In this document: positions 1 through 64,000 of the stretch, in pieces
Layout: every line of letters begins with the position of its first letter
Position numbering within the stretch: the first letter of the stretch is position 1
NCBI GenBank assembly: GCA_900475325.1
Contig: LS483371.1
Coordinates: 3,534,001 to 3,598,000, forward strand
Direction of reading: 5' to 3'
Source of the DNA: Paucimonas lemoignei
GTDB taxonomy: Bacteria > Pseudomonadota > Gammaproteobacteria > Pseudomonadales > Pseudomonadaceae
Length of the DNA: 64,000 nt
The notes under the pieces: generated by a model
Seen by the model: only the letters and a program-made list of their open reading frames with translations
Told to the model about the DNA's origin: nothing
Database searches by the model: none
Program-made: the position numbers and the translations under genes

Positions 1-2
1 CG

Positions 3-782
3 GCCAACTTGAAAATCATCGCCAAGCATGGCGTTGGCTACGACACCATCGACATCCAGGCCGCCGCCGAACACGGGGTGCCGGTGACCATTGCCCTGGG
101 CGCCAACGCGCAATCGGTGGCCGAGCACGCCTTCGCACTGATGTTCAGCGTTGCTCGCCAAACCGCTGCGCTGGATGCCCGGATGCGCGCCGGTCACTGG
201 GACAAGGCCACGGCCAATGGCACCGAACTGTTCGGCAAGACGCTGGGGCTGGTGGGCCTGGGCTCGATCGGCAGCATCCTGATGGACCTGGTCGCCCCGC
301 TGCGCATGAAGGTGAAAGTGTTTGACCCGTACCTGAAAACACTGCCGGAGCGCGACTACGTCGAGCGCGAAACCGATTTCGACCAGTTGCTGGCCACTAG
401 CGATATCATCAGCCTCCACTGCCCTCTGACGGATGACAATCGCAACCTGTTTGGCCGCGACCAGTTCAAGCGCATGCGCTCAACCAGCATTCTGATCAAC
501 ACCGCGCGCGGCGAGCTGATCGACACTGCAGCGTTGGTGCAGGCACTGACTGAGGGCGATATTTCAGGGGCTGGCCTGGACACGTTCAACCCGGAACCGC
601 CACCTGCCGACAGCCCGTTGTGGAGCCTGCCCAACCTGGTCGCCACGCCTCACGTGGGTGCCAATACCACGGACGCACGCGACCGAGTCGGCCTGTTGGC
701 GGTGCAGCAAATCGTCAAGGTCTGGCAGGGTGCCGAGCTTGACCCGCGTTGCGTGGTCAATCGCCAACTCTTAGGCAACTGA
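3..782 (+). CDS. D-2-hydroxyacid dehydrogenase, 5' end cut by window
   Basis: NAD(P)-dependent D-isomer-specific 2-hydroxyacid dehydrogenase, interconverting a 2-keto acid and a D-2-hydroxy acid in the cytoplasm. The reading frame is open from base 3, so the N-terminus lies outside the window; 259 residues remain of a usual 310-330. Visible are the Rossmann loop GLGSIG, the substrate-binding arginine in NTARGELID, the catalytic-pair glutamate in NPEPPP and the catalytic histidine in TPHVGANT. An MFS carrier gene follows 89 bases after the stop, and an IclR gene converges on that one. This suggests, by inference only, an uptake-and-oxidation unit for a hydroxy or keto acid. The exact substrate (phosphoglycerate, glyoxylate or other) cannot be read from the sequence. 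Confidence 0.9.
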   Translation, partial: ANLKIIAKHGVGYDTIDIQAAAEHGVPVTIALGANAQSVAEHAFALMFSVARQTAALDARMRAGHWDKATANGTELFGKTLGLVGLGSIGSILMDLVAPLRMKVKVFDPYLKTLPERDYVERETDFDQLLATSDIISLHCPLTDDNRNLFGRDQFKRMRSTSILINTARGELIDTAALVQALTEGDISGAGLDTFNPEPPPADSPLWSLPNLVATPHVGANTTDARDRVGLLAVQQIVKVWQGAELDPRCVVNRQLLGN

Positions 783-871
783 AGCCTGATTAGCCTGAGC
801 CAGGGTTGATGACCAACCTTGCACTCACCCGAACAGCGTTTCTCCAGAAAAATAATCACAGGAGAGCACCA

Positions 872-2197
872 ATGGCCCTCGCTCAACCATCACCCCAGGT
901 CAGCGATCTGGAACGCCTCACCATGAAGCGGGTCGCCTGGCGACTGCTGCCGTTTCTGATCCTGTGCTACCTGATTGCGATCATCGACCGTGGCAACATC
1001 GGCATGGCGTCGCTGCAAATGAACCAGGACCTGGGGCTGACCCCAGCGATCTTCGGTTTCGCCAGCAGCCTGTTTTTCTTCTCTTACTTTTTGGTAGAAG
1101 TGCCCAGCAACCTGGCGCTGCAGCGTTTCGGCGCGCGGATCTGGATTGCCCGGATCATGGTCACCTGGGGAATTGTTTCCGCCGGGACCGCATTTGTCAC
1201 AGGCGCAAACTCCCTGTATGTCATGCGTTTTCTGCTCGGCGCTGCCGAAGCGGGCTTCTTCCCTGGCGTGTTGCTGTACCTCACTTACTGGCTGCCCTCG
1301 GCGTACCGGGCACGCATGGTTGCCATCTTTATGGTCGCCATTCCCGGCGCCAACTTCATCGGCTCGCCTCTGTCCGGACTGCTGCTGAGCCTGGATGGCT
1401 GGATGGGCATGCGCGGCTGGCACTGGCTGTTCATCCTCGAAGGTATTCCTGCGGTCCTGCTGGGCATCGCCTGCCTGTTCGTGCTGACCGACAAACCCGA
1501 TCAGGCGAAATGGTTGAGCGACGAGCAGCGCCACTGGCTGGTCAATAAACTGGCCGAAGAGCGCCAGCGCAAGACCAACATCGGCCATATCTCGCTGTGG
1601 AAACTGCTCAAGCACAAAGACATCTGGGTGCTGGCGCTGGTCTACTCCGGGGCATCGGCAGCGGGCAGCACCATGAGTATCTGGGCTCCGCAGCTGCTGA
1701 AGACCTTTGGCCTGTCGAACATGGAAATCGGCCTGGTCAATGCCATTCCCTACGGGATCGCATCGGTGGCCATGATTATCTGGGGACGCAGCTCGGACCG
1801 AACCGACGAGCGCCGCTGGCACACCTCGCTCACCTTGCTGCTGATCACTGCAGGCTTGCTCCTGGCCTCAGTCACCTCCTCACTGCCTGCAACCGTGGTG
1901 CTGCTGAGCATGGTGCTGATCGGTGCCTATTCCATGAAAGGCCCGTTCTGGGCGCTGGTGTCCGGTTGGTTGTCTTCGTCGACAGCCGCCGCGGGACTCG
2001 CCGCCATTGGAGCCCTGGCCAACTTGATCGGGGGTGGCGTGATGGTCAACGTCTACGGCGCCATCCATGGCGCAACCGGGAGTTACGCCCTGGCCATGCT
2101 GCCGCTGGCTGCACTGTGTGCAGCAGGGGGTGTGATGGTGCTGGTGATGGGCCGCAAGCGTCTGAAACAGGATGGCGCCGAAGCTGAACCCACATAA
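872..2197 (+). CDS. MFS transporter, anion:cation symporter (ACS) family
   Basis: Inner-membrane secondary transporter of 441 residues with about 12 hydrophobic segments. The N-terminal region (FLILCYLIAIIDRGNIGMA, then EVPSNLALQRFGAR) is typical of the tartrate/phthalate/glucarate ACS group, which imports organic anions with protons. A longer frame opens at 806, but ATG 872 has a good ribosome site (AGGAGAG, 7 bases upstream) and starts where family members start. It follows the hydroxyacid dehydrogenase in the same direction and is probably cotranscribed with it. A hairpin terminator candidate lies just after the stop. The MFS/ACS assignment is firm; the cargo is unknown. A second ACS carrier occurs in this window at 40977. 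Confidence 0.9.
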   Translation: MALAQPSPQVSDLERLTMKRVAWRLLPFLILCYLIAIIDRGNIGMASLQMNQDLGLTPAIFGFASSLFFFSYFLVEVPSNLALQRFGARIWIARIMVTWGIVSAGTAFVTGANSLYVMRFLLGAAEAGFFPGVLLYLTYWLPSAYRARMVAIFMVAIPGANFIGSPLSGLLLSLDGWMGMRGWHWLFILEGIPAVLLGIACLFVLTDKPDQAKWLSDEQRHWLVNKLAEERQRKTNIGHISLWKLLKHKDIWVLALVYSGASAAGSTMSIWAPQLLKTFGLSNMEIGLVNAIPYGIASVAMIIWGRSSDRTDERRWHTSLTLLLITAGLLLASVTSSLPATVVLLSMVLIGAYSMKGPFWALVSGWLSSSTAAAGLAAIGALANLIGGGVMVNVYGAIHGATGSYALAMLPLAALCAAGGVMVLVMGRKRLKQDGAEAEPT

Positions 2198-2220
2198 GGC
2201 ACGCTGACTGGCCCGATACC

Positions 2221-2255
2221 CAACGCCACGCGCTTGATGAAAGCCCGTGGCGTTG
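2221..2255 (+). terminator. Hairpin terminator after the MFS gene
   Basis: A perfect 10-bp inverted repeat (CAACGCCACG / CGTGGCGTTG) with a 15-base loop begins 24 bases after the MFS stop and is followed by the T-rich stretch TTGCTTG. The T-tract is weak, so it could be a partial or bidirectional terminator between the convergent MFS and IclR genes. Confidence 0.55.
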
Positions 2256-2321
2256 TTGCTTGATAGCCCTGCATCTTCTGGCATCGGACCTGCGCCTGAG
2301 GCCTTCAATCTCCAGACGAGC

Positions 2322-3062
2322 TTAGTTGACCGCTTCAGTGCTACCCGCTTCTGCCGCTTGCCGGTCGCTGCGCAGCGTTTTGCCGCCCAGGCTGCGCATC
2401 AGGTCATCGGCCACTTCCGAGAAAATCTTGCTCAGGCGCTTGGCATGCTCCTCGGTCAAGCGGCTGGCCGGACCGGACACCACCAGCGCACCGATCAACT
2501 CCTGAATAGGGCCGTAAATCGGCAGGGCCATGGAGGCTGCGTGAGGATCAGTGGCGCCACAGGAAAAGATAGGATCGAGTCCGTTGCGCGCTTCTTCATA
2601 GGGCGTACGCAATGCTTGAGCGCCTGCTGCGCCGTCCATAGGTCGCATATCGCCAGGCTGCAGATGCAGCCGTAGCCGATGGGGCGAGTTGACCCGGTAC
2701 TGACAGAGCCGGTAAGCCCCGTGCCGAACATAAAATGACGCGGTCTCGCCGGTTTCTTCGGTCAGCCGATGTAAGCGGGGCATCACATGGCGCTCCAGAT
2801 CAAGCGCTTCCTGATACACCGCATTGAGCCGCATCACCTCACTGGCGAGCATGTACCGACCATCAGCAAGACGAGTGACAAGGCCATAGGTTTCCAGTGA
2901 AACCATCAAACGCATGATGGTGCTTTTGATCAAGTCAGTGCGCTCAACCAGCTCAACCAGACTCAATGCAGTGTCGCCCACCTGGAATGCAGTCAGAACG
3001 GTCAACACCCGATCAGCGGAAGCTACGCCGTTAACCGCAGGTCTTGGACGCGTTTTAACCAT
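2322..3062 (-). CDS. IclR family transcriptional regulator
   Basis: DNA-binding regulator of 246 residues. An N-terminal winged helix (about residues 13-75: ADRVLTVLTAF, LVELVERTDLIKSTIMRLM, DGRYMLASE) precedes the IclR effector domain (about 90-225, with ETASFYVRHG and a late SCGATDPHAASMALPIY stretch). The frame is open to 3197, but ATG 3062 is preceded by AAGGAGT and gives the usual IclR length. It converges on the MFS gene and is the likely local regulator of the dehydrogenase-MFS pair; that link is inference from position. IclR proteins commonly control aromatic-acid or sugar-acid catabolism. Confidence 0.9.
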   Translation of the reverse strand: MVKTRPRPAVNGVASADRVLTVLTAFQVGDTALSLVELVERTDLIKSTIMRLMVSLETYGLVTRLADGRYMLASEVMRLNAVYQEALDLERHVMPRLHRLTEETGETASFYVRHGAYRLCQYRVNSPHRLRLHLQPGDMRPMDGAAGAQALRTPYEEARNGLDPIFSCGATDPHAASMALPIYGPIQELIGALVVSGPASRLTEEHAKRLSKIFSEVADDLMRSLGGKTLRSDRQAAEAGSTEAVN

Positions 3063-3335
3063 CGGATACTCCTTAGCGTTGATAGGCTCGAAACACCGAG
3101 CGAATGAGCGGGCATTATCAGCCAGCCAGACCCGGATCGCCACTGCGCGCGATATCAGGCGCCTGCGCCCGCAGATCCAGGCCCGTGACGACCTCACCTT
3201 CCACTGCTCCTTTTAGCGATGGCCTAGTCAAAGAGCTGCTTTTTGGCCCTTTGGCCTGGTACGTAGCGGCGATAAGGTTGCTTCACCGAATGCACAACCG
3301 CAGCGGTCCAACCCACTTGCGAAGGAACACCCCTC

Positions 3336-3815
3336 ATGTCTCAACGTCTCGACTACTTCAAGCTGGCCCCCGATGTCGCAGGCAAGTACATGGAGCTGAC
3401 CCAGCTTCTGCACAAAAAACCGTTTCTGGCAGAAGTCGGGCACCTCGTCACACTGCGCGCCTCTCAGATCAATGGCTGCGCGTTCTGCGTGGATATGCAC
3501 GTCAAGGAAGCCAAAATCCACGGCGAGCGTGAGCTGCGTTTGCATCACGTGATCGTGTGGCAGGAATCGACCTTGTTTTCGGCCCGCGAACGCTGCGCGC
3601 TGGAGTGGACCGAAGCCCTGACCCGCCTGGCGCCGGGTGGTGTGTCGGACGCGATCTACACCAGCGTGCGCGAGCATCTGTCCGATGCCGAACTGACAGA
3701 GTTGTCGTTCCTGATCATCTCCATCAATGGTTGGAACCGGCTGAGCGTTGCGTTCCAAGCCATACCCGGCTCGGCGGACAAGCTCTACGGGCTGGACCGC
3801 GCCGATCTTCACTAA
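3336..3815 (+). CDS. Carboxymuconolactone decarboxylase/AhpD-like protein
   Basis: A 159-residue all-helical protein of the CMD/AhpD superfamily. The redox motif is plain: Cys48-Ala-Phe-Cys51 followed by His55 (CAFCVDMH), the AhpD-type thiol-relay signature rather than the lactone decarboxylase active site. It therefore probably acts as a small cytoplasmic alkylhydroperoxidase-like thiol reductase. Start ATG 3336 has AAGGA nine bases upstream. The neighbour on the right is a MocR regulator transcribed toward it, 27 bases away. CMD-like genes next to MocR genes are common in proteobacteria, so this may be a target, but their convergent orientation makes direct promoter sharing impossible. Confidence 0.88.
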   Translation: MSQRLDYFKLAPDVAGKYMELTQLLHKKPFLAEVGHLVTLRASQINGCAFCVDMHVKEAKIHGERELRLHHVIVWQESTLFSARERCALEWTEALTRLAPGGVSDAIYTSVREHLSDAELTELSFLIISINGWNRLSVAFQAIPGSADKLYGLDRADLH

Positions 3816-3842
3816 GCGTCCTCAGGGATGCAGCCACGCCCA

Positions 3843-5237
3843 TCAATCCAGCAATCGAGCGATGCGTGTGGCGATATCTGACGCCATCTGCGCGTCTTTG
3901 ACATTGGTAAACCCCATCAGCAACCCCTGCCGCGCTGGCGCCTCCCGGTACCAGCCCGACAAGGCCTGCACGGCAAGGCCCACATGACCGGCACGTTCAG
4001 CAATGACGCGGTCCGGCATGCCATCGGCCAGACTCGCCAGCACGTGCATGCCGCCAGCGCGCAACTCAAGCGGCATGCGCGTCGCCAGCTGTGCGGTCAG
4101 GGCATCATTGAGCAACGCCCGGCGATGGGCGTAGAGGCTGCGCATTTTCTTCAAATGACGCGCGAAATGCCCTTCTTCGATGAAAGCCGCAGTGGTGCGC
4201 TGCAAGAGTTGCGGGCAGTGGTTGTGCAGCGCATCGGCCACCTGGGCGAAGTGCCCAACCTGCTCGTTGGGCACCACCAGATAAGCCAGGCGCAAACCGG
4301 GGATCAACACTTTGCTGAACGTGCCGGTATAGAGCACGCGGCCCTGGGTGTCGAGACTCTTCAACGCCGGTAACGGCCGCCCGACATAGCGATACTCGCT
4401 GTCGTAATCGTCCTCGATGATCCAGCTTTGCTGTTTGCTCGCCCAGGCCAGCAATGCCTGGCGGCGCGGCAACGACAAGGACACCCCCAGAGGGCTCTGG
4501 TGCGACGGAGTGACCACCGCGAAACGCGCATCGGGAGCGCGCTCAATGCCCACCTCAACCTGCAAGCCTTGTGAGTCCACCGGGACAGGAATCAGTTCGT
4601 GGCCGGTTTCCTCCAGGTAGCGCCGGGCGATGAAATAGCCGGGGTCCTCGAACCAGCCGCGATCACCGGGCTTGAGCACACTGCGCGAGATCAGCTCAAG
4701 GCACGCCCGGTAGCCCGCACAAATGAACACCTGATCCGGCCCGCAGGCGATACCGCGGGAGATACCCAGGTAACGCGCCACAGCCGTGCGCAGCCGCTCA
4801 TCACCCTGAGGGTTGGGATACACCATGCCGTCCAGCCCGCTCTGCGCAATGGCCCGGCTGGCCAGTCGCGTCCAGGTCTTGCGCGGGAAAGCGTCCAGCG
4901 CGGGCAACCCCATCTGCAACGGCAAAGGCGCCTGCCCCGTGTGGGCGCTGACAAACGCAGTGGGCGCGGACACCGGTACTGGCGGCATGGCGGGATGCGC
5001 GGATAGCTGAGGGCAGACGATCGTACCGGCAGGGCCCCGCGCCTGGAGATAGCCTTCACCGATTAACAATTGATAAGCCATGTCCACCGTACCGCGCGCC
5101 AGATTCAGCTCCGAGGCCAACGCCCGTACAGACGGGACACGGTCACCGGGCTTCAACTGGCCGGTGGCAATCGCATCCCGGTAGCGTTCGTAAAGCTGGC
5201 GGTAAATCGGGGCTGCGCCGTCCTGAGTCGCCTGCAT
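3843..5237 (-). CDS. MocR-type PLP-dependent regulator (GntR HTH + aminotransferase fold)
   Basis: A 464-residue fusion typical of MocR/PdxR regulators. The GntR winged helix (about residues 8-75: PIYRQLYERYRDAI, PGDRVPSVRALASELN, RGTVDMAYQLL) is linked to a class I aminotransferase fold (about 110-460). The PLP lysine lies in YTGTFSKVLIPGLRLAYL and the cofactor-binding region in IIEDDYDSEYR. In this family the aminotransferase part senses PLP or an amino compound. The frame extends to 5309, but ATG 5237 has AGGAG seven bases upstream. A divergent GNAT gene starts 109 bases away and, with the AzoR-like gene behind it, is the most likely target operon by position. Confidence 0.9.
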   Translation of the reverse strand: MQATQDGAAPIYRQLYERYRDAIATGQLKPGDRVPSVRALASELNLARGTVDMAYQLLIGEGYLQARGPAGTIVCPQLSAHPAMPPVPVSAPTAFVSAHTGQAPLPLQMGLPALDAFPRKTWTRLASRAIAQSGLDGMVYPNPQGDERLRTAVARYLGISRGIACGPDQVFICAGYRACLELISRSVLKPGDRGWFEDPGYFIARRYLEETGHELIPVPVDSQGLQVEVGIERAPDARFAVVTPSHQSPLGVSLSLPRRQALLAWASKQQSWIIEDDYDSEYRYVGRPLPALKSLDTQGRVLYTGTFSKVLIPGLRLAYLVVPNEQVGHFAQVADALHNHCPQLLQRTTAAFIEEGHFARHLKKMRSLYAHRRALLNDALTAQLATRMPLELRAGGMHVLASLADGMPDRVIAERAGHVGLAVQALSGWYREAPARQGLLMGFTNVKDAQMASDIATRIARLLD

Positions 5238-5346
5238 CTTGATCTCCTGAAGTCGGCTCATGGCCCATCCATCGACGTGATTCTTGGCACTATGGCCTAC
5301 CCCGCTCACACCCTACTCTGAGTGCTCATTCGCTGAGGCCTGAACC

Positions 5347-5802
5347 GTGACGACTATGCCAGACTTTCGCTACCTGATGAACGCAGCCGAGCTGGGCAGC
5401 GCGTTCGAGTTGATGCGCGAACTGCGCCCTCACCTCACCCACCGCACCGCGTTCGTCGATCAGTTGACCCGACAATCCGAACAGCACTATCGCCTGCTCG
5501 GGGCCTGGCTTGAAAACGAACTGGTGGGGCTGGCCGGGTTTCGCACCCTTGAAAACCTGCTGTATGGGCCGTTCATCTACGTGGACGACCTGGTGGTCGC
5601 GGCGTCGCATCGCGCCCATGGAGTGGGTGCACAGTTGCTCGACGCAGTGCGAAGCCAGGCCAAGGTCCAAGGCTGCGCGCATCTGGTGCTCGACACCGGC
5701 CTGCACATGCCCCTGGCGCAGCGGTTTTACTTTCGCGAAGGGCTGCTCGCCAAGGGCATGCATTTCGTACAACCCCTGCACGAGGACACGACCCATGCCT
5801 GA
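5347..5802 (+). CDS. GNAT family N-acetyltransferase
   Basis: A 151-residue acetyl-CoA-dependent acyltransferase. The GNAT core is seen as VDDLVVAASHRAHGVGAQLLDAV (motif A, with the R-x-x-G-x-G/A pyrophosphate loop) followed by LVLDTGLHMPLAQRFYFREG (motif B). The start is GTG 5347; an internal ATG at 5356 is the alternative, and neither has a strong ribosome site. The stop overlaps the next gene by 8 bases, so the two are translationally coupled. It diverges from the MocR gene. The acceptor substrate is unknown. Confidence 0.85.
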   Translation: MTTMPDFRYLMNAAELGSAFELMRELRPHLTHRTAFVDQLTRQSEQHYRLLGAWLENELVGLAGFRTLENLLYGPFIYVDDLVVAASHRAHGVGAQLLDAVRSQAKVQGCAHLVLDTGLHMPLAQRFYFREGLLAKGMHFVQPLHEDTTHA

Positions 5803-6409
5803 GATCCTGCTGATCAACGCAAGCCCACGCCCGGAAACCTCGGCTGGTTACCGCCTGGCAAACGAACTGGTCGAGCAATTGAGCGCGCAACAGTCAGGCT
5901 GGGAGGTGACCCGAAGGGACCTGCAACAAACCCCGCTCGCCCCGCTGGACGCAGCTTATGCCAATGCACTGACCCGTCGCACCCCCGAGACCGAGCCGGT
6001 GTTCATCACTTCGCAAGCGTTGATCAACGAGGTCGAGCGCAGCGACCTTCTGCTGATCGCCACGCCGATGCACAACTTTACCGTGCCCGCGTCACTCAAG
6101 CTGTGGATTGACCATGTGGTGCGGATCGGCCGAACCTTTGCGGTCACGCCCGATGGCAAAGTCGGCCTACTTACCGACCGCCCGGTTTACGTGATTGTCA
6201 GCTCAGGCGGCCTGCACCAGGGCCCGCAGGCTGGGCAACCGGACTTTCTGTCGCCGTACCTGCGCCACGTGCTGCATACCATCGGCCTGTCCAAGGTGCG
6301 TTTCATCTACCTGCAGGGCCTTGTGGCGGGCCAGGACCGCATCAATGCCGAGTGCGAAACGGCGCGGCGCGAGTTGTTGGCGGACCCGCTGTTTCAAGGG
6401 CTTGCCTGA
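5795..6409 (+). CDS. azoR: FMN-dependent NADH-azoreductase-like flavoprotein
   Basis: A 204-residue flavodoxin-fold quinone/azo reductase, using NAD(P)H to reduce quinones or azo compounds by two electrons. The FMN phosphate loop is NASPRPETSAGYRLA near residue 8. The FMN isoalloxazine loop is ATPMHNFTVPASLKLWID, matching the AzoR PMYNF...LK motif, and SSGGLHQGP follows. Length and motif order fit AzoR (about 200 residues). ATG 5795 lies inside the end of the GNAT gene, so translation is coupled. The gene symbol rests on family resemblance; a modulator-of-drug-activity type quinone reductase is the alternative. Confidence 0.8.
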   Translation: MPEILLINASPRPETSAGYRLANELVEQLSAQQSGWEVTRRDLQQTPLAPLDAAYANALTRRTPETEPVFITSQALINEVERSDLLLIATPMHNFTVPASLKLWIDHVVRIGRTFAVTPDGKVGLLTDRPVYVIVSSGGLHQGPQAGQPDFLSPYLRHVLHTIGLSKVRFIYLQGLVAGQDRINAECETARRELLADPLFQGLA

Positions 6410-6454
6410 CGTATTGCTGTTCGCGGCCTTCGGCAGCTGTCAAAAACGACATAG

Positions 6455-6634
6455 CTGGTTGAATTTAAATGATTTTATGTGGGAGGACCGGGGTGATCCT
6501 AATACTGGCGCAATGTCGTGGGACCGGCTTTAGCCGGGAATAGGCCCACCTATCCCCCGCATCTGTATTGGCAGAACAACCGCTTTCCCGGCTAAGGCCG
6601 GTCTCACAGATCTATGTTTGCTGCGCGACAGCGC
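6455..6634. repeat. REPIN-like inverted repeat, copy 1
   Basis: The gene-free stretch 6410-6789 holds a paired palindromic element. The left arm GTGGGACCGGCTTTAGCCGG starts at 6518; the right arm (TTCCCGGCTAAGGCCGGTCTCAC) ends at 6607. Sequence outside the arms is also shared with the copy at 20491-20632 in the opposite orientation: TGAATTTAAATG on one side and TTTGCTGCGCGACAGCGC on the other. About 35 extra bases sit between the left flank and left arm here. I see nothing coding in the rest of this gap. Confidence 0.85.
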
Positions 6635-6789
6635 TGTGTCAGGGACACAGCCGAATCTCCGACAAGCCCCGTGTTATTCGAGGTCTATCGCAGCTTGCCT
6701 GACTCACGCTGTTCAGCGGCTCCAGACACTGCGTTTCGTTCTAAGGCAGCAAGGTCCTGAGCTGACCGAGGTTACGAGGGCTGCGAACC

Positions 6790-7266
6790 TTACAAGCCCA
6801 GCTCCGACAACCCTGGATGATCATCTGGACGACGGCCCAGCGGCCAGCGGAATTTGCGCTGCGCCTCGGTAATCGGCAGGTCGTTGATGCAGGCAAACCG
6901 GTTGACCATCAAGCCGTTTTCAGCGAACTCCCAGTTCTCGTTGCCATACGAGCGAAACCAGTTGCCGGAGTCGTGGTGCCATTCATAGGCATAGCGTACG
7001 GCGATGCGATTGTCGGTGAAGGCCCAGAGTTCTTTGATCAACCGGTAATCCAGCTCTTTGCTCCACTTACGCGCCAGGAAGGCCTCGGCCTCGGCTCGGC
7101 CGTTGACGAATTCTGCGCGGTTGCGCCACTGCGTATCGGGGGTATAGGCGAGCGAGACCTTGGCTGCATCGCGGCTGTTCCAACCGTCTTCGGCCAGCCG
7201 GACTTTGACGATGGCGCTGTCGTGGGTGAAGGGTGGGATCGGTTGCCGAATTTCGGTAGAAGGCAT
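6790..7266 (-). CDS. SnoaL/NTF2-like protein (DUF1348 type)
   Basis: A 158-residue protein with the tryptophan- and tyrosine-rich pattern of the DUF1348 branch of the NTF2-like superfamily ([55 protein letters not shown]). These proteins form a small cone-shaped pocket and often sit beside oxidoreductases; no specific reaction is established for this branch. The frame is open to 7389, but ATG 7266 has AAAGGAG ten bases upstream. It lies downstream of the flavo-iron-sulfur fusion gene, 119 bases away on the same strand, and may be the last gene of that group. Confidence 0.8.
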
Positions 7267-7385
7267 GTCAGTTGCTCCTTTGTAATGAAGGCCGGATAAG
7301 TCAGTGAGCGAAAGCCCCCGGAGTGTCACAGGTTGCTCACAGGCTTGACACGGCGGGACATAGCTTGACCATCTGGCGCCGGGAA

Positions 7386-9440
7386 TCATAGATCCAGCAC
7401 CAGAGCTTGTGCCGTGCCGCCTGGCTGCGCCGGTATCGCGCAGCAGATCAACACCTTGTCAGCCGCCGGCATTTGCGCGGGCGGGTTCGGGTAATGCACT
7501 TCGCCGCTGATCAAGGTGGTGCTGCAGGTTCCGCACGAACCGCCCCGGCAACTGAATTCCGGGTTCAGGCCGCGACGCTCTGCCAACTCCAGCAGGCTAC
7601 CCTCGCCCGGTTTCCAGCGCGCTTCGGCTGCAGATGCGTTGAAGTACACCGGCACAGGCCCGCTGGCGGCTTGCGGTTGCAGCAAGGTCGGCGGTGGCTG
7701 GCTTTGCGAACGGTTCAGCGCCGAGGGTCCGAACGCTTCGGCATGGATACGCTCATCAGGGATATTCACGCCACGCAGGCCGTCATACAGCGTTTGCAGA
7801 AAACCGGATGGGCCACAGAGGTAGAAATCGTAGTCATCCAGCGGCAGTCGAGCCTTTACCTCAGCGAAGCTCAAGCGCCCTGCCACCTGGTAGTCACGCG
7901 CCAGCACTGAATCTGCACCGGGGCTGCTCAGTGCGCGATGGATATGCAGCAACCCGGCCGAGCGTTTCTCTAGCTCGACGAGTTCCTCCTGGAAGGGGAG
8001 CTCTTGCCAGGCCCGCGCGCTTTGGAACAGGTGGATAGGCCGCTGGCGGTGCTCTCGCAGGTTTTGCGCCACCAACTCTCTGGCCATGGAAATCATCGGC
8101 GTGATACCCACACCCGCGCCCATCAGGACCACCGGCCTGGTGATTTCATCGGTCAGCGTAAAGCTACCCAGCGGCGGGCGGACTTCAAGCACATCACCAA
8201 CCTGCACCCGGTCGTGAAGGTGACGCGACGCGGCGCCCAGGCGCTTGATGCTGATACGGATGTGCCCATCCGAGGGTGCGCTGGAAATACTGTAGGTCCT
8301 GACCAGAACGCCGTCTTCGCCGGTCGTGATGCGCACCGGTAGATGCTGGCCCGGGGCGAACGCGATGGCGGCGTTGTCGGGCGCCTCCAGGTACAGGGAG
8401 CGAATGTCGCTGCTTTCCTGCCGGATACCTGCGACTTTCCACTGCTGCCAGTGCCGCCGCTGTTCGCTTTGACGTAAGCGCTCGTCGGTCTCGGCCCAGG
8501 TGCCGGTGGCGAGGCTGGTGGGGGCATAGTCGCAAAACAGCCAGCGGGTTTTGACCGCGCCGGGCCGCACCACCGCGTGCTCCACGTCAAAGGTCCAGAG
8601 CCGCTCGGCACCGTCGAAGGCCTTGATCAAAGGGCTGTCCAGCAGCAACTGGGTACGCCCGGTCAGTTGCAGCAGGTCACCGCTGGCGAAATCGATGAAC
8701 AGCAGGCCAGCAACCGGGTTGGCGTGCAGGTTGCCCAACGTATTGAAGAACAGGTTGCCCGCGTAGTCAGGGATGGTCAGCCGGTTACCTTCCACTTTGA
8801 CAAACCCGGCACGGCCGCCCCGATGGGAGACATCCACCGAGCGCTGGGCACCCTGATCGACGTAGCTGGCAATGAAGAAGGTATCGGCACTGCGTATCCA
8901 CGCACGGGTCTGCTCATCCAGGGCGGTGTAGTCCTGACGCAGCGCATTGCCAGCATTTGGCTCAGGCATCCGCGTATAAGCGCGCTCCTGGATGTATTTG
9001 GGGCAATTGCCGTAAGACTGCTCGACTGCCACGTCGAAGCCCGTGGCCGAGGCGTGCTGGATCATTCCGTTGACGCGGTTGCGCCGACGGGTATGCAACT
9101 CGATGCCCAGCATGCCGATGGCGTGACCGGCCTGCAGGCCCGGCGTGGCGGGGTCTTGTGGATCCAGGGATGTGCTCAGGCGCAGGTAATGCGGGTCAGT
9201 GCTGGAGATAAACCCTGGCGGCCCCTCCAGTACAGTGGCCCAAGGTCGGTCATTCGCATCGACCGCGCCGACCACCATGAACGGCAACTGCTGATAAAAC
9301 TCGCGATGCTGGTCGGGCATGTAATCGCGAATCACGCGATGGCCGAGCTCTTCCAGGCGCTCGGCCACGTGGTAAATGCCTTGCAGCTGTTTTTCACCGG
9401 CATGCCAGGGCGACTTCGCAGGGTGGGACAGATGATCCAT
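7386..9440 (-). CDS. PNPOx-like + ferredoxin reductase + 2Fe-2S ferredoxin fusion protein
   Basis: A 684-residue three-part redox protein. Residues about 25-330 resemble the pyridoxamine-phosphate-oxidase-like split barrel ([52 protein letters not shown]). About 335-440 is an FAD domain with the RTYSISSAP signature. About 445-570 is an NAD(P) domain with GAGVGITPM and YLCGPSGF. The last 85 residues are a plant-type ferredoxin with Cys-x4-Cys-x2-Cys ([10 protein letters not shown]) and a late fourth cysteine (LICC). It looks like a self-sufficient NAD(P)H-driven electron chain ending in the FMN/haem-binding barrel. ATG 9440 has AAGGAG upstream; the frame itself extends to 9473. GST and SnoaL-like genes flank it on the same strand. 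Confidence 0.9.
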
Positions 9441-9489
9441 GGCGGATGCTCCTTGTCGGGCATGTGGGTACACAACCTGTGCTTTTCAT

Positions 9490-10116
9490 TCAGGCAGCTT
9501 GCAGACCCGCGGCGGTGCGCTGCATGGGCACGAAACCGGGAAGCGCCTCGACGCGCTGCAACCAGGCTCGCACCTTTGGGTAATCCTGCAGCGACACGTT
9601 GCCCTCCGGGGCATGGGCGATGTAGCTGTAGTTGGCCACATCGGCAATGCTGGGCGCGGACCCTGCCAGAAACGCACTGTTTGCCAGTTCGGTCTCCATC
9701 ACCTTGAGCAGGGTATGGGCGCGACCAATCACCTCATCGGCGTTGAAAGATGCCCCGAACACCGTGATCAGCCGTGCCGCTGCGGGCCCGTAAGCCAATT
9801 GGCCTGCAGCCACTGACAACCAGCGCTGAACAGCCGCTTGCGCGAGGGGGTCATTGGGTTGCCAGTTGCCGTTGCCATACTTCTGCGCGAGATACACCAG
9901 AATCGAGTTGGAGTCGCTGAGCACAACGCCCTGATCGTCAATGACCGGCACTTGCCCGAAGGCGTTGATGGCCAGAAAAGCAGGCTGTTTATGCTCGCCC
10001 TTGGCGAGGTCGACCAGCACCCGTTCAGTGGGCAAGCCGAGCAGCGACAGCATCAACTCGACGCGATGAGAATGGCCGGATAATGGGTGGCGATACAGTT
10101 TGATGGCATGGGTCAT
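9490..10116 (-). CDS. Glutathione S-transferase
   Basis: A 208-residue cytosolic GST. The thioredoxin-like N-terminal domain (about 1-80) carries [18 protein letters not shown], the cis-proline FGQVPVIDD and the glutathione-binding [12 protein letters not shown]. The helical C-terminal domain ends with the N-capping-box-like [11 protein letters not shown]. The serine of LSGHSHR is the likely thiol-activating residue. ATG 10116 is preferred (GGAG eight bases upstream); ATG 10122 is possible. It lies between the tandem LysR genes and the redox fusion, 49 bases upstream of the latter, and probably shares a transcript with it. Confidence 0.9.
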
Positions 10117-10241
10117 GAGCATGGCTCCGCATTGGTTTGGGGGAAGCAGCGCAGAGTCAAACCCGATCGGCGGTTAATACGCTGGGAAAGGCATGCTGCG
10201 CCCATTCAAGGCAGAGCAGAATCGCCACCCTGAGCAATCCA

Positions 10242-11195
10242 TCATTCCGTTTTTCGAAACGACGTATCCAGGAAGGTCAGGAGAGCGTGCGAATCTGAGG
10301 AAAGTGCCGGATGGGCGCGCAGCAACGGAGTGGCAAAATCGACAAAGGTGCGCACGCGAGCATCGGCACGACGGCCATGGCGGTAGATCAACTGCACCGG
10401 CACCCCCTCGTCGCTATCATCGACCATCACCGCTTCCAGCACGCCACTGCGCAGTTCATCATGCACCTCGTGGCTCATGCAGCGAACCAGCCCGGCACCG
10501 AGGGTGGCGGCATGGATGGCCGCTCGCTGGGTGGTGCAGCTCAGACCCGGCGCGGTTTTGGCTGCGCGGGCAAAGGCGCCGCTGGAAAATCGCCACGGTG
10601 CCTCATGGCCCGGCAGGCTTGCCGCGACGGTACGATGCGCCTTGATGTCATCGAGGGTCGCCGGTCGCCCCCATGTGGCGAGGTATCCCGGAGACGCGCA
10701 GACAATTGGCCTGACCACGCCCAGCGGCGTGGCGAAATCCCGGGAGTCGGGCAATGGCCCCATGACCACCGCCACATCGATGCCGTCCTTGAGCAACCTG
10801 GGCACGGCTTCACTGGCCTGGATATTCAGGCGCACATCGGCAAAGGCGTGCAGATAGGCCAGCGCAATGGGCGTAAAGACCTGCACATCAAACAGCAACG
10901 GCAACGCAACGGTCAGCAGCCCCTCGGGGCTGGCATGCAACCCTGCCGCCGAGCGTTCAGCCTGCTCGGTCTGCTCCAGAATATCCCGACAACTTTGCGC
11001 AAACTGCTCGCCCGCCGGGCTCAGGTTTACGCCGCGCGGCCCGCGTATGAGCAAGGTGCTGTGCAGGCGTGCCTCGAGTGCGGCAATGGTTCGTATGACG
11101 GTCGCGCACGACAGCTCCAGGTGCCGAGCAGCAGCCGCCAGGCTACCGGCCCGCGCCACCGCGTCAAAGGTTTGCATCTCGCTGAAACGGCTCAC
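10242..11195 (-). CDS. LysR family regulator, downstream gene of a tandem pair
   Basis: A 317-residue LysR regulator: helix-turn-helix at about residues 1-60 (FSEMQTFDAVARAGSLAAAARHLELS, IRTIAALEARL) and a periplasmic-binding-protein-like effector domain at about 90-295 (LTVALPLLFDVQVF, GIDVAVVMGPLPDS). The start is GTG 11195, with GGAG eight bases upstream placed across the stop codon of the preceding LysR gene; only three bases separate the genes, so they are coupled. The two proteins share the motif order GxDVAxxxGxLPD and a C-terminal KVRTFV/RVRTFV, suggesting tandem duplication. The likely targets are the GST and redox fusion genes, or the divergent ABC gene. Confidence 0.9.
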   Translation of the reverse strand: MSRFSEMQTFDAVARAGSLAAAARHLELSCATVIRTIAALEARLHSTLLIRGPRGVNLSPAGEQFAQSCRDILEQTEQAERSAAGLHASPEGLLTVALPLLFDVQVFTPIALAYLHAFADVRLNIQASEAVPRLLKDGIDVAVVMGPLPDSRDFATPLGVVRPIVCASPGYLATWGRPATLDDIKAHRTVAASLPGHEAPWRFSSGAFARAAKTAPGLSCTTQRAAIHAATLGAGLVRCMSHEVHDELRSGVLEAVMVDDSDEGVPVQLIYRHGRRADARVRTFVDFATPLLRAHPALSSDSHALLTFLDTSFRKTE

Positions 11196-11198
11196 GCC

Positions 11199-12119
11199 CT
11201 ACTCCGGCGCAACGGCTTGAAGCGCCGCATCAGCCAGGAGTCGACTCGCGCAATGGCTAACAAAGGTGCGCACCTTCGCCAGGACTCGGCTGTCCCCCTG
11301 ATAAAGAATGTGCACTGGCAATGCCGGGGTTTGAAACGCCTCAAGGACGATCTCCAGCTCGCCTTTCTCCACCCAGTGCGCCACCTGATATGACAGTACC
11401 CGCGTCAGCCCCCAGCCCAACCGCGCCGCATTGATAGCAGCCTGATTGGAGCTGACCATCAGCCGCGGCTCAGGGTGCAGAGCGATGGCGCTGCCCCCCA
11501 CCCGGAAGTGCCAGTCCGTGAGCAAGTTACTGGCCGACGACATCACCATCGGCAGCGCCATGACGTCTTCGGGTTTCGTGGGCCGACCCACCCGATCAAG
11601 GAAGGCAGGCGCGGCACACACCACCGGGCAAATCTGCCCAACCCGCACAGCGTGCAGATCGGTGTCCGGCAGCGTCCCGATGCGGATCGCCACATCCACG
11701 CCCTCGTCCACCATGTTCACCAGCCGATCCACCAGCAATGCGTTGACGGTGACTTGCGAATACTCCTCCAGGTACTGGGTGATCAGCGGAATCAGGAACA
11801 ACTCACCGAACATCACGGGTGCCGTCACCGTCAGATTGCCGCGAGCACGAATGCGGCTACCGGAGGCCAGTTCTTCGGCTTCCTCCAGATCCAGCAGGAT
11901 ACGTTTGCAGTCCTCCACGTACCGCCGCCCGGCCTCAGTCAGGCGCAACAAACGTGAACTGCGCGCCAACAGCAACGTGCCAAGGCGGCGTTCCAGGCCT
12001 GCGATTACACGGGTGACGCTGGGTGGCGACATGCCGAGCAGCCGCGCGCCGCCCGCGAAGCTTTGCGCTTCAACCACCGCCAGCAACACCTTCATTTCCT
12101 GAAACCTGTCCAACGTCAC
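11199..12119 (-). CDS. LysR family regulator, upstream gene of a tandem pair
   Basis: A 306-residue LysR protein. The winged helix is at about 3-62 (FQEMKVLLAVVEAQSFAGGARLL, VTRVIAGLERRLG), and the effector domain (about 90-290) has LTVTAPVMFGELFLIPLI and GVDVAIRIGTLPDTD. It starts at GTG 12119; no convincing ribosome site is visible and no in-frame ATG fits better. A divergent ABC gene starts 193 bases away, so the shared intergenic region is a natural place for its operator. It resembles the CrgA/DsdC-like subgroup that regulates neighbouring oxidoreductases, but the effector is unknown. Confidence 0.9.
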   Translation of the reverse strand: MTLDRFQEMKVLLAVVEAQSFAGGARLLGMSPPSVTRVIAGLERRLGTLLLARSSRLLRLTEAGRRYVEDCKRILLDLEEAEELASGSRIRARGNLTVTAPVMFGELFLIPLITQYLEEYSQVTVNALLVDRLVNMVDEGVDVAIRIGTLPDTDLHAVRVGQICPVVCAAPAFLDRVGRPTKPEDVMALPMVMSSASNLLTDWHFRVGGSAIALHPEPRLMVSSNQAAINAARLGWGLTRVLSYQVAHWVEKGELEIVLEAFQTPALPVHILYQGDSRVLAKVRTFVSHCASRLLADAALQAVAPE

Positions 12120-12312
12120 CGCCGTCGTAAAGAGTGGGTTGAGTCGCTATCCGCGTAGCGATAGAAAGTAGCCTAAAAAATGAAAACCAGAACCCGATCC
12201 TCTGGCTAGCGCACCCGCAGGCACCCGAACGAGGGCACCATTGCCCACTTAAAACCCTCAAAGCAACGGTTCAATGACAGAATCTGTTCACTTGTTTGTT
12301 TTGGAGATCACC

Positions 12313-14166
12313 ATGCTTCGCGCGTTTGAACGATGGCTCGACCCCTTCCCGCCCGATGAAGTGCCGCCACCGCCCGATGGCCTGGCGCGTTTTCTGTGGG
12401 CCTGCACCCGGGGCGCGCGTGGTTATATCCTCGCGCTGGCGCTGCTCAGCGCCGGGGTGTCGATTTACGAAGCCTGGCTGTTTTCCTTCCTCGGGCAGGT
12501 CGTGGATTTGCTGTCGAGCTGGCAGGCTGGCGGCGATACCGGCGCTCAGGAAAGCCGCGTGCTGTGGGGCGTTGGCATCCTGCTGGTGACCAGCATCGGG
12601 CTGGTCGCGTTGCGCACGATGGTTCAGCACCAGGTCCTGGCGATCAACCTGCCGTTGCGGCTGCGCTGGGATTTCCATCGGCTGATGCTGCGCCAAAGCC
12701 TGTCGTTTTTCTCCGACGAGTTCTCCGGGCGGGTCACCACCAAGGTGATGCAGACCGCACTGTCGGTTCGTGAGGTGCTGTTCACCCTCATCGAGATCGC
12801 GCCGGGGATCGGGGTGTACTTCATCGCGATCATTGCACTGGCCGGCGGGTTTGACCTGCGGCTGATGCTGCCCTTCCTGGCCTGGGTGGCGCTGTTCGGC
12901 CTGGCCATGATGTACTTCGTGCCGCGTCTGGGCAAAGTCGGGCAAGAACAGGCCAATGCCCGCTCATCAATGACCGGGCGCATCTCCGATGCCTACACCA
13001 ACATCACCACGGTGAAGCTGTTCTCCCACTCCAAACGTGAAGCGCATTTCGCCCGCGCCGCCATGGAAGACTTCAAGGTCACCGGCTTTCGCCAGATGCG
13101 GCTGGTCAGCCAGTTCGAGATCGTCAACCAGGCTTTGGTGGTCGGTTTGATCATGGGTGCAGGTGGTTATGCGCTATGGCTGTGGCACCAGGGTCAGGTC
13201 GGCACCGGCGCGGTGGCAGCGATTACCGCCATGGCGCTGCGCATCAATGGCATGTCGCACTGGATCATGTGGCAGATGACGTCTCTGTTCGAGAGCATCG
13301 GCACGGTCCAGGACGGCATGGCCACCTTGACCCGCGGCCCCAAGGTGCAGGATGTGCCGGACGCAAGCGCGCTGGTGACAACCGGCGGCGAAGTGACCTT
13401 CGACAATGTCAGCTTCAACTACAACGGCGAGCGCCAGGTGCTCGATGGCTTGAGCCTGAGCATCCGCCCCGGAGAAAAGATCGGTCTGGTAGGCCGCTCC
13501 GGCGCGGGCAAATCCACGCTCATCAACCTGCTGTTGCGCTTCTATGACGTGGACAAAGGCGAGATTCGCATCGATGGGCAAAACATCGCCCATGTCAGCC
13601 AGGACAGTCTGCGCAGTGCTATCGGCATGGTCACCCAGGACACGTCCCTGCTGCACCGCTCCATACGCGACAACATCGCTTATGGCCGGCCCGATGCCAC
13701 CGATGAGCAAATCCGCAGTGCTGCGGCCAGCGCCCAGGCCGATGGCTTCATCAGCCAGTTGAGCGACAAGCAAGGCCACTCCGGCTACGACACCCTGGTG
13801 GGTGAGCGTGGTATCAAGCTGTCCGGAGGTCAGCGTCAACGCGTCGCTATTGCCCGCGTCATGCTCAAGAATGCGCCGATCCTGCTGCTCGACGAGGCCA
13901 CCAGTGCGCTGGACTCGGAAGTCGAAGTGGCCATTCAGGAAAGCCTCGATCACATGATGAAGGGCAAGACCGTGATCGCCATCGCCCACCGTCTTTCGAC
14001 GATTGCCGCCATGGACAGGCTGATCGTGATGGACGACGGACGCATCATCGAGCAAGGCACCCACGCCGAGTTGCTGACGAAGAACGGCACCTATGCGCGG
14101 CTCTGGCATCACCAGAGCGGTGGTTTCCTGGGTGAAGATCAGGGCGTGGCTGAGGCCGTGGAGTAG
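12313..14166 (+). CDS. ABC exporter, fused membrane and ATPase half-transporter
   Basis: A 617-residue half-transporter that would act as a homodimer in the inner membrane. An exporter-type membrane domain with about six helices fills residues 30-335. The ATPase (about 350-600) has Walker A GRSGAGKST, signature LSGGQRQRVAIARV, Walker B ILLLDEATSAL and the H-loop IAHRLST. It matches the MsbA/HlyB-like exporter group often annotated as multidrug or lipid exporters. ATG 12313 follows GGAG; the frame opens earlier at 12274. It is divergent from the tandem LysR genes and stands alone, since the gene after it runs the other way. Confidence 0.92.
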   Translation: MLRAFERWLDPFPPDEVPPPPDGLARFLWACTRGARGYILALALLSAGVSIYEAWLFSFLGQVVDLLSSWQAGGDTGAQESRVLWGVGILLVTSIGLVALRTMVQHQVLAINLPLRLRWDFHRLMLRQSLSFFSDEFSGRVTTKVMQTALSVREVLFTLIEIAPGIGVYFIAIIALAGGFDLRLMLPFLAWVALFGLAMMYFVPRLGKVGQEQANARSSMTGRISDAYTNITTVKLFSHSKREAHFARAAMEDFKVTGFRQMRLVSQFEIVNQALVVGLIMGAGGYALWLWHQGQVGTGAVAAITAMALRINGMSHWIMWQMTSLFESIGTVQDGMATLTRGPKVQDVPDASALVTTGGEVTFDNVSFNYNGERQVLDGLSLSIRPGEKIGLVGRSGAGKSTLINLLLRFYDVDKGEIRIDGQNIAHVSQDSLRSAIGMVTQDTSLLHRSIRDNIAYGRPDATDEQIRSAAASAQADGFISQLSDKQGHSGYDTLVGERGIKLSGGQRQRVAIARVMLKNAPILLLDEATSALDSEVEVAIQESLDHMMKGKTVIAIAHRLSTIAAMDRLIVMDDGRIIEQGTHAELLTKNGTYARLWHHQSGGFLGEDQGVAEAVE

Positions 14167-14237
14167 ACCCGAGCCGGAACGGACTGGATCGGTCTTCTAC
14201 AACTGGCTACAACCGGCGTGCAAGGCAAAGATGCTCA

Positions 14238-14267
14238 CCAGGCGATGGATGCAAATGCATCGCCTGG
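14238..14267. terminator. Perfect inverted repeat between convergent genes
   Basis: CCAGGCGATG and CATCGCCTGG form a perfect 10-bp stem around GATGCAAATG. The inner bases can also pair as GATGCA/TGCATC, giving an alternative hairpin. It lies 72 bases after the ABC gene stop and 18 bases after the ArgE-like stop on the other strand. A bidirectional terminator is the likely role, although no clear T-tract follows on either side. Confidence 0.5.
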
Positions 14268-14284
14268 AAGCCGCCGGGATGATC

Positions 14285-15436
14285 CTATTCGCGCACAAAC
14301 GCCAATACTCGCTCCAGCATCAGGTCACAGGCTTCCAGTTGCTCCACGCTGATGAATTCATCCGGCTTGTGACCCTGCGCCATGCTGCCCGGCCCGCACA
14401 CCACCGTGGGAATGCCGGCCTGGTCAAACAACCCTCCCTCGGTGCCGAATGCTACGGTGCCGTATTCCCGTGAACCACAGAACTGCGCCACCCACTCAGC
14501 CGCCTGGCTCTCGGGGGACGTCGCCAATCCTGGGTAACTGGACAACTCGCTGATGCTGATGGCCGATTGCGCGCTCACCGCCTGCATGGCGGGCAGCAGG
14601 CTGTGTTCAGCGTAATGCCGCAGCGCATCAGCCACCTGCCAGGGATCCTGAGCCGGAATCGCCCGTACTTCAAAATCAAAGCTGCAATGCTGCGGCACGA
14701 TATTGAGTGCCTTGCCGCCGTTGATGACACCGGTCTGCACCGTAGAAAACGGCGGATCAAAACGCGGGTCAAGATGCGCAGGAGACTTGAGCCCTTCGCC
14801 GAGCTGCACCAATTCGCTGATCAGACGCGCCGCGTACTCGATGGCATTGACCCCCGAGGGCGCATAGGCCGAATGGCATGCTGCGCCGTGCACATCGCAA
14901 CGCATGGCCAGTTTACCCTTGTGGCCCAAAACAGGCTTGAGCTCGGTGGGCTCGCCGATCACACACAGCAGCGGCTTGACCGGTTGCGCGTGAAAACGCT
15001 CGATCAATGTGCGCACGCCCAGGCAGCCGACCTCTTCGTCATAGGACAGGGCGATATGCACCGGCATGCGCAACGGCGCGTCCACCAGCGCGGGCACCAA
15101 CGCCAGCACGCAGGCGATATAGCCCTTCATGTCCGCCGTGCCACGGCCATACAACCGGCCGTCTTTTTGCGTCAGGTCGAACGGCGCCACGCTCCAGCGC
15201 TGGCCGTCCACCGGCACCACGTCGGTGTGCCCGGACAACACAATGCCCGGCACGTCGGCCGGGCCGATGGTCGCCAGCAGGTTGGCCTTGCTTTTGTCGT
15301 CGTTGAACACCAGTTCACAGGTCACGCCGCAGCCCTGCAACCAGGTGCGCACGAAGTCGATCAGGGCCAGGTTGGATTCGCGGCTGGTGGTGTCGAAACG
15401 CACCAATTGCGCCAGCAGATCGCGGCTGCTATTCAT
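14285..15436 (-). CDS. ArgE-like M20 family deacylase
   Basis: A 383-residue M20 metallopeptidase of the acetylornithine deacetylase type, hydrolysing an N-acyl amino acid or related amide. The zinc-site motifs are SGHTDVVPVDG (His, Asp), GRGTADMKGY, and the general-base pair in SYDEEVGCLG, followed by GEPTEL. The dimerisation domain occupies about 175-290. The start ATG 15436 overlaps the stop of the DUF1028 gene by four bases (ATGA), so translation is coupled, although the frame itself extends to 15529. It is the last gene of the six-gene leftward operon. In that context a catabolic deacylase seems more likely than arginine biosynthesis. Confidence 0.88.
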   Translation of the reverse strand: MNSSRDLLAQLVRFDTTSRESNLALIDFVRTWLQGCGVTCELVFNDDKSKANLLATIGPADVPGIVLSGHTDVVPVDGQRWSVAPFDLTQKDGRLYGRGTADMKGYIACVLALVPALVDAPLRMPVHIALSYDEEVGCLGVRTLIERFHAQPVKPLLCVIGEPTELKPVLGHKGKLAMRCDVHGAACHSAYAPSGVNAIEYAARLISELVQLGEGLKSPAHLDPRFDPPFSTVQTGVINGGKALNIVPQHCSFDFEVRAIPAQDPWQVADALRHYAEHSLLPAMQAVSAQSAISISELSSYPGLATSPESQAAEWVAQFCGSREYGTVAFGTEGGLFDQAGIPTVVCGPGSMAQGHKPDEFISVEQLEACDLMLERVLAFVRE

Positions 15437-16110
15437 CGGTCGTCCCCCGGCACCGCATAGCCCGGAGCACTCTGCGGGTTGAGGGCGCGGTCGATGTAGT
15501 CCTGCAGTTGCGGGCGATAGGCCTGCCACAGCCGATCGAGTGCCCCGATCGGGGCTTCATCGGCCCAATCCACGCGCAGGTTGACGATAGGCCAGGACAC
15601 AGCGTCGACCACCAGCAGTGCGGCCGAATGCACCGGCCCGGCCTCACCGCCTGCGGCCACAGCGGCGTGCATCGCGGCCAGCAGACGGTCAGCCAGGTGC
15701 CCCGATGCTTGCTCGAAGGCTCGTACCATGGCCTCGATCACGCTCGGATCGGCCAGCATATTCCCCGCTGCCACGCATTGCTCGCCGCTGACCGCTGCGT
15801 GAATGCCCAGGGTCTGGGCGCCACTGAAATGCGCGGTTCGGCCCAGATGATCAATCACCGTCACCTGGCGATAGTCACTGTGTTCCTGATCGGCGAATAC
15901 CGCCGCCAATGCCTCGCCAGGCGCAAGGCCCTGCTCCAGCAGATCAAGAACGCCTGGCCCCAGGCTCGGCAGCGTGATGTTCTGCGACGCCACCGCGCCC
16001 ACCCCCGCCCGCAACCAGGGGCAACGTGCGCCCACGGCAATGCTCGACGAGCTGATCGCGATGCCCAGCTGCCCGGTTTCGGCACAACGGGCGACAACGG
16101 AAAAAGTCAT
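15433..16110 (-). CDS. DUF1028 family protein (putative Ntn-type hydrolase)
   Basis: A 225-residue protein of the DUF1028 family, which has an N-terminal-nucleophile-like fold and no settled reaction. Family hallmarks are the start TFSVVARCAETGQLGIAI, SSSIAVGARCPWLRAGVGAVASQ, and GVLDLLEQGL with a later AAGNMLA. DUF1028 genes recur beside RidA, M20 and ABC transporter genes in amide or amino-acid breakdown clusters, which fits here. ATG 16110 has GAGGG eleven bases upstream. It is coupled to the ArgE-like gene downstream and follows the aldolase gene by nine bases. Confidence 0.88.
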   Translation of the reverse strand: MTFSVVARCAETGQLGIAISSSSIAVGARCPWLRAGVGAVASQNITLPSLGPGVLDLLEQGLAPGEALAAVFADQEHSDYRQVTVIDHLGRTAHFSGAQTLGIHAAVSGEQCVAAGNMLADPSVIEAMVRAFEQASGHLADRLLAAMHAAVAAGGEAGPVHSAALLVVDAVSWPIVNLRVDWADEAPIGALDRLWQAYRPQLQDYIDRALNPQSAPGYAVPGDDR

Positions 16111-16119
16111 GGGCAGCCC

Positions 16120-16851
16120 TCAGTCGAGTACCGACGCATCGGCGTCGATCATCATTTGCTTCATCTCTTCAAAATGCCGGCACGAGAAGTCGGTAATCCC
16201 TTCCCAGGCCCGCGCGGTTTTCTCCGCCACATCGTCAGACAACACGCGCAGCGGCTGCCCGGTGGACCAGGCCGTGACGAGGATCTGGCACGAACGCTCC
16301 AGGGTCCAGATATCGTCGAACGCCTCACCAATGGACCCGGCTGTGACCATCACACCATGGTTGCCCATCAGCAGGCGGCTCTTGCCACCGAGCAAGCCCG
16401 CCAGGCGCGCGCCTTCGGCCTCGGTGTCGGCCATGCCGCCGTAGAGTTCGTCCACCGCCACACGGTTGAAATAGCGCGCGGTGTTCTGGTCGATCGGCGG
16501 GATATGCGGTTTGGCGAGGCAGGCAACCGCCGTGGTGTACACCGGGTGCAAATGCAGCACGGCGCGGGTTTGCGGCAACAAGCGGTGGATCTGCCCGTGG
16601 ATCGACCAGGCGGTGGCATCCACATCCGGGTTATCGGCACAGGAAGTATCGTCAGCGTTCAACAGCAGCAGGTCGCTGGCACGGATGCGCGAGAAGTGCT
16701 TCCACTTGGGGTTGAGCAAAAACTGTTTGCCATCAGCCGACACGGCAGCGCTGAAGTGATTGGCAACCGCTTCATGCATGCCCAGGTGGGCAATGATGCG
16801 AAAGGTCGCCGCCAGATCAATGCGCGCCTGTTCTTCGAGGGATAACGCCAT
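16120..16851 (-). CDS. Class II aldolase/adducin domain protein
   Basis: A 243-residue zinc-type aldolase/epimerase-fold protein. The expected metal ligands are seen as HLHP (two histidines near residue 105) and NHG in MGNHGVMV. Motifs HEAVANHFSAAV and SRIRASDLLLL match the substrate-phosphate or carboxylate-binding side of the family. Members act as aldolases, epimerases, decarboxylases or hydroxyacid lyases, so the reaction here is open. The frame opens at 16899, but ATG 16851 is preceded by GGAG nine bases away. It is nine bases upstream of the DUF1028 gene and 69 bases downstream of the binding-protein gene. Confidence 0.88.
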   Translation of the reverse strand: MALSLEEQARIDLAATFRIIAHLGMHEAVANHFSAAVSADGKQFLLNPKWKHFSRIRASDLLLLNADDTSCADNPDVDATAWSIHGQIHRLLPQTRAVLHLHPVYTTAVACLAKPHIPPIDQNTARYFNRVAVDELYGGMADTEAEGARLAGLLGGKSRLLMGNHGVMVTAGSIGEAFDDIWTLERSCQILVTAWSTGQPLRVLSDDVAEKTARAWEGITDFSCRHFEEMKQMMIDADASVLD

Positions 16852-16919
16852 GAAACTTACTCCGCAAGGCGCGGCCGCAGCGGACTGCGGCGCACTCAAA
16901 TCATGGTGATGGATAACGG

Positions 16920-17750
16920 CTATTTGGGCATCAGCGCCGCGATATCGGCATCAGTGGGTGCCTGGAAGTTGTACTTTTTGAGCAAGGCTGCGTACTCAGG
17001 GGTCGCGCGGTATTTTTCCAGACCGTCGAGCAAGGCTTGCTTGACCGCGTCATTGCCCTTTTTCACGCCGAAGCCGTTGAGCACCGGGTAGATCAGGGTG
17101 TCGGAAGAAATCACCACGCGGCTGCCCAGTTTGTCGATGACGCCACGCGCCACGGCGGCGTCGGTGATCTGTGCTTCAACAGCGTGAGCCAGCAACGCCT
17201 GGGTGGTTTGCGGGTCGGTGCCGTATTCGCTGATCTGGATCGGCTTGAGGCCTTTGGCCACGCAGTACTCGGTTGACAGCTTGTTCATCTGTGCCAGCCA
17301 CGAAGTCGCGCCCATGGAGCCGATCTTGTGGCCGCAGAATTCCTCTGGAGTCTTGGGCTGGTAGGCACTGCCTTTAAGGGTCAGGATCGACTCACCGCTT
17401 TTGAGGTAAGGGATCATGTCGATGACCTTGACCCGTTCAGCGGTGATGTACATCGACGAGTTGGTGATATCGAAGCGCCCGGCCTGCAGGCCGGTGATCA
17501 GATTGGGAAAGCGCGTGTCGAGGGTCTCGACCTTGCGGCCCATGACCTTGCCCAGACCGTCCATGAACTCGATATCAAAACCTGCGGGTTTGTTGTTCTC
17601 CATGTATTCATAGGGGAAGAACGTCAGGTCGGAACCGGCGATGATCTTGCCGTCCTGCTGAAACGCCGAGGCCGCCAGGGAAGTCATCGCGACCGCAGCG
17701 CCCAGCAGGCACACGGCAAGGGGGCGAACACTTTTACGAAACGCTGTCAT
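16920..17750 (-). CDS. Amino-acid-type ABC transporter substrate-binding protein
   Basis: A 276-residue periplasmic binding protein. A signal peptide ends near SLAASAFQ (about residue 32), followed by the family 3 fold: IIAGSDLTFFPYEYMENNKPAGFDIEF, then DITNSSMYITAERVKVIDMIPY, and the cluster ending YGTDPQTTQALLAH. These are the usual PBPb contacts for polar amino acids or their derivatives. ATG 17750 with AGGT upstream gives a normal signal peptide; the frame extends to 17765. It serves the permease-ATPase fusion encoded at the head of the same operon, and two catabolic enzymes lie just downstream. Confidence 0.9.
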   Translation of the reverse strand: MTAFRKSVRPLAVCLLGAAVAMTSLAASAFQQDGKIIAGSDLTFFPYEYMENNKPAGFDIEFMDGLGKVMGRKVETLDTRFPNLITGLQAGRFDITNSSMYITAERVKVIDMIPYLKSGESILTLKGSAYQPKTPEEFCGHKIGSMGATSWLAQMNKLSTEYCVAKGLKPIQISEYGTDPQTTQALLAHAVEAQITDAAVARGVIDKLGSRVVISSDTLIYPVLNGFGVKKGNDAVKQALLDGLEKYRATPEYAALLKKYNFQAPTDADIAALMPK

Positions 17751-17777
17751 GGTGATTACCTGCATGGGTTTAGGGGG

Positions 17778-18650
17778 TTAGGCAGTCGCTGAATCTTGTC
17801 CGGCCTGTTGCACGAAGAACGAGGCGCCACGGGGTTTCTGTGGCAGGCGCAGCTGGTTTTCGGTGGTGCGCACCAAGCCACTTTCTTCACCGGCCACCAA
17901 GAGACCGGCATGTGCACTGGGCAAGGGGCTTTCGCCATAGGGCAGCGCGTCTTCAGCGGCATACACGCTGATGAACAAGGTGCGCGGCAATTCGGTCTCG
18001 TTAGGGCTGGAGGCATGCAACAGGCGGGTGTGCATAAAGCACACGGAGCCAGCCGGGCCATAACAGGCCACCGGTTGCTGGCAGTGTTGTTCCACCACGT
18101 CGTCGTCAACGGCGCCGGTAAAACGCTGGTTCTGCCAGTGCGACCATAGCGGCCCTTTATGGCTGCCGGGGATCACGTTCAGCGGGCCATTTTCCGGCGT
18201 GACTTCGCTGACCATCAGCAGCGCGGTGACGAGGTCGTCGTTGCTGTGGGGCGTAAACAGAAAGTCCTGGTGCCACTTCACCTGGGTGGCGGTGTGGGGC
18301 AATTTCGAGTTGATCTTGCTGTGATGAAAACGCGTGCCACCGGCGCCGATCAACTGCGCAGAGATCGTCGCCATACGCGAGTGAAACGCTGCACGCTCAA
18401 ACGCCGGTGAAATTTCGGTGGGCGAACTCACCCGGCGCAACGACGGGTGATCAGGGCGGTGATCGCCTTCCAGATCAAAACGTGCGCGGCCATCTATCGT
18501 GGCGCCCCAACCCTGGTCATGGCTGCGGCTTTCCTCCACCCACTGGTCGAAGTCATGTTGCAGCGTGGCCACTTCGTCCATGGACAGCACGCCTTCTACC
18601 ACCAGGAATCCGTCACGCTGGAATTGCTCGATTTGCGATTGCTCGATCAT
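17778..18650 (-). CDS. Phytanoyl-CoA dioxygenase (PhyH) family enzyme
   Basis: A 290-residue Fe(II)/2-oxoglutarate-dependent dioxygenase. The iron ligands are seen in KWHQDF (His and Asp of HxD) and in the later LLHASSPN histidine. An arginine in LPRTLFISVYAAE is placed to bind 2-oxoglutarate. These enzymes hydroxylate small molecules, amino acids or ectoine-like solutes. It sits between the transport genes of its operon, which suggests that the imported compound is hydroxylated first and then split by the aldolase and deacylase (inference). ATG 18650 has AGGAAA upstream; the permease gene ends 27 bases before it. Confidence 0.88.
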   Translation of the reverse strand: MIEQSQIEQFQRDGFLVVEGVLSMDEVATLQHDFDQWVEESRSHDQGWGATIDGRARFDLEGDHRPDHPSLRRVSSPTEISPAFERAAFHSRMATISAQLIGAGGTRFHHSKINSKLPHTATQVKWHQDFLFTPHSNDDLVTALLMVSEVTPENGPLNVIPGSHKGPLWSHWQNQRFTGAVDDDVVEQHCQQPVACYGPAGSVCFMHTRLLHASSPNETELPRTLFISVYAAEDALPYGESPLPSAHAGLLVAGEESGLVRTTENQLRLPQKPRGASFFVQQAGQDSATA

Positions 18651-18677
18651 TTTATTGTTTCCTGAACGGTTAAGAGA

Positions 18678-20195
18678 TCACGCCAGCGAGACGTCCTTGA
18701 GGAACGCCTCCACGCGTGGGTTCTGGCCACTGCGCAGGGCGCCCGGCGTGTCGTCGCAGACAACGCGACCCTTCTCCATGAATACGATGCGGTCGGAGAC
18801 CTTGAAGGCGAAGTTCATCTCGTGAGTGACGATCACCATGGTGATGCCCTCCTCGGCCAGGGCCTCGATCACCTGCAGCACTTCGTTGACTTTTTCCGGG
18901 TCCAGCGCCGAGGTGGGCTCGTCGAACAGCATGATTTGCGGGCGCATCATCAAGGCGCGGGCGATGGCCACGCGTTGTTGCTGGCCGCCGGACAATTGGT
19001 GCGGGTACTTCCAAGCGTGGTCGAGCATGCCCACCTTGTGCAGCAGCGCGTAGGCCTGTTGCCTGAGTTCGTCGGTACGGCCCAGGCGATGGTATTTGGG
19101 CGCCATCAGCAGGTTGTCGAGCACGCTCAAATGCGGGAACAGATTGAAGCTCTGGAACACCATGCCAATGTTCAGGCGATGCTCGGCGTGCTCGATGTAC
19201 TGCGGTTTCAGCGCGCCAACCTTGTTGAGGTGTATGAATGGCTGGCCGTTGATCCGGATCTCACCGTTGTCCAGCTGCTCCAGGCCGTTGAGCAAGCGGA
19301 TCAGCGTGGTCTTGCCGGAGCCTGACGGGCCGATCACCGACACCACTTCGCCGGGTTGAACCTGCAGGTTCACCGAGCCGAGCACTTCAATGTCGTTGTA
19401 GGCCTTGTGCAAACGCGTGGCTTGCAATGCCGGCTGCCCATTGCTCGCCGGGCGCTGCAGAGCGGTGCGCTGTTGCGTGGCCAATGCCAGCACCGCCGCA
19501 TCCGGCACGCGGGAAACGTTGCGGTGGTTAACGTCGAGAAAGCGCTCCAGGCGTTTAAGCAGGAAGTCGAACACGGTGACGATAAACACGTAGAAGAACG
19601 CCACCGCCGCCATGGTTTCGATCACCAGGAAGTTCTGCGAATACAGGCGCTGGCCGACCATCAGGATTTCAGTGAGCGAGATCACCGACACCAACGAGGT
19701 GAGCTTGACGATGGAGATGTATTCGTTGGCCAGCGACGGCAACGCCACGCGCAAGGCCTGGGGGATCACCACGCGCCATTGGGTGCCGAAAAACCGCAGG
19801 CCCAATGCCCGCGCCGCTTCGCCCTGCCCTTTGGGAATCGAGAGCAAACCGCCGCGATGAATTTCAGCCACATACGCCGTCTCGCAGATCACCATGGCCA
19901 GCAGGCCGGACCAGAACGGGTCCGCCAGCACCACCGAGGTGCTGGGCAGTGCCTGCGGCAGGTTGTAGATGAAGATCAGCAGCACCAGTAGCGGCAGGCT
20001 GCGGAACAACCAGATATACCCACGTGCCGGCAGACTGAGCAGGCCATGCCTGGATTGCTTGGCCAGCGCCAGCAGAAAGCCCAGGCCGATGCTCAACACC
20101 CACGTCAGCGTACTGAGCTTGATCACCGTCCACGTCGCCCGCCAGAACTCGGCATCGCTCAGCAAACCAAACATGTAATTCCAGTCGAATGTCAT
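18678..20195 (-). CDS. Polar amino acid ABC transporter, fused permease and ATPase
   Basis: A 505-residue fusion. Residues 1-230 form a HisM/GlnP-type permease with the EAA loop [15 protein letters not shown]; residues about 255-505 form the ATPase with Walker [10 protein letters not shown], signature [15 protein letters not shown], Walker [13 protein letters not shown] and the H-loop IVTHEMNF. It pairs with the binding protein encoded two genes downstream. The fusion is a known arrangement in Pseudomonas. ATG 20195 was chosen because it begins the permease sequence directly; the open frame extends to 20273, and the ribosome site (AAGG) is modest. It is the first gene of the leftward catabolic operon. 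Confidence 0.9.
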
Positions 20196-20368
20196 CGTCG
20201 CGGTGCCTTGCAAAAAGGAAAGGGTTCTGCCTTCGATGGGATGAGAGTCGTGGCGGCGGGGCCTTGGGGTCAATTCGTAAAAGCCGGGGCTTTGGGTAGG
20301 CAGAACCTATGCAGCTCAAAAGCGTGCACGCCGGAACTCGCAGCGCATTGCGCGCCACATTTCAGTGC

Positions 20369-20444
20369 AACCTGCTCGCGATGGACGATTACGCGCAGTG
20401 CCTGAACCATCGCGTCGACCGATTCGCGGGCAAGCCTCGCTCCA
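20369..20444. repeat. REP-type repeat of a different class
   Basis: Within the 440-base gap 20196-20635 two arms are seen, CCTGCTCGCGATGG and TTCGCGGGCAAGCCTCGCTCC, with GAACCATCGCG between them. This is the layout of the common Pseudomonas REP class with GGAGCGAGGCTTGCCCGCGA arms. It is imperfect here and probably a decayed copy. Confidence 0.6.
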
Positions 20445-20490
20445 ACGGACTCGATGATCCCTGTAGGAGATCCCCCGTCGTCCAGACGCC

Positions 20491-20632
20491 GCGCTGTCGC
20501 GCAGCAAACATTGATCTGTGGGACCGGCTTTAGCCGGGAAGGCGGCCGTTCTGCCGACACATCTGCAATGGATGTACTGGCCCTTTCCCGGCTAAAGCCG
20601 GTCCCACAGAAACCATTTAAATTCAGACAGTT
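20491..20632. repeat. REPIN-like inverted repeat, copy 2
   Basis: The arms GTGGGACCGGCTTTAGCCGG (from 20518) and CCGGCTAAAGCCGGTCCCAC (to about 20607) form a near-perfect inverted pair with a 43-base centre. The flanks GCGCTGTCGCGCAGCAAA and CATTTAAATTCA are the reverse complement of the flanks of the copy at 6455-6634, so the repeated unit extends beyond the palindrome. The rest of the gap between the permease and LysR genes shows no gene. Confidence 0.85.
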
Positions 20633-20635
20633 AAT

Positions 20636-21622
20636 TCATGTTTGAGGGCGAGCAAGCTCGCTACCGTCACGCACCGCATGCGGATCAAAAAAGCTCGGCG
20701 GGGCCATGCCGGGTATGTACTGGTCGGACACGAACAGGCGGCAGCGTTCAGCAAATGCCGATACCACGCGTGACAACTGAGTGTTGCTGGCGGTGGCATA
20801 ACCCAGCTTCATCGGTCGATGTGTGCCGGCCAGCCGCAGGCGAATCACCCGTTTACCATCCTGAGACATGTTCGATTTTGGCCGAGCGTTCGCGAAGGAA
20901 TAGCCAACGCCATTGCCGACCATGGCACGCACCGTTTCCAGGTTGGTGGAGCGCATGATGATGTTCGGCGTGGTGCCTGCCTGGATAAACAGGCTGAGGA
21001 AATAGTCACGGCTCCAGGGCGTGTCGAGCAGCACCACCGGGTGCGCCTCCAGCTCTTGCATGCTCACCGCCGGCGAGTTGGCCAACGGGTGATACTCGCC
21101 AACCATCACATAAGGGGGCAGGTGCGCCAGCGGCTGGAAGTCGATATCCGGGCTGGTCACCAGGTCGTAGGTGAGGGCGATATCCAGTTCGCCGCTGCGC
21201 AGTTTCTCCAGCAGTTCCTCATGGTTGCCCTCGGCCTGCGTCAACCGTACGCCTGGAAATGCGCGGCCGAAACCAAACACCAGTTCCGGGGTAATCATCG
21301 GTGCCAGCGACTCCAGGCACCCCACCCGTAACGGCCCGCGCACGGTGTTCAACGACTCCGAAGCAATGGTGTAGAGGTTGTTCATCTGCTCCAGGATCTG
21401 CTTGGCCTCCTGCATCACCTGGCGCCCCACCGCCGTCAGGGAAATACCTTGGGCGTGATGGCGGATAAACAACTGGATACCCAGCTCGGCCTCCATATGG
21501 GTGATGGCCGCCGAGATAGAAGGCGAGGACACATGGATGCGTTCGGCTGCTGCACTGATGCTGCCCGCCTCGCCGGATGCGACAAAATACTCCAGCTGAC
21601 GCTGAGTAATTCGACTGAGCAT
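20636..21622 (-). CDS. LysR family regulator of the catabolic locus
   Basis: A 328-residue LysR protein: winged helix at about 1-62 (RQLEYFVASGEAGSISAAAERIHVS, ITHMEAELGIQLFIRH), linker helix, then effector domain at about 92-300 (LRVGCLESLAPMITPELV, GELDIALTYDLVTSPDIDF). The resemblance is to the NAC/CysB-like branch. The gene lies between the leftward transport-catabolic operon and the divergent RidA operon, with 183 bases to RidA, so it is placed to control both. A REPIN sits just beyond its stop. ATG 21622 is the only sensible start. Confidence 0.9.
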   Translation of the reverse strand: MLSRITQRQLEYFVASGEAGSISAAAERIHVSSPSISAAITHMEAELGIQLFIRHHAQGISLTAVGRQVMQEAKQILEQMNNLYTIASESLNTVRGPLRVGCLESLAPMITPELVFGFGRAFPGVRLTQAEGNHEELLEKLRSGELDIALTYDLVTSPDIDFQPLAHLPPYVMVGEYHPLANSPAVSMQELEAHPVVLLDTPWSRDYFLSLFIQAGTTPNIIMRSTNLETVRAMVGNGVGYSFANARPKSNMSQDGKRVIRLRLAGTHRPMKLGYATASNTQLSRVVSAFAERCRLFVSDQYIPGMAPPSFFDPHAVRDGSELARPQT

Positions 21623-21805
21623 TACGTCTTCACCTCGACAATGACTGTAGCGCCAGCGTTGCAGGGTTCATGCCGGGTCCAGCGCGGATCAATGATCTGC
21701 AGGGGCTTCGGTTTTTCCTAAGCACTACCGCGCACAAATGCTGGTTTCGCCAGAGCGGGAGCGGTGTGAAGCTGGAATCACCCCGCTTACGACGAGCTGC
21801 CCGTT

Positions 21806-22231
21806 ATGCCTACCCACACCCGCATCCGCATGTTCAATACCAAACAGACCTACCCCAACCAGGCGCTGGACAACGATCTGTGTCAGGCCGTGCGCGCTGG
21901 CAACACCGTTTATGTGCGCGGCCAGATCGGTACTGACTTCGACGGCAACCTGATCGGCCTGGGCGACCCGCGTGCACAGGCGGAACAGGCAATGAAAAAC
22001 GTCAAGCAGCTGCTTGAGGAGGCAGGTTCTGACCTGTCGCACATCGTGAAGACCACCACCTATCTGATCGACCCGCGCTACCGCGAGCCGGTGTACCAGG
22101 AAGTGGGCAAATGGCTCAAAGGCGTCTTTCCGATCTCCACTGGCCTGGTCATTTCGGGCCTGGGCCAGCCGGAGTGGCTGATGGAAATCGATGTGATCGC
22201 CGTGGTGCCGGACGATTGGACTGCGCCATGA
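21806..22231 (+). CDS. RidA family (YjgF/YER057c) protein
   Basis: A 141-residue RidA-type protein, a trimeric enamine/imine deaminase or related hydrolase. Family features include VRGQIGTDFDGNLIG, DPRAQAEQAMKNVKQLLEEAG, LSHIVKTTTYLID, RYREPVYQEVGKW and the closing ISGLGQPEWLMEIDVIAV. The canonical deaminase arginine (in R-x-C/x-V-E-V) is not obvious near the C-terminus, where LMEIDV stands, so catalysis on 2-aminoacrylate is uncertain. RidA paralogs in catabolic clusters often act on pathway-specific substrates. The stop overlaps the next start by four bases (ATGA). Confidence 0.87.
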   Translation: MPTHTRIRMFNTKQTYPNQALDNDLCQAVRAGNTVYVRGQIGTDFDGNLIGLGDPRAQAEQAMKNVKQLLEEAGSDLSHIVKTTTYLIDPRYREPVYQEVGKWLKGVFPISTGLVISGLGQPEWLMEIDVIAVVPDDWTAP

Positions 22232-22668
22232 CCCGACGCGTGTACTTCCTCAACGGCCCCAACGCCAACCTCTATGGTCTGGACAACAACGGCACCTACG
22301 GCAGCGAAAGCTTCGCCAGCATCCAGGCCCGCTGCCAACGCCACGCCGACGAGCTGGGCCTGAGCCTGGACTTTCGCCAGAGCAACCACGAAGGCGTGCT
22401 GGTGGACTGGATTCAAGAGGCACGCTTGAACAGCGACGCCATCGTGATCAACGCCGCAGGGCTCAGCTACAGCTCGGTACCGATCCTCGATGCGCTACTG
22501 ATGTTCGACGGGCCGATCATCGAGGCGCACATGAGCAATCTCTGGAAACGCGAGCGCTTTCGGCATCACTCCTATGTCTCCAAAGCCGCCACCGGCGTGA
22601 TCGCAGGCTTGGGGGCGCTGGGTTACGAATTGGCCCTGACGGCCGTGGCAGAGTTGCTCAAACCTTGA
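22228..22668 (+). CDS. Type II 3-dehydroquinate dehydratase-like protein with altered active site
   Basis: A 146-residue flavodoxin-like protein clearly related to type II dehydroquinase (AroQ): NGPNANLYG, YGSESF, QSNHEG, EAHMSN and FRHHSYVS all align. The Tyr24 and His101 positions of the active site are kept. However, the catalytic lid arginine of the usual GxRxPxxYG is Asp19 (GLDNNGTYG), the usual THTS is YSS (His to Tyr81), the RDAL arginine is Leu87, and SNxHxRE has Trp106. A shikimate-pathway role is therefore doubtful. ATG 22228 overlaps the RidA stop; the frame runs back to 22111 only by chance. It probably acts on a compound made by the surrounding catabolic enzymes. Confidence 0.85.
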   Translation: MTRRVYFLNGPNANLYGLDNNGTYGSESFASIQARCQRHADELGLSLDFRQSNHEGVLVDWIQEARLNSDAIVINAAGLSYSSVPILDALLMFDGPIIEAHMSNLWKRERFRHHSYVSKAATGVIAGLGALGYELALTAVAELLKP

Positions 22669-22759
22669 ATATGGACTCGAAAACACAGCAGCTCCCACCT
22701 CGGTACTTTTGTATTGCTGGGGTGTTGCTGGCAAACCTCTTACTTTCCAGGAAACGCCC

Positions 22760-24010
22760 ATGTCAGTAGAAACCATTAACACCCTGGTCGTCGGCGCGGG
22801 CCAGGCCGGTGTCGCCATGAGCGAACACCTGTCCCTGATGGGCGTGCCACACATCGTGCTCGAACGCCACCGAATCGCCGAACGCTGGCGCTCCGAGCGC
22901 TGGGACTCGTTGGTCGCCAATGGCCCGGCCTGGCATGACCGCTTCCCCGGCCTCACATTCGAGGGCATCTCTCCAGAAGCCTTCCCCCCCAAAGAACGCA
23001 TGGCCGACTACTTCGAAGCTTACGTCGACAAACTCCAGGCGCCGGTGCGATGTGGCGTCGACGTCCAACACGTGGAGCGCCACCTCGGCCGCCCTGGCTT
23101 CAAAGTCACCACCTCGGCTGGCGTGATCGAAGCCACCAACGTCGTTGCCGCCACCGGACCGTTCCAACACCCCTCCATTCCGAACATTGTCCCCACCACC
23201 GCGCCGATTCATCAGTTGCACTCTTGCACCTATAAAAATCCAGGCCAACTGCCCGAAGGCGCAGTTCTGGTCGTGGGTGCCGGCGCCTCCGGCTCGCAAA
23301 TCGCGGAAGAGCTGCAAAAGGCTGGCAAAACCGTGTACCTCTCGGTGGGTGAACACTACCGCCCTCCCCGCGCCTACCGTGGCCGCGACTACTGCTGGTG
23401 GCTGGGTGCCCTGGGCCTGTGGGACGAAGTCAAAATTCAGCCGAAGAAAAAACACGTGGCCTTTGCAGTAAGTGGTTATGAAGGCGGTAAAACCGTGGAT
23501 TTCCGCCGCCTTGCGCATCAGGGCATCACCCTGGTGGGCGTGACACAAGGGTGGAACGAAGGCGTCATGACCTTCCAGCCGGGCCTGGCTGAAAACGTGG
23601 CCGAGGGCGACCGCGCCTACTTTGATGTATTGCGCGATGCCGATGCTTATATCGAGGCCAATGGCCTGCCGTTTCCGCCGGAGCCCGAAGCCTGGGAACT
23701 GCTGCCAGACCCCGAATGTCTGCTTGACCCGATCCTCAGTCTGGACCTGGCTGAAGCCGGCGTGACCACGATCCTTTGGGCCACCGGCTTCAAATTCGAC
23801 TTCAGTTGGCTGAACGTGGATGCGTTCGACGACAAAGGCGAGCCGTTTCATAAACGCGGCATCTCGGCGCAAAGCGGCATCTACTTTCTGGGCCTGCCGA
23901 ATCTGGTGAATCGTGCGTCTTCGTTTATCTATGGGGTTTGGCATGATGCGAAATACGTGGCAGATCACATCGTCCTGCAGAATGCGTACATGGACTACAA
24001 GAAGCCTTAG
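22760..24010 (+). CDS. FAD-dependent monooxygenase (FMO/CzcO-like)
   Basis: A 416-residue class B-type flavoprotein. The FAD Rossmann loop is VVGAGQAGVAMSEHL near residue 10 and the NADPH loop is VVGAGASGSQIAEEL near 170, with an ATG-type strand ILWATGFKFDFSWL near 345. It fits the flavin-containing monooxygenase group that oxidises nitrogen or sulfur atoms, or inserts oxygen beside a ketone. ATG 22760 has AGGA nine bases upstream; the open frame begins at 22709. It follows the dehydroquinase-like gene by 91 bases and is the likely third gene of the RidA operon. Confidence 0.88.
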   Translation: MSVETINTLVVGAGQAGVAMSEHLSLMGVPHIVLERHRIAERWRSERWDSLVANGPAWHDRFPGLTFEGISPEAFPPKERMADYFEAYVDKLQAPVRCGVDVQHVERHLGRPGFKVTTSAGVIEATNVVAATGPFQHPSIPNIVPTTAPIHQLHSCTYKNPGQLPEGAVLVVGAGASGSQIAEELQKAGKTVYLSVGEHYRPPRAYRGRDYCWWLGALGLWDEVKIQPKKKHVAFAVSGYEGGKTVDFRRLAHQGITLVGVTQGWNEGVMTFQPGLAENVAEGDRAYFDVLRDADAYIEANGLPFPPEPEAWELLPDPECLLDPILSLDLAEAGVTTILWATGFKFDFSWLNVDAFDDKGEPFHKRGISAQSGIYFLGLPNLVNRASSFIYGVWHDAKYVADHIVLQNAYMDYKKP

Positions 24011-24046
24011 GGCGTTTCAGACCAGGGTGGGTCCTCAGCCAGAGGT

Positions 24047-24940
24047 TCACGCCAATGGTTGAACACTCGAGCAGCTGCGTTGCGCCCCCTGCGCAGGGTC
24101 AACGCAGGCTGCCGCCAAATGGCTTTGCACAATCGCCCGGACCCGTTCTGCGTCGGCACTGGACACCGGGTTATAGACGATCATCGAAAGGTCCGGGCGG
24201 CCATCGACCGCAAAGCCTGAGTACTCCAACTCGATGACCCCATGGGCTGCATGGCGCAATCGCTTGGTTCCTTCACTCTGCAGGCGCACGTCGTTGTCAC
24301 GCCATAACGCTGCGAAATCCGCGCTCAGACTGCAAAGCTCATCGGCCAGCTGGATGACTTCGGAAGCAGCACCGGCGCGGGTCGCGTCGGCTCGAAACGC
24401 GGCAACGATGAAACGCGCCACCGCCTGCCAGTCGTCCTGTTTGGCCCGAGTGCCGGGGTTGCAAAACATCAGACGCAAAATGTTGCGCTGCTCGACCGGC
24501 AGCCGGCTGTAGTCCGTAAACACGGCCGCCGCCGCGTTGTTCCAGGCCAGCACATCCCAGGTCGCGGTTTTGATAAACGCGGGGCTGAATTCCAGGCTGT
24601 CCAGAATGCGTTGCAAGCGCGGCGTCACACCGTCGGGCGCAGCGTAGACCACTTCAGGTGGATGACCGAACGCGAGCATGAACAGATGCTCGCGCTCCGG
24701 CGCGGTCATCAACAGGCTTTGAGCAATCCGGTTCAGCACCTGCGCCGAGGGTGCGCCGCCACGTCCCTGCTCCAGCCACGTGTACCAGGTGGCACTGATG
24801 TTGGCGCGATGGGCGACTTCCTCGCGACGCAAACCCGGAGTGCGTCGACGAGCGCTGGAATAGCCGAAACTTGCCGGGTCCAGACGCGCGCGGCAGTCCT
24901 TCAAATAGATGCCCAGCAGATGAGCTGACTGGCTAGCCAT
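24047..24940 (-). CDS. XRE-family regulator with MmyB-like ligand domain
   Basis: A 297-residue regulator. The N-terminal helix-turn-helix (about 8-75) contains RTPGLRREEVAHRANISATWYTWLEQGRG, the standard opening of the MmyB-like group. The C-terminal part (about 100-270) carries the MmyB ligand-binding pattern DVLAWNNAAAAVF, ILRLMFCNPG, and later VIELEYSGFAVDGRPDLSMIVY. It diverges from an SDR gene 98 bases away; this regulator/SDR pairing is very common in proteobacteria and supports local control. It converges on the monooxygenase gene. Confidence 0.9.
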   Translation of the reverse strand: MASQSAHLLGIYLKDCRARLDPASFGYSSARRRTPGLRREEVAHRANISATWYTWLEQGRGGAPSAQVLNRIAQSLLMTAPEREHLFMLAFGHPPEVVYAAPDGVTPRLQRILDSLEFSPAFIKTATWDVLAWNNAAAAVFTDYSRLPVEQRNILRLMFCNPGTRAKQDDWQAVARFIVAAFRADATRAGAASEVIQLADELCSLSADFAALWRDNDVRLQSEGTKRLRHAAHGVIELEYSGFAVDGRPDLSMIVYNPVSSADAERVRAIVQSHLAAACVDPAQGAQRSCSSVQPLA

Positions 24941-25038
24941 GGAGATCCTGTTAGTTTTTATACCCTGATAATGTCACGTCTTTAACCGGATAAACGTTAC
25001 GCGCAGTCTGTGGACTTCCGCAAAGAGAGATTTCAGAC

Positions 25039-25926
25039 ATGCGCGTATTTCTTACTGGTTCAACAGGTTTCGTGGGCACTCAGGTCGCCCGTGAATTGCT
25101 CAACGCAGGGCACCAGGTGCTGGGGCTGACACGCTCGGACGCAGGCGCCCGCACATTGCAGGCGCTGGGTGCCGAGGCTCACCTGGGCAATATCGAAGAC
25201 CTTGCCAGCCTGCAGCGAGGCGCGCAGCTGTGCGACGCCGTCATCCATACCGCGTTCGATCACGACTTCGCCCGCTTCGTGGCCAATTGTCAGAAAGATG
25301 CTGGAGTCATCGCCGCCCTGGGCTCAGCGCTGCAAGGCTCGCAGCGGCCTTTGATCATCACCTCTGCCACGCCGATGGACTCGTCAGCGCCAGGCCAGCC
25401 CGCCGATGAGGACCACTTCAATCCAGAGCATCCCAACCCTCGAATCGCCTCGGAATTGGCGGGGAATATGCTGTTGCAAGGGGGTGTCAACGTGGTGGTC
25501 GTGCGGCTTTCACAGATCCATAACCCGTTGAAACAGGGTCTGGTCACCGAAGTCATCAAGCAGGCAAGGGAAAGCCGAATATCGGCCTACGTCGAGGAGG
25601 ATCTTAATCAGTGGTCCGCCGCTCACGTGACCGATACCGCGCAGTTGTATCGCCTGGCGCTGGAAAAACACCAACCGGGCGCTCGCTACCATGCGACTGC
25701 GGAATCTCGGATACCTTTTCGCCTCATTGCGCAAACCATCGCAGAAGGTCTGGGGATCCCCTCGGTGGCGGTGTCAGCGGATGAAGCAATGCAGCATTTC
25801 GGCTGGCTATCGAGCTTTGTGGGCAAGGACATGTCCAGCATGAGCGACAAGACCCAGACGCGACTAGGCTGGAAACCGCGCGGGCCAGGTTTGATCGACG
25901 ACATGAGAAGTTTTTTCGAGGGCTAG
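25039..25926 (+). CDS. SDR family NAD(P)-dependent oxidoreductase (epimerase-like)
   Basis: A 295-residue extended/atypical short-chain dehydrogenase. The nucleotide loop is VFLTGSTGFVGTQVARELL, with the glycine pattern GxxGxxG. A strand-4 region, LIITSATPMDSS, and NPRIASELAGNML occupy the place of the YxxxK active site, which is not canonical here. A C-terminal stretch LGWKPRGPGLIDDM is typical of the family. It is transcribed away from the MmyB-type regulator, its probable repressor. ATG 25039 has an AGAGAG site upstream. The substrate is unknown. Confidence 0.88.
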   Translation: MRVFLTGSTGFVGTQVARELLNAGHQVLGLTRSDAGARTLQALGAEAHLGNIEDLASLQRGAQLCDAVIHTAFDHDFARFVANCQKDAGVIAALGSALQGSQRPLIITSATPMDSSAPGQPADEDHFNPEHPNPRIASELAGNMLLQGGVNVVVVRLSQIHNPLKQGLVTEVIKQARESRISAYVEEDLNQWSAAHVTDTAQLYRLALEKHQPGARYHATAESRIPFRLIAQTIAEGLGIPSVAVSADEAMQHFGWLSSFVGKDMSSMSDKTQTRLGWKPRGPGLIDDMRSFFEG

Positions 25927-26016
25927 CCCACACGATTGCCGAGCGGGTGATGCAGCGGCCGCTGACTTCAGCCAGCGCCGCCAGAGGGCGTTTACCGGAT
26001 CAGGTGATTGCCCGAC

Positions 26017-26172
26017 TCAAGCCTTGTCTTCTTGCTCGTCATCGTCATGCTTGAGGGCAGGCTTCAAACCCGGCTGGGGTGCGTGCTCGGCGTTAGGAGC
26101 GATTTCTTCGCCGTGGTTCTTCTTCTCTTGCTGGACTTTTTTGTCGTGGGCGACGTTACGTGGATCGGTCAT
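26017..26172 (-). CDS. Small highly charged protein, 51 residues
   Basis: A 51-residue hydrophilic protein starting MTDPRNVAHDKKVQQEKKNH and ending in an acidic tail (HDDDEQEDKA). ATG 26172 has a good ribosome site, AAGGAATTCCC. No domain, signal peptide or membrane segment is visible; the protein is expected to be disordered. Strong codon bias and the ribosome site argue that it is real, and I recall similar small proteins in other pseudomonads without known function. It converges with the SDR gene and diverges from the ECF sigma gene. Confidence 0.7.
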   Translation of the reverse strand: MTDPRNVAHDKKVQQEKKNHGEEIAPNAEHAPQPGLKPALKHDDDEQEDKA

Positions 26173-26377
26173 GGGAATTCCTTGAGTGGGCAGATAAATC
26201 AAATACCCCTCGACGCTGAATGCTGGTGCTGAGCGCCGGGAGCAAGTTTTGGAGTACACCCGGGATCAAGCGTTCAGTGCATCGACACCTGCACACGCCG
26301 AGATGAAATTTCGCCTGGCGCGATCAAGCATGCAGCCCAGCAATGACACAAACCTTTCCAAGCCTGCCCGAGCAGAT

Positions 26378-26396
26378 GATAATGCGTTCGTTTATC
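26378..26396 (+). promoter_or_regulatory. Fur-box-like palindrome before the ECF sigma gene
   Basis: The 19-base sequence GATAATGCGTTCGTTTATC lies 25 bases before the ECF sigma start. It keeps the outer parts of the Fur consensus (GATAATG and TTATC; 12 of 19 positions match). Iron-repressed expression of the sigma/anti-sigma/receptor cassette is the expected role. The rest of 26173-26421 shows no gene. Confidence 0.6.
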
Positions 26397-26421
26397 ACTT
26401 ACGCCATCCGCAGGATACGGC

Positions 26422-26937
26422 ATGCACCCCTCCGACCACCCCGCAGTCATTGAACAACTCTACCGCGAACACAGTTCGTGGCTGCGCAGTTGGCTGTATA
26501 CCCGGCTCAGTAACACAGCCGATGCGGCCGATCTGGCGCAGGATACCTTCGTTCGGGTGTTGCAGAAGCGCCGCCTTGAGCGGCTTGCTCGGCCCCGCGC
26601 CTATCTGCGCACCGTCGCCAAGGGGCTGGTGATTGACCTGTGGCGGCATCGGGATATCGAGCGCGCCTGGCTGGAGACCTTGGCCGAGTTGCCTTGCGAG
26701 CATGTGACGTCGCCTCAGACCGGGCTGCTGGTGATTGAGGCGCTGGTGACGATCGACCGGCTGCTCGACACCTTGCGTCCGGTGGTCCGGCAGGCCTTTC
26801 TGCTCGCGCAACTGGATGGCCTGAAGTGCCCGGCCATCGCTCGCGAGTTGGGTGTATCGGTGCCCAGCGTGGAACGCTACATCGCCCAGGCACTGCGTCA
26901 GTGCTACGCCGCGACATTTGAAGACGCCAGCCTGTGA
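26422..26937 (+). CDS. FecI-like ECF sigma factor
   Basis: A 171-residue extracytoplasmic-function sigma factor of the iron-starvation type. Region 2 is seen as LYREHSSWLRSWLYTRL and DAADLAQDTFVRVLQ with RPRAYLRTVAKGLVIDLWR; region 4 is PVVRQAFLLAQLDGLKCPAIARELGVSVPSVERYI. ATG 26422 has AGGA ten bases upstream. The last codons overlap the FecR gene by four bases (GTGA). It should direct RNA polymerase to the downstream TonB receptor gene when the receptor signals. A Fur-like site lies just upstream. Confidence 0.92.
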   Translation: MHPSDHPAVIEQLYREHSSWLRSWLYTRLSNTADAADLAQDTFVRVLQKRRLERLARPRAYLRTVAKGLVIDLWRHRDIERAWLETLAELPCEHVTSPQTGLLVIEALVTIDRLLDTLRPVVRQAFLLAQLDGLKCPAIARELGVSVPSVERYIAQALRQCYAATFEDASL

Positions 26938-27890
26938 GCCGCCCACAGATCAAAGTGTCCTCGACGGTGCTGGACGAGGCGATCAACTGGTCGCTCAAAA
27001 TCACCTACAACCTGCCGGACGCCGCGACGCGTCGGGCGTTCGAGCAATGGCTGGCGGCCGATGAAATGCACCGCAGTGCCTGGCAACGCCTGCAGAGTCT
27101 CAACGGGCAATTTGCCGATCTGCCCGCCAAGGCGGCCCTCGCCGCACTCAATAAACTGCCCGAGGCACGACTGCATCGGCGTCAGTTGCTCAAATTCGCC
27201 GTCCTGACGACCGGCGCGGGTTCGGTCAGCTGGGGAGCCGAGCGTTACACCCCCTGGCAGCGGTGGGTCGCCGACTACAGCACCCGAACGGGTGAACACC
27301 GGCGCTGGACTCTGCCCGATGGCAGCGTGCTTGACCTGAACACCGACAGTGCAGCGAGTCTGGCCATGGGCACCGAGCGGGGGGTGACGCTGCTGCGCGG
27401 TGAACTCGCCCTGGCAACAGGGCCCCAAAGCGCCCTGCCCTTGCGCCTGCACACCCCTCATTGCCAGGTGGATGCGGTTGACGCCCGCTTTGAAGCCCGG
27501 CTGCTGCCAGACTTCACCTGCATCACGGTCATCCAGGGTTCGGTAGCGCTCGCGGCCAGCCCCGGGGTTGCGCCATTCAGCATCAAGGCCGGAGAGCAGT
27601 GGAAGATCGGCCACTCACAGGCTCGGCTCATGCCAACCTCAGGTGCAGAGGCCGGTACCTGGCGCGACGGGATGTTGATCGTGCGCAGCCAGCCTTTGGC
27701 ACAGGTACTCACCGAGCTGGCGCGCTACCGGGTGGGCTACCTCGGTTGGGATCCGCACGTCGCCGCCCTGCCGGTCAGTGGTAATTTCAGCACCGTGCGG
27801 CCCGAGCAGTCAGTGGCATTGATAGCCCAGGCCCACGGCCTGCAACTGCGTCAACTCACCCGTTACTGGTTACGTGTGAGCGCCGCTTGA
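26934..27890 (+). CDS. FecR-like anti-sigma/sigma regulator
   Basis: A 318-residue inner-membrane sigma regulator. The cytoplasmic N-terminal DUF4880 domain (about 5-55: VLDEAINWSLKITYN, WLAADEMHRSAWQRLQ) binds the sigma factor. A single hydrophobic segment (about 83-98) precedes the periplasmic FecR domain (about 115-215: RRWTLPDGSVLDLNTDSAASL, VDAVDARFEARLL). The C-terminal STN-like part (about 245-318) meets the receptor signalling domain. It begins at GTG 26934, overlapping the sigma stop, so production is coupled one to one. This is the middle piece of the cell-surface signalling cascade. Confidence 0.92.
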   Translation: MSRPQIKVSSTVLDEAINWSLKITYNLPDAATRRAFEQWLAADEMHRSAWQRLQSLNGQFADLPAKAALAALNKLPEARLHRRQLLKFAVLTTGAGSVSWGAERYTPWQRWVADYSTRTGEHRRWTLPDGSVLDLNTDSAASLAMGTERGVTLLRGELALATGPQSALPLRLHTPHCQVDAVDARFEARLLPDFTCITVIQGSVALAASPGVAPFSIKAGEQWKIGHSQARLMPTSGAEAGTWRDGMLIVRSQPLAQVLTELARYRVGYLGWDPHVAALPVSGNFSTVRPEQSVALIAQAHGLQLRQLTRYWLRVSAA

Positions 27891-27927
27891 GTAAAAAAAG
27901 TTTCGGCGCGCTGATGGGATTTCGAAT

Positions 27928-30408
27928 GTGGCCCGGCATAGCTCTATGAATGCCTCACTCAAATCGTTCGAGACCCTTAACGTGACCCAGCGCATCCCCC
28001 CTTCGTTTCGCCGCCGCTCACTCAACCGGGCGGTACGTCATGCCCTGCTCTGCTGCAGCCTGACCGGCCTCTTGACCACCCAGGCTCAGGCCGCTGACCC
28101 GATGCAGATCGACATCCAGGCCGGCAGTCTGGACAGCGCCCTGACCCAGTTGAGCCGCAGCCTCGGTGTCAATATCGTCTTTGACCAACAGCTGCTGGCA
28201 GGCAAACGCAGCGCGGGCCTGCATGGCCGATTCACCGCCGACCAGGCGCTGGACAAACTAATCCAGGCCAGTGGCCTTGACGCGGTCAAGCAGGGTGAGG
28301 GCTTTGTTCTGCAACCGATGGCGGCGCGTGGCACCCTCGACCTCGCGCCCACCCAGATCGACAGCAATCAACTGGGCAACATCACCGAAGGCACGGGCTC
28401 TTACACGCCGGGCCTGATTGGCACCGCCACCCGCCTGGTGCTCAGCCCGAGGCAAACCCCTCAATCGGTCACCGTGGTGACCCGCCAGCACATGGACGAT
28501 TTCGCGCTGGACAGCGTCGATGACGTCATGCGGCACACCCCCGGCATCACCGTGTCCGCCTACGACAGTGACCGTTCGAACTATTACGCACGCGGTTTCT
28601 CCATCAACAACTTTCAGTACGACGGCATCCCCTCGGCCGTGCGTAACGTCGGATATTCGGCGGGCAACACCCTCAGCGACATGGCGATCTACGACCGGAT
28701 CGAAGTGCTCAAGGGCTCACCCGGCCTGTTGGTGGGGGCTGGCTCACTGGGCGCGACCATCAACCTTATTCGTAAAAAACCCACGGCGGACTTTCAGGGC
28801 CACCTGAGCCTCGGCGCGGGATCCTGGGATAACTACCGCAGCGAGATCGACGTGAGCGGCCCCCTCACACCCACCGGGAATGTCCGTGGCCGTGCCGTCG
28901 CGGCCTACCAGGACAAACACTCGTTCATGGATCGCTACAGCAGCAAGGCCGAGGTGTACTACGGCATCCTGGAGTTCGACCTTTCGCCCGACACCCTGCT
29001 CACCGTGGGTGGCGACTACCAGGACAACACGCCGAAAGGCTCGACCTGGTCAGGCAGCTTCCCGCTGCTCAATGCCGAGGGCGACCGTAACAGCGTCAAG
29101 CGCTCGTTCAGTAACGCTGCCGACTGGAGCAGTTGGCATCAGTACACCCGTACGGTTTTTGCGACGCTGGAACATCAACTTGGCGATGGCTGGGTGAGCA
29201 AGCTGCAACTCGATCACAAGCTCAACGGCTATGACGCTCAGATGGGCACGATCCAGGGCGACACGCCAGCGGCTGACGGCACCTCGAAAATCACCCCTGG
29301 ACGCTATCGCGGCGAAACCACCAGCGACTCGGCCGACGCTTACGTCACCGGCCCCTTCAACCTGCTCGGTCGCGAGCACGAAGTGGTGCTCGGCGGATCC
29401 ATCAGCAAGGCCCACTGGGAGGGCAAAGGCTTCTGGGACGTTACCTTTCCGAGTGGCAACCAACTGAATTTCTTCAATTGGCATGGCAACGTCGGCAAAC
29501 CGGACTGGGGCACGGCGCAACAGTTAAGCGACGACGTGATTCGCCAGACCGGCGTCTACCTCGCGACACGACTCAGCGCCACCGATGATTTGCATTTCAT
29601 CCTGGGCGGGCGGATCGTCAATTACACGCTGACCGGCAACACCGACACCTATCGCGAAAGTGGTCGGCTGATTCCCTACGCCGGGGCCGTTTATGACCTG
29701 ACGGAAAATCTGTCGGCCTATGCAAGTTACACCGACATCTTCATCCCGCAGGACTATTACAACCTCGACCGCAATCGCAAACTGCTTGACCCTGACGAAG
29801 GCCAGAACTACGAAGTGGGCATCAAGGGCGAGTTCTTTGACGGCCGTTTGAACGCCAGCCTGGCCTATTTTCAGGTCAAGGAAAGCAATCGCCCCGTAGC
29901 GGACGACGACTACAACAATCAGCGTCCGGAGCCTTCGAACTATGCCTTCAAGGGCACCGACGCCCAGACCAAGGGTTTTGAGCTGGAGGTGTCTGGCGAA
30001 CTCGCCCAGGGCTGGCAATTGCAGGCGGGCTACACCCATAAAGTCGTGCGTGACGATAACCACGAGAAGATTTCAACGTTCGAACCCGAGGACCAGCTCA
30101 CGCTGTTTACCACCTACAAACTGCCCGGTGCGCTCGATCAATGGACGGTCGGCGGGGGCGGACGCTGGCAGAGCAAGGCGTGGCAGGATATCTGGAACGC
30201 GCCGTATGGGGAGTACGAAGCGTTCAACCAGAAGCAGTATTGGGTCGTGGACCTGATGACCAAATACCAGATCACCCCCGCCCTCTCGGCCACGGTGAAC
30301 CTCAATAACGTGTTCGATAAGTACTACTACACCAATATCGGTTTCTATAACTCGGCCGTTTACGGCGAACCGAGAAACGTGATGGTGACCACGCGTTGGG
30401 ACTTCTAG
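27928..30408 (+). CDS. TonB-dependent siderophore receptor with signalling domain
   Basis: An 826-residue outer-membrane receptor. A long signal peptide ends at about residue 55 (TTQAQA). An STN signalling domain follows (about 58-130, IQAGSLDSALTQLSRSLGV), then the plug (about 170-285: TPQSVTVVTRQHMDDF, YYARGFSINNFQYDG, RIEVLKGSPGLLVG) and a 22-strand barrel ending in the terminal phenylalanine of TTRWDF. The STN domain fits transcriptional signalling through the two genes upstream. It resembles the FpvA/FoxA-type ferric-siderophore group; the ligand is unknown and no siderophore synthesis gene is nearby. GTG 27928 has GGGA upstream; ATG 27946 is the alternative start. Confidence 0.92.
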   Translation: MARHSSMNASLKSFETLNVTQRIPPSFRRRSLNRAVRHALLCCSLTGLLTTQAQAADPMQIDIQAGSLDSALTQLSRSLGVNIVFDQQLLAGKRSAGLHGRFTADQALDKLIQASGLDAVKQGEGFVLQPMAARGTLDLAPTQIDSNQLGNITEGTGSYTPGLIGTATRLVLSPRQTPQSVTVVTRQHMDDFALDSVDDVMRHTPGITVSAYDSDRSNYYARGFSINNFQYDGIPSAVRNVGYSAGNTLSDMAIYDRIEVLKGSPGLLVGAGSLGATINLIRKKPTADFQGHLSLGAGSWDNYRSEIDVSGPLTPTGNVRGRAVAAYQDKHSFMDRYSSKAEVYYGILEFDLSPDTLLTVGGDYQDNTPKGSTWSGSFPLLNAEGDRNSVKRSFSNAADWSSWHQYTRTVFATLEHQLGDGWVSKLQLDHKLNGYDAQMGTIQGDTPAADGTSKITPGRYRGETTSDSADAYVTGPFNLLGREHEVVLGGSISKAHWEGKGFWDVTFPSGNQLNFFNWHGNVGKPDWGTAQQLSDDVIRQTGVYLATRLSATDDLHFILGGRIVNYTLTGNTDTYRESGRLIPYAGAVYDLTENLSAYASYTDIFIPQDYYNLDRNRKLLDPDEGQNYEVGIKGEFFDGRLNASLAYFQVKESNRPVADDDYNNQRPEPSNYAFKGTDAQTKGFELEVSGELAQGWQLQAGYTHKVVRDDNHEKISTFEPEDQLTLFTTYKLPGALDQWTVGGGGRWQSKAWQDIWNAPYGEYEAFNQKQYWVVDLMTKYQITPALSATVNLNNVFDKYYYTNIGFYNSAVYGEPRNVMVTTRWDF

Positions 30409-30466
30409 CGCATTGGGGGAGATGCGAAGCAAACGACTATTACCCGATCTGGTTTGGGTGGATGAA

Positions 30467-30495
30467 GGGGCCACGAAACCGCGGCCCCTTTTTTT
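30467..30495 (+). terminator. Rho-independent terminator of the iron cassette
   Basis: A GGGGCC/GGCCCC stem with a ten-base loop is followed directly by seven T residues, 58 bases after the receptor stop. It is a textbook intrinsic terminator on the plus strand. Confidence 0.9.
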
Positions 30496-30658
30496 GCGGG
30501 TGAATAGGCTCCCAGAACTCTGTTCCAGTCGCGGCGCACGTTCATGCCGATGCCTGATGGTCCTGCTTAGCGTTACACGCGTCATCGTGAGCACAACCCC
30601 ATCAACGACAAATCCGGCTGAACTTTCAAAAGCGCTCTGGCCTCCCATCTTCAACGCA

Positions 30659-30678
30659 GCGGCTGAATCATCAGCCGC
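30659..30678. promoter_or_regulatory. Perfect palindrome before the DJ-1/PfpI gene
   Basis: GCGGCTGA and TCAGCCGC form an 8-bp perfect inverted repeat around ATCA, ending 35 bases before the DJ-1/PfpI start codon. It could be an operator or a leader hairpin. The remainder of 30409-30713 holds only the upstream terminator and no gene. Confidence 0.4.
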
Positions 30679-30713
30679 ATGCCAGATTTCATGACTTGAG
30701 ATGGAGTGACACC

Positions 30714-31277
30714 ATGAGCAACACGCTTGCAGGCAAAAAAGTACTTTTCATCACTTCCAATAACGGGATCGAGCGGGACGAGCTGGTCAAACCGCTGGAA
30801 GCCCTAAAGGCGCAAGGTGCTGTGGTCACCCACGGTTCAAGCGATGGCGGGACTGTTCAGACCTTCGTCCAGGACACCGAAAAAGATCGCACGCTTGAGT
30901 CGCAGGTTGCACTGGCCGGGCTCAAAGCGTCGGATTTCGATGCGCTGGTCATTCCAGGCGGTACGGTCAACGCCGACACCCTGCGACTGGACGAAAACGC
31001 TCAGCGCCTGACCAAGGAGTTCGCCGATGCAGGCAAAATCATCGCCGCGATCTGCCATGGCCCGTGGCTGCTGATCAACGCCGGCGTCATCACTGGCAAG
31101 ACCCTAACTTCCTACCCAAGCGTGCAGCTTGACCTGGAAAATGCCGGTGCTGCCGGTTGGGTCGATGTCGAGGTCAAGCAATGCCAGGCCAATGGCTGGA
31201 CGTTGATCACTTCGCGCACCCCTGACGACATTCCGGCATTCAACGAGGCTATCGCTGCAGCCCTTACAGCAGCGTAA
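30714..31277 (+). CDS. DJ-1/PfpI family protein (YhbO/PfpI-like)
   Basis: A 187-residue glutamine-amidotransferase-like protein. The nucleophile elbow AAICHGPWLL places the reactive cysteine at residue 114, followed by His115, as in PfpI/YhbO. The glutamate that activates it is probably in the early SNNGIERDEL stretch. The strand VLFITSNNGIE opens the fold and DALVIPGG gives the second loop. Such proteins are linked to stress resistance and to glyoxal or glycation repair; a protease role is unlikely. ATG 30714 has GGAG ten bases upstream. It stands alone between the iron cassette and a convergent GNAT gene. Confidence 0.9.
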   Translation: MSNTLAGKKVLFITSNNGIERDELVKPLEALKAQGAVVTHGSSDGGTVQTFVQDTEKDRTLESQVALAGLKASDFDALVIPGGTVNADTLRLDENAQRLTKEFADAGKIIAAICHGPWLLINAGVITGKTLTSYPSVQLDLENAGAAGWVDVEVKQCQANGWTLITSRTPDDIPAFNEAIAAALTAA

Positions 31278-31295
31278 GGCTCTGAATACGCCAAA

Positions 31296-31339
31296 GACTC
31301 CAGCCGCTTGGGTAGTGACTCAACGGCTGGGTCTCTTTT
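31296..31339 (+). terminator. Hairpin terminator after the DJ-1/PfpI gene
   Basis: CCAGCCG and CGGCTGG form a stem around an 17-base loop, followed by GTCTCTTTT. It lies 23 bases after the stop codon and faces the convergent GNAT gene. Confidence 0.7.
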
Positions 31340-31350
31340 AAACACCTGCG

Positions 31351-31884
31351 CTAACCCTGTGGCGCGCTCTCTGCGCCCTCGCCCAGTTCGCGCTGCATGA
31401 TCACCGTATCGAGCCAGCGTCCATGTTTGAAACCTACTGACTCAAACACCCCAACCCTGCGAAAGCCCAGGCGCTCGTGTAACCGGATCGATGCGACATT
31501 TTCGCTGTTGCCGATGATCGCCACCATCTGCCGCCGCCCGCTCTCGATGCAGCGCTGGATCACTGCACTCAGCAGCGCCTGCCCAACACCCAGACCTGAC
31601 ATGCCCTCACGAACATAGACCGAGTCCTCGACCGTAAATCGGTAGGCGGGCCGCGGACGATACAGTGTCGCGTAGCCATAGCCGATCAATTCCCCCTCGC
31701 GCTCGGCCACCAGAAAGGGCAAGCCATGGGCAGCGATATCGGCGCGGCGCTGGCACATCTGTTCGAGCGTCGGCGGCTCCAATTCAAAACTGGCCGTGCC
31801 GTGAATCACGTGATGGGCATAGATCGCCTGCACCGCTGGCATGTCGTGGTCATTGGCGTCGCGAATGAGCAGGTTGTGAGGCAT
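31351..31884 (-). CDS. GNAT acetyltransferase, phosphinothricin/methionine-sulfoximine type
   Basis: A 177-residue acetyltransferase of the Pat/MddA-like group. It opens IRDANDHDMPAVQAIYAHHV and has GTASFELEPPTLEQM, a stretch diagnostic of the phosphinothricin N-acetyltransferase family. It continues with EDSVYVREGMSGLGVGQALLSAV (acetyl-CoA loop) and VASIRLHERLGFRRVGVFESVGFKHGRWLD. Chromosomal members generally acetylate methionine sulfoximine/sulfone and similar amino-acid analogues. ATG 31884 has GGAAG upstream; the frame extends to 31944. It diverges from a LysR gene. Confidence 0.88.
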   Translation of the reverse strand: MPHNLLIRDANDHDMPAVQAIYAHHVIHGTASFELEPPTLEQMCQRRADIAAHGLPFLVAEREGELIGYGYATLYRPRPAYRFTVEDSVYVREGMSGLGVGQALLSAVIQRCIESGRRQMVAIIGNSENVASIRLHERLGFRRVGVFESVGFKHGRWLDTVIMQRELGEGAESAPQG

Positions 31885-32020
31885 GGGTCGTTTTCTTCCG
31901 AGGTATCTGTGTGTTTGTTCCAGCAGCAGCTGAGCGCTGAACATCCGGGTAAATAATGGCCTCAGGCACTCCCAAAGAAAAGCTATGATTACTCATCTTC
32001 AGCATAAGTAAAACCTTGCC

Positions 32021-32908
32021 ATGCAGCGCCTTAACCTCAACCATTTGCACACCTTCGCCCTGGTCATTGAGCATGCGAGCTTCTCCGGCGCGGCCGAGCG
32101 TCAAGGCTTGACGCAACCCGCTGTCAGCCTGCAAATCCGTCAGCTGGAAACCCGCCTGAATCTGAAACTGATAGAACGCGTGGGCAAACGGGTAAAACCC
32201 ACGTCGGCGGGGAATACCTTGCTGGAACACATCGGACGCATCGATGCCGTGGTCGAAGAGGCCCTGCTCGACCTGTCCAGCCATGCCCAGGGCATTGCCG
32301 GTCAAGTCGCCATTGGCACCGGCGCCACGGCCTGCATTCATTTGCTGCCGCCCATTCTGCAAAGCCTGCGTCGTCAGTTTCCCGCGCTGGATGTGCGCGT
32401 CAGCACAGGCAATACCGAAGGCATCCTGCGCGCTGTAGAGGAAAATCGCCTGGACCTGGCGCTGGTCACCCTGCCCGCTGCCGGGCGCAGTTTGTCCGTC
32501 AGCCCATTGCTGAAAGAAGACTTCGTGGCGATCTTCAGCGCCGAGCAGGCGGATTTTCCGGGCTCACTGACGCCGGAATCATTGGCGAGCATGCCACTGG
32601 TGGTTTTCGAGGCTGGCAGCAGCACGAGGCTGTTGATTGATGAGTGGTATTTGCAGGCCGGTTTACGCGTCAAACCTGTGATGGAACTGGGCAGCATCGA
32701 GGCCATCAAGGAAATGGTCGCGGCCGGGCTGGGTTACAGCATCGTGCCCGCCATGTCCGTGGCAGCGACCCATCATCGGCGAGGCTTGCGGGTCGAGCCG
32801 CTGAACCCGTCCTTGAGCCGCACCCTTGGCATTGCGCTGCGCCAGGACAAACCGGTGGGCAAGGCGCTGCGGCAAGTCCTCGATGCCTTGCAAACGCTGT
32901 CTTCCTGA
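32021..32908 (+). CDS. LysR family regulator
   Basis: A 295-residue LysR protein: winged helix at about 1-65 (LNHLHTFALVIEHASFSGAAERQGLTQ, LQIRQLETRLNLKLIERV) and effector domain at about 93-290 (VAIGTGATACIHLLPPIL, VEENRLDLALVTLPAAGRSL). The sequence is of the CysB/CbbR-like type. The ribosome site is weak (CCTTGCC before ATG 32021). It is divergent from the GNAT gene by 136 bases, its probable target. A hybrid kinase gene follows in the same direction after 155 bases with no obvious operon link. Confidence 0.9.
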   Translation: MQRLNLNHLHTFALVIEHASFSGAAERQGLTQPAVSLQIRQLETRLNLKLIERVGKRVKPTSAGNTLLEHIGRIDAVVEEALLDLSSHAQGIAGQVAIGTGATACIHLLPPILQSLRRQFPALDVRVSTGNTEGILRAVEENRLDLALVTLPAAGRSLSVSPLLKEDFVAIFSAEQADFPGSLTPESLASMPLVVFEAGSSTRLLIDEWYLQAGLRVKPVMELGSIEAIKEMVAAGLGYSIVPAMSVAATHHRRGLRVEPLNPSLSRTLGIALRQDKPVGKALRQVLDALQTLSS

Positions 32909-33063
32909 TCGCGTTCAGACACGGCCGCAATGTCTCGCCTGCCGCCCGGTAACGGTCCCAGTCGGACCGGCGTGAAATTAAAATCCAACGCCGTCGAAAA
33001 ACACAGGAGCGTTTTCGATATTGACCCCTCTAAGCTCCAGCACCTGAATGCGGACGGATAGCG

Positions 33064-35268
33064 ATGCCCAATAGCGATGGCCTGGAACAGCTGAGTAGAA
33101 AAGAGCTTATTGCAGAGGTTCTGCGTCTGCGTGGGCAGGCCATAGGCCGCGGGCACAGCGCTGCGCCGACTGACGAAGCCAGACTTGATCTGACCGAGAC
33201 GCCTGTTTCAGAGCCTGCGCTGCGCGAGAGACATGAGCTTTTCAGAACCATCCTCCACACCATTGAGGCGGCCTTCGCCATCGTCGAAGTCAAGTTTGAT
33301 GAAGACGATAACCCGGTGGATTATCGATTCGTTGAAGCCAACCCCGCATTCGAGCGGGAAGCGGGGGTCAATCTGCGAGGCAAATGGGTGACCGAGTTTG
33401 CCCCCAACCTCGAGCCTTTCTGGTTTGAGATCTATGGCCACGTTGCGAAAACCCGAGAGCCCAAAACATTCGAGAATTATGCCGAGGCGTTCGACCGCTG
33501 GTTTGATGTCAGGGCTGTACCGGTAGGCCATCCAGACGACCGGCGCATTGCAATTTTTTTCGGCGATGTCACCGAGCGGCGCAGGTCCCAGGAGCGTTTG
33601 CGAGCCAGTGAAGCCCTCGCCCGAGAAAACATTGAGCGGGTTCAATTGGCGCTGGCGGCAGGGGCAATCATCGGCACGTGGCACTGGGATCTTGCCACCG
33701 GTCATTTCACCGTGGATGAGCCCTTTTCGGTGGCTTTTGGTCTGGACCCGGAGATCGGCCGTCAGGGTCTGACGCAGGAACAACTGCTGGTCACCGTGCA
33801 TCCAGATGACCGGCCTGGAGTGACAGCCTCGATAGATAAGGTGGTCGCAGGCGGCAGCGCCTACGTACACCAGTACCGCGTGCGTCGCGCAGATGGTAAT
33901 TACTACTGGATCGAGGCCAATGGCCGAGTTGATCGCGCGCAGGACGGGAAAGCGCTCAGCCTGCCGGGCGTGCTGATCGACCTGGGAGAGCGCCGGGCAC
34001 TGGAAGCTGAGCGCGACCGAGCCATCGCTGACTTGCGCACCCTCAACGAAACACTCGAGCAACGCGTTGCAGAACGCACCAGCGAGCTGATGCACGCCGA
34101 GGAAAAACTTCGTCAGGCGCAGAAAATGGAAGCGGTGGGCCAGCTCACAGGGGGCTTGGCGCACGACTTCAACAACCTTCTTGCTGGTATCTCAGGGTCG
34201 CTTGAGATGATTACTTCGCGCATGGCACAGGGCAAACTGGCCGACGTTGACAAGTACATGCTGGCTGCGCAAGGGGCAGCCAGACGCGCCGCGTCACTGA
34301 CCCACCGGTTGCTGGCCTTTTCGCGACGACAGACGCTGGATCCGCGGCCGACAGACATCAACGCATTGATGGATGGCATGACCGAACTGATCCAGCGTAC
34401 CGTAGGCCCCAGCATCCGGGTTCAGACGGTCGGCGCAGTCGATCTATGGCCTGCACTGGTCGATGCAAGCCAGCTCGAGAACGCGCTTCTGAACCTTTGC
34501 ATCAATGGTCGCGATGCAATGCCTGATGGCGGGCGCATTACGCTGGAAACGGCAAACAGGTGGATGGATCGAAAAACAGCGGCCGCATATGAGCTGCCGG
34601 AGGGCCAATATCTCTCGCTGAGCGTGACCGATACAGGCACAGGTATGTCGCCAGCCGTGATCGCCAAGGCATTCGACCCGTTTTTCACCACCAAGCCTCT
34701 AGGACAAGGGACGGGGCTAGGCCTGTCGATGATCTACGGTTTCGCCAAGCAGTCAGGAGGCCAGGTCCGGATTTATTCGGAATTGGGTATCGGCACCACC
34801 ATCAGCATCTATCTGCCGCGGTTCTACGGTGATATCCAGGTCAATGAAGATCGAGTAGACAGCGGGCCGATTTCAGCCTCTGCAAAGGGTGAGACGGTGT
34901 TGGTGGTAGATGATGAGCCCACGGTCAGAATGATGATCGTAGACGCCTTGAGTGAACTCGGTCATACGGTGCTGGAGGCGTCTGACAGCGCCGAGGGTCT
35001 GGCAATACTGCGCTCCGGCGTTTGCATCGACTTGCTGATCACCGATGTGGGCTTGCCGGGCGGAATGAACGGCCGACAAATGGCCGATGCCGGGCGGGAA
35101 TTACGGCCCGGTCTGCCCACCATATTCATTACCGGGTACGCCGAGAACGCCGTCATCAGCCATGGCTACTTGCCGCTGGGTATGCGCGTTCTCACCAAGC
35201 CATTCTCAATTGACGGACTACTGCTCCAGGTCCGCGAATTGTTGCAGCCAAATGCTGAGGAGCTTTGA
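33064..35268 (+). CDS. Hybrid sensor histidine kinase with two PAS domains and a C-terminal receiver
   Basis: A 734-residue cytoplasmic hybrid kinase with no membrane segment or signal peptide. Two PAS/PAC units occupy about 58-180 (ending FFGDVTERRRSQERL) and 190-312 (TWHWDLATGHF, VHPDDRPG, YYWIEANG). A coiled coil leads to the HisKA box LTGGLAHDFNNLLAG, with the phospho-acceptor His367. The HATPase part (about 470-590) has LLNLCINGRDAMP, DTGTGM and GTGLGLSMIYGF. The receiver (about 610-730) has DDE and the phosphorylated Asp661 in ITDVGLPGG. PAS2 resembles flavin or redox-sensing modules, but lacks a visible LOV cysteine motif (inference). No partner regulator is adjacent. Confidence 0.92.
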   Translation: MPNSDGLEQLSRKELIAEVLRLRGQAIGRGHSAAPTDEARLDLTETPVSEPALRERHELFRTILHTIEAAFAIVEVKFDEDDNPVDYRFVEANPAFEREAGVNLRGKWVTEFAPNLEPFWFEIYGHVAKTREPKTFENYAEAFDRWFDVRAVPVGHPDDRRIAIFFGDVTERRRSQERLRASEALARENIERVQLALAAGAIIGTWHWDLATGHFTVDEPFSVAFGLDPEIGRQGLTQEQLLVTVHPDDRPGVTASIDKVVAGGSAYVHQYRVRRADGNYYWIEANGRVDRAQDGKALSLPGVLIDLGERRALEAERDRAIADLRTLNETLEQRVAERTSELMHAEEKLRQAQKMEAVGQLTGGLAHDFNNLLAGISGSLEMITSRMAQGKLADVDKYMLAAQGAARRAASLTHRLLAFSRRQTLDPRPTDINALMDGMTELIQRTVGPSIRVQTVGAVDLWPALVDASQLENALLNLCINGRDAMPDGGRITLETANRWMDRKTAAAYELPEGQYLSLSVTDTGTGMSPAVIAKAFDPFFTTKPLGQGTGLGLSMIYGFAKQSGGQVRIYSELGIGTTISIYLPRFYGDIQVNEDRVDSGPISASAKGETVLVVDDEPTVRMMIVDALSELGHTVLEASDSAEGLAILRSGVCIDLLITDVGLPGGMNGRQMADAGRELRPGLPTIFITGYAENAVISHGYLPLGMRVLTKPFSIDGLLLQVRELLQPNAEEL

Positions 35269-35304
35269 ACAGGTGACAGTGCTCCCAACGCCTCGTTAAC
35301 GCGC

Positions 35305-35808
35305 TCAGCCAGTCAAAGCGCTGAACACCTCGAACTCACCGCGCAGCGTGGCAACAACCCCTTCAACGCTCGGGCCTTGTACGGGCGGCGGATCGGGCCG
35401 CTCGCAGAACTCTCGCCACACAAAGAGCATCAGCTCTGCGCCATCGGTCTGGGGCAGAGGGCTGGCAATCGAGCCGAAGGTTTGCAGCAACCTGTACCGG
35501 TCGTCATCCCAGAACATCGCTTCGACCCACGGGTAGATCGGGATGAAATGAAAGTGGATGGAATACCCTGCCTCATGGCCGAAACGGCCGATGTAAAGCC
35601 GCGCCGGTTGCAGGCAGGCTTCGATGGACTGCTGAATGCGGGCCTGCAGAACGCCCAGTTCAGCCAACGCCTCGCGCGGGAGCGCCGCCAGGGAGTTCGT
35701 CACCTGCTTTGCGCTGAGCATGACGTACCCCGGCAACGCGCTGTCCATACGATGGTTGACGGTCCAATGGAGCGACTCGTGGATCATGAAGCGAGGTGCT
35801 ATGTCCAT
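35305..35808 (-). CDS. HIT-domain-like protein
   Basis: A 167-residue protein of the HIT superfamily (nucleotidyl hydrolase/transferase). The triad region reads SIHFHFIP: Ser83 replaces the first histidine, while His85, the usual catalytic position, and His87 remain. An upstream substrate strand, HWTVNHRMDSALPGYVML, matches the family NxF/L...G pattern. The C-terminal tail beyond residue 110 (WREFCERPDPPPVQ) is longer than in typical Hint/Fhit proteins. No clear ribosome site precedes ATG 35808; Met8 is the alternative start. It is convergent with the kinase gene and 59 bases downstream of the OsmC gene. Confidence 0.75.
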   Translation of the reverse strand: MDIAPRFMIHESLHWTVNHRMDSALPGYVMLSAKQVTNSLAALPREALAELGVLQARIQQSIEACLQPARLYIGRFGHEAGYSIHFHFIPIYPWVEAMFWDDDRYRLLQTFGSIASPLPQTDGAELMLFVWREFCERPDPPPVQGPSVEGVVATLRGEFEVFSALTG

Positions 35809-35867
35809 GCGCTGGCCATGAGTGAGTGTCCGTTCAACGTGGGCTGATTGCTCCGAGGGGCATCGGT

Positions 35868-36338
35868 TCAGACGCCAATCTCGGGCTCATGGCTTACCGG
35901 GAAGTTAACCGAGCGGGCGATGAAGCACTTCTCGTGGGCCACGTGGTGCAAGGCTTGAGCCTTGGCCAGATCAGAGCCCGCTGCCAGTGTCACCTTGGGC
36001 TTCAAGACCACGGAGGTGAACTGCCCCGCCCCATCGCTCTGCTCAACCATCGTGCCTTGCGCCTTGTCTTCATAGGCCAGCACAACGATACCGGCTTCGG
36101 CGCACAACCCCAGATACCAGAGCTTGTGACAGGCCGACAAAGAGGCCAGCAACAACTCTTCGGGGTTCCAGCGGCTTGAGTCTCCACGAAAACTCGGATC
36201 GGACGACCCTTCAATCGGTGGTTTGCCGTCAGCAGTAATGACGTGCGCCCGGCTGTACGCGCGATAAGAGGAGGTGCCCGTGCCTTGATTGCCCGTCCAA
36301 CTGACCTGGACCTGATACGCGTGAGTTTTATCTGCCAT
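35868..36338 (-). CDS. OsmC family peroxiredoxin-like protein
   Basis: A 156-residue OsmC/Ohr-fold protein that reduces organic hydroperoxides using two cysteines. Cys70 lies in LLLASLSACHKLWYL and Cys138 in HEKCFIARSVNFPV, the standard spacing. The N-terminal strand region includes NPEELLLAS, which precedes the first cysteine in the OsmC (YhfA-like) branch. ATG 36338 is preceded by GGGAGGC; the frame extends to 36368. Its neighbour upstream encodes a Coq7-like diiron protein on the same strand, 63 bases away; there is no obvious functional connection beyond redox stress. Confidence 0.88.
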   Translation of the reverse strand: MADKTHAYQVQVSWTGNQGTGTSSYRAYSRAHVITADGKPPIEGSSDPSFRGDSSRWNPEELLLASLSACHKLWYLGLCAEAGIVVLAYEDKAQGTMVEQSDGAGQFTSVVLKPKVTLAAGSDLAKAQALHHVAHEKCFIARSVNFPVSHEPEIGV

Positions 36339-36401
36339 GTGATGCCTCCCTGAGATATGCCTGAACATGCCGTTATCGGTAAACGAGAACCGGATCTGGA
36401 T

Positions 36402-37004
36402 CTAGGAGCGCATCCCCATCCAGATCACGGCCTCAGTCCATGCCGTCACCATCGGCGCCAGAATCCTGAACCAAGGGTCGCGAACATCGATCTGCGCCGC
36501 CGAGTGGTCATGATGGTGCTGTTCCTCATCCACAATCGAGGTGATGGCCGCGACGGCGTGAGGGTCAATATCGCCCAGCACGTCCAGTTGATGAGCCAGG
36601 TGTTTGAGCACCACGCTTTCAACAGCAACCGTCGTCGCAACAATTGCTTTGCGGCCACAGATACCCGTCACCAGCCCCAACACCAGGCCTCCGATGCCAC
36701 ACAACCAGTAACTGCGGCATCGTGGATAGCCTCGACGTTGCAGCTCCTCCTGAAACACCGCCCGATGACGCCGTTCGTGGGAAAGAAACTCGTTGAGCTC
36801 ACTCACCATGCCCGGCACGAACAGCCTGGCCATGAACAACTGGCCGCTGTAGATACAGATCGCACCGTGCTCACCCGCATGGTCAACCTTCATCATGCGG
36901 TTGCCGATGGAGGGGTCGTGGGCCGTGTCGTCTGCTGAATTCACACTGAGGTTTCTGTTTCGAGGGGCTGTGTCATCGCGCACGTCCTGGATGTGGGCTG
37001 ACAT
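36402..37004 (-). CDS. Coq7-like diiron demethoxyubiquinone hydroxylase
   Basis: A 200-residue ferritin-like diiron membrane-associated protein. Iron ligands are seen as Glu45 (DHAGE), Glu77 and His80 (SHERRH), Glu129 (VES), and Glu160 and His163 (EEQHH), the full Coq7 set. It would hydroxylate demethoxyubiquinol late in ubiquinone synthesis. A hydrophobic helix hairpin (about 99-125) fits membrane surface binding. The sequence looks like the alphaproteobacterial/eukaryotic Coq7 branch rather than the shorter-motif Pseudomonas Coq7 I would expect elsewhere in the genome, so it may be a second copy. ATG 37004 has GGGGG upstream. It lies 38 bases downstream of an MFS gene. Confidence 0.85.
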   Translation of the reverse strand: MSAHIQDVRDDTAPRNRNLSVNSADDTAHDPSIGNRMMKVDHAGEHGAICIYSGQLFMARLFVPGMVSELNEFLSHERRHRAVFQEELQRRGYPRCRSYWLCGIGGLVLGLVTGICGRKAIVATTVAVESVVLKHLAHQLDVLGDIDPHAVAAITSIVDEEQHHHDHSAAQIDVRDPWFRILAPMVTAWTEAVIWMGMRS

Positions 37005-37042
37005 CCTACCCCCGACAAACGGTCAAGTCAGCCCACTGTCGC

Positions 37043-38248
37043 TTAATGACCGACAACAGCTTGCCCACTCTGCCTGTCACCCTGAGGGAAACCATGCACC
37101 CGTGCCCGGAAGGCAATGGCCAGGCTGATCAGCAACAAGGCAAACAGCACGCCTGGAAAAGCCCCCACTCCCCAGTGCCCCAGCAGCACACCGCCCAGCA
37201 ATCCGCCGCCTGCGATCGCGCTGTTCCAGACCACGACGTTCATGGAAAGCGCAACGTCAGCGCCCTCACCTGCCGAGTCTGCAAGCGCCGTTTGCAGAAG
37301 CGTTGCCGCGCCACCGAAGGTCAGGCCCCAGACGAAAACACCCGCGTAAATTGCCAAGGCAGAGCCGGAGAACACGCCGAGAAAAATCGAAACTGCGGCA
37401 AAGGTTGCGAGACTGGCCAACACTGCCGTGCGCAGATGCCGATCAACCAGCCGAGCGGTGACCCAGATGCCCGCCAGCGCGGCGACACCGAAAGCCAGCA
37501 ACACCAGATCCAGGCGACTGGACAGCCCCGCTCCGGACACAAAGGGGGCGACGTAGGTGTAAAGAATGTTGTGAGCCAGCATCCAGGTGAAGACGACGCC
37601 CAGTACCGAGCGCACCCCCGGGGTGAAAAAGACCTGACGCAATGCCATGCGCTGTGCCGAGCTCTGGCCCGGATAGTCAGGCACTTTGACCAGCACCCAG
37701 ACGATCAACAGCAGTGTCATCGCGGACATCAATCCAAACGCCATGCGCCAGCCCATGATCCCACCCAACCAGGTACCCAACGGCACGCCCAGCGACAACG
37801 CCACAGGCGTACCGACCATCGCAATCGCCAAGGCACGGCCCTGCAACTGAGGGGCAACCATGCGTCGTGCATAGCCTGCAATCAGGCTCCAGGCCAGGCC
37901 CGCGGACACGCCTGCGAAAAACCTGGCGACCAGGGTCAGCCAGTAATGGGAAGACAATGCGGTGACGGTATTGAAGACCAGAAAGCCCACTATCGTCAGC
38001 AGCAGAACCGTTCTACGGCGCCAGCCCTGGGTGGCAATGGTCAGCGGGATTGCCGCCAGCAGCGACCCCAGCGCGTAGACCGTGACCATTTGCCCAGCCA
38101 GAGACGGCGAGATGTCCAGGCCTTGGCCAATCTCGGGCAGCAAACCTGCCGGTAAGGTTTCGGTGACGATGCAGATAAAACCCGCCATCGCCAATGCCAG
38201 CAATGCCCCAATCGGCAGCTTTGCAGTCTGTTGCTCCTCAATCTTCAT
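37043..38248 (-). CDS. MFS drug/sugar efflux transporter (DHA1, AraJ-like)
   Basis: A 401-residue inner-membrane transporter with 12 hydrophobic segments. N-terminal TETLPAGLLPEIGQGLDIS and the motif A loop TIATQGWRRRTVLL, then FAGVSAGLAWSLIAGYARRM, are typical of AraJ/SotB-like DHA1 proton antiporters that export sugars, arabinose analogues or drugs. ATG 38248 has AGGA eight bases upstream; GTG 38263 and ATG 38257 are alternatives. It diverges from a TetR-family gene, the usual repressor arrangement for efflux pumps. The Coq7-like gene follows 38 bases after the stop. Confidence 0.9.
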   Translation of the reverse strand: MKIEEQQTAKLPIGALLALAMAGFICIVTETLPAGLLPEIGQGLDISPSLAGQMVTVYALGSLLAAIPLTIATQGWRRRTVLLLTIVGFLVFNTVTALSSHYWLTLVARFFAGVSAGLAWSLIAGYARRMVAPQLQGRALAIAMVGTPVALSLGVPLGTWLGGIMGWRMAFGLMSAMTLLLIVWVLVKVPDYPGQSSAQRMALRQVFFTPGVRSVLGVVFTWMLAHNILYTYVAPFVSGAGLSSRLDLVLLAFGVAALAGIWVTARLVDRHLRTAVLASLATFAAVSIFLGVFSGSALAIYAGVFVWGLTFGGAATLLQTALADSAGEGADVALSMNVVVWNSAIAGGGLLGGVLLGHWGVGAFPGVLFALLLISLAIAFRARVHGFPQGDRQSGQAVVGH

Positions 38249-38358
38249 ATGAATCATCCTCACTAATATACTGATCGGTACAGAAGATAGGGATTGCGGG
38301 CCGGGTAGTCAACGACTTATGTATCGACTAGTATCTATCTCTTCGACAGGAGGCTCAT
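38249..38358. promoter_or_regulatory. Divergent promoter/operator region between MFS and TetR-family genes
   Basis: The 110-base AT-rich gap carries an inverted motif, TACTGATCGGTA, and a direct repeat GTATC-N5-GTATC. These are candidate operators for the TetR-family protein to control the exporter and itself. No promoter boxes are assigned with confidence. Confidence 0.45.
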
Positions 38359-39006
38359 ATGGCGCAGATGGGACGACCACGCACCTTTGATCGTGACGTG
38401 GCGATCACTCAGGCAATGCACGTGTTCTGGGAGCATGGTTTTGACGCGACGTCGCTCAGCCAACTCAAGGCCACGATCGGCGGCGGTATCACCGCGCCCA
38501 GCTTTTACGCAGCGTTTGGCTCAAAGCAGGCGCTGTTCGAGGAAGTCATGGAGCGCTATCTCGATACCCATGGGCGGGTAATGGACAGCCTGTTCGACCC
38601 TACCCTCTCCCCAAGGCAGGCCATCGAACTCACACTGCGACGCTCGGCGAAAATGCAGTGCGAGCCGGACCACCCCAAAGGTTGCCTGGTGGCGTTGGGG
38701 CTGCTGAGTGCCTGCTCGGAAGAAAGCAAAGCCATTTCCGCGCCACTGGCAAAGGCTCGAGCCCAGAACCGAGCAGGAATCGAGGCCTGTATCGAGCGCG
38801 CCATCGCGTCCGGTGAGCTGCCCCCAACCGTCGCGGCCGATGCACTGGCCACAACGTTTGATAGCTTTCTTCTGGGTATTTCCGTGTTGGCCAGGGATGA
38901 GGTCCCTTTCGAGAAAATCGACCAGGCGATCACACACATCATGGCGTTGTGGGATGCATCGTCGGTCGGCAGCCCGAATTCAGCAGACGCTTCGCGTACT
39001 GCCTGA
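38359..39006 (+). CDS. TetR/AcrR family regulator
   Basis: A 215-residue TetR-family repressor. The helix-turn-helix (about 5-58) reads GRPRTFDRDVAITQAMHVFW, GFDATSLSQLKATIG and SFYAAFGSKQALFEEVM, the typical opening of the AcrR/NemR-like group. The C-terminal ligand domain (about 80-190) is helical and unspecific. ATG 38359 follows AGGAGG six bases upstream. It faces away from the MFS exporter gene, which it most likely represses. The next gene, a LysR, converges on it, with 17 bases between stops. Confidence 0.92.
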   Translation: MAQMGRPRTFDRDVAITQAMHVFWEHGFDATSLSQLKATIGGGITAPSFYAAFGSKQALFEEVMERYLDTHGRVMDSLFDPTLSPRQAIELTLRRSAKMQCEPDHPKGCLVALGLLSACSEESKAISAPLAKARAQNRAGIEACIERAIASGELPPTVAADALATTFDSFLLGISVLARDEVPFEKIDQAITHIMALWDASSVGSPNSADASRTA

Positions 39007-39023
39007 ATGGCCGCTATTGATCA

Positions 39024-39938
39024 TTAAAACGAAAACCCATGCCCCAACTCACCCTCCATCCACTCCAGGAAACGCCGTACCCGAGGGAACCCCGAGTGCG
39101 CTCTGGGGAAAACCAGGTGGTGAGCCGCGACGGGCGCACTCAGAGACTCTGGCGCGACTTCGACCAAGGCGCCGGTTTGCAGGTACTTCTGCGCGAGTAA
39201 CGAACTCTCCAGTGCAAACCCGAGGCCGTGACTGGCGGCCTCAAGGCTCATGTATGAGCGATCGAAGCTCAGAGTGTATGTGTCCGGGCGGGCCAGGCCA
39301 TGCTGAGCGAACCAGGCGGGCCATTTGAGCAGGGTGGCTTCGGACAGAATCAATTCCCGAGACAGCAGATCCAGCGCCGACCTGACCGGCTGTTGCGAGA
39401 GAAGCTTGGGCGAAGCCAGTACCGCGTACGTCTCGTTGCGCACAGTGCGCACTTCGTAGCTCGGCCAGTTGGGCACACCATGGCGGATGTCGACGTCGAT
39501 TTTGTCCCGGCTGAAGTGCAACGACTCATACGAACACGACAGGTTGATCTGGATATCCGGGTGGCTCATGCGAAAGCCTTCCAGGCGTGGCATCAGCCAG
39601 AGCAAGCCGAAACTGGGCGCCGAGTGCAGGCGCAGGCAGTCAAGGCTGACATCACTGCTGGCCCGTTCGGTGGCCACTTCAAGGCTGTGCAGCAGTCCGG
39701 AAATTTCCTTCAAGTATTGTTCGCCCACAGGGGTGAGCGTCACGCCCCGCGCAGCGCGTACAAACAACTGTCGGCCGATCATGGCCTCCAGTTTGGCTAA
39801 CTGATGGCTCACCGCTGAGGGCGTCAGATCCAGCACTTCCGCTGCCCGTGCCAGATTGCCGAAGCGGGCAGTCTGCTCGAAGGCCTGAATGGCGCGCAGC
39901 GGCGGCAGGTTCGGGTGGGCACTGTCATCGTGCGACAT
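39024..39938 (-). CDS. LysR family regulator (GcvA-like)
   Basis: A 304-residue LysR regulator of the GcvA branch: LPPLRAIQAFEQTARFGNLARAAEVL, LTPSAVSHQLAKLEAMIGRQLFVRAARGVTL at about 12-75, and an effector domain with LRLHSAPSFGLLWLMPRL and DIRHGVPNWP. ATG 39938 is preceded by GGGAG; the open frame extends to 39998. It is divergent from the SDR-MFS-transketolase operon, which starts 193 bases away, and so is its probable regulator. Confidence 0.9.
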   Translation of the reverse strand: MSHDDSAHPNLPPLRAIQAFEQTARFGNLARAAEVLDLTPSAVSHQLAKLEAMIGRQLFVRAARGVTLTPVGEQYLKEISGLLHSLEVATERASSDVSLDCLRLHSAPSFGLLWLMPRLEGFRMSHPDIQINLSCSYESLHFSRDKIDVDIRHGVPNWPSYEVRTVRNETYAVLASPKLLSQQPVRSALDLLSRELILSEATLLKWPAWFAQHGLARPDTYTLSFDRSYMSLEAASHGLGFALESSLLAQKYLQTGALVEVAPESLSAPVAAHHLVFPRAHSGFPRVRRFLEWMEGELGHGFSF

Positions 39939-40131
39939 CGGGGCTCCCTTTGATTTTTTTGTTTTTGAATCCGTGGCATTCAAGCATGAGGACTGCACCT
40001 TGACGAGAGGTGAATTTTCTTCAGCTACAGGTGATGTTTGCGTTATTGCTCAGGCTTTGGTCGGGGAACAAGCTGCGTCCATCGATTCCAGTTGAGTCGA
40101 CCCCATAAAAACAAGATCAGAGGAAATCCCC

Positions 40132-40881
40132 ATGCTTCTCCAAGGCAAAATCGCAATCATCACCGGTGCGGCATCGGCACGCGGCATCGGCCGGGCGACC
40201 GCCGTGACCTTCGCGCAACAAGGCGCACGGGTCGTGATCATCGACCTGGATGAAGGCGCCGCACGTGACGCCGCCGCTGAGTTGGGCGAAGGGCATCTGG
40301 GCCTCTCTGCCAACGTCGCTGACGAATTCCAGGTGCAGGCTGCAGTCGCCAAAGTCATCGAGCACTTCGGCCGCATTGATGTGCTGATCAATAACGCAGG
40401 CATTACCCAACCCATCAAGACCCTGGATATACGGCCGTCGGACTACGACAAAGTGCTGGATGTCAGCCTGCGTGGCACGTTGCTGATGTCCCAGGCGGTG
40501 ATCCCCACCATGCGGGCTCAGTCCTCGGGCAGCATCGTGTGCATGTCGTCAGTATCGGCCCAACGTGGCGGCGGTATTTTCGGCGGCCCCCACTACAGCG
40601 CGGCCAAGGCCGGTGTACTCGGCCTGGGCAAGGCCATGGCCCGTGAGTTTGGCCCGAACAACATTCGCATCAACTCCATCGCCCCGGGCTTGATCCACAC
40701 CGATATCACCGGCGGCCTGATGCAGGACGAACGCCGCCACGCCATCATCGAAGGCATTCCGCTGGGCCGATTGGGCGCCGCGCAGGATGTTGCCAATGCG
40801 GCGCTGTTTCTGGCCAGTGACCTGTCTTCATACCTCACCGGCATCACGCTGGATGTAAACGGCGGTATGTTGATTCACTGA
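40132..40881 (+). CDS. Classical SDR oxidoreductase
   Basis: A 249-residue classical short-chain dehydrogenase/reductase. The cofactor loop is ITGAASARGIGRATAV, with an acidic DLDE after strand 2 (favouring NAD). NNAG, the active-site serine in CMSSVSA and YSAAKAG (Tyr-x3-Lys) are all present. The tail ITLDVNGGML is standard. The extra residues in ASARGIG are unusual for the loop. It heads an operon with an ACS-type carrier and a split transketolase, so it probably oxidises an imported sugar, polyol or hydroxy acid to a ketone (inference). ATG 40132 has AGAGGAAA upstream. Confidence 0.92.
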   Translation: MLLQGKIAIITGAASARGIGRATAVTFAQQGARVVIIDLDEGAARDAAAELGEGHLGLSANVADEFQVQAAVAKVIEHFGRIDVLINNAGITQPIKTLDIRPSDYDKVLDVSLRGTLLMSQAVIPTMRAQSSGSIVCMSSVSAQRGGGIFGGPHYSAAKAGVLGLGKAMAREFGPNNIRINSIAPGLIHTDITGGLMQDERRHAIIEGIPLGRLGAAQDVANAALFLASDLSSYLTGITLDVNGGMLIH

Positions 40882-40976
40882 TAACCACCCGCGGCCTCAG
40901 CGTCGCAGCACTGTTCTGGATCGACGATGCGCCGGGTTGCCCCTGGCGGTCTATAAAAACAAGAGATCAGACCATC

Positions 40977-42281
40977 ATGATATCCACCACCATGCCCCTC
41001 GATGCGGCTTCGGCCGTGCGCTCCAATGCTTATCGCAAAACTGCCTGGCGGCTCATGCCGTTCCTGATGCTGTGCTACCTGTGCGCTTATCTGGACCGGG
41101 TCAATGTCGGCTTCGCCAAGCTGCAGATGATGAATGACCTGGCCCTCAGCGAGGCCGTCTACGGCCTGGGTGCCGGGATGTTCTTCATCGGTTACTTCCT
41201 CTGTGAAGTCCCCAGCAATCTGATCCTTCACCGGGTCGGTGCGCGGCGCTGGATCGCTCGCATCATGATCTCGTGGGGCATCATCTCCGCCCTCTTCGCC
41301 TTCGTTGAAACCGCCTGGCAGTTCTATGGATTACGGTTTCTGCTGGGCGTTGCCGAAGCCGGTCTAGCTCCTGGCCTGCTGCTCTACCTGACCTATTGGT
41401 TCCCGTCCTATCGCCGGGCAAAAATGACCGTGCTGTGGTTCATCGCCATCCCGCTTTCCGGGATGATCGGCGGCCCGCTTTCCGGCTGGATCATGAACGC
41501 TTTCGCGGGTTATCACGGCTGGGCCGGGTGGCAATGGATGTTTGTGATTGAAGCCATTCCTACCGTTGTTGTCGGCCTCATGGTGCTGGGCTATCTCAAG
41601 GATGGCGTGCATCAGGCGACTTGGCTCACGGAGGAAGAAAAAGCCCTTATCAATAAAGAACTGGCCGAAGACAACAGCCGCAAGGTCACTCACGCTTCGG
41701 TTGGGGAGTTCATACGCGACCGTCGCTTGTGGTTGCTGGCCTGTATCTACTTCTGTGTCGTGATGGGCCAGTACGCGATCACCTTCTGGCTGCCGACGCT
41801 GATCCGCAACGCTGGCGTGTCCGACGCGCTACACATCGGCCTGATGACCAGCGTGCCGTACATGTGCGCCATCGTTGCCATGCTGTTGATGGGCCGCAGC
41901 GGCGATAAACATCGCGAGCGTCGCTGGCACCTGGTCCTGCCCATGATCGCCGGAGCGCTAGGCCTGACCCTGGCGGCGATATTCGGCTCCAACCTGCTGC
42001 TCTCGGTGCTGAGCCTGTGCCTCGCAGCCGCAGGCGTTCTCTCGGCGTCTTCGCTGTTCTGGATGTTGCCCACCACCCTGCTGGGCGGTGTGTCTGCTGC
42101 CGCAGGCATTGCGGGCATCAACAGCTTCGCCAACCTGGCGGGCTTCTGCTCGCCCTACCTGATCGGCTGGATCACCACCGCGACCGGCTCAAGCGCCATC
42201 GGCATGTACCTGATCACCGGCGTGTTGTGCATCGGTGCGTGTCTGGTCCTGCGCATCCCTGCCGACTCGGTCAATCGCTGA
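40977..42281 (+). CDS. MFS transporter, ACS family
   Basis: A 434-residue inner-membrane carrier of the anion:cation symporter group, close in motifs to the carrier at 872-2197: RLMPFLMLCYLCAYLDRVNVGFA, EVPSNLILHRVGARRWIARIM, YLTYWFPSYRRAKM. These proteins import sugar acids, tartrate or aromatic acids with protons. ATG 40977 has only a weak site; ATG 40992 is an alternative. It is the second gene of the SDR-MFS-transketolase operon, between SDR (95 bases upstream) and the transketolase N-terminal subunit (18 bases downstream). Confidence 0.9.
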   Translation: MISTTMPLDAASAVRSNAYRKTAWRLMPFLMLCYLCAYLDRVNVGFAKLQMMNDLALSEAVYGLGAGMFFIGYFLCEVPSNLILHRVGARRWIARIMISWGIISALFAFVETAWQFYGLRFLLGVAEAGLAPGLLLYLTYWFPSYRRAKMTVLWFIAIPLSGMIGGPLSGWIMNAFAGYHGWAGWQWMFVIEAIPTVVVGLMVLGYLKDGVHQATWLTEEEKALINKELAEDNSRKVTHASVGEFIRDRRLWLLACIYFCVVMGQYAITFWLPTLIRNAGVSDALHIGLMTSVPYMCAIVAMLLMGRSGDKHRERRWHLVLPMIAGALGLTLAAIFGSNLLLSVLSLCLAAAGVLSASSLFWMLPTTLLGGVSAAAGIAGINSFANLAGFCSPYLIGWITTATGSSAIGMYLITGVLCIGACLVLRIPADSVNR

Positions 42282-42299
42282 TCCCAAGGAGTATTCATC

Positions 42300-43148
42300 A
42301 TGACTGCCAATGCTTCACGCAACAGCACCACGACACTGGTGCAACGGGCTCACAACATTCGTCGCCATGCCTTGCGCATGGGTCAGGTTCAGGGTCAGGG
42401 CTACGTCGGCCAGGCCTTGGGCGCTGCCGACCTGCTGGCGGTTTCCTACTTTCATGCGCTGAACTATCGGCCCGAAGACCCTGAATGGGAACAGCGAGAT
42501 CGCTTCTATCTTTCCATCGGTCACTACGCCATCGCCCTGTATGCGGCGTTGATCGAAGCCGAAATCATCCCGCTGGAAGAACTGGAAACCTATGGGTCCG
42601 ATGACAGCCGCTTGCCGATGTCCGGCATGGCCACCTACACGCCGGGCATGGAAATCACCGGCGGCTCGCTGGGTCAGGGCCTCGGGATTGCAGTCGGCGC
42701 CTGCCTGGGTCTCAAGCGCAAGCAGTCCGGTTCATTCGTTTACAACCTGTTGTCCGATGGTGAATTGAACGAAGGCTCGACCTGGGAGGCGGTGATGTCG
42801 GCCTCGCACTGGAAGCTCGACAACCTGATCGCGATTGTCGACGTCAACAACCAGCAGGCCGACGGGTATTCAAGCGAAGTGCTCGCGTTCGAGCCCATCG
42901 TTGATCGCTGGCAGGCGTTTGGCTGGTTCACTCAGCGGGTCGACGGCAACGACCTGGACGCCCTGGTCAAGGCCTTCGATGCCGCTCGCAACCATCCGAT
43001 CCCTCAACCACGGGTGATCATCTGCGACACCAAAATGGGCAAGGGTGTGCCGTTCCTGGAAACACGGGAAAAGACTCACTTCATCCGCGTGGACGAGCAC
43101 GAATGGGATGTCGCACTGAACAACCTCGAAGCAGGGAGAACCGCATGA
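42300..43148 (+). CDS. Transketolase, N-terminal (TPP-binding) subunit
   Basis: A 282-residue protein matching the first domain of transketolase. GHxAxALY-type ISIGHYAIALYAAL (SIGHYAIALYA), SGMATYTPGMEITGGSLGQGLG, and the TPP/metal motif LSDGELNEGSTWEAVM...VDVNNQQADG are all seen. It lacks the pyrimidine-binding and C-terminal domains, which the next gene supplies. AAGGAG precedes ATG 42300. The stop overlaps the next start by four bases (ATGA), so the two subunits are coupled. A two-subunit transketolase beside an SDR and a carrier points to a dedicated catabolic route for a ketose or keto acid, not the pentose phosphate housekeeping enzyme. Confidence 0.9.
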   Translation: MTANASRNSTTTLVQRAHNIRRHALRMGQVQGQGYVGQALGAADLLAVSYFHALNYRPEDPEWEQRDRFYLSIGHYAIALYAALIEAEIIPLEELETYGSDDSRLPMSGMATYTPGMEITGGSLGQGLGIAVGACLGLKRKQSGSFVYNLLSDGELNEGSTWEAVMSASHWKLDNLIAIVDVNNQQADGYSSEVLAFEPIVDRWQAFGWFTQRVDGNDLDALVKAFDAARNHPIPQPRVIICDTKMGKGVPFLETREKTHFIRVDEHEWDVALNNLEAGRTA

Positions 43149-44167
43149 GCACTGCCAAGAACACCACGGCTGCGGCAAGCGGCGAAGTGAAGAAAAAACT
43201 CACCACCTCCGCGATGATCGCCTCGATTGCCGCCGAAGGTCAGGCCACCCGATCAGCGCCCTTCGGTCATGCGCTGGCAGCCTTGGCGGAGCAACGTCCG
43301 GAGATTGTCGGGCTGTCCGCTGACTTGTCCAAATACACCGACCTGCACATCTTCGCCAAAGCCCATCCGGACCGGTTCTACCAAATGGGCATGGCCGAGC
43401 AGTTGCTGATGAGCGCAGCGGCCGGCATGGCCCGGGAAGGTTGCGTACCTTTCGCGACGACCTATGCGGTGTTTGCGTCTCGCCGGGCGTATGACTTCAT
43501 CTGCATGGCCATTGCCGAAGAAAACCTCAACGTGAAAATCGTCTGTGGTCTGCCAGGCCTCACCACGGGCTACGGCCCCAGCCACCAGGCGACCGACGAC
43601 CTGGCGATTTTTCGCGCCATGCCCAACCTGATGATTGTCGACCCCTGCGACGCACTGGAAATCGAGCAAGCCGTCCCCGCGATTGCCGCCCACCAGGGCC
43701 CGGTGTACATGCGTCTGCTGCGCGGAAACGTGCCGTTGGTGCTGGATGAATACGGCTATCAGTTCGAGATAGGCAAAGCCAAAACCCTGCGCACCGGCAA
43801 CGACGTGCTGATCATCTCCACCGGGCTGATGACGATGCGCGCACTGGAAGCGGCCAAGCAACTACAGGCTGATGGCGTGGACGTTGCGGTGCTGCATGTG
43901 CCCACCATCAAACCCCTGGACGAACAGACGATTCTGGCTGAAGCCCGCAAGTCGGGTCGCCTGGTGGTCACCGCCGAGAACCATTCGATCATCGGTGGTT
44001 TGGGTGAAGCTGTCGCAACGGTTTTGTTGCGCAATGGCGTGACGCCGACCTTCAGGCAAATCGCCCTGCCCGATGCCTTCCTTGATGCGGGGGCACTTCC
44101 GACGTTGCATGACCGTTATGGGATCTCCACCGCAGCGGTGTGTACGCAAATCAAAAGCTGGTTGTAG
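43145..44167 (+). CDS. Transketolase, C-terminal subunit
   Basis: A 340-residue protein equal to the middle and last transketolase domains. The pyrimidine-binding domain contains IVGLSADLSKYTDLHIFAKAHPDRFYQMGMAEQ (with the catalytic glutamate in MAEQ), FATTYAVFASRRAYDFI and GPSHQATDDLAIFRAMPNL. The C-terminal domain has DVLIISTGLMTMRALEAA and TAENHSIIGGLGEAVA. ATG 43145 overlaps the stop of the N-terminal subunit. A good terminator follows the gene. Sugar specificity cannot be read; DXS-like or pyruvate dehydrogenase E1 beta are poorer matches. Confidence 0.92.
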   Translation: MSTAKNTTAAASGEVKKKLTTSAMIASIAAEGQATRSAPFGHALAALAEQRPEIVGLSADLSKYTDLHIFAKAHPDRFYQMGMAEQLLMSAAAGMAREGCVPFATTYAVFASRRAYDFICMAIAEENLNVKIVCGLPGLTTGYGPSHQATDDLAIFRAMPNLMIVDPCDALEIEQAVPAIAAHQGPVYMRLLRGNVPLVLDEYGYQFEIGKAKTLRTGNDVLIISTGLMTMRALEAAKQLQADGVDVAVLHVPTIKPLDEQTILAEARKSGRLVVTAENHSIIGGLGEAVATVLLRNGVTPTFRQIALPDAFLDAGALPTLHDRYGISTAAVCTQIKSWL

Positions 44168-44191
44168 ATCGGACTGGCTGAGTCGTCACTG

Positions 44192-44213
44192 AAAGGGCCT
44201 TCTGGCCCTTTTT
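44192..44213 (+). terminator. Terminator of the SDR-MFS-transketolase operon
   Basis: AAAGGGCC and GGCCCTTT form an 8-bp stem with a TTCT loop, running into five T residues 24 bases after the transketolase stop. It is a strong intrinsic terminator. Confidence 0.88.
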
Positions 44214-44295
44214 GTTGATCGCTTGGCGAGCCCCTTGTATGCAACAGTTATGCGTCTGGTAGATGATGGCCATCGTAATGGCCAAGACATGATCA

Positions 44296-44649
44296 ATGGG
44301 GGACGGAGTGGTGTCTTTTCAAACTGCCAAACGCTGGACGATCCGAGCGTCGCTGGTTTCGGTAGCCTGCCTGGGACTGGTTTTCTGGCTCGACAGCGCA
44401 TTGGCACCTAATGAATACAGCATGGAAAATATCAGCCCTAATGCATTCAAGGATGGCAAGGTCGAATTCTTCATCCCCTGGACAGGCGGTGACACCGGGA
44501 TCTGCGACGTAGACTCGGAGCACGCCCGCTCAACGTACCCACCGGGTTCAAATGTGCTGATTAGCCAAACCCCGATTCTGGACAGATGCAAGCTCGCGCC
44601 ACTGCCCGCTGGATGGAAGCCTCCGCCGATGTGCTGCGATCTGCATTGA
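44296..44649 (+). CDS. Hypothetical membrane-anchored small protein
   Basis: A 117-residue reading frame of unknown function. One hydrophobic segment near residues 18-34 (SLVSVACLGLVFWLDSA) looks like an N-terminal membrane anchor or uncleaved signal. The remaining part is polar with four cysteines (ICDV, DRCKL, and the CC of MCCDL), consistent with a periplasmic or extracytoplasmic domain. The start is unclear: ATG 44296 lacks a ribosome site, while GTG 44311 is too close to GGAG. A shorter frame on the other strand overlaps, but this strand fits the neighbours' direction and codon use. It precedes the diiron-enzyme operon by 130 bases. Confidence 0.5.
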   Translation: MGDGVVSFQTAKRWTIRASLVSVACLGLVFWLDSALAPNEYSMENISPNAFKDGKVEFFIPWTGGDTGICDVDSEHARSTYPPGSNVLISQTPILDRCKLAPLPAGWKPPPMCCDLH

Positions 44650-44778
44650 ATTTCCCAATGGAAATACTGCAAAGCTGGGTGAGTGCTGGCGACGATTTCA
44701 CCACTCAGCGATTTCAATGGAATTTATTTCCACCCCGGTTCCTCTGAGCTTATATCAAGAAAAATCAGTGGTACCTTT

Positions 44779-46146
44779 ATGACCGTCTTACGCCAGATTG
44801 CACTGCACCCTGCCCAGCCCCAGGCGGAATCCGGGGCTGCATCGACCTTGTATCGCGCCCTGATGACGGGCGCTTCGCCCGCTGATCAACCGCAGCTGCG
44901 GGCATTCCTTCAAGAGCACTTGCAGCACGTTGATGGCGCTCAGTGCGAGTTGCCCATTCGGGTTGAGGAGTGGCCAGCCTGGGTTGCCGAGCATGCCAGC
45001 ACCGTCGGTGAGCAGTACGCCGAGTACCTCGCGCAACGCCATGCGGGTGGGCCTCGTCGGTTCTTCACCAGTAAGGCCCATGCGTTGTATTTTCTTCAGC
45101 ATGTGGCACCGAGCAAACTGGTGGACGGCGCCTGGTTGCACGGTACAACCCGGCACGCTGCCGACTGGCGCTATCACGGCCTTATCCGCACCTACCTTGA
45201 GGAGCTGGGGGATGGTGAACCGGCCTTGAACCATGTGGTGCTATACCGAAACCTGCTCACGGAGCACGACTGCGCACCTGATCAAACGCTGCCGGAAGAC
45301 CGCTATCTGCAAGGCGCCCTGCAACTGGCGCTCGGTGAGTGCGCCGATGAATTCCTGCCGGAAGTCATCGGCTACAACCTGGGCTACGAGCAACTGCCAC
45401 TGCACTTGCTGATCACTGCATTCGAGCTGAACGAGTTGGGTATCGATCCTTACTATTTCACCTTGCACGTGACCATCGACAACGCCAGTTCAGGCCACGC
45501 CAAAAAGGCGGTCGAGACGGTCAGCCAATTCCTGGCAACCGCCGAGGATCCCGATCAATTTCTCGCTCGAGTGCGTAACGGCTACCAGCTCAACGACCTT
45601 GGCGCAGGCACCACGGCCGTCATTGGCGCGTTTGATCTGGAGCGCGAAGTGGTGGCCATGCTGGAGAGCAAGCGCTCCTTTGGTCAGCACATGCATTCCG
45701 ATTACTGCCGCCTTGAAGGCCGTACCATTAACGAGTGGCTGGCCGCGCCGGGGCAATGCCGAGCATTCCTGGCGGCACTTGAAAATAAAAGCTGGATCAA
45801 GCGCGGCCAGGACCCGAGCCTCAGCCGGTTCTGGCAGCTCATCGATGGGCCGGGTGCGGTAATGTTCGGGGTGTTCAACGGCTATGAAAAGCAGTTGATC
45901 CGCGACTGGATCTGCGCAGACTGGCAACCCGAGAAAACCGACACGCAACCTTTTCGCGCGCGCTTTCGCAAGCGCCCGGTCGTCGTGCCCGCAGTAGCGT
46001 CAGAAGCGCCTGCGGTGGGCAATGCCACGCCTGCGCAGCTGGCAGCACTGGTCGATCTGATCTCCCCTGCCCGGCATCACACGCCTGAGGGGCTGACCGC
46101 CACCCGCACCTACGCCAGCCAACTCGCCCGAGGACTTTTCCGATGA
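44779..46146 (+). CDS. Haem-oxygenase-like diiron enzyme (iron-containing redox enzyme family)
   Basis: A 455-residue protein whose middle part (about 130-280) looks like the haem-oxygenase-like diiron oxidase/oxygenase fold (relatives of UndA, BesC, SznF). His230-x3-Asp234-x5-His240 in FTLHVTIDNASSGH, together with glutamates at about 204 and 216-219, is the expected iron-ligand pattern. The last 130 residues contain a proline/alanine linker and a segment not recognised. Such enzymes perform unusual C-C cleavage, N-oxygenation or desaturation in natural-product pathways. ATG 44779 was chosen; the frame reaches GTG 44683. The stop overlaps the methyltransferase start by four bases (ATGA). Confidence 0.78.
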   Translation: MTVLRQIALHPAQPQAESGAASTLYRALMTGASPADQPQLRAFLQEHLQHVDGAQCELPIRVEEWPAWVAEHASTVGEQYAEYLAQRHAGGPRRFFTSKAHALYFLQHVAPSKLVDGAWLHGTTRHAADWRYHGLIRTYLEELGDGEPALNHVVLYRNLLTEHDCAPDQTLPEDRYLQGALQLALGECADEFLPEVIGYNLGYEQLPLHLLITAFELNELGIDPYYFTLHVTIDNASSGHAKKAVETVSQFLATAEDPDQFLARVRNGYQLNDLGAGTTAVIGAFDLEREVVAMLESKRSFGQHMHSDYCRLEGRTINEWLAAPGQCRAFLAALENKSWIKRGQDPSLSRFWQLIDGPGAVMFGVFNGYEKQLIRDWICADWQPEKTDTQPFRARFRKRPVVVPAVASEAPAVGNATPAQLAALVDLISPARHHTPEGLTATRTYASQLARGLFR

Positions 46147-47129
46147 GCAATCTACAGATCACTCCCCAGGCCTTCGACGAGACTGCGGCCTCGGACCAGT
46201 CTCATGACCTGGCGTTGCTGCAACTGGGGCGCAGGCTGCAAGCCGATGAGTACAGCTTCATCACCGTGACGCCCCTGAGCCATCAGCGTAATAACGCGCG
46301 GGACGCGAATCGTATCTCCAAAAACCTGCGGGACATCTTCGGCTGGAACCGCCCTTTTGAGCACGACCTGCTACCCGTTGCCGAGCGGCAGGCGCTGCTG
46401 GCCGCCGACGTGCTGCGCGCCCATGCAGGGCTGTGGACCAGTAAAGTGCGCTGGTCGAGCCTCGACGATCTGTTGTTCGTCCACTCCGGTTTTCCAACGT
46501 TGGCTCACGACTCAGTGTTCTTCGGGCCCGACACCTATCGCTTCGCCCAAGCCATTGAAGAGCACCTGCGCACCTCGATGCACCCGATCAAAAACGCAGT
46601 GGATATCGGCTGCGGCAGTGGCGTTGGGGCTATCCTGATCGGCCGGGCACGTCGCGACGCTCAAGTGCTCGCGCTGGACATCAACCCGACTGCGCTGCGA
46701 TACACCGCCGTCAATGCAGCGCTGGCCGGAACCGAAAACGTCTCGGCCTGGCACAGCGATATCCTTGACGGTGCGTCCGGGGAATTCGATCTGATCGTGG
46801 CCAACCCCCCTTACATGCAGGACACCCAGCAGCGCGCCTATCGGCACGGCGGTGAACGGCTGGGGTCAGAGTTGTCAGTGCGTATCGTCCAGCAGGCGGT
46901 CAAGCGACTGGCGGTTGGCGGCACCCTGCTGCTGTACACCGGCGCGCCTTCGGTCAATGGCGTGGACCTGTTTCTGGAAAGCGCTCGCCAATGGGTCGAT
47001 GTGCCCGGCATGGCGTGGAGCTACCGCGAAATGGACCCGGATGTGTTTGGCGAAGAGCTGGAGACCGCCACCTACGCCGAAGCTGAACGGATTGCAGCCG
47101 TGGTGCTGACCGTGACGCGCACGCACTGA
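46143..47129 (+). CDS. Class I SAM-dependent methyltransferase (NPPY type)
   Basis: A 328-residue methyltransferase. The SAM-binding motif is VDIGCGSGVGAILIG (residues 153-167), with LALDINPTALRYTAVNA as motif II and the substrate amide-binding VANPPYM (NPPY at 221-224), as in PrmC/HemK and N6-adenine/N5-glutamine methylases. The 140-residue N-terminal region is helical and specific to this protein. It overlaps the diiron-enzyme gene by four bases and the DCC gene by one base (TGATG). An acceptor with an amine or amide nitrogen is suggested by the NPPY motif; a small-molecule target is favoured by context only. Confidence 0.85.
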   Translation: MSNLQITPQAFDETAASDQSHDLALLQLGRRLQADEYSFITVTPLSHQRNNARDANRISKNLRDIFGWNRPFEHDLLPVAERQALLAADVLRAHAGLWTSKVRWSSLDDLLFVHSGFPTLAHDSVFFGPDTYRFAQAIEEHLRTSMHPIKNAVDIGCGSGVGAILIGRARRDAQVLALDINPTALRYTAVNAALAGTENVSAWHSDILDGASGEFDLIVANPPYMQDTQQRAYRHGGERLGSELSVRIVQQAVKRLAVGGTLLLYTGAPSVNGVDLFLESARQWVDVPGMAWSYREMDPDVFGEELETATYAEAERIAAVVLTVTRTH

Positions 47130-47596
47130 TGCAACCGAAACAAAACAATGCCCCGGCCCCGCTGCTCAACCCCGGCGACAACGTGGTGCTGTTCGACGGC
47201 ACCTGCAAGCTGTGCAATGGCTGGGCACGGTTCGTGATTGCCCACGATCGGGCCCGGCATATCCAGTTGGCAGCCGTGCAGTCGCCCCAGGGACAGGCGT
47301 TGTTGAAGTGGGCCGGATTACCGCAGGATCAGTTCAACACCATCGTCTTTATCTCGAACGGCCAGGTATTTATCCGCTCCCAGGCGATGTTCGAGATCCT
47401 CGCCCGCTTGCCCGCCCCCTGGCGCTGGCTGACCGTCGCTCGCGTTGTTCCGCAAGCACTGCGGGACTGGATGTACGACAGGATCGCGTTGAATCGCTAT
47501 CGGCTGTTCGGCCGATATGACGCCTGCCAGCTCCCGACGGCTGATCACCCGCAGCGTTTTTTGCAACCCCTGCCCCAGTCGTCTGTAGGCGAATAA
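47129..47596 (+). CDS. DCC family thiol-disulfide oxidoreductase-like protein
   Basis: A 155-residue thioredoxin-fold protein of the DCC (YuxK) family. It is named for the N-terminal motif seen here as LFDGTCKLCNGWARFV, with Cys26-x2-Cys29. Later family features are IQLAAVQSPQGQALL, FNTIVFISNGQVFIRSQAM and LPAPWRWLTVARVVPQALRDWMYDRIALNRYRLFG. It is expected to be a cytosolic or membrane-associated redox partner of unknown role. ATG 47129 overlaps the methyltransferase stop by one base. The three-gene string suggests a shared product or cofactor step. Confidence 0.85.
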   Translation: MQPKQNNAPAPLLNPGDNVVLFDGTCKLCNGWARFVIAHDRARHIQLAAVQSPQGQALLKWAGLPQDQFNTIVFISNGQVFIRSQAMFEILARLPAPWRWLTVARVVPQALRDWMYDRIALNRYRLFGRYDACQLPTADHPQRFLQPLPQSSVGE

Positions 47597-47613
47597 AAAT
47601 TTTTGCAGCGCCT

Positions 47614-47642
47614 CTTGAAAGTGTTTTTCCTGAACCTACATT
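47614..47642 (+). promoter_or_regulatory. Sigma-32-like heat-shock promoter of the small heat-shock gene
   Basis: CTTGAAA at 47614-47620 matches the sigma-32 -35 box exactly. After a 14-base spacer, CCTACATT at 47635-47642 resembles the CCCCATNT -10 box. It lies about 65 bases before the small heat-shock start codon, which supports heat-induced transcription. Confidence 0.75.
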
Positions 47643-47648
47643 CGGTTT

Positions 47649-47702
47649 ACGCGATGCCGAAAGCGGGTCGCGTCTTAAATCACTTGGAAAAACTCAGGAG
47701 AT
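47649..47702 (+). ncRNA. Candidate RNA thermometer in the 5' leader of the small heat-shock gene
   Basis: Two hairpins can form in the leader. The first (47649-47673) pairs ACGCGA with TCGCGT around CCG/CGG and is stable. The second (47679-47702) pairs ATCACTTGG with TCAGGAGAT across an AAAAAC loop, so the Shine-Dalgarno AGGAG (47696-47700) is buried. This helix has an A-A mismatch and two G-U pairs, typical of a melt-on-heating stem (ROSE-like elements control ibpA-type genes). The pairing was worked out by hand; the role is inference. Confidence 0.6.
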
Positions 47703-47708
47703 TTTGCA

Positions 47709-48167
47709 ATGGCTACAACACTTTCGCTGGCCCCACTGTTCCGTCAGTCGGTAGGCTTCGATCGTTTCAACGACCTTTTTGAATCGGCGCTGCGCAGCGA
47801 GGCCACGACTGCCTACCCTCCCTACAATGTCGAGAAGCGCGGGGACGACGAATATCGCATTGTCATCGCCGCGGCAGGCTTGAATGAAGAGGACATGGAG
47901 ATTCAGGTTGAGAAAGGCGTTTTAACGATTGCTGGTGGCAAGCGCGAGACCGAGAAAGAGGTGACGTACCTGCATCAGGGCATTGCGCAGCGTGCATTCA
48001 GACTGTCGTTCCGCCTGGCCGATCACATCGAGGTCCAGGAAGCGGCGCTGAACAATGGCCTGTTGAGTATCAACCTGCTCCGGGTAATACCGGAGGAAGC
48101 CAAACCAAGGCGCATCACCATCGGTGGCTCTGACAAGCCCGATCTGAAAACGGTGAGTCTGCAGTGA
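47709..48167 (+). CDS. ibpA: Small heat-shock protein, Hsp20/alpha-crystallin family
   Basis: A 152-residue holdase chaperone that binds unfolding proteins and forms large oligomers. The alpha-crystallin domain (about 36-130) begins PYNVEKRGDDEYRIVIAAAGLNEEDMEI and has GVLTIAGGK, QRAFRLSFRLADHIEVQEAAL and NNGLLSINLLRVIP, the A-x3-NGxL strand motif. The C-terminal extension ends with KTVSLQ. AGGAG lies eight bases before ATG 47709 and can be masked by a leader hairpin. A sigma-32-like promoter precedes it and a strong terminator follows, so the gene forms its own transcript. Symbol ibpA by family resemblance. Confidence 0.92.
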   Translation: MATTLSLAPLFRQSVGFDRFNDLFESALRSEATTAYPPYNVEKRGDDEYRIVIAAAGLNEEDMEIQVEKGVLTIAGGKRETEKEVTYLHQGIAQRAFRLSFRLADHIEVQEAALNNGLLSINLLRVIPEEAKPRRITIGGSDKPDLKTVSLQ

Positions 48168-48176
48168 TCCAGACAG

Positions 48177-48204
48177 GAGGCGCTCTACGGAGCGCCTCTT
48201 TTTT
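48177..48204 (+). terminator. Terminator of the small heat-shock gene
   Basis: GAGGCGCT/AGCGCCTC forms an 8-bp perfect stem with a six-base loop, followed by TTTTTT. It lies just after the stop codon. Confidence 0.9.
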
Positions 48205-48293
48205 CATGCGGACCTGGAGAGCCGGTTTTTCTGCTCGGGCCACAGGCAAGCCTTCAGCATGCCTATGCCCGAACACAAAGTGCCTGACCGCCC

Positions 48294-49946
48294 TTACAGA
48301 CGGAACCGACCCACTTCCTGCTTGAGCTCTTGCGCCAACTGGCCCAGATCATTGCTGGTGCGCTGAAGATCCTGAACCGACAGATTGTTTTGCTCAGCCA
48401 TCTGCGCCGATCGTTCGACGCTGCGTGCGACGTCTTGGCTCGCAGCAGATTGCTCACGCAATGCCAGAGAAATCTGTTCGACGACCACCAGCACCTGGCC
48501 TGAGCTTTCACTGATTTCAGTGATGGCCTTGCCAGCCGATTCGGCCATTTCCACGCCCTGGCTAACTTCCATCACGCCGCTGCGCATGCTCTCTACCGTC
48601 TCGCGCACGCCGATCTGGATCTTGTCGATCATGCTGGCAATTTCCTTGGTGGATTTGCCCGTGTTCTGCGCCAGCAAGCGCACTTCATCGGCTACCACCG
48701 CAAAGCCGCGACCCTGCTCACCTGCCCGGGCAGCCTCAATGGCAGCATTGAGCGCCAGAAGGTTGGTTTGATCCGCGATGCCCTGGATGACGCTGATGAT
48801 GGTCGAAATCTGCTCGGAATGGTGGCCCAACTCCGACACCTTGGTCGACGCATGCTGCACGGTCTTAGCGATACCGTTCATGCTGTCAAGGGTGTTCTGG
48901 ATAACCGTGGAGCCATCCATTGATTGCTGACCGGAGCGTTGCGCCAGGCCACCGGCCTCGCCTGCGTTATTGGAAACGTGACTGATGCTGACCGTCAGTT
49001 CTTCAACAGTCGCCGCCATCGCGGATGCCGAGCTGGATTGTTCATTGACCGCGCTGGAAAGCTGCTGCGACGCCCCGGAGATTTGCTGCACGGACTCAAT
49101 CAATTGGGTGGCAGCCTGGTTGATCTGCTGAATCATCTGACGCAAGCGCGTCTGCATGCGATCAAACGCCTTGGGCAGTTCATCACTGCTGCTGGTATCA
49201 ATCACCGAGTCCAGTCGGCCTTCGGCAACTGCTGTCGCCGCATCTATAGCCACTTGCAGGCGGGCCTGGGTGGTGCGGCCCAACGCGTAGGCCATGATGA
49301 TTGCCAAAAAGGCCGCAATCAAACCACCGACCAGCAGAATCGTAATTGCGCGATCCTTGGCGTCGTTCATCTCTTTAGTCCGGCTTGTCAGCAGCGCTTC
49401 TTCCGCCTGGCCCAGTTCAGTAATAACGGCGCGCATGCCATCCATCTTGGCTTTGTCTGCGCCACTGCTGATGCGCTGATCGAGGACATCATCGGCGCTG
49501 CCGCTCTGTGTCAGTTGGCGCCGCAGGGCGATGATCGGATGTACGTCTTCGTCCAGCCAACGGGTTTGCAGCTGTGCCAATGTGGCCAGGCGTTTCTGTT
49601 GCTCGGCGTTGTCACTGGTCAGTGCTTTGAGTGTCGCCAGGCTGCTGGAAAACTTGCTTTCACCGGCAATCTGAGGCTCAAGGAAGTTGTCCTTGCCGGC
49701 AATGACGAAGCCGCGCATGCCCGTCTCGATATTGATCAACTGTTCAAGCGCCATCTGGGACTGACTCAACACCTGATAACTGTGGACGTTGCTGTTGATT
49801 GCATTGTCGACCTGCCCAAAGCCACGATATGCGCTGGCCACCAGGACGCCCAGCAGGACCACAATGGCGGCAAAGCTGAGGTAGAGCTTTTGAGTGATGC
49901 TGAGTTTACTGAACATGCGTGTGCGCTCGAATAGTTGAGCATCCAT
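48294..49946 (-). CDS. Methyl-accepting chemotaxis protein with CHASE3-like sensor
   Basis: A 550-residue chemoreceptor. An N-terminal membrane helix (about 22-42) and a second one (about 212-232) bound a helical periplasmic sensor (about 45-205, [21 protein letters not shown]), the CHASE3-type pattern. HAMP follows (about 233-285), then the signalling domain. The highly conserved hairpin tip near residue 435 is [34 protein letters not shown]. It connects to CheW/CheA for swimming responses. No pentapeptide tether is present at the C-terminus. ATG 49946 opens the frame; ATG 49916 is a plausible alternative. It stands alone, away from other chemotaxis genes. Confidence 0.92.
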
Positions 49947-50194
49947 GGCTCGGGCTTTTAGCTTTTTTTTGGCAGCGACTGACCGATATCATGTCGACAT
50001 CACTTCTTATCGACAGATGCGAACTTTGCTTGAGCCTCGCTGTCACGTTTCCTTATTTTTTCAGGAGTACGCTCGGGTAATCGACGCTGAAGGCATTCCA
50101 CCCCTTGAATGACCGGGCTTTTGGAGTGCGACCGCCGTCTCTTCGCGACTAAAGCCGAACACTGCCCGGCCGTTCCTACGGTTGGGAGGCAAAA

Positions 50195-50340
50195 CTCCGA
50201 AGCCGGTGAATAAACTGTGGGAGCGAGCTTGCTCGCGAAGGCGGCCGTACAGCCGATGCATATCTATCGAATGTACCGGCCTCTTCGCGAATGAATTCCA
50301 CCTTTAAGCTGCGGGGTGTCAGGCAGATCGCATTCGCTGC
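50195..50340 (-). repeat. Extended REP repeat, single inverted copy
   Basis: In the 427-base gap 49947-50373 this unit carries arms GTGGGAGCGAGCTTGCTCGCG (from about 50217) and a partner arm around 50281-50300. The 30-base tail at 50308-50337 reads, on the minus strand, GCGAATGCGATCTGCCTGAC plus an ACCCCGCAGC end. The same flank occurs in the array at 55.5-56.0 kb, in the opposite orientation. The rest of the gap shows no gene. Confidence 0.8.
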
Positions 50341-50373
50341 CCTTCGCAGGTGCCGCTTATGACAAGTCGGGGA

Positions 50374-51021
50374 CTAGCTGCCGGGGGAACCACTGACCTT
50401 CAGACGCTCGGACAATCTCACCAGATCCGCCAGCGAATCGGCCTGCATCTTCTTCATCAACGCGCCGCGCCGGACCTTGACGGTGACTTCACTGACCCCA
50501 AGCCTGGCCGCGACTTGTTTATTCAACAGCCCGGTCACCACCAGGTCCATGACGCTGCGCTCGCCCTCGGAAAGGCTGGCGTAGCGACGCTGCAGGTCAG
50601 CCAGGCCCTGGGCCACTTCACGGCGTTGTCGGTCATGGCTCAAGCCGCGGGCGATGGCGTCGAGCAGGTCCTGCTCGCGAAAGGGCTTGGTGAGAAACTC
50701 CAGCGCGCCCGCCTTCATCGCCCTGACCGACATGGGGATGTCGCCGTGGGCGGTGATGAATATCACTGGCAGCGAAATCCCGGCACGCAGCATCTCATCC
50801 TGAAAATCCAGCCCGCTCATGCCCGGCATGCGCACGTCCAGAATCAGGCAGCCCGGCGCATCCGCTCGCGGGCTTTCGGCGAACTCGCGGGCGGAAGCGA
50901 AGGTCAGGCAGTTGAGTCCCATGGAGGCCAGCAGGTCTTCAAGGGAGGCGCGCACCGAGGCATCGTCATCCACCACATACACCACAGGGTCGGCCGGGGT
51001 TTGAATGACAGCTTCTTTCAT
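50374..51021 (-). CDS. Response regulator, NarL/FixJ family
   Basis: A 215-residue two-component response regulator. The receiver (about 12-125) has the acidic pair DDD near residue 18 and the phosphorylated Asp62 in LILDVRMPGMSG, plus the switch region FITAHGDIPM and the lysine in LTKPF. The LuxR-type HTH occupies about 148-205 (LSEGERSVMDLVVTGLLNKQVAARLGVSEVTVKVRRG). It belongs to the FixJ/TodT-like group. ATG 51021 overlaps the stop of the sensor kinase by four bases. The pair is just downstream of an ABC transporter operon on the same strand and may regulate it. Confidence 0.9.
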   Translation of the reverse strand: MKEAVIQTPADPVVYVVDDDASVRASLEDLLASMGLNCLTFASAREFAESPRADAPGCLILDVRMPGMSGLDFQDEMLRAGISLPVIFITAHGDIPMSVRAMKAGALEFLTKPFREQDLLDAIARGLSHDRQRREVAQGLADLQRRYASLSEGERSVMDLVVTGLLNKQVAARLGVSEVTVKVRRGALMKKMQADSLADLVRLSERLKVSGSPGS

Positions 51022-52085
51022 GGGGTTTCCTTGTGTCCGCCGGGCAAGGTGAAGTGGAAGGTTGCGCCGAGCTCCGGGTTGGCACTGGCCCAGATACGGC
51101 CTTCGTGGGCCTCGATGATCGAGCGACTGATGGTCAGTCCAATGCCCATGCCATCGAGCCTTGTTGTGTAGAACGCGTCGAAGACCCGCTCGCAATCGTC
51201 AGCCCCCAGGCCCGTGCCCTGATCGCTGACTGAGAAGTGCAGATAATTGCGCGCGTCGCACGCCACCGACAACTCAAGAATACGTCGGTCCGGATCGGTA
51301 TCACCCATGGCCTGCATGGCGTTCATGACCAGGTTCAATAACACCTGCGGAATCTGCACCCGGTCGGCCAGCATCGGCGGCAAGCCTGCCGGGATGTTCA
51401 GGCGCAAGGTCACGCTCTGTTTATCCAGCTCACTGTGCAACAGCTGCACAATACCGTTCACGGTGTCGGCGACATTCAGCCACTCCTTGGTCGGCGGCCG
51501 ACGCTGGGCCATGCTGCGCACGCGGGCGATGATTTCGCTGGCGCGATGGGCATCGGCGATGATCCGTTCGAATGCCTGGCGTGCCTTGGGCAGGTTGGCA
51601 GGTTCGGCGGCCATCCAGCGCAACCCGGCATTGCCACTGGTGGCGATGGCGGCCAGCGGCTGGTTGACCTCATGGGCGATGGAGGCTGTCAGCGCGCCGA
51701 GCATGTTGGTCCGGGCACTGTGTTCCAGCAGCTCCCGGGCTTGATGCACGGCGCGGATCGCCGCCGACATGCGCAGCGCCAGGTACGTGGTGCAGGCAAT
51801 GGCGGCCAGGCTGATCAGGCAATTGATCAACCCCGCCTCGGCCTCGCCAAAACGCGTCAGCCGGTAACTGACCACTGTCAGCAGCATGCAGAAAGCCGCC
51901 ATGGCGATCACTCCGCGGCGGGGCAAAAAGCTCACGGCGATCAGCACCACCACGATCTGAAACACGCCTGCGGCGATCTCCAGATTGGTCAGGGTGTCCG
52001 CCACAGTGATGCCCAGCGCAAGGCCGAGCAGCAAGGTCAGGCGAATGGCCAATTGGGCCCGCTCCAGCCGGTTTTTGTATCGCAT
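51018..52085 (-). CDS. Sensor histidine kinase
   Basis: A 355-residue membrane kinase. Residues about 12-110 contain four or five hydrophobic segments with no large periplasmic loop. The HisKA box ASIAHEVNQPLAAI places the phospho-acceptor at His138, the FixL-like subclass. The ATPase domain (about 240-350) shows QVLLNLVMNAMQAMGD, DQGTGLG and GMGIGLTISRSI. It starts at ATG 52085 with GAGGAG upstream and overlaps the response regulator start. It lies 41 bases downstream of the ABC ATPase gene, so the four genes likely form one unit. The signal may be the transporter substrate (inference). Confidence 0.88.
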   Translation of the reverse strand: MRYKNRLERAQLAIRLTLLLGLALGITVADTLTNLEIAAGVFQIVVVLIAVSFLPRRGVIAMAAFCMLLTVVSYRLTRFGEAEAGLINCLISLAAIACTTYLALRMSAAIRAVHQARELLEHSARTNMLGALTASIAHEVNQPLAAIATSGNAGLRWMAAEPANLPKARQAFERIIADAHRASEIIARVRSMAQRRPPTKEWLNVADTVNGIVQLLHSELDKQSVTLRLNIPAGLPPMLADRVQIPQVLLNLVMNAMQAMGDTDPDRRILELSVACDARNYLHFSVSDQGTGLGADDCERVFDAFYTTRLDGMGIGLTISRSIIEAHEGRIWASANPELGATFHFTLPGGHKETP

Positions 52086-52125
52086 CGGTGCTCCTCTGAA
52101 TGCCCTTTCAGCCTTCATCAAGGGC

Positions 52126-53430
52126 TCAGGACGGATTCTCCAGGCTGAATAGATCAGCCACTTCGTCGTAGGCATACAACTCGGCGTAACGCCCCCATTG
52201 CGTCACGCAGTCCAGGGTCTCCAGCGCATCCTGTTCAGACATGAAGTCTTCCAGCTCGTCACGAAAGCGTCGGGCCGGTGCGGTGCGGCTGGAACGGTCA
52301 TCCAGCACGCGGCGCACATGCGCCACCAGCGGCACGTAACTGAGCAGGTGCTGGGCAAACAGCTGTTTACGCCCATCCACGTCCGATTGCACGTATCGCC
52401 GGGCAGCGGGCAGCAGTTGAATGTCGCCACCCTGCAGCTCGGCAAAGCGCATCAATTGCAGGACTTCTGCGATGGGCAGCAACTCATCGGCGGAGTATTG
52501 CAGGGTGCTGGCCAGAGCAGGCAAGTCGGCACGGCCATCGTAAGGCGGCGCGCTCACCGCCACAATCAGCCCGGCCAGTGCATTGGTCGAGACCGGCGGC
52601 AACACCATGCCCACGCCCATCCCCGCGAACAAGCCCTGACGCTGTGCCTCGGCCCCGCTGCCCCCGGTCATCTGCACGTAGATCTGCTCGACCAGGGCCT
52701 GAAACACCGGGTCCAGACGGTTACGCGGCTGCGGCAGGTCGACTACGATTTCGCTCATCACCCGCCCTGGATTGCTGGAAAGCAACAGAATGCGGTCGCA
52801 CATCAGCACGGCTTCTTCGATGTTGTGGGTGACCATCAGAATCGACTTGATCGGCATGCGCCCCTCATACCAGAGGTCGAGCAGCTCGGCGCGCAGGGTT
52901 TGCGCAGTGAGCACGTCCAGCGCCGAAAACGGCTCGTCCATCAGCAACACATCAGGGTCGACCACCAACGCGCGGGCCAAGCCCACACGCTGACGCATGC
53001 CGCCGGACAATTCCTTGGGGTAGGCACTTTCGAAGCCGTCCAGACCGATCAGGTCAATGGCCGCCAGCGCCCGCCGGCGTCGCTCAGGTGCCGGGACCTT
53101 GCGCGCCTCCAGGCCAACCTCGACGTTCTGCAGCACGGTCAGCCACGGGAACAGCGCGAAATTCTGGAACACCATGCTCACTGAACTGCGCAGACCTGCC
53201 GAGTCCGGCGGAAAATCCACCCCGCCGCAGGTCGGCGAAACCAGACCGGCAATGGAGCGCAATAACGTGGATTTGCCGGAGCCAGAGCGCCCCAGCAGCC
53301 CAACGATTTCGCCCTCATTCAGACGCATGTCAACATTGTCCAGCACCAGCCGCTCGGTGCCGCCTGGGGTGCCGTACACATGCCGGACTTCGTGAACATC
53401 CACCAGGCAACGCTTGCTCATCACGTTCAT
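52126..53430 (-). CDS. ABC transporter ATPase, nitrate/sulfonate type, with C-terminal extension
   Basis: A 434-residue ATPase of the SsuB/NrtD/CmpD group. Walker A is GRSGSGKST, the signature is LSGGMRQRVGLARAL and Walker B is VLLMDEPFSALD. A 170-residue C-terminal extension (about 265-434), with LPPVSTNALAGLIVA and FRDELEDFMSEQDALETLDCVTQWGRYAELYAYDE, matches the AAA-associated C-terminal domain seen in this subgroup, thought to regulate ATPase activity. ATG 53430 with GAGGAG eight bases upstream was chosen over GTG 53439. It is 12 bases downstream of the double permease gene. Confidence 0.9.
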   Translation of the reverse strand: MNVMSKRCLVDVHEVRHVYGTPGGTERLVLDNVDMRLNEGEIVGLLGRSGSGKSTLLRSIAGLVSPTCGGVDFPPDSAGLRSSVSMVFQNFALFPWLTVLQNVEVGLEARKVPAPERRRRALAAIDLIGLDGFESAYPKELSGGMRQRVGLARALVVDPDVLLMDEPFSALDVLTAQTLRAELLDLWYEGRMPIKSILMVTHNIEEAVLMCDRILLLSSNPGRVMSEIVVDLPQPRNRLDPVFQALVEQIYVQMTGGSGAEAQRQGLFAGMGVGMVLPPVSTNALAGLIVAVSAPPYDGRADLPALASTLQYSADELLPIAEVLQLMRFAELQGGDIQLLPAARRYVQSDVDGRKQLFAQHLLSYVPLVAHVRRVLDDRSSRTAPARRFRDELEDFMSEQDALETLDCVTQWGRYAELYAYDEVADLFSLENPS

Positions 53431-53442
53431 AACCTTCACTCC

Positions 53443-55227
53443 TCAATCAAGACGCAGACGGCGTTCGGCATAGCGATACAAAGGACGCCATAACAGGCGG
53501 TTGAAGCCCACCACAAACATCGACATCACCACGATGCCCAACGCCACGCGCGGGAAATCCCCAGCTTCGGTGGCCTGAGCGATGAACGAACCCAAACCGC
53601 TGGCCTGCAGATGCTGATCCCCCCAGGACACGGCCTCGGCCACAATGCTGGCGTTCCAGGAGCCACCGGCAGCGGTCAGCGCGCCTGTCACGTAGTAAGG
53701 GAAGATCCCCGGCAACGCGACCTGCCGCCACCACTGCCAGCCCCGCACCTGAAAAGTCCTTGCCGCCTCGCGCAGATCAGTGGGAATGGCGCTGGCACCC
53801 GCGATGACGTTGAACAGGATGTACCACTGGGTACCCAGCACCATCAGCGGCGACAACCAGATATCGGCGTCCAGTTTCAGGCCGACAATGGCGATCACGG
53901 CGAACGGGAACAGCACGTTGGCCGGGAACGCAGCAAGAAATTGCGCCAGAGGTTGCAGGCGCTCGGCCCAGACCGGGTTCAACCCGATCCACACGCCGAT
54001 GGGCACCCAGATCAGGCTGGCGATCACGATCAGCACAGCGACGCGGGTCATGGTGGTGATTCCCAGCCCGAAGGCTCTCAATACCTCCTCCAGCCCCAGC
54101 GTGGCGCCGATAAAATTCGCCAGGTACACGCTGCCGACCAGGCAACCGATCAGCACCAGGCCCAGCCAGACCCTGTCGCTCAACCGAATAAAACGGGCGC
54201 TGGCCGTGAGTGTTGGCAACCACTTGAACCTCGGCGCCTTGAATAACGTAATACTCACCAATAGCCTTTTACCCAGTACAAAAAGGTGCTGGATATCGGC
54301 CACGACACTGACCAGCACGGGTATCAGCCCGCTGGCCCTGACCAGGTCGTAAACCCAGGAGCGAGGACGCTTCTGCGAGGCGGTCTGCTCGAAGCGAAAC
54401 TTGTCGGCCCAGGCCACAATCGGGCGAAACAGCAACTGGTCGTAGATCAGGATCACTACCGCCATGGCCGCCACGGCCCAGACGATGGCGGCGATATCCT
54501 GCCGGGCAATCGCCAGAGCAAGCCATGAGCCAATGCCGGGCAGATTGACTGTGGTGTCGCCAACGGTAATGGCCTCGGAGGCGACCACGAAAAACCAACC
54601 GCCGGACATCGACATCATCATGTTCCAGACCAACCCCGGCATGGCAAACGGCAACTCCAGCCGCACGAAGCGGTGCCAGGGGGAGAACCTGAACTGACGG
54701 CTGACGTCCAGCAAATCGTTGGGTACGGTCTTCAGCGACTGATAAAAGCCGAAGGTCATGTTCCACACCTGGCTGGTGAAGATCGCGAAAATCGCGGCGC
54801 ACTCCACGCCCAGCTGCCCACCGGGGAACAGCCCCATGAAAAAGCTAACGGTGAAGGTCAGAAACCCCAGCACCGGCACCGACTGCAGGATGTCCAGCGC
54901 GGGCAGGATAACCAGCTCGGCCTTACGGCTCTTGGCCGCCAGGGTGGCGATCACCAGGGTGAACAGCAGCGAAGCGCCGAGCGCGGCAAACATGCGCAAG
55001 GTGGTCCGCAAGGCGTATTCCGGCAGGTGTGCGAGGTCCAGTGACACCGGCGACGAATCGAGCGCCGCCAGGGACTGGCTCATCTGCCCGACGCCGTGAA
55101 TGAGCAACAACGCCCCTGCCGCCAACAGAACAAAGAAGCCCACTGACGCCCACCCGGAGGAACCGGTACGCGCCACGCTGGCGCCGCTGTTGGATCGAGT
55201 CATGGGCGTAACAAAAGGTAGACGCAT
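53443..55227 (-). CDS. ABC transporter permease, two permease units in one chain
   Basis: A 594-residue inner-membrane protein made of two binding-protein-dependent permease units. The first (about 70-285) has its EAA-like loop at DLLDVSRQFRFSPWHRF; the second (about 370-585) has DLREAARTFQVRGWQWW. Each unit has five or six hydrophobic segments. One chain could therefore supply both halves of the membrane channel. ATG 55227 has GAGGTG upstream. The ATPase gene follows after 12 bases. No substrate-binding protein gene is adjacent on either side, which is unusual for an importer. Confidence 0.88.
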   Translation of the reverse strand: MRLPFVTPMTRSNSGASVARTGSSGWASVGFFVLLAAGALLLIHGVGQMSQSLAALDSSPVSLDLAHLPEYALRTTLRMFAALGASLLFTLVIATLAAKSRKAELVILPALDILQSVPVLGFLTFTVSFFMGLFPGGQLGVECAAIFAIFTSQVWNMTFGFYQSLKTVPNDLLDVSRQFRFSPWHRFVRLELPFAMPGLVWNMMMSMSGGWFFVVASEAITVGDTTVNLPGIGSWLALAIARQDIAAIVWAVAAMAVVILIYDQLLFRPIVAWADKFRFEQTASQKRPRSWVYDLVRASGLIPVLVSVVADIQHLFVLGKRLLVSITLFKAPRFKWLPTLTASARFIRLSDRVWLGLVLIGCLVGSVYLANFIGATLGLEEVLRAFGLGITTMTRVAVLIVIASLIWVPIGVWIGLNPVWAERLQPLAQFLAAFPANVLFPFAVIAIVGLKLDADIWLSPLMVLGTQWYILFNVIAGASAIPTDLREAARTFQVRGWQWWRQVALPGIFPYYVTGALTAAGGSWNASIVAEAVSWGDQHLQASGLGSFIAQATEAGDFPRVALGIVVMSMFVVGFNRLLWRPLYRYAERRLRLD

Positions 55228-55525
55228 GATTCACCTCATCAACTCCCCGGCAAAACGCACGCGCAACCTGACCTGCACTTGCAAGCGGAGCGCATCGAAC
55301 GGGGCAATGAAATTTGAAGGTGCAGACGCTACGAACCAGTCGCAGCCGAACGCGAGGACAGGGCTAGGTTAAGGACTGCCGAGGCTGATCGCCACCAGGC
55401 AAAAGGACGGCAAACGATACTTTGGTATAGCGGCTGTGCAGGTCAATGGCGATGCCGCTATGGAACCTGAAACGACAACCTGAATGGAATGCTGTTGAGA
55501 TAAGAGCAACGTTAACCGCGAAGCA

Positions 55526-56050
55526 CGCGAATACGATTAGGCCGACACCCCGCAGCCCAACGGTGGGAGTGCCCACGTCGCGCAGCAAATATGGGACCTG
55601 TGGGAGCGAGCTTGCTCGCGAAAGGGCCGGTACATTCAATAGAGATGCATCGGCTGTACGGCCGCATTCGCGAGCAAGCTCGCTCCCACAGGTTATTCGC
55701 CGCGTTGGGATTGTTGAACTGACCAGAGAAGCGGCATTGGCTGCAAAGGTCAGCGAATGCGATCTGCCTGACACTCCGCAGCCCAACAGTGGGAGCCAAT
55801 TCATTCGCGAAGGGGCCGGTACATTCAGCCGATATGCGTCGCTTGTACATCCGTCTTCGCGAATGAATTCGCTCCCACAGTTTATCCGCCGCCTTCGGAT
55901 GCATGCTCCGAACCGTAGAGCTTTAGCCGTGAAGAGCAGCGAATGCGATCTGCCTGACACGACGCAGCACAACGGTGGGAGCGAATTCATTCGCGAAGAG
56001 GCCGGTACATTCAACCGATATCCATCGTCCGTGCAGCCGCCTTCGGATTT
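55526..56050 (+). repeat. Array of three extended REP/REPIN repeats
   Basis: The 922-base gene-free stretch 55228-56149 holds three tandem units. Each has a lead resembling GCGAATGCGATCTGCCTGAC plus a CGCAGC end (about 55526, 55753, 55939), then a palindromic pair: 55600-55692 with GTGGGAGCGAGCTTGCTCGCG arms, 55789-55880 with GTGGGAGCCAATTCATTCGCG arms, and a third from 55975 with only its left arm. The third lost its right arm, apparently by deletion between two CCGCCTTCG copies. Outside the array, 55228-55525 and 56051-56149 show nothing recognisable. Confidence 0.85.
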
Positions 56051-56149
56051 GTGCCCATTCCGGCCTGGAATGGGCCCATGAAAATCATGAATTTTATTTA
56101 TGCGCAGGAATCTCGTAGCGTGCCTGCACCCACATAAGGAGATGCCGCC

Positions 56150-56782
56150 ATGACTGATGCCCGCTTGCGCTTGTACGTTGACGCCCAGTACACCAGCCCC
56201 TACGCCCTGTCAGCTTTTGTCGCGCTGCGCGTCAAAGGTATCGAGTTCGATCTGATCACGGTCGACCTTGAAGCGTCTGACCACCTTTCAACCGACTACA
56301 CCCAGCTGTCGCAGACCCAGCGGGTCCCAACGCTGGTAGACGACGATTTCGCCTTGTCTGAATCTTCGGCGATCACCGAATACCTGGAAGACGCCTACCC
56401 GCAGGTGCCGGTCTATCCCCAGGACCTGAAAAGCCGGGCCAAAGCCCGGCAGGTTCAGGCGTGGCTGCGCAGCGACCTGATGCCGATCCGCCAGGAGCGA
56501 TCCACGCTGGTGGTGTTTTACGGGCAGAAATCCGGGCTGCTGACGCCTACGGCCGTCGCGGCCACACGCAAGCTGTTCAGTGCCGCACAAGCCTTGCTGG
56601 CCGACGGCGGCGAGCATCTGTTTGGCCAATGGTCGATTGCCGATGTCGACCTGGCGTTGATGCTCAATCGCCTGGTGCTCAACGGCGATGCGGTGCCGCC
56701 GACGCTGGTGGCGTATGCCCAGCGCCAATGGCAGCACCCCGCCGTGCAAGAGTGGGTCGCCCTGCAACGCCCCGCCCTGTAG
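56150..56782 (+). CDS. yfcF: Glutathione S-transferase, YfcF-like
   Basis: A 210-residue GST. The N-terminal thioredoxin fold starts RLYVDAQYTSPYALSAFVALRVKGI and has the cis-proline in QRVPTLVDDD and the glutathione contacts LSESSAITEYLEDAYP. The helical domain includes RQVQAWLRSDLMPIRQERSTLVVF, a stretch typical of YfcF, and the closing SIADVDLALMLNRLVLN. YfcF has glutathione-dependent peroxidase and maleylacetate-like activities in E. coli. TAAGGAG lies nine bases before ATG 56150. It stands alone between the repeat array and a convergent cupin gene. Confidence 0.88.
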   Translation: MTDARLRLYVDAQYTSPYALSAFVALRVKGIEFDLITVDLEASDHLSTDYTQLSQTQRVPTLVDDDFALSESSAITEYLEDAYPQVPVYPQDLKSRAKARQVQAWLRSDLMPIRQERSTLVVFYGQKSGLLTPTAVAATRKLFSAAQALLADGGEHLFGQWSIADVDLALMLNRLVLNGDAVPPTLVAYAQRQWQHPAVQEWVALQRPAL

Positions 56783-56797
56783 GTAAAGGTTGAGCTC

Positions 56798-57172
56798 CTA
56801 ACCCAGTTGCTTTTCGATAGGCACGGTTCGGGCGCTCACTTCATCGCCAGTGTGCCGGGTGGTGACGGTTTCAATCAGCACGATGCCGCATTCTTCCAGG
56901 GCCACCGGGTTATGCCGGGTGCGCTTGGGGATCACGCAGAACTCGCCGGGCTGCAGCATCACGTCCCGGTCTTCCAGTTCGATCTTGAGCGTGCCGTACA
57001 CCACCATGAACAGCTCGTCCTCATCTTCATGGGCATGCCACATCAACTCGCCCTTGAGTTTGGCGACCTTGATGTATTGATCATTGACCTGACCAATGAC
57101 CATCGGTGACCAGTATTCACTGACCCTGGCCAGGGCCGATTCAATATTCGTGCTGTTGCCGCTAAGCATCAT
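56798..57172 (-). CDS. Small cupin-domain protein
   Basis: A 124-residue single-domain cupin. Motif 1 reads WHAHEDEDELFMVVYGTLKIEL (two histidines and a glutamate as metal ligands) and motif 2 reads PGEFCVIPKRTRHNPVAL with the last histidine ligand. Such proteins are isomerases, dioxygenase-like or sugar-binding sensors; the reaction is unknown. ATG 57172 has GGAG eight bases upstream. It diverges from a LysR gene whose start lies about 70 bases away, and this regulator is its likely controller. Confidence 0.88.
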   Translation of the reverse strand: MMLSGNSTNIESALARVSEYWSPMVIGQVNDQYIKVAKLKGELMWHAHEDEDELFMVVYGTLKIELEDRDVMLQPGEFCVIPKRTRHNPVALEECGIVLIETVTTRHTGDEVSARTVPIEKQLG

Positions 57173-57241
57173 GGGTAAGCTCCGTTAAAAAGAAGCCTCA
57201 ATGTACGTTGGCCCCATGACGGGCCGTATCGAATCTTTATA

Positions 57242-58147
57242 ATGCCGGCATTAGCAATCGTAATGGCCATCCCCATGCGCAAGCCCCAGACCCTTGATCT
57301 CGTGTTGCTCCGCAGCTTTGTTGCCGTCGCTCAGACCGGTAGCATCAGCGCCGCCGCACGTCAGCTGCACCTCACCCAGGGCGGCATCAGCCAGCAGGTG
57401 AAACGCCTTGAACAGTTTTTCGGATGCCAGTTGCTGGAGCGGGATTCACAAGGCGCTCGACTGACCAATCGGGGCCAGGAATTTCTGCCCAAAGCGCAAC
57501 GCCTGCTGCTGCTCAATGACAGCGTGTGCGAGGAAATGATCGGGGCGCTGCCACAGGAAACAGTTCGCGTGGGCGTGCCTCACGACATGGCCGGTGCGCA
57601 CTTTGCGCCAATCCTCAAAGCCTATGCGCAGCGTCACCCCACCGTGGAAGTCCAGGTGGTGTCGGGTTCTTCAGTCGATCTGATGGATGAATTCTCCAGG
57701 GGCATGGTGGACCTGACGCTGGCTCAATGCCCGGAGCACGAGGGCGCGGGGGAACGCCTGAACGTCGAACCTCTGGTGTGGATCGCGACGTCCAGCGAGC
57801 TGTTCGAGCGCAGGCCCGTGCCATTGTGTTTCATCAGGCCCAACTGCATTTTCCGGCGCACAGTGTTCGCGGCGCTCGCCGAGGTGCAGATCAGTTGGCG
57901 CGTGGTGTTCGAGAATGCCTCGGTGGACACCACCCTGGCGACGGTCAGAAGCGGCCTGGCCCTGACGCCATGGCTGCGCTCGCTGGTGCCGGATGATCTG
58001 TGTGAATCAGAACCTGATTGCGGCCTGCCCGCCCTGCCCCGGTTCGCCATCGAGCTTCACCTGGCGCAAGGCGCTGGCGACGGGGCACTGGCGATGGCTG
58101 ACCTGATTCGTAAGCACTACCAGCAAAGGGACGTCATCGCGGCCTGA
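57242..58147 (+). CDS. LysR family regulator
   Basis: A 301-residue LysR regulator: winged helix (about 18-75: LVLLRSFVAVAQTGSISAAARQLHLTQ, SQQVKRLEQFFGCQLLERD) and effector domain (about 103-285: VRVGVPHDMAGAHFAPIL, GMVDLTLAQCPE). Three in-frame ATG codons (57242, 57263, 57275) could start it, and none has a clear ribosome site; 57275 gives the most usual N-terminal length. It is divergent from the cupin gene. The GxxHxxxP pattern resembles the DhcR/CynR-like group, without an assigned effector. Confidence 0.88.
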   Translation: MPALAIVMAIPMRKPQTLDLVLLRSFVAVAQTGSISAAARQLHLTQGGISQQVKRLEQFFGCQLLERDSQGARLTNRGQEFLPKAQRLLLLNDSVCEEMIGALPQETVRVGVPHDMAGAHFAPILKAYAQRHPTVEVQVVSGSSVDLMDEFSRGMVDLTLAQCPEHEGAGERLNVEPLVWIATSSELFERRPVPLCFIRPNCIFRRTVFAALAEVQISWRVVFENASVDTTLATVRSGLALTPWLRSLVPDDLCESEPDCGLPALPRFAIELHLAQGAGDGALAMADLIRKHYQQRDVIAA

Positions 58148-58189
58148 CGCGCCAAGCGCAGACTCGTGCGATGCCGTCACCAGTTTGTT

Positions 58190-59149
58190 TCAACGCACCT
58201 CACAGTCCACTCCACCCGTCACCCTTCCTGAACCTGCCGTGGTTGAGGCTGCGGTGGAGGTGTTGAATACCGGAGGCGGCGTGAACTGAATGCCCGGGTT
58301 AGTGGGCACCAACACCGGTGGCTGATTGAAGCTGGGGGTGAAACCAAACTGCCCTGCCGAAAAATTCTGCGTCCCGGCGGGATTGGTCACATGGATCAGG
58401 CCGTCAAGCACCTGGACGTACAAGCCTGGCGCCCTGCCCCCTGCGGAAACCGGCGCCGACCCGCCCACCACCGCAGCGAACAGCGAGGCATGGCTTGCAA
58501 GCGCCGACTCCAGCCACGCGGCCACATGGGCCAAACGGTAGGAATAGCGCGCGGCAATATGGGTCAGAGCCACGCCATAGGTGCCATCGCTTTGCGCCGC
58601 CGACGCCTGTAACTCAGTGCCAAACAATGCCAGGGGCTGAGAAAAACGCCCGATAACGGCGACCTTCCCGGTCTCCGGCATGTACTGCACCAGCGCGGTA
58701 GCCGACCGCAGCTCAATGCGCCCGCCCGGGGTCACCAGCGTGACGCGATCAGGGCTGCGCTGCCCAAGCTGACCAACGTCCGAGCGCACGCCGCCCTGCT
58801 TCAGGGTAAAGAGCATCTCATCCACGGCAGGCGCCGAGGGGTGAAAGTAATATTTGTCCAGCGTCACCACCGTGTCGGGCTGCAAAGTCAGCTGGCTGTC
58901 ATCGCTGAACTGGACTTTCGCGTAGCCCCGGCCCTGGGTCGACAAGGTATCGCCCACCTCCACGGCGGACTGAACACCCAGAACCCGCACGCTGCCATCG
59001 GCCTTGTTGACGAACAGCGGACCGCTCAAGTGCGTCACGACGCCCACGCCCGTCCCGGCCCCTGAAGCAGCCTGAGCCGATGCCACCATGCCCAGCAGCA
59101 GCGTCAACAGCAGCGACTTAATTGCAGTACATCTTTTTGGCAGGTTCAT
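58190..59149 (-). CDS. Secreted FecR-domain protein of a two-partner secretion operon
   Basis: A 319-residue protein. A signal peptide (MNLPKRCTAIKSLLLTLLLG then MVASAQA) precedes a FecR domain (about 40-140: VVTHLSGPLFVNKADGSVRVLG, GYAKVQFSDDSQLTLQPDTVV). There is no DUF4880 anti-sigma domain, so it is not a sigma regulator. A glycine/alanine-rich region and a short proline-rich C-terminal tail follow. The start overlaps the end of the TpsA gene by 32 bases, so translation is coupled. FecR domains occur in secreted proteins of adhesin operons; a role in holding or displaying the exoprotein is inference. The open frame extends to 59278. Confidence 0.8.
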   Translation of the reverse strand: MNLPKRCTAIKSLLLTLLLGMVASAQAASGAGTGVGVVTHLSGPLFVNKADGSVRVLGVQSAVEVGDTLSTQGRGYAKVQFSDDSQLTLQPDTVVTLDKYYFHPSAPAVDEMLFTLKQGGVRSDVGQLGQRSPDRVTLVTPGGRIELRSATALVQYMPETGKVAVIGRFSQPLALFGTELQASAAQSDGTYGVALTHIAARYSYRLAHVAAWLESALASHASLFAAVVGGSAPVSAGGRAPGLYVQVLDGLIHVTNPAGTQNFSAGQFGFTPSFNQPPVLVPTNPGIQFTPPPVFNTSTAASTTAGSGRVTGGVDCEVR

Positions 59150-61394
59150 CTTTTGTACTCTGGACGCTGGAGACGAGTGGGCTGGACGCGGCGACTTCTT
59201 CAGTCTTGGCGGCTTCGTTTTTCTTCTCGCTGACAAGTGGCGTTTCGTTGAACGGCTTATCCAGCGAGTTATTGACATTGCGGACCACTTGCTCAGTAGC
59301 CTGCTGCACAGGCTTGAACGGTTCGGAGGTCGTCGAGGGTGTGGTCACCTGACAGAGAGCCGAAGACGGCGAAACAGTACAAGGGTCCTTGGCGGCATCG
59401 GCGGCGGCTTTGGCTGCAGCATCGGCCGCCGCTTTGGCTGCAGCATCAGCCGCCAGCTTGGCTGCAGCATCAGCCGCCGCTTTGGCCGCAGCATCAGCCG
59501 CTGCTTTGGCTGCAGCGTCAGCCGCCGCCTTGGCCGCAGCATCAGCCGCTGCTTGGGCTGCAGCATCGGCCGCCGCTTTGGCTGCAGCATCCGCCGCCGC
59601 TTTGGCGGCAGCATCGGCCGCTGCTTGGGCTGCAGCATCAGCCGCCGCTTTGGCTGCAGCATCGGCCGCTGCTTGGGCGGCGGCCTGAGCCGCGGCTTCA
59701 GCGGCAGCTTTTGCGGCGGCTTCAGCAGCGGCAATCTCGGCGGGAGTCGGGCCGGGAGGCGTCACTGGAGGTGTTACTGGAGGTGTTACTGGAGGGGTCA
59801 CAGGTGGCGTGACCGGCGGCGGGACGAACGGGTTGGAAACATCGTAAACACTCAGCGTACCGCCCGCTGTGGCAGTACCCTCGCGAATAAACCTTCCTCC
59901 GGTTGCCGCTCCTACCCTGCTGTCATTGGCGATCAAGGTGATATCGCCAGCAAAACTGAAATTCGAGTTGACGTAAATATTGTTGCCCGCCTGAGCCGTC
60001 AGGCTCACACCGCTGTTGGTGTTGGCGAATCCGGCGAAAAACGTGATGTTGTTGGTGGCCTGCAGCACCACATTGCTGGTTGCGTTGGCCAGCAGGTCGG
60101 AATCAATTTCCGTGACTGCGCCAGGGTCGTTCGCAAAAGCTGCGACATCACTCAGCGATTTGTTGCCCTGCGCAGGTTGGGTCACCACGATATCTTCCGG
60201 ATCGAGCAGCCAGCTGCCGCTTTTGCCGCTTGCTGCGCGTGTGTCGACGCGCGCCCCGGTCACGTCCAGCACCTTGCCGGAAGTCTCCACGAAACCACCG
60301 TCGCCGAACGCCGCGCCACCGCGCGCTGACACTTCGCCATAGACCCGCGCCGTCTGCGAGCCCCAGACGATCACCCTGCCCCCTTTGCCGCTGGTCAGCG
60401 CATCCGCCGAAATCCGCACATCCTTGCTGACATAAGCTTGCCGGGCGTTCTGCACCGCCGGATTCTTGCCCTGATAGTCGCCGCCCACCAACACCGTGCC
60501 GCCGCCAAGCTTGCCGCCGGCATCGACATGCGCATTGCCCATCAGGCCCACTTGCTCGCCCAACACCTGGATTTCACCGCCCTGGCCTGCGCCGGTGGCA
60601 GTGGTCGTGCTGCCCGCATCGAGCAAGGTGGTGCGGCTGGCCTTGAGGACGATCTTGCCGTTCTCGCCCACCGTGGCGCTGTTGGCATTGAGCGTGCCGC
60701 GCTGATTGACCAGCGCGCCGTAGATGCCGATCGACCCGCCCTGGGCGATGACACTGCCCAGGTTCAACGCCTGATCCTCCGCAGCCGACACCACCACATG
60801 CATACCGGGGTTGCTGGAGTCGACCAATTGCACTGAGTGCCCGGCCGCCAGCAGGGTTTCGCCTTGCGGGGTATTGATGATCCCGGTGTTGGTCACGTCC
60901 GGCGCAATCAGATAAACCTGCCCGCCTGAAGGCGTGGTGATCGCGCCCTGGTTCGACAGCGCGCCCGCAAACCCGTCGGCGTTGAAACGGTTGATACCCG
61001 AGAGGAAGTCACTGTTGGAAATCGCCAACGTCGACGCCACCAGCCCGCCCACGTTGATCTGCGAGTTGGCGCCAAACAGGATGCCGTTCGGGTTGATCAG
61101 AAACACCCGGCCATTGGATTGCAGGGTCCCCAGAATCACGCTGGGGTCCTGGCCGGTAATCCGGTTGAGCACGCTGCTGTTGCCGCTCTGCTGGAGGAAC
61201 CGGACCATTTCGCCCTGGGCCACGGAAAAGCTCGACCAGTTGATGATCGCGTTCGGGCTGTTGGTAATCGTCAGCTGGTTGCCTTGCTGGGCAAAACTGG
61301 CCTGCCCGTTCACCACCACCGGGTTGAGGGGGGCTGCCACGCCATTGCCGGCGACCATCAGACACGCGCCGAGAAAGGTAATTTTTATCTTCAT
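59118..61394 (-). CDS. TpsA exoprotein, filamentous haemagglutinin N-terminal domain with alanine-rich repeats
   Basis: A 758-residue secreted protein. A signal peptide (to about residue 21) precedes the two-partner-secretion domain (about 25-300), with SFAQQGNQLTITNSP, VRFLQQSGNSSVLNRITG and the NPNGI motif in VFLINPNGILFGANSQINVGG. The middle (about 300-530) is beta-helix-like. Residues about 530-550 are PPVT repeats, and about 555-670 are near-perfect eight-residue AAADAAAK repeats. The tail has cysteines in DPCTVSPSSALCQV and in the final MYCN. It is much shorter than classical FHA (over 2000). The outer-membrane pore gene lies just upstream, eight bases away. Confidence 0.88.
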   Translation of the reverse strand: MKIKITFLGACLMVAGNGVAAPLNPVVVNGQASFAQQGNQLTITNSPNAIINWSSFSVAQGEMVRFLQQSGNSSVLNRITGQDPSVILGTLQSNGRVFLINPNGILFGANSQINVGGLVASTLAISNSDFLSGINRFNADGFAGALSNQGAITTPSGGQVYLIAPDVTNTGIINTPQGETLLAAGHSVQLVDSSNPGMHVVVSAAEDQALNLGSVIAQGGSIGIYGALVNQRGTLNANSATVGENGKIVLKASRTTLLDAGSTTTATGAGQGGEIQVLGEQVGLMGNAHVDAGGKLGGGTVLVGGDYQGKNPAVQNARQAYVSKDVRISADALTSGKGGRVIVWGSQTARVYGEVSARGGAAFGDGGFVETSGKVLDVTGARVDTRAASGKSGSWLLDPEDIVVTQPAQGNKSLSDVAAFANDPGAVTEIDSDLLANATSNVVLQATNNITFFAGFANTNSGVSLTAQAGNNIYVNSNFSFAGDITLIANDSRVGAATGGRFIREGTATAGGTLSVYDVSNPFVPPPVTPPVTPPVTPPVTPPVTPPGPTPAEIAAAEAAAKAAAEAAAQAAAQAAADAAAKAAADAAAQAAADAAAKAAADAAAKAAADAAAQAAADAAAKAAADAAAKAAADAAAKAAADAAAKLAADAAAKAAADAAAKAAADAAKDPCTVSPSSALCQVTTPSTTSEPFKPVQQATEQVVRNVNNSLDKPFNETPLVSEKKNEAAKTEEVAASSPLVSSVQSTKDEPAKKMYCN
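59390..59733 (-). repeat. 24-bp tandem repeats coding for an alanine-rich helix
   Basis: About 13 units of 24 bases encode AAADAAAK or AAADAAAQ octads in the TpsA protein. Codon-level variation (GCATCGGCC, GCATCAGCC, GCGTCAGCC) shows that several units diverged and were then re-duplicated. The octad is expected to form a long single alpha helix. On the opposite strand it makes a spurious alanine-rich open frame. The number of units may vary between strains by slippage. Confidence 0.9.
59761..59820 (-). repeat. 12-bp repeats coding for a proline-rich linker
   Basis: Five units encoding PVTP (GGTGTTACTGGA-like on the plus strand) form a stiff extended linker before the alanine-rich helix of TpsA. 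The two middle units are identical in DNA, suggesting recent duplication. Confidence 0.88.
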
Positions 61395-61401
61395 GACATC
61401 C

Positions 61402-62985
61402 TCAAAACGACAGGCTCAGGCGGGCGTGCAGGCGATTGTCACCGCGTTCGGTCTCACTGGCCTCGGCATGCAGTACGTGGCCGTAGTCGACCTGTAAATT
61501 CAGATAGCGGCGGTACGACACCCGCATGCCAAGCCCGGTGCTGCTCAAGGCCACATGGGTGAACTCACCGGGCAACGCGTGGTTGCGGGTCAGGTAGGCG
61601 TTGTCATAGAACGCCAGCGCGCGGCACTGCCAACTGCCACTGCCACACATAGGCGGCGTGTAAGCCTCAAGGTTGCTGCTGATGCCGGAGTCGTTGGAGA
61701 CTTCCCGCTCGCGGAAACCGCGCACCGACATCGCGCCGCCTGCGCCGAACTGCTCGCCGGGGATCAGCGCGTCGTTGCTGTACTGACCGTTGAGTACACC
61801 CCGCAACTGCCAGTCAGCGGGCAACGCCTGGGTGATGTTGGCGGCCAGCCGCAGCGCCGTGTAGTCGTCCCTGGCGTCAGTGCGCGCCAGGTCGAAATCA
61901 CTTTGCCGCCCGCGTGAACCGCCCGGGATGTTGTGGGCCAGGGTCACGGCGAAATTGGCGTCGCCATCCAGCCGCACCCAAGTGCCCTGGTAACCGACGC
62001 TGAGGGGATGCACGGTGATGTCATTGCCCAGCTGAACATCTTCAGCTTCAAGGTTGTTCTTGTAGGCTTTGTAGTCGATGCCATACACCAGCTTGGACTG
62101 GTAATTGCCGTCGGTGGCGAGGTTGTGGTTGTAGCGCCCGCCGAAAATGGTGCCTTTGCCGCTCACGGCGAGGTCGAAGATACCCGCTGTGACCAGACCG
62201 TTGTCCACGTCCGAGTAACTGGTGAAGAAGTCCAGGGAATCGCCTAGCGCATATAAAGGCAGGTGATAACCCAGGCCGTAGACGCTGACCCGCTCGGGTT
62301 TTTCCAGGGTGGTGGTGTATTGCAGGCTCATGACCTGATCGCGACCGAACAGGTTGGCGTTTTGCAACACCGCACCCATGTAGGTCTTGCCGGTTTCTTC
62401 AGTGCCGCTGTTGTCCATGTTCAGCGACGCGCTCCACGGCGACTCATCCGTGACCTGCAAATCCGCGTCCACAGCGTCCTGCCCTTCGCTGTTCTTGAGC
62501 TTCATCACCGTCTGTTTGGCGGGGTTTTCATTGGCCAGTTTGAGGCTTTTGGAGATCGCCGTAAGGTCGGGGGTCTGCCCCTCCTGCAATCCCGGCAAGG
62601 CATTGCGTACGTTTTCATTGCTGAAATGCTGGTTGCCCGTGATTCGCACCTGGCCGATGCGTGCTTCCACGACCTGCAACACCACAACCCCGCCGTTCAA
62701 CTCCTGCTCGGGCAGGTCAACGCGCACCAGTTGATAGCCGTGCCGGTGATAGGCCGCTTCCAGCGCTTCCTGAGCCTTGACCACATCAGCGAAATCACGC
62801 TGGCCGCCGACAAAAGCGGCAACGCTTTGTTGAAGCTCGTTAGACGGGAGCAACGTGTTGCCACGCACTTCAAATTGATTGATATCGAAGCGCGGGGAAG
62901 CAGGCGCAACTTCGTTGGCAGCGGCGACACCGGCGCACGTGGCCAGGGAAGCAGGCACCAGAAACAGCAACGAACGCAAAGTCAT
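61402..62985 (-). CDS. TpsB outer-membrane secretion pore (ShlB/FhaC/HecB family)
   Basis: A 527-residue outer-membrane pore that secretes the TpsA partner. A signal peptide (to about residue 24) is followed by two POTRA domains (about 34-110, FDINQFEVRGNTLL; and 110-185, QVRITGNQHFSNENVRNALPGLQEG) and a 16-strand barrel (about 195-527) with the conserved lid-loop motif MSVRGFRE and a C-terminal aromatic strand LHARLSLSF. The gene is directly upstream of TpsA, eight bases apart, and starts at ATG 62985 with AAGG upstream. The FecR-domain gene completes a three-gene operon. Confidence 0.9.
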   Translation of the reverse strand: MTLRSLLFLVPASLATCAGVAAANEVAPASPRFDINQFEVRGNTLLPSNELQQSVAAFVGGQRDFADVVKAQEALEAAYHRHGYQLVRVDLPEQELNGGVVVLQVVEARIGQVRITGNQHFSNENVRNALPGLQEGQTPDLTAISKSLKLANENPAKQTVMKLKNSEGQDAVDADLQVTDESPWSASLNMDNSGTEETGKTYMGAVLQNANLFGRDQVMSLQYTTTLEKPERVSVYGLGYHLPLYALGDSLDFFTSYSDVDNGLVTAGIFDLAVSGKGTIFGGRYNHNLATDGNYQSKLVYGIDYKAYKNNLEAEDVQLGNDITVHPLSVGYQGTWVRLDGDANFAVTLAHNIPGGSRGRQSDFDLARTDARDDYTALRLAANITQALPADWQLRGVLNGQYSNDALIPGEQFGAGGAMSVRGFREREVSNDSGISSNLEAYTPPMCGSGSWQCRALAFYDNAYLTRNHALPGEFTHVALSSTGLGMRVSYRRYLNLQVDYGHVLHAEASETERGDNRLHARLSLSF

Positions 62986-63241
62986 TGTCAGGCCCTTGGG
63001 CAGCAGTAGATACGCAAATACTCAAATACGCACTGCATGCCGAGCCTGCAGGGGGTCTTCTTTTTTCGCAGTCTATCTGCTGTGATATCAAACTGAAATC
63101 AAAGAGTTTCTGCACCGACGGTTGGCGCGCGGGACTGTGCGGCAGTTCTCAGAGTCAAAGCATCCGGCGGCGGCCTTGGTAAGCCGCCTCAAAGTGGCTA
63201 CTCTCTGCGGCCTCATTGCAGTCAATCGATCAGGGCTTGAG

Positions 63242-64000
63242 ATGATTAGAGAGCTGAAGACGTTTATCTGCGTCGCGCAAAAAGGCACCTTCGCGGCGGC
63301 CGGTCAGCACGTGGGCCTGACCCAGTCGGCGGTCAGCGCCCAGATCAAAAACCTGGAAGACACGCTCGGCGTAAAGCTGTTCGATCGAACCGGTCGGGCC
63401 GCGACACTCAATTCGGCCGGGCAACGGGCGATACCGCTGGCCGAAGAGATCCTGCAAATCTTTGCCCGGATGGGCGCCGCCGACAGCGGCAATGACTTCC
63501 ACGGCGCCTTGCGTATCGGCGCCATCGGCACGGTTCAGACCGGCATTCTGCCCCAGGCCCTGGTGGCGCTCAGGGCCCAGGCGCCGTTCATTGAAACCAA
63601 CCTGGTGCCCGGCGTTTCCCTCAACCTGCTCAGCCAGGTGGATGCCGGCGAACTGGATCTGGCGATCATGATCAGACCGCCCTTCGCCCTGCCCAAGGAC
63701 CTGCACGCTGAAGTCATCGCCCGCGAGGAGTTTGTCTTGATTACCTCAAAGGACATTCAGGGAGATGACCCGCTGGCGATTCTGGCCGAGCAGCCTTTTG
63801 TGCGGTATGACCGAGGGTCTTTCGGCGGACGGCTGGTTACTCAGTTTCTGCGTCAGCAAAAAATCCATGTGCAGCAAGCGCTGGAACTGGATGAACTGGA
63901 TGCCATCGTCAAGATGGTCCGCAGCGGCCTGGGTGTTTCACTGGTGCCCAAGGCAGGCCTGTGGCTGGAACACGTCGGCAACTTGCGAGTGCTTGAGCTG
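63242..64000 (+). CDS. LysR family regulator, 3' end cut by window
   Basis: At least 253 residues of a LysR regulator; the frame is open to the window end. The winged helix (about 1-60) reads ELKTFICVAQKGTFAAAGQHVGLT, AQIKNLEDTLGVKLFDRTGRA. The effector domain (from about 88) has LRIGAIGTVQTGILPQAL and ELDLAIMIRPPFALP. ATG 63242 has AGGG six bases upstream. It is divergent from the two-partner secretion operon by 256 bases, so it is placed to regulate it, though LysR control of such operons is not established. A family match is firm; the C-terminal end is unseen. Confidence 0.88.
   Translation, partial: MIRELKTFICVAQKGTFAAAGQHVGLTQSAVSAQIKNLEDTLGVKLFDRTGRAATLNSAGQRAIPLAEEILQIFARMGAADSGNDFHGALRIGAIGTVQTGILPQALVALRAQAPFIETNLVPGVSLNLLSQVDAGELDLAIMIRPPFALPKDLHAEVIAREEFVLITSKDIQGDDPLAILAEQPFVRYDRGSFGGRLVTQFLRQQKIHVQQALELDELDAIVKMVRSGLGVSLVPKAGLWLEHVGNLRVLEL

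Follow-up and report, generated by a model that had tools for sequence, protein, structure and literature searches.

A DtpC-like haem-oxygenase-like di-iron protein and its recurring methyltransferase partner: a possible stress-protection gene pair in Pseudomonas

A gene for a haem-oxygenase-like di-iron oxidase (HDO1) and a methyltransferase gene (MTase) stand side by side in the window, the 64,000-nucleotide stretch of Paucimonas lemoignei DNA analyzed here, which is part of a 5.92-Mb single-contig genome. By sequence, HDO1 is a homologue of Acinetobacter DtpC that aligns along almost the entire protein and keeps the residues essential there, and its pairing with the MTase is far above chance. 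We propose that the two genes form a stress-protection module that makes an N-oxygenated protective small molecule, a reading to which we give about equal belief and doubt. By analogy with DtpC, HDO1 would have a protective function in Pseudomonas.

Results

Three genes overlap on the forward strand of the window: HDO1 (455 aa; 44779..46146), the class I SAM methyltransferase (328 aa; 46143..47129), and a DCC1-like thiol-disulphide oxidoreductase (DCC; 155 aa; 47129..47596). HDO1 and MTase share 4 bases (ATGA) and MTase and DCC share 1 (in TGATG), in full agreement with the frames, coordinates, and overlaps of the initial annotation. The HDO1 frame stays open upstream as far as a GTG at 44683. 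Because the close homologue P0002 begins at the Met equivalent to 44779, and because a recurring promoter-like motif (GAATTT-N17-TCTGA; 44720..44747, forward strand) lies between the GTG and the ATG, 44779 is the better start. The pattern GAATT[TA]-N16/17-TC[TA][GC] is found upstream of HDO1 in 56 of 81 cases, compared to 23 of 4050 random segments from the same loci, and resembles an ECF/AlgU-type promoter. A regulon behind the motif was considered and rejected, as its strict form turns up just two times in the whole 5.92-Mb sequence, equal to the reversed-pattern control (1+1). Upstream of HDO1 lies an open reading frame of 117 aa with a hydrophobic stretch at its N terminus (44296..44649, forward strand). 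The window also contains a split transketolase upstream.

HDO1 matches the Pfam family Haem_oxygenas_2 (PF14518) at residues 104 to 271 (1.9e-27), and its score of 96.6 bits passes the curated cut-off of 28.9. The predicted metal ligands, all encoded on the forward strand, are E142 (45202-45204), H152 (45232-45234), E204 (45388-45390), H230 (45466-45468), D234 (45478-45480), and H240 (45496-45498). This three-His, three-carboxylate set matches the ligand requirement of haem-oxygenase-like di-iron oxidases (HDOs) and is invariant in 79/79 HDO1 rows (78 loci plus the window, after removal of loci whose MTase or HDO segment was too short). Many residues beyond the ligands are invariant as well. 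The assignment to this enzyme class made at the outset is thus confirmed, and no replacement was found in these rows of the three ligands then named (His230, Asp234, and His240). HDO1 shares the E-x9-H and H-x3-D register with HrmI and with a second HDO described below (HDO2), and the H-x3-D-x5-H of its third core helix exceeds the equivalent stretch of those two proteins by three residues. The ligand role of H240 is therefore a prediction, since the last His stands three residues further on. The C-terminal third, initially called unrecognized, is indeed present, and it can be aligned in relatives as well. A sequence search of an HDO1 profile against HDO chains of the PDB gave no match, and Pfam finds no cupin domain in HDO1, which places it outside the SznF-type N-nitrosourea synthases. 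As a predicted member of the HDO family, HDO1 would bind two metals and activate O2.

An AlphaFold2 model of HDO1 (pLDDT of 87.3) shows the helical HDO fold, with a break in the third core helix. When the model was compared to solved structures with VIA-align, the top 11 rows were all N-oxygenases, with a gap in Z from 15.8 to 14.0, and the nearest folds were HrmI (the hormaomycin lysine N-oxygenase) and RohS; these rows span model residues ~14 to 300, Z rises with aligned length, and a fold is no proof of reaction type. Foldseek likewise places HrmI first and alone clearly ahead, with no match at an E value of ≤0.001 and with RohS absent among the 50 matches listed. The modelled fold thus appears N-oxygenase-like by VIA-align and more weakly so by Foldseek.

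A tblastn search of plasmid records identified collinear HDO1 homologues in Acinetobacter, some of them in A. baumannii records of chromosome size, with 35% identity over 92%. One A. baumannii homologue stops 54 bp before a catalase-like open reading frame (judged by eye) and, counted from the Met of MPVV, carries Glu143, His153, and His232. This gene distance and these three residues match the distance and the mutated residues given for DtpC (ABUW_2437) in PMC13232832, and E142, H152, and H230 occupy the equivalent positions in the window protein. According to that paper, desiccation tolerance protein C protects A. baumannii against desiccation and oxidative stress, each of the three ligand residues is required, and in 2026 the protein was presented as the first HDO tied to these stresses (PMC13232832). 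Either DtpC or KatE alone suffices for survival of desiccation and for keeping H2O2 low; deletion of dtpC by itself gives no drying phenotype, and DtpC does not protect against acute H2O2 (PMC13232832). The options offered there by its authors are iron sequestration, scavenging of reactive oxygen species (ROS), and synthesis of a small molecule. The family of HDO1 is not wholly uncharacterized, DtpC being known as a protectant.

The MTase matches the Pfam family MTS (2.3e-16) and carries the claimed NPPY motif (46803-46814, forward strand), so that its description as an NPPY methyltransferase stands. Its subfamily has a distinct N-terminal region and FGPD[ST]YRF-like and E.DPD.F-like signatures, and is annotated generically, as class I SAM-dependent methyltransferase or release-factor methylase. 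Assignment as a PrmC/HemK equivalog was rejected because the scores fall under the NCBIfam cut-offs (74.8 versus 199.1 for PrmC; 58 versus 115.5; 55.6 versus 229.7).

We next asked how often these genes recur together, using the best 80 of 582 confirmed stretches, all titled Pseudomonas. Since neighbor clustering relied on a length-greedy gene caller with some wrong-frame calls, tblastn counts are preferred throughout. The MTase follows HDO1 immediately in 79 of these best 80 loci; L096 has no MTase, and in L083 it is spread over three frames. In 30 of 75 measured loci the HDO1 stop and a possible MTase start share the sequence ATGA, and distances among HDO1 and among MTase sequences correlate over 79 rows (r = 0.90). 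HDO1 itself is patchy, occurring in 38 of 95 relatives (own genome counted), in 7/274 genomes of the class (3 with E values under 1e-100), and in 15/299 genomes of the phylum (12 with E values under 1e-100). In the phylum sample, 10 of the 12 genomes that encode a full-length HDO1 also have the MTase, compared to 3 of the 287 others. The MTase is not obligatory, however, as HDO1 occurs without it in the Acinetobacter records and in genomes G545 and G555; a Comamonadaceae plasmid (L137; plasmid record only) is a further case. In the Acinetobacter records with DtpC the MTase has no match at 1e-15, and a chromosome-sized record gives HemK-type matches only, without the subfamily signatures. Where HDO1 stands without the MTase, methylation would be absent or carried out by another enzyme.

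The third gene behaves differently. DCC passes the cut-off of PF04134 (8.6e-32; 111.2 bits versus 27.8), bearing out its identification as a DCC redox protein. It adjoins the pair in only one of the best 80 of 582 loci, L041, the window's closest relative. It is a common gene (27/67 relatives, own genome counted) that lies away from the pair in G019, G020, and G026, among the genomes in which positions were compared, and occurs without HDO1 in G008, G012, G018, G021, and G041. DCC is a local addition, co-linear here and outside the recurring unit. Similarly, the 117-aa protein, initially suggested as a possible member, has no tblastn match in any of the best 80 loci; this, the lack of a Pfam match, and the promoter-like motif that separates it from HDO1 place it outside the unit. 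The functional link first proposed among three genes therefore stands for the HDO1-MTase pair (79/80) and falls for the triple (1/80 of these best loci), whose absence beyond close relatives is the outcome that the initial annotation itself named as refuting a pathway.

The surroundings of HDO1 point to stress. At least one of ten markers within 8 kb (LigD, Ku, KatE, DUF892, YsnF, OtsA, DUF2171, DUF421, CinA, and Hsp20; probes taken from annotated plasmids, with Hsp20 from the window) was found in 38 of the best 80 of 582 loci versus 1 of 60 control regions (cut at fixed coordinates from 20 congeneric genomes), an association and not 38 events, as the loci share ancestry and p-values overstate their independence. 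With Mn-catalase and DUF4142 added, for which, as for GCS2, ZnADH, and DUF533-like, the probes were drawn from the test loci themselves, the counts are 46/80 and 1/60. LigD carries most of the signal (31 of the best 80 versus 0/60), followed by Mn-catalase (14), DUF4142 (12), and DUF892 (6), each with 0/60 in the controls. KatE, YsnF, OtsA, DUF2171, and the Acinetobacter CinA were found within 8 kb in none of the best 80 loci, the single control match is KatE, and SDR genes are not enriched (9 of the best 80 versus 7/60). The window has, from this panel, Hsp20 and an SDR gene alone within 8 kb of HDO1. From the LigD neighborhood, PA2136-PA2138 of P. aeruginosa was a candidate homologous locus, and a literature search for these tags gave no match. 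In Acinetobacter plasmids the HDO sits between catalase and trehalose genes.

To see which other genes accompany the MTase, we surveyed four samples with three different MTase queries (all E values of ≤1e-20). Matches occur in 13/299, 5/337, 2/199, and 12/200 genomes (the second and fourth samples shared one query), corresponding to 28 different genomes, and 24 of these have an N-oxygenase-type gene within ~2 kb of the MTase: HDO1 in 9, HDO2 in 13, and GntA in 2. The other four (G607, G641, G1208, and G1243) have no such partner within the 6 to 7 kb read on either side. HDO2, of ~300 residues, also stands beside the MTase on Komagataeibacter, Sphingobium, Variovorax, and Legionella plasmids (L145 to L148); of 22 plasmid records with an MTase match, the 5 examined are these four and L149, which has no HDO2. 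Scores between HDO2 and HDO1 are marginal at best, and the two are not alignable beyond that. By sequence HDO2 is clearly related to HrmI (6e-46) and much less so to FlcD (2e-6), SznF (1e-4), RohS, and BesC. In G500 and G1079, a protein over the NCBIfam GntA cut-off takes the place of the HDO. GntA is one of the YqcI/YcgG family of haem proteins, of which guanidine N-oxygenation is described as an emerging feature, with a member replacing the HDO of SznF in chalkophomycin biosynthesis (PMC10849742). Of all hints that the HDO partner acts as an N-oxygenase, the strongest is this replacement of an HDO by a haem enzyme beside one MTase subfamily, which parallels chalkophomycin. In an MTase tree of 37 hand-chosen rows the partner labels cluster (7 changes versus a least possible 3); its backbone lacks resolution, so no direction of exchange is claimed.

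Further neighbors hint at a substrate. The Legionella MTase carries a fused domain nearest to dimethylargininase models (5e-31, under cut-off), with arginine dihydrolase at 1e-22 and Sll1336 as the best PDB match (6e-15). Genes for cyanophycin synthetase and cyanophycinase, enzymes of Asp-Arg storage and release, lie next to the MTase in Sphingobium, G640, G1188, and G1208 and next to HDO1 in G641. YbdK/GCS2 amide-ligase genes occur in 8 of the best 80 of 582 Pseudomonas loci versus 0/60 controls, and also in L163, L166, and L167; PurD-like ATP-grasp genes occur in L169, L170, and L171. Attempts to fit the EgtD, SET, GCS2, and PurD-like neighbors into one route failed. Cyanophycin, arginine-hydrolase, HDO2, and GntA neighbors occur in 0 of the best 80 Pseudomonas loci; the arginine link thus rests on other genera, and for the window the substrate class is a guess.

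Discussion

We favor a biosynthetic role for the pair, which is still plausible. HDO1 would N-oxygenate a basic, possibly guanidino (arginine-family) metabolite, hydroxylating a side-chain nitrogen via a di-iron peroxo intermediate, and the translationally coupled MTase would methylate the same molecule before or after this step. The N-oxygenated product might then curb peroxide and iron damage of the Fenton type in cells that are dried or not growing. A diazeniumdiolate-type product is chemically conceivable, given that in gramibactin an arginine-derived diazeniumdiolate binds iron and loses NO in light (PMC9679993). More tentatively, DtpC-type HDOs and this MTase subfamily could represent an undescribed, widespread pathway in which an arginine-family molecule is methylated and also N-oxygenated (depending on the lineage, by HDO1, by the HrmI-like HDO2, or by a haem protein of the YqcI/YcgG kind) to give an N-hydroxyguanidine-, nitroso-, or diazeniumdiolate-type compound; by chelating iron or releasing nitric oxide it would quench Fenton chemistry in dried or non-growing bacteria. 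We consider this wider form possible but doubtful.

Alternatively, HDO1 may protect directly, by binding Fe(II) or scavenging ROS in dried cells, with the MTase as a stress-island neighbor that perhaps repairs or modifies protein or RNA. The DtpC authors could not tell whether the protein acts as an enzyme, binds iron, or scavenges ROS, and a chelator raised the drying survival of dtpC mutants (PMC13232832); the frequent stress genes around HDO1 and its occurrence without the MTase in Acinetobacter records, plasmid L137, G545, and G555 fit as well. However, a chance neighbor would explain neither adjacency in 79 of the best 80 of 582 loci, often with start-stop overlap, nor the MTase beside two other N-oxygenase-type enzymes in other lineages, and many HDO1 residues besides the ligands are invariant. 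We therefore judge direct protection by HDO1 unlikely, though worth keeping in view.

That the pair makes a specialized metabolite for competition or signaling, comparable to streptozotocin or mangotoxin, and not for stress survival, seems to us improbable. HDOs are indeed described as enzymes of natural-product biosynthesis (PMC13108848; mangotoxin, PMC13185094), and ligase-type genes (GCS2, PurD-like ATP-grasp, and cyanophycin synthetase) are neighbors in some loci, but no NRPS or PKS was recognized by eye among the 45 most frequent neighbor clusters of the best 80 of 582 loci, the frequent neighbors are instead LigD, Mn-catalase, DUF4142, and DUF892, and the Acinetobacter homologue protects dried cells (PMC13232832). 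Least credible, and by our estimate very improbable, is a single pathway of HDO1, MTase, and DCC with a thiol-redox step; the overlaps of 4 and 1 bases and the same order in L041 would fit it, but DCC is found elsewhere, or without HDO1, in other genomes.

Among open-licence papers we found no description of the HDO1-MTase pair and, besides the DtpC paper, none on the function of the family; one expression table lists an "iron-containing redox enzyme" linked with a ligase and says no more (PMC8304167). The MTase partner and the exchange among three N-oxygenase types suggest a concrete chemistry, namely, methylation and N-oxygenation of a basic amino-acid-type substrate, and indicate organisms beyond Acinetobacter for a product search. 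If true, the proposed module would define a new class of stress metabolite in bacteria and explain a generically named MTase subfamily.

Several known systems share parts of this arrangement. HemK/PrmC N5-glutamine methyltransferases are, like the MTase, class I enzymes with NPPY, from which it differs by its N-terminal region and signatures; GenN, its top phmmer match in the PDB, matches in the core domain only. SznF, of the streptozotocin pathway, has a C-terminal cupin fused to its HDO, whereas HDO1 has none by Pfam, and the GntA and YqcI_YcgG haem N-hydroxylases, which have no member in the window, differ from HDO1 in family and cofactor. HrmI, with RohS the nearest solved fold to the HDO1 model by VIA-align, is related by sequence to HDO2, which can take the place of HDO1 beside the MTase. 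From both, HDO1 differs by its C-terminal third and longer H-x3-D-x5-H motif. DtpC differs in setting, with a downstream catalase gene and no MTase in the Acinetobacter records, whereas the window has a coupled MTase and no catalase within 8 kb. It resembles HDO1 in its collinear sequence, its ligand residues, its predicted HDO domain, and its location among stress genes.

Genomic setting and copy number of the HDO1-methyltransferase pair

Upstream of the pair formed by the haem-oxygenase-like di-iron oxidase (HDO1) and the methyltransferase, window positions 40132 to 44167 hold consecutive genes for a short-chain dehydrogenase/reductase (SDR), an MFS transporter, and a transketolase split into two parts (282 and 354 aa). 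With functions judged by eye, these genes resemble a cluster for the catabolism of a sugar or sugar acid. The genome encodes two further PF14518 (Haem_oxygenas_2) proteins, at C1:4457801-4458331 (L135) and 5749293-5749742 (L136), neither of which gave a tblastn match to HDO1 or to HDO2, the second, ~300-residue oxidase found beside the methyltransferase in other lineages, at an E value of 0.01. Pseudomonas sp. LS-2 (L043 and L060) and Pseudomonas sp. v388 (L055 and L079) each carry two HDO1-methyltransferase pairs.

Variation among related loci

At two loci HDO1 is matched along its length and the methyltransferase is not seen as a single frame: it is split across three frames in L083 (9427 to 10339) and was not found downstream of 9359 in L096. 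Distant relatives (L023/L028, L024, L026/L027, and L038 to L040) are often open frames of ~700 to 820 aa containing an HDO1-like stretch, which is present twice in L024; L026/L027 is a single place with two adjacent frames of 302 and 441 aa. The plasmid listing includes three Acinetobacter baumannii records of 3.7 to 4.1 Mb (L138, NZ_CP104448.1; H3; and H4); they have the size of a chromosome, and the plasmid label is probably wrong.

The methyltransferase also occurs in other settings. On a Novosphingobium plasmid (L149) no HDO accompanies it, and annotated Cas1 and Cas9 genes lie a few kilobases away. On a Legionella sainthelensi conjugative plasmid (L148, 5035 to 12855) it is fused to a DDAH/arginine-dihydrolase-like domain and followed by HDO2, LigD, and Ku, all within a single continuous region. 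A GntA-type haem N-hydroxylase adjoins it in L155 and L254. The L155 locus additionally contains a Mn-catalase-like gene and one for an EgtD equivalog, and L254 encodes a protein similar to urea-amidolyase-associated proteins.
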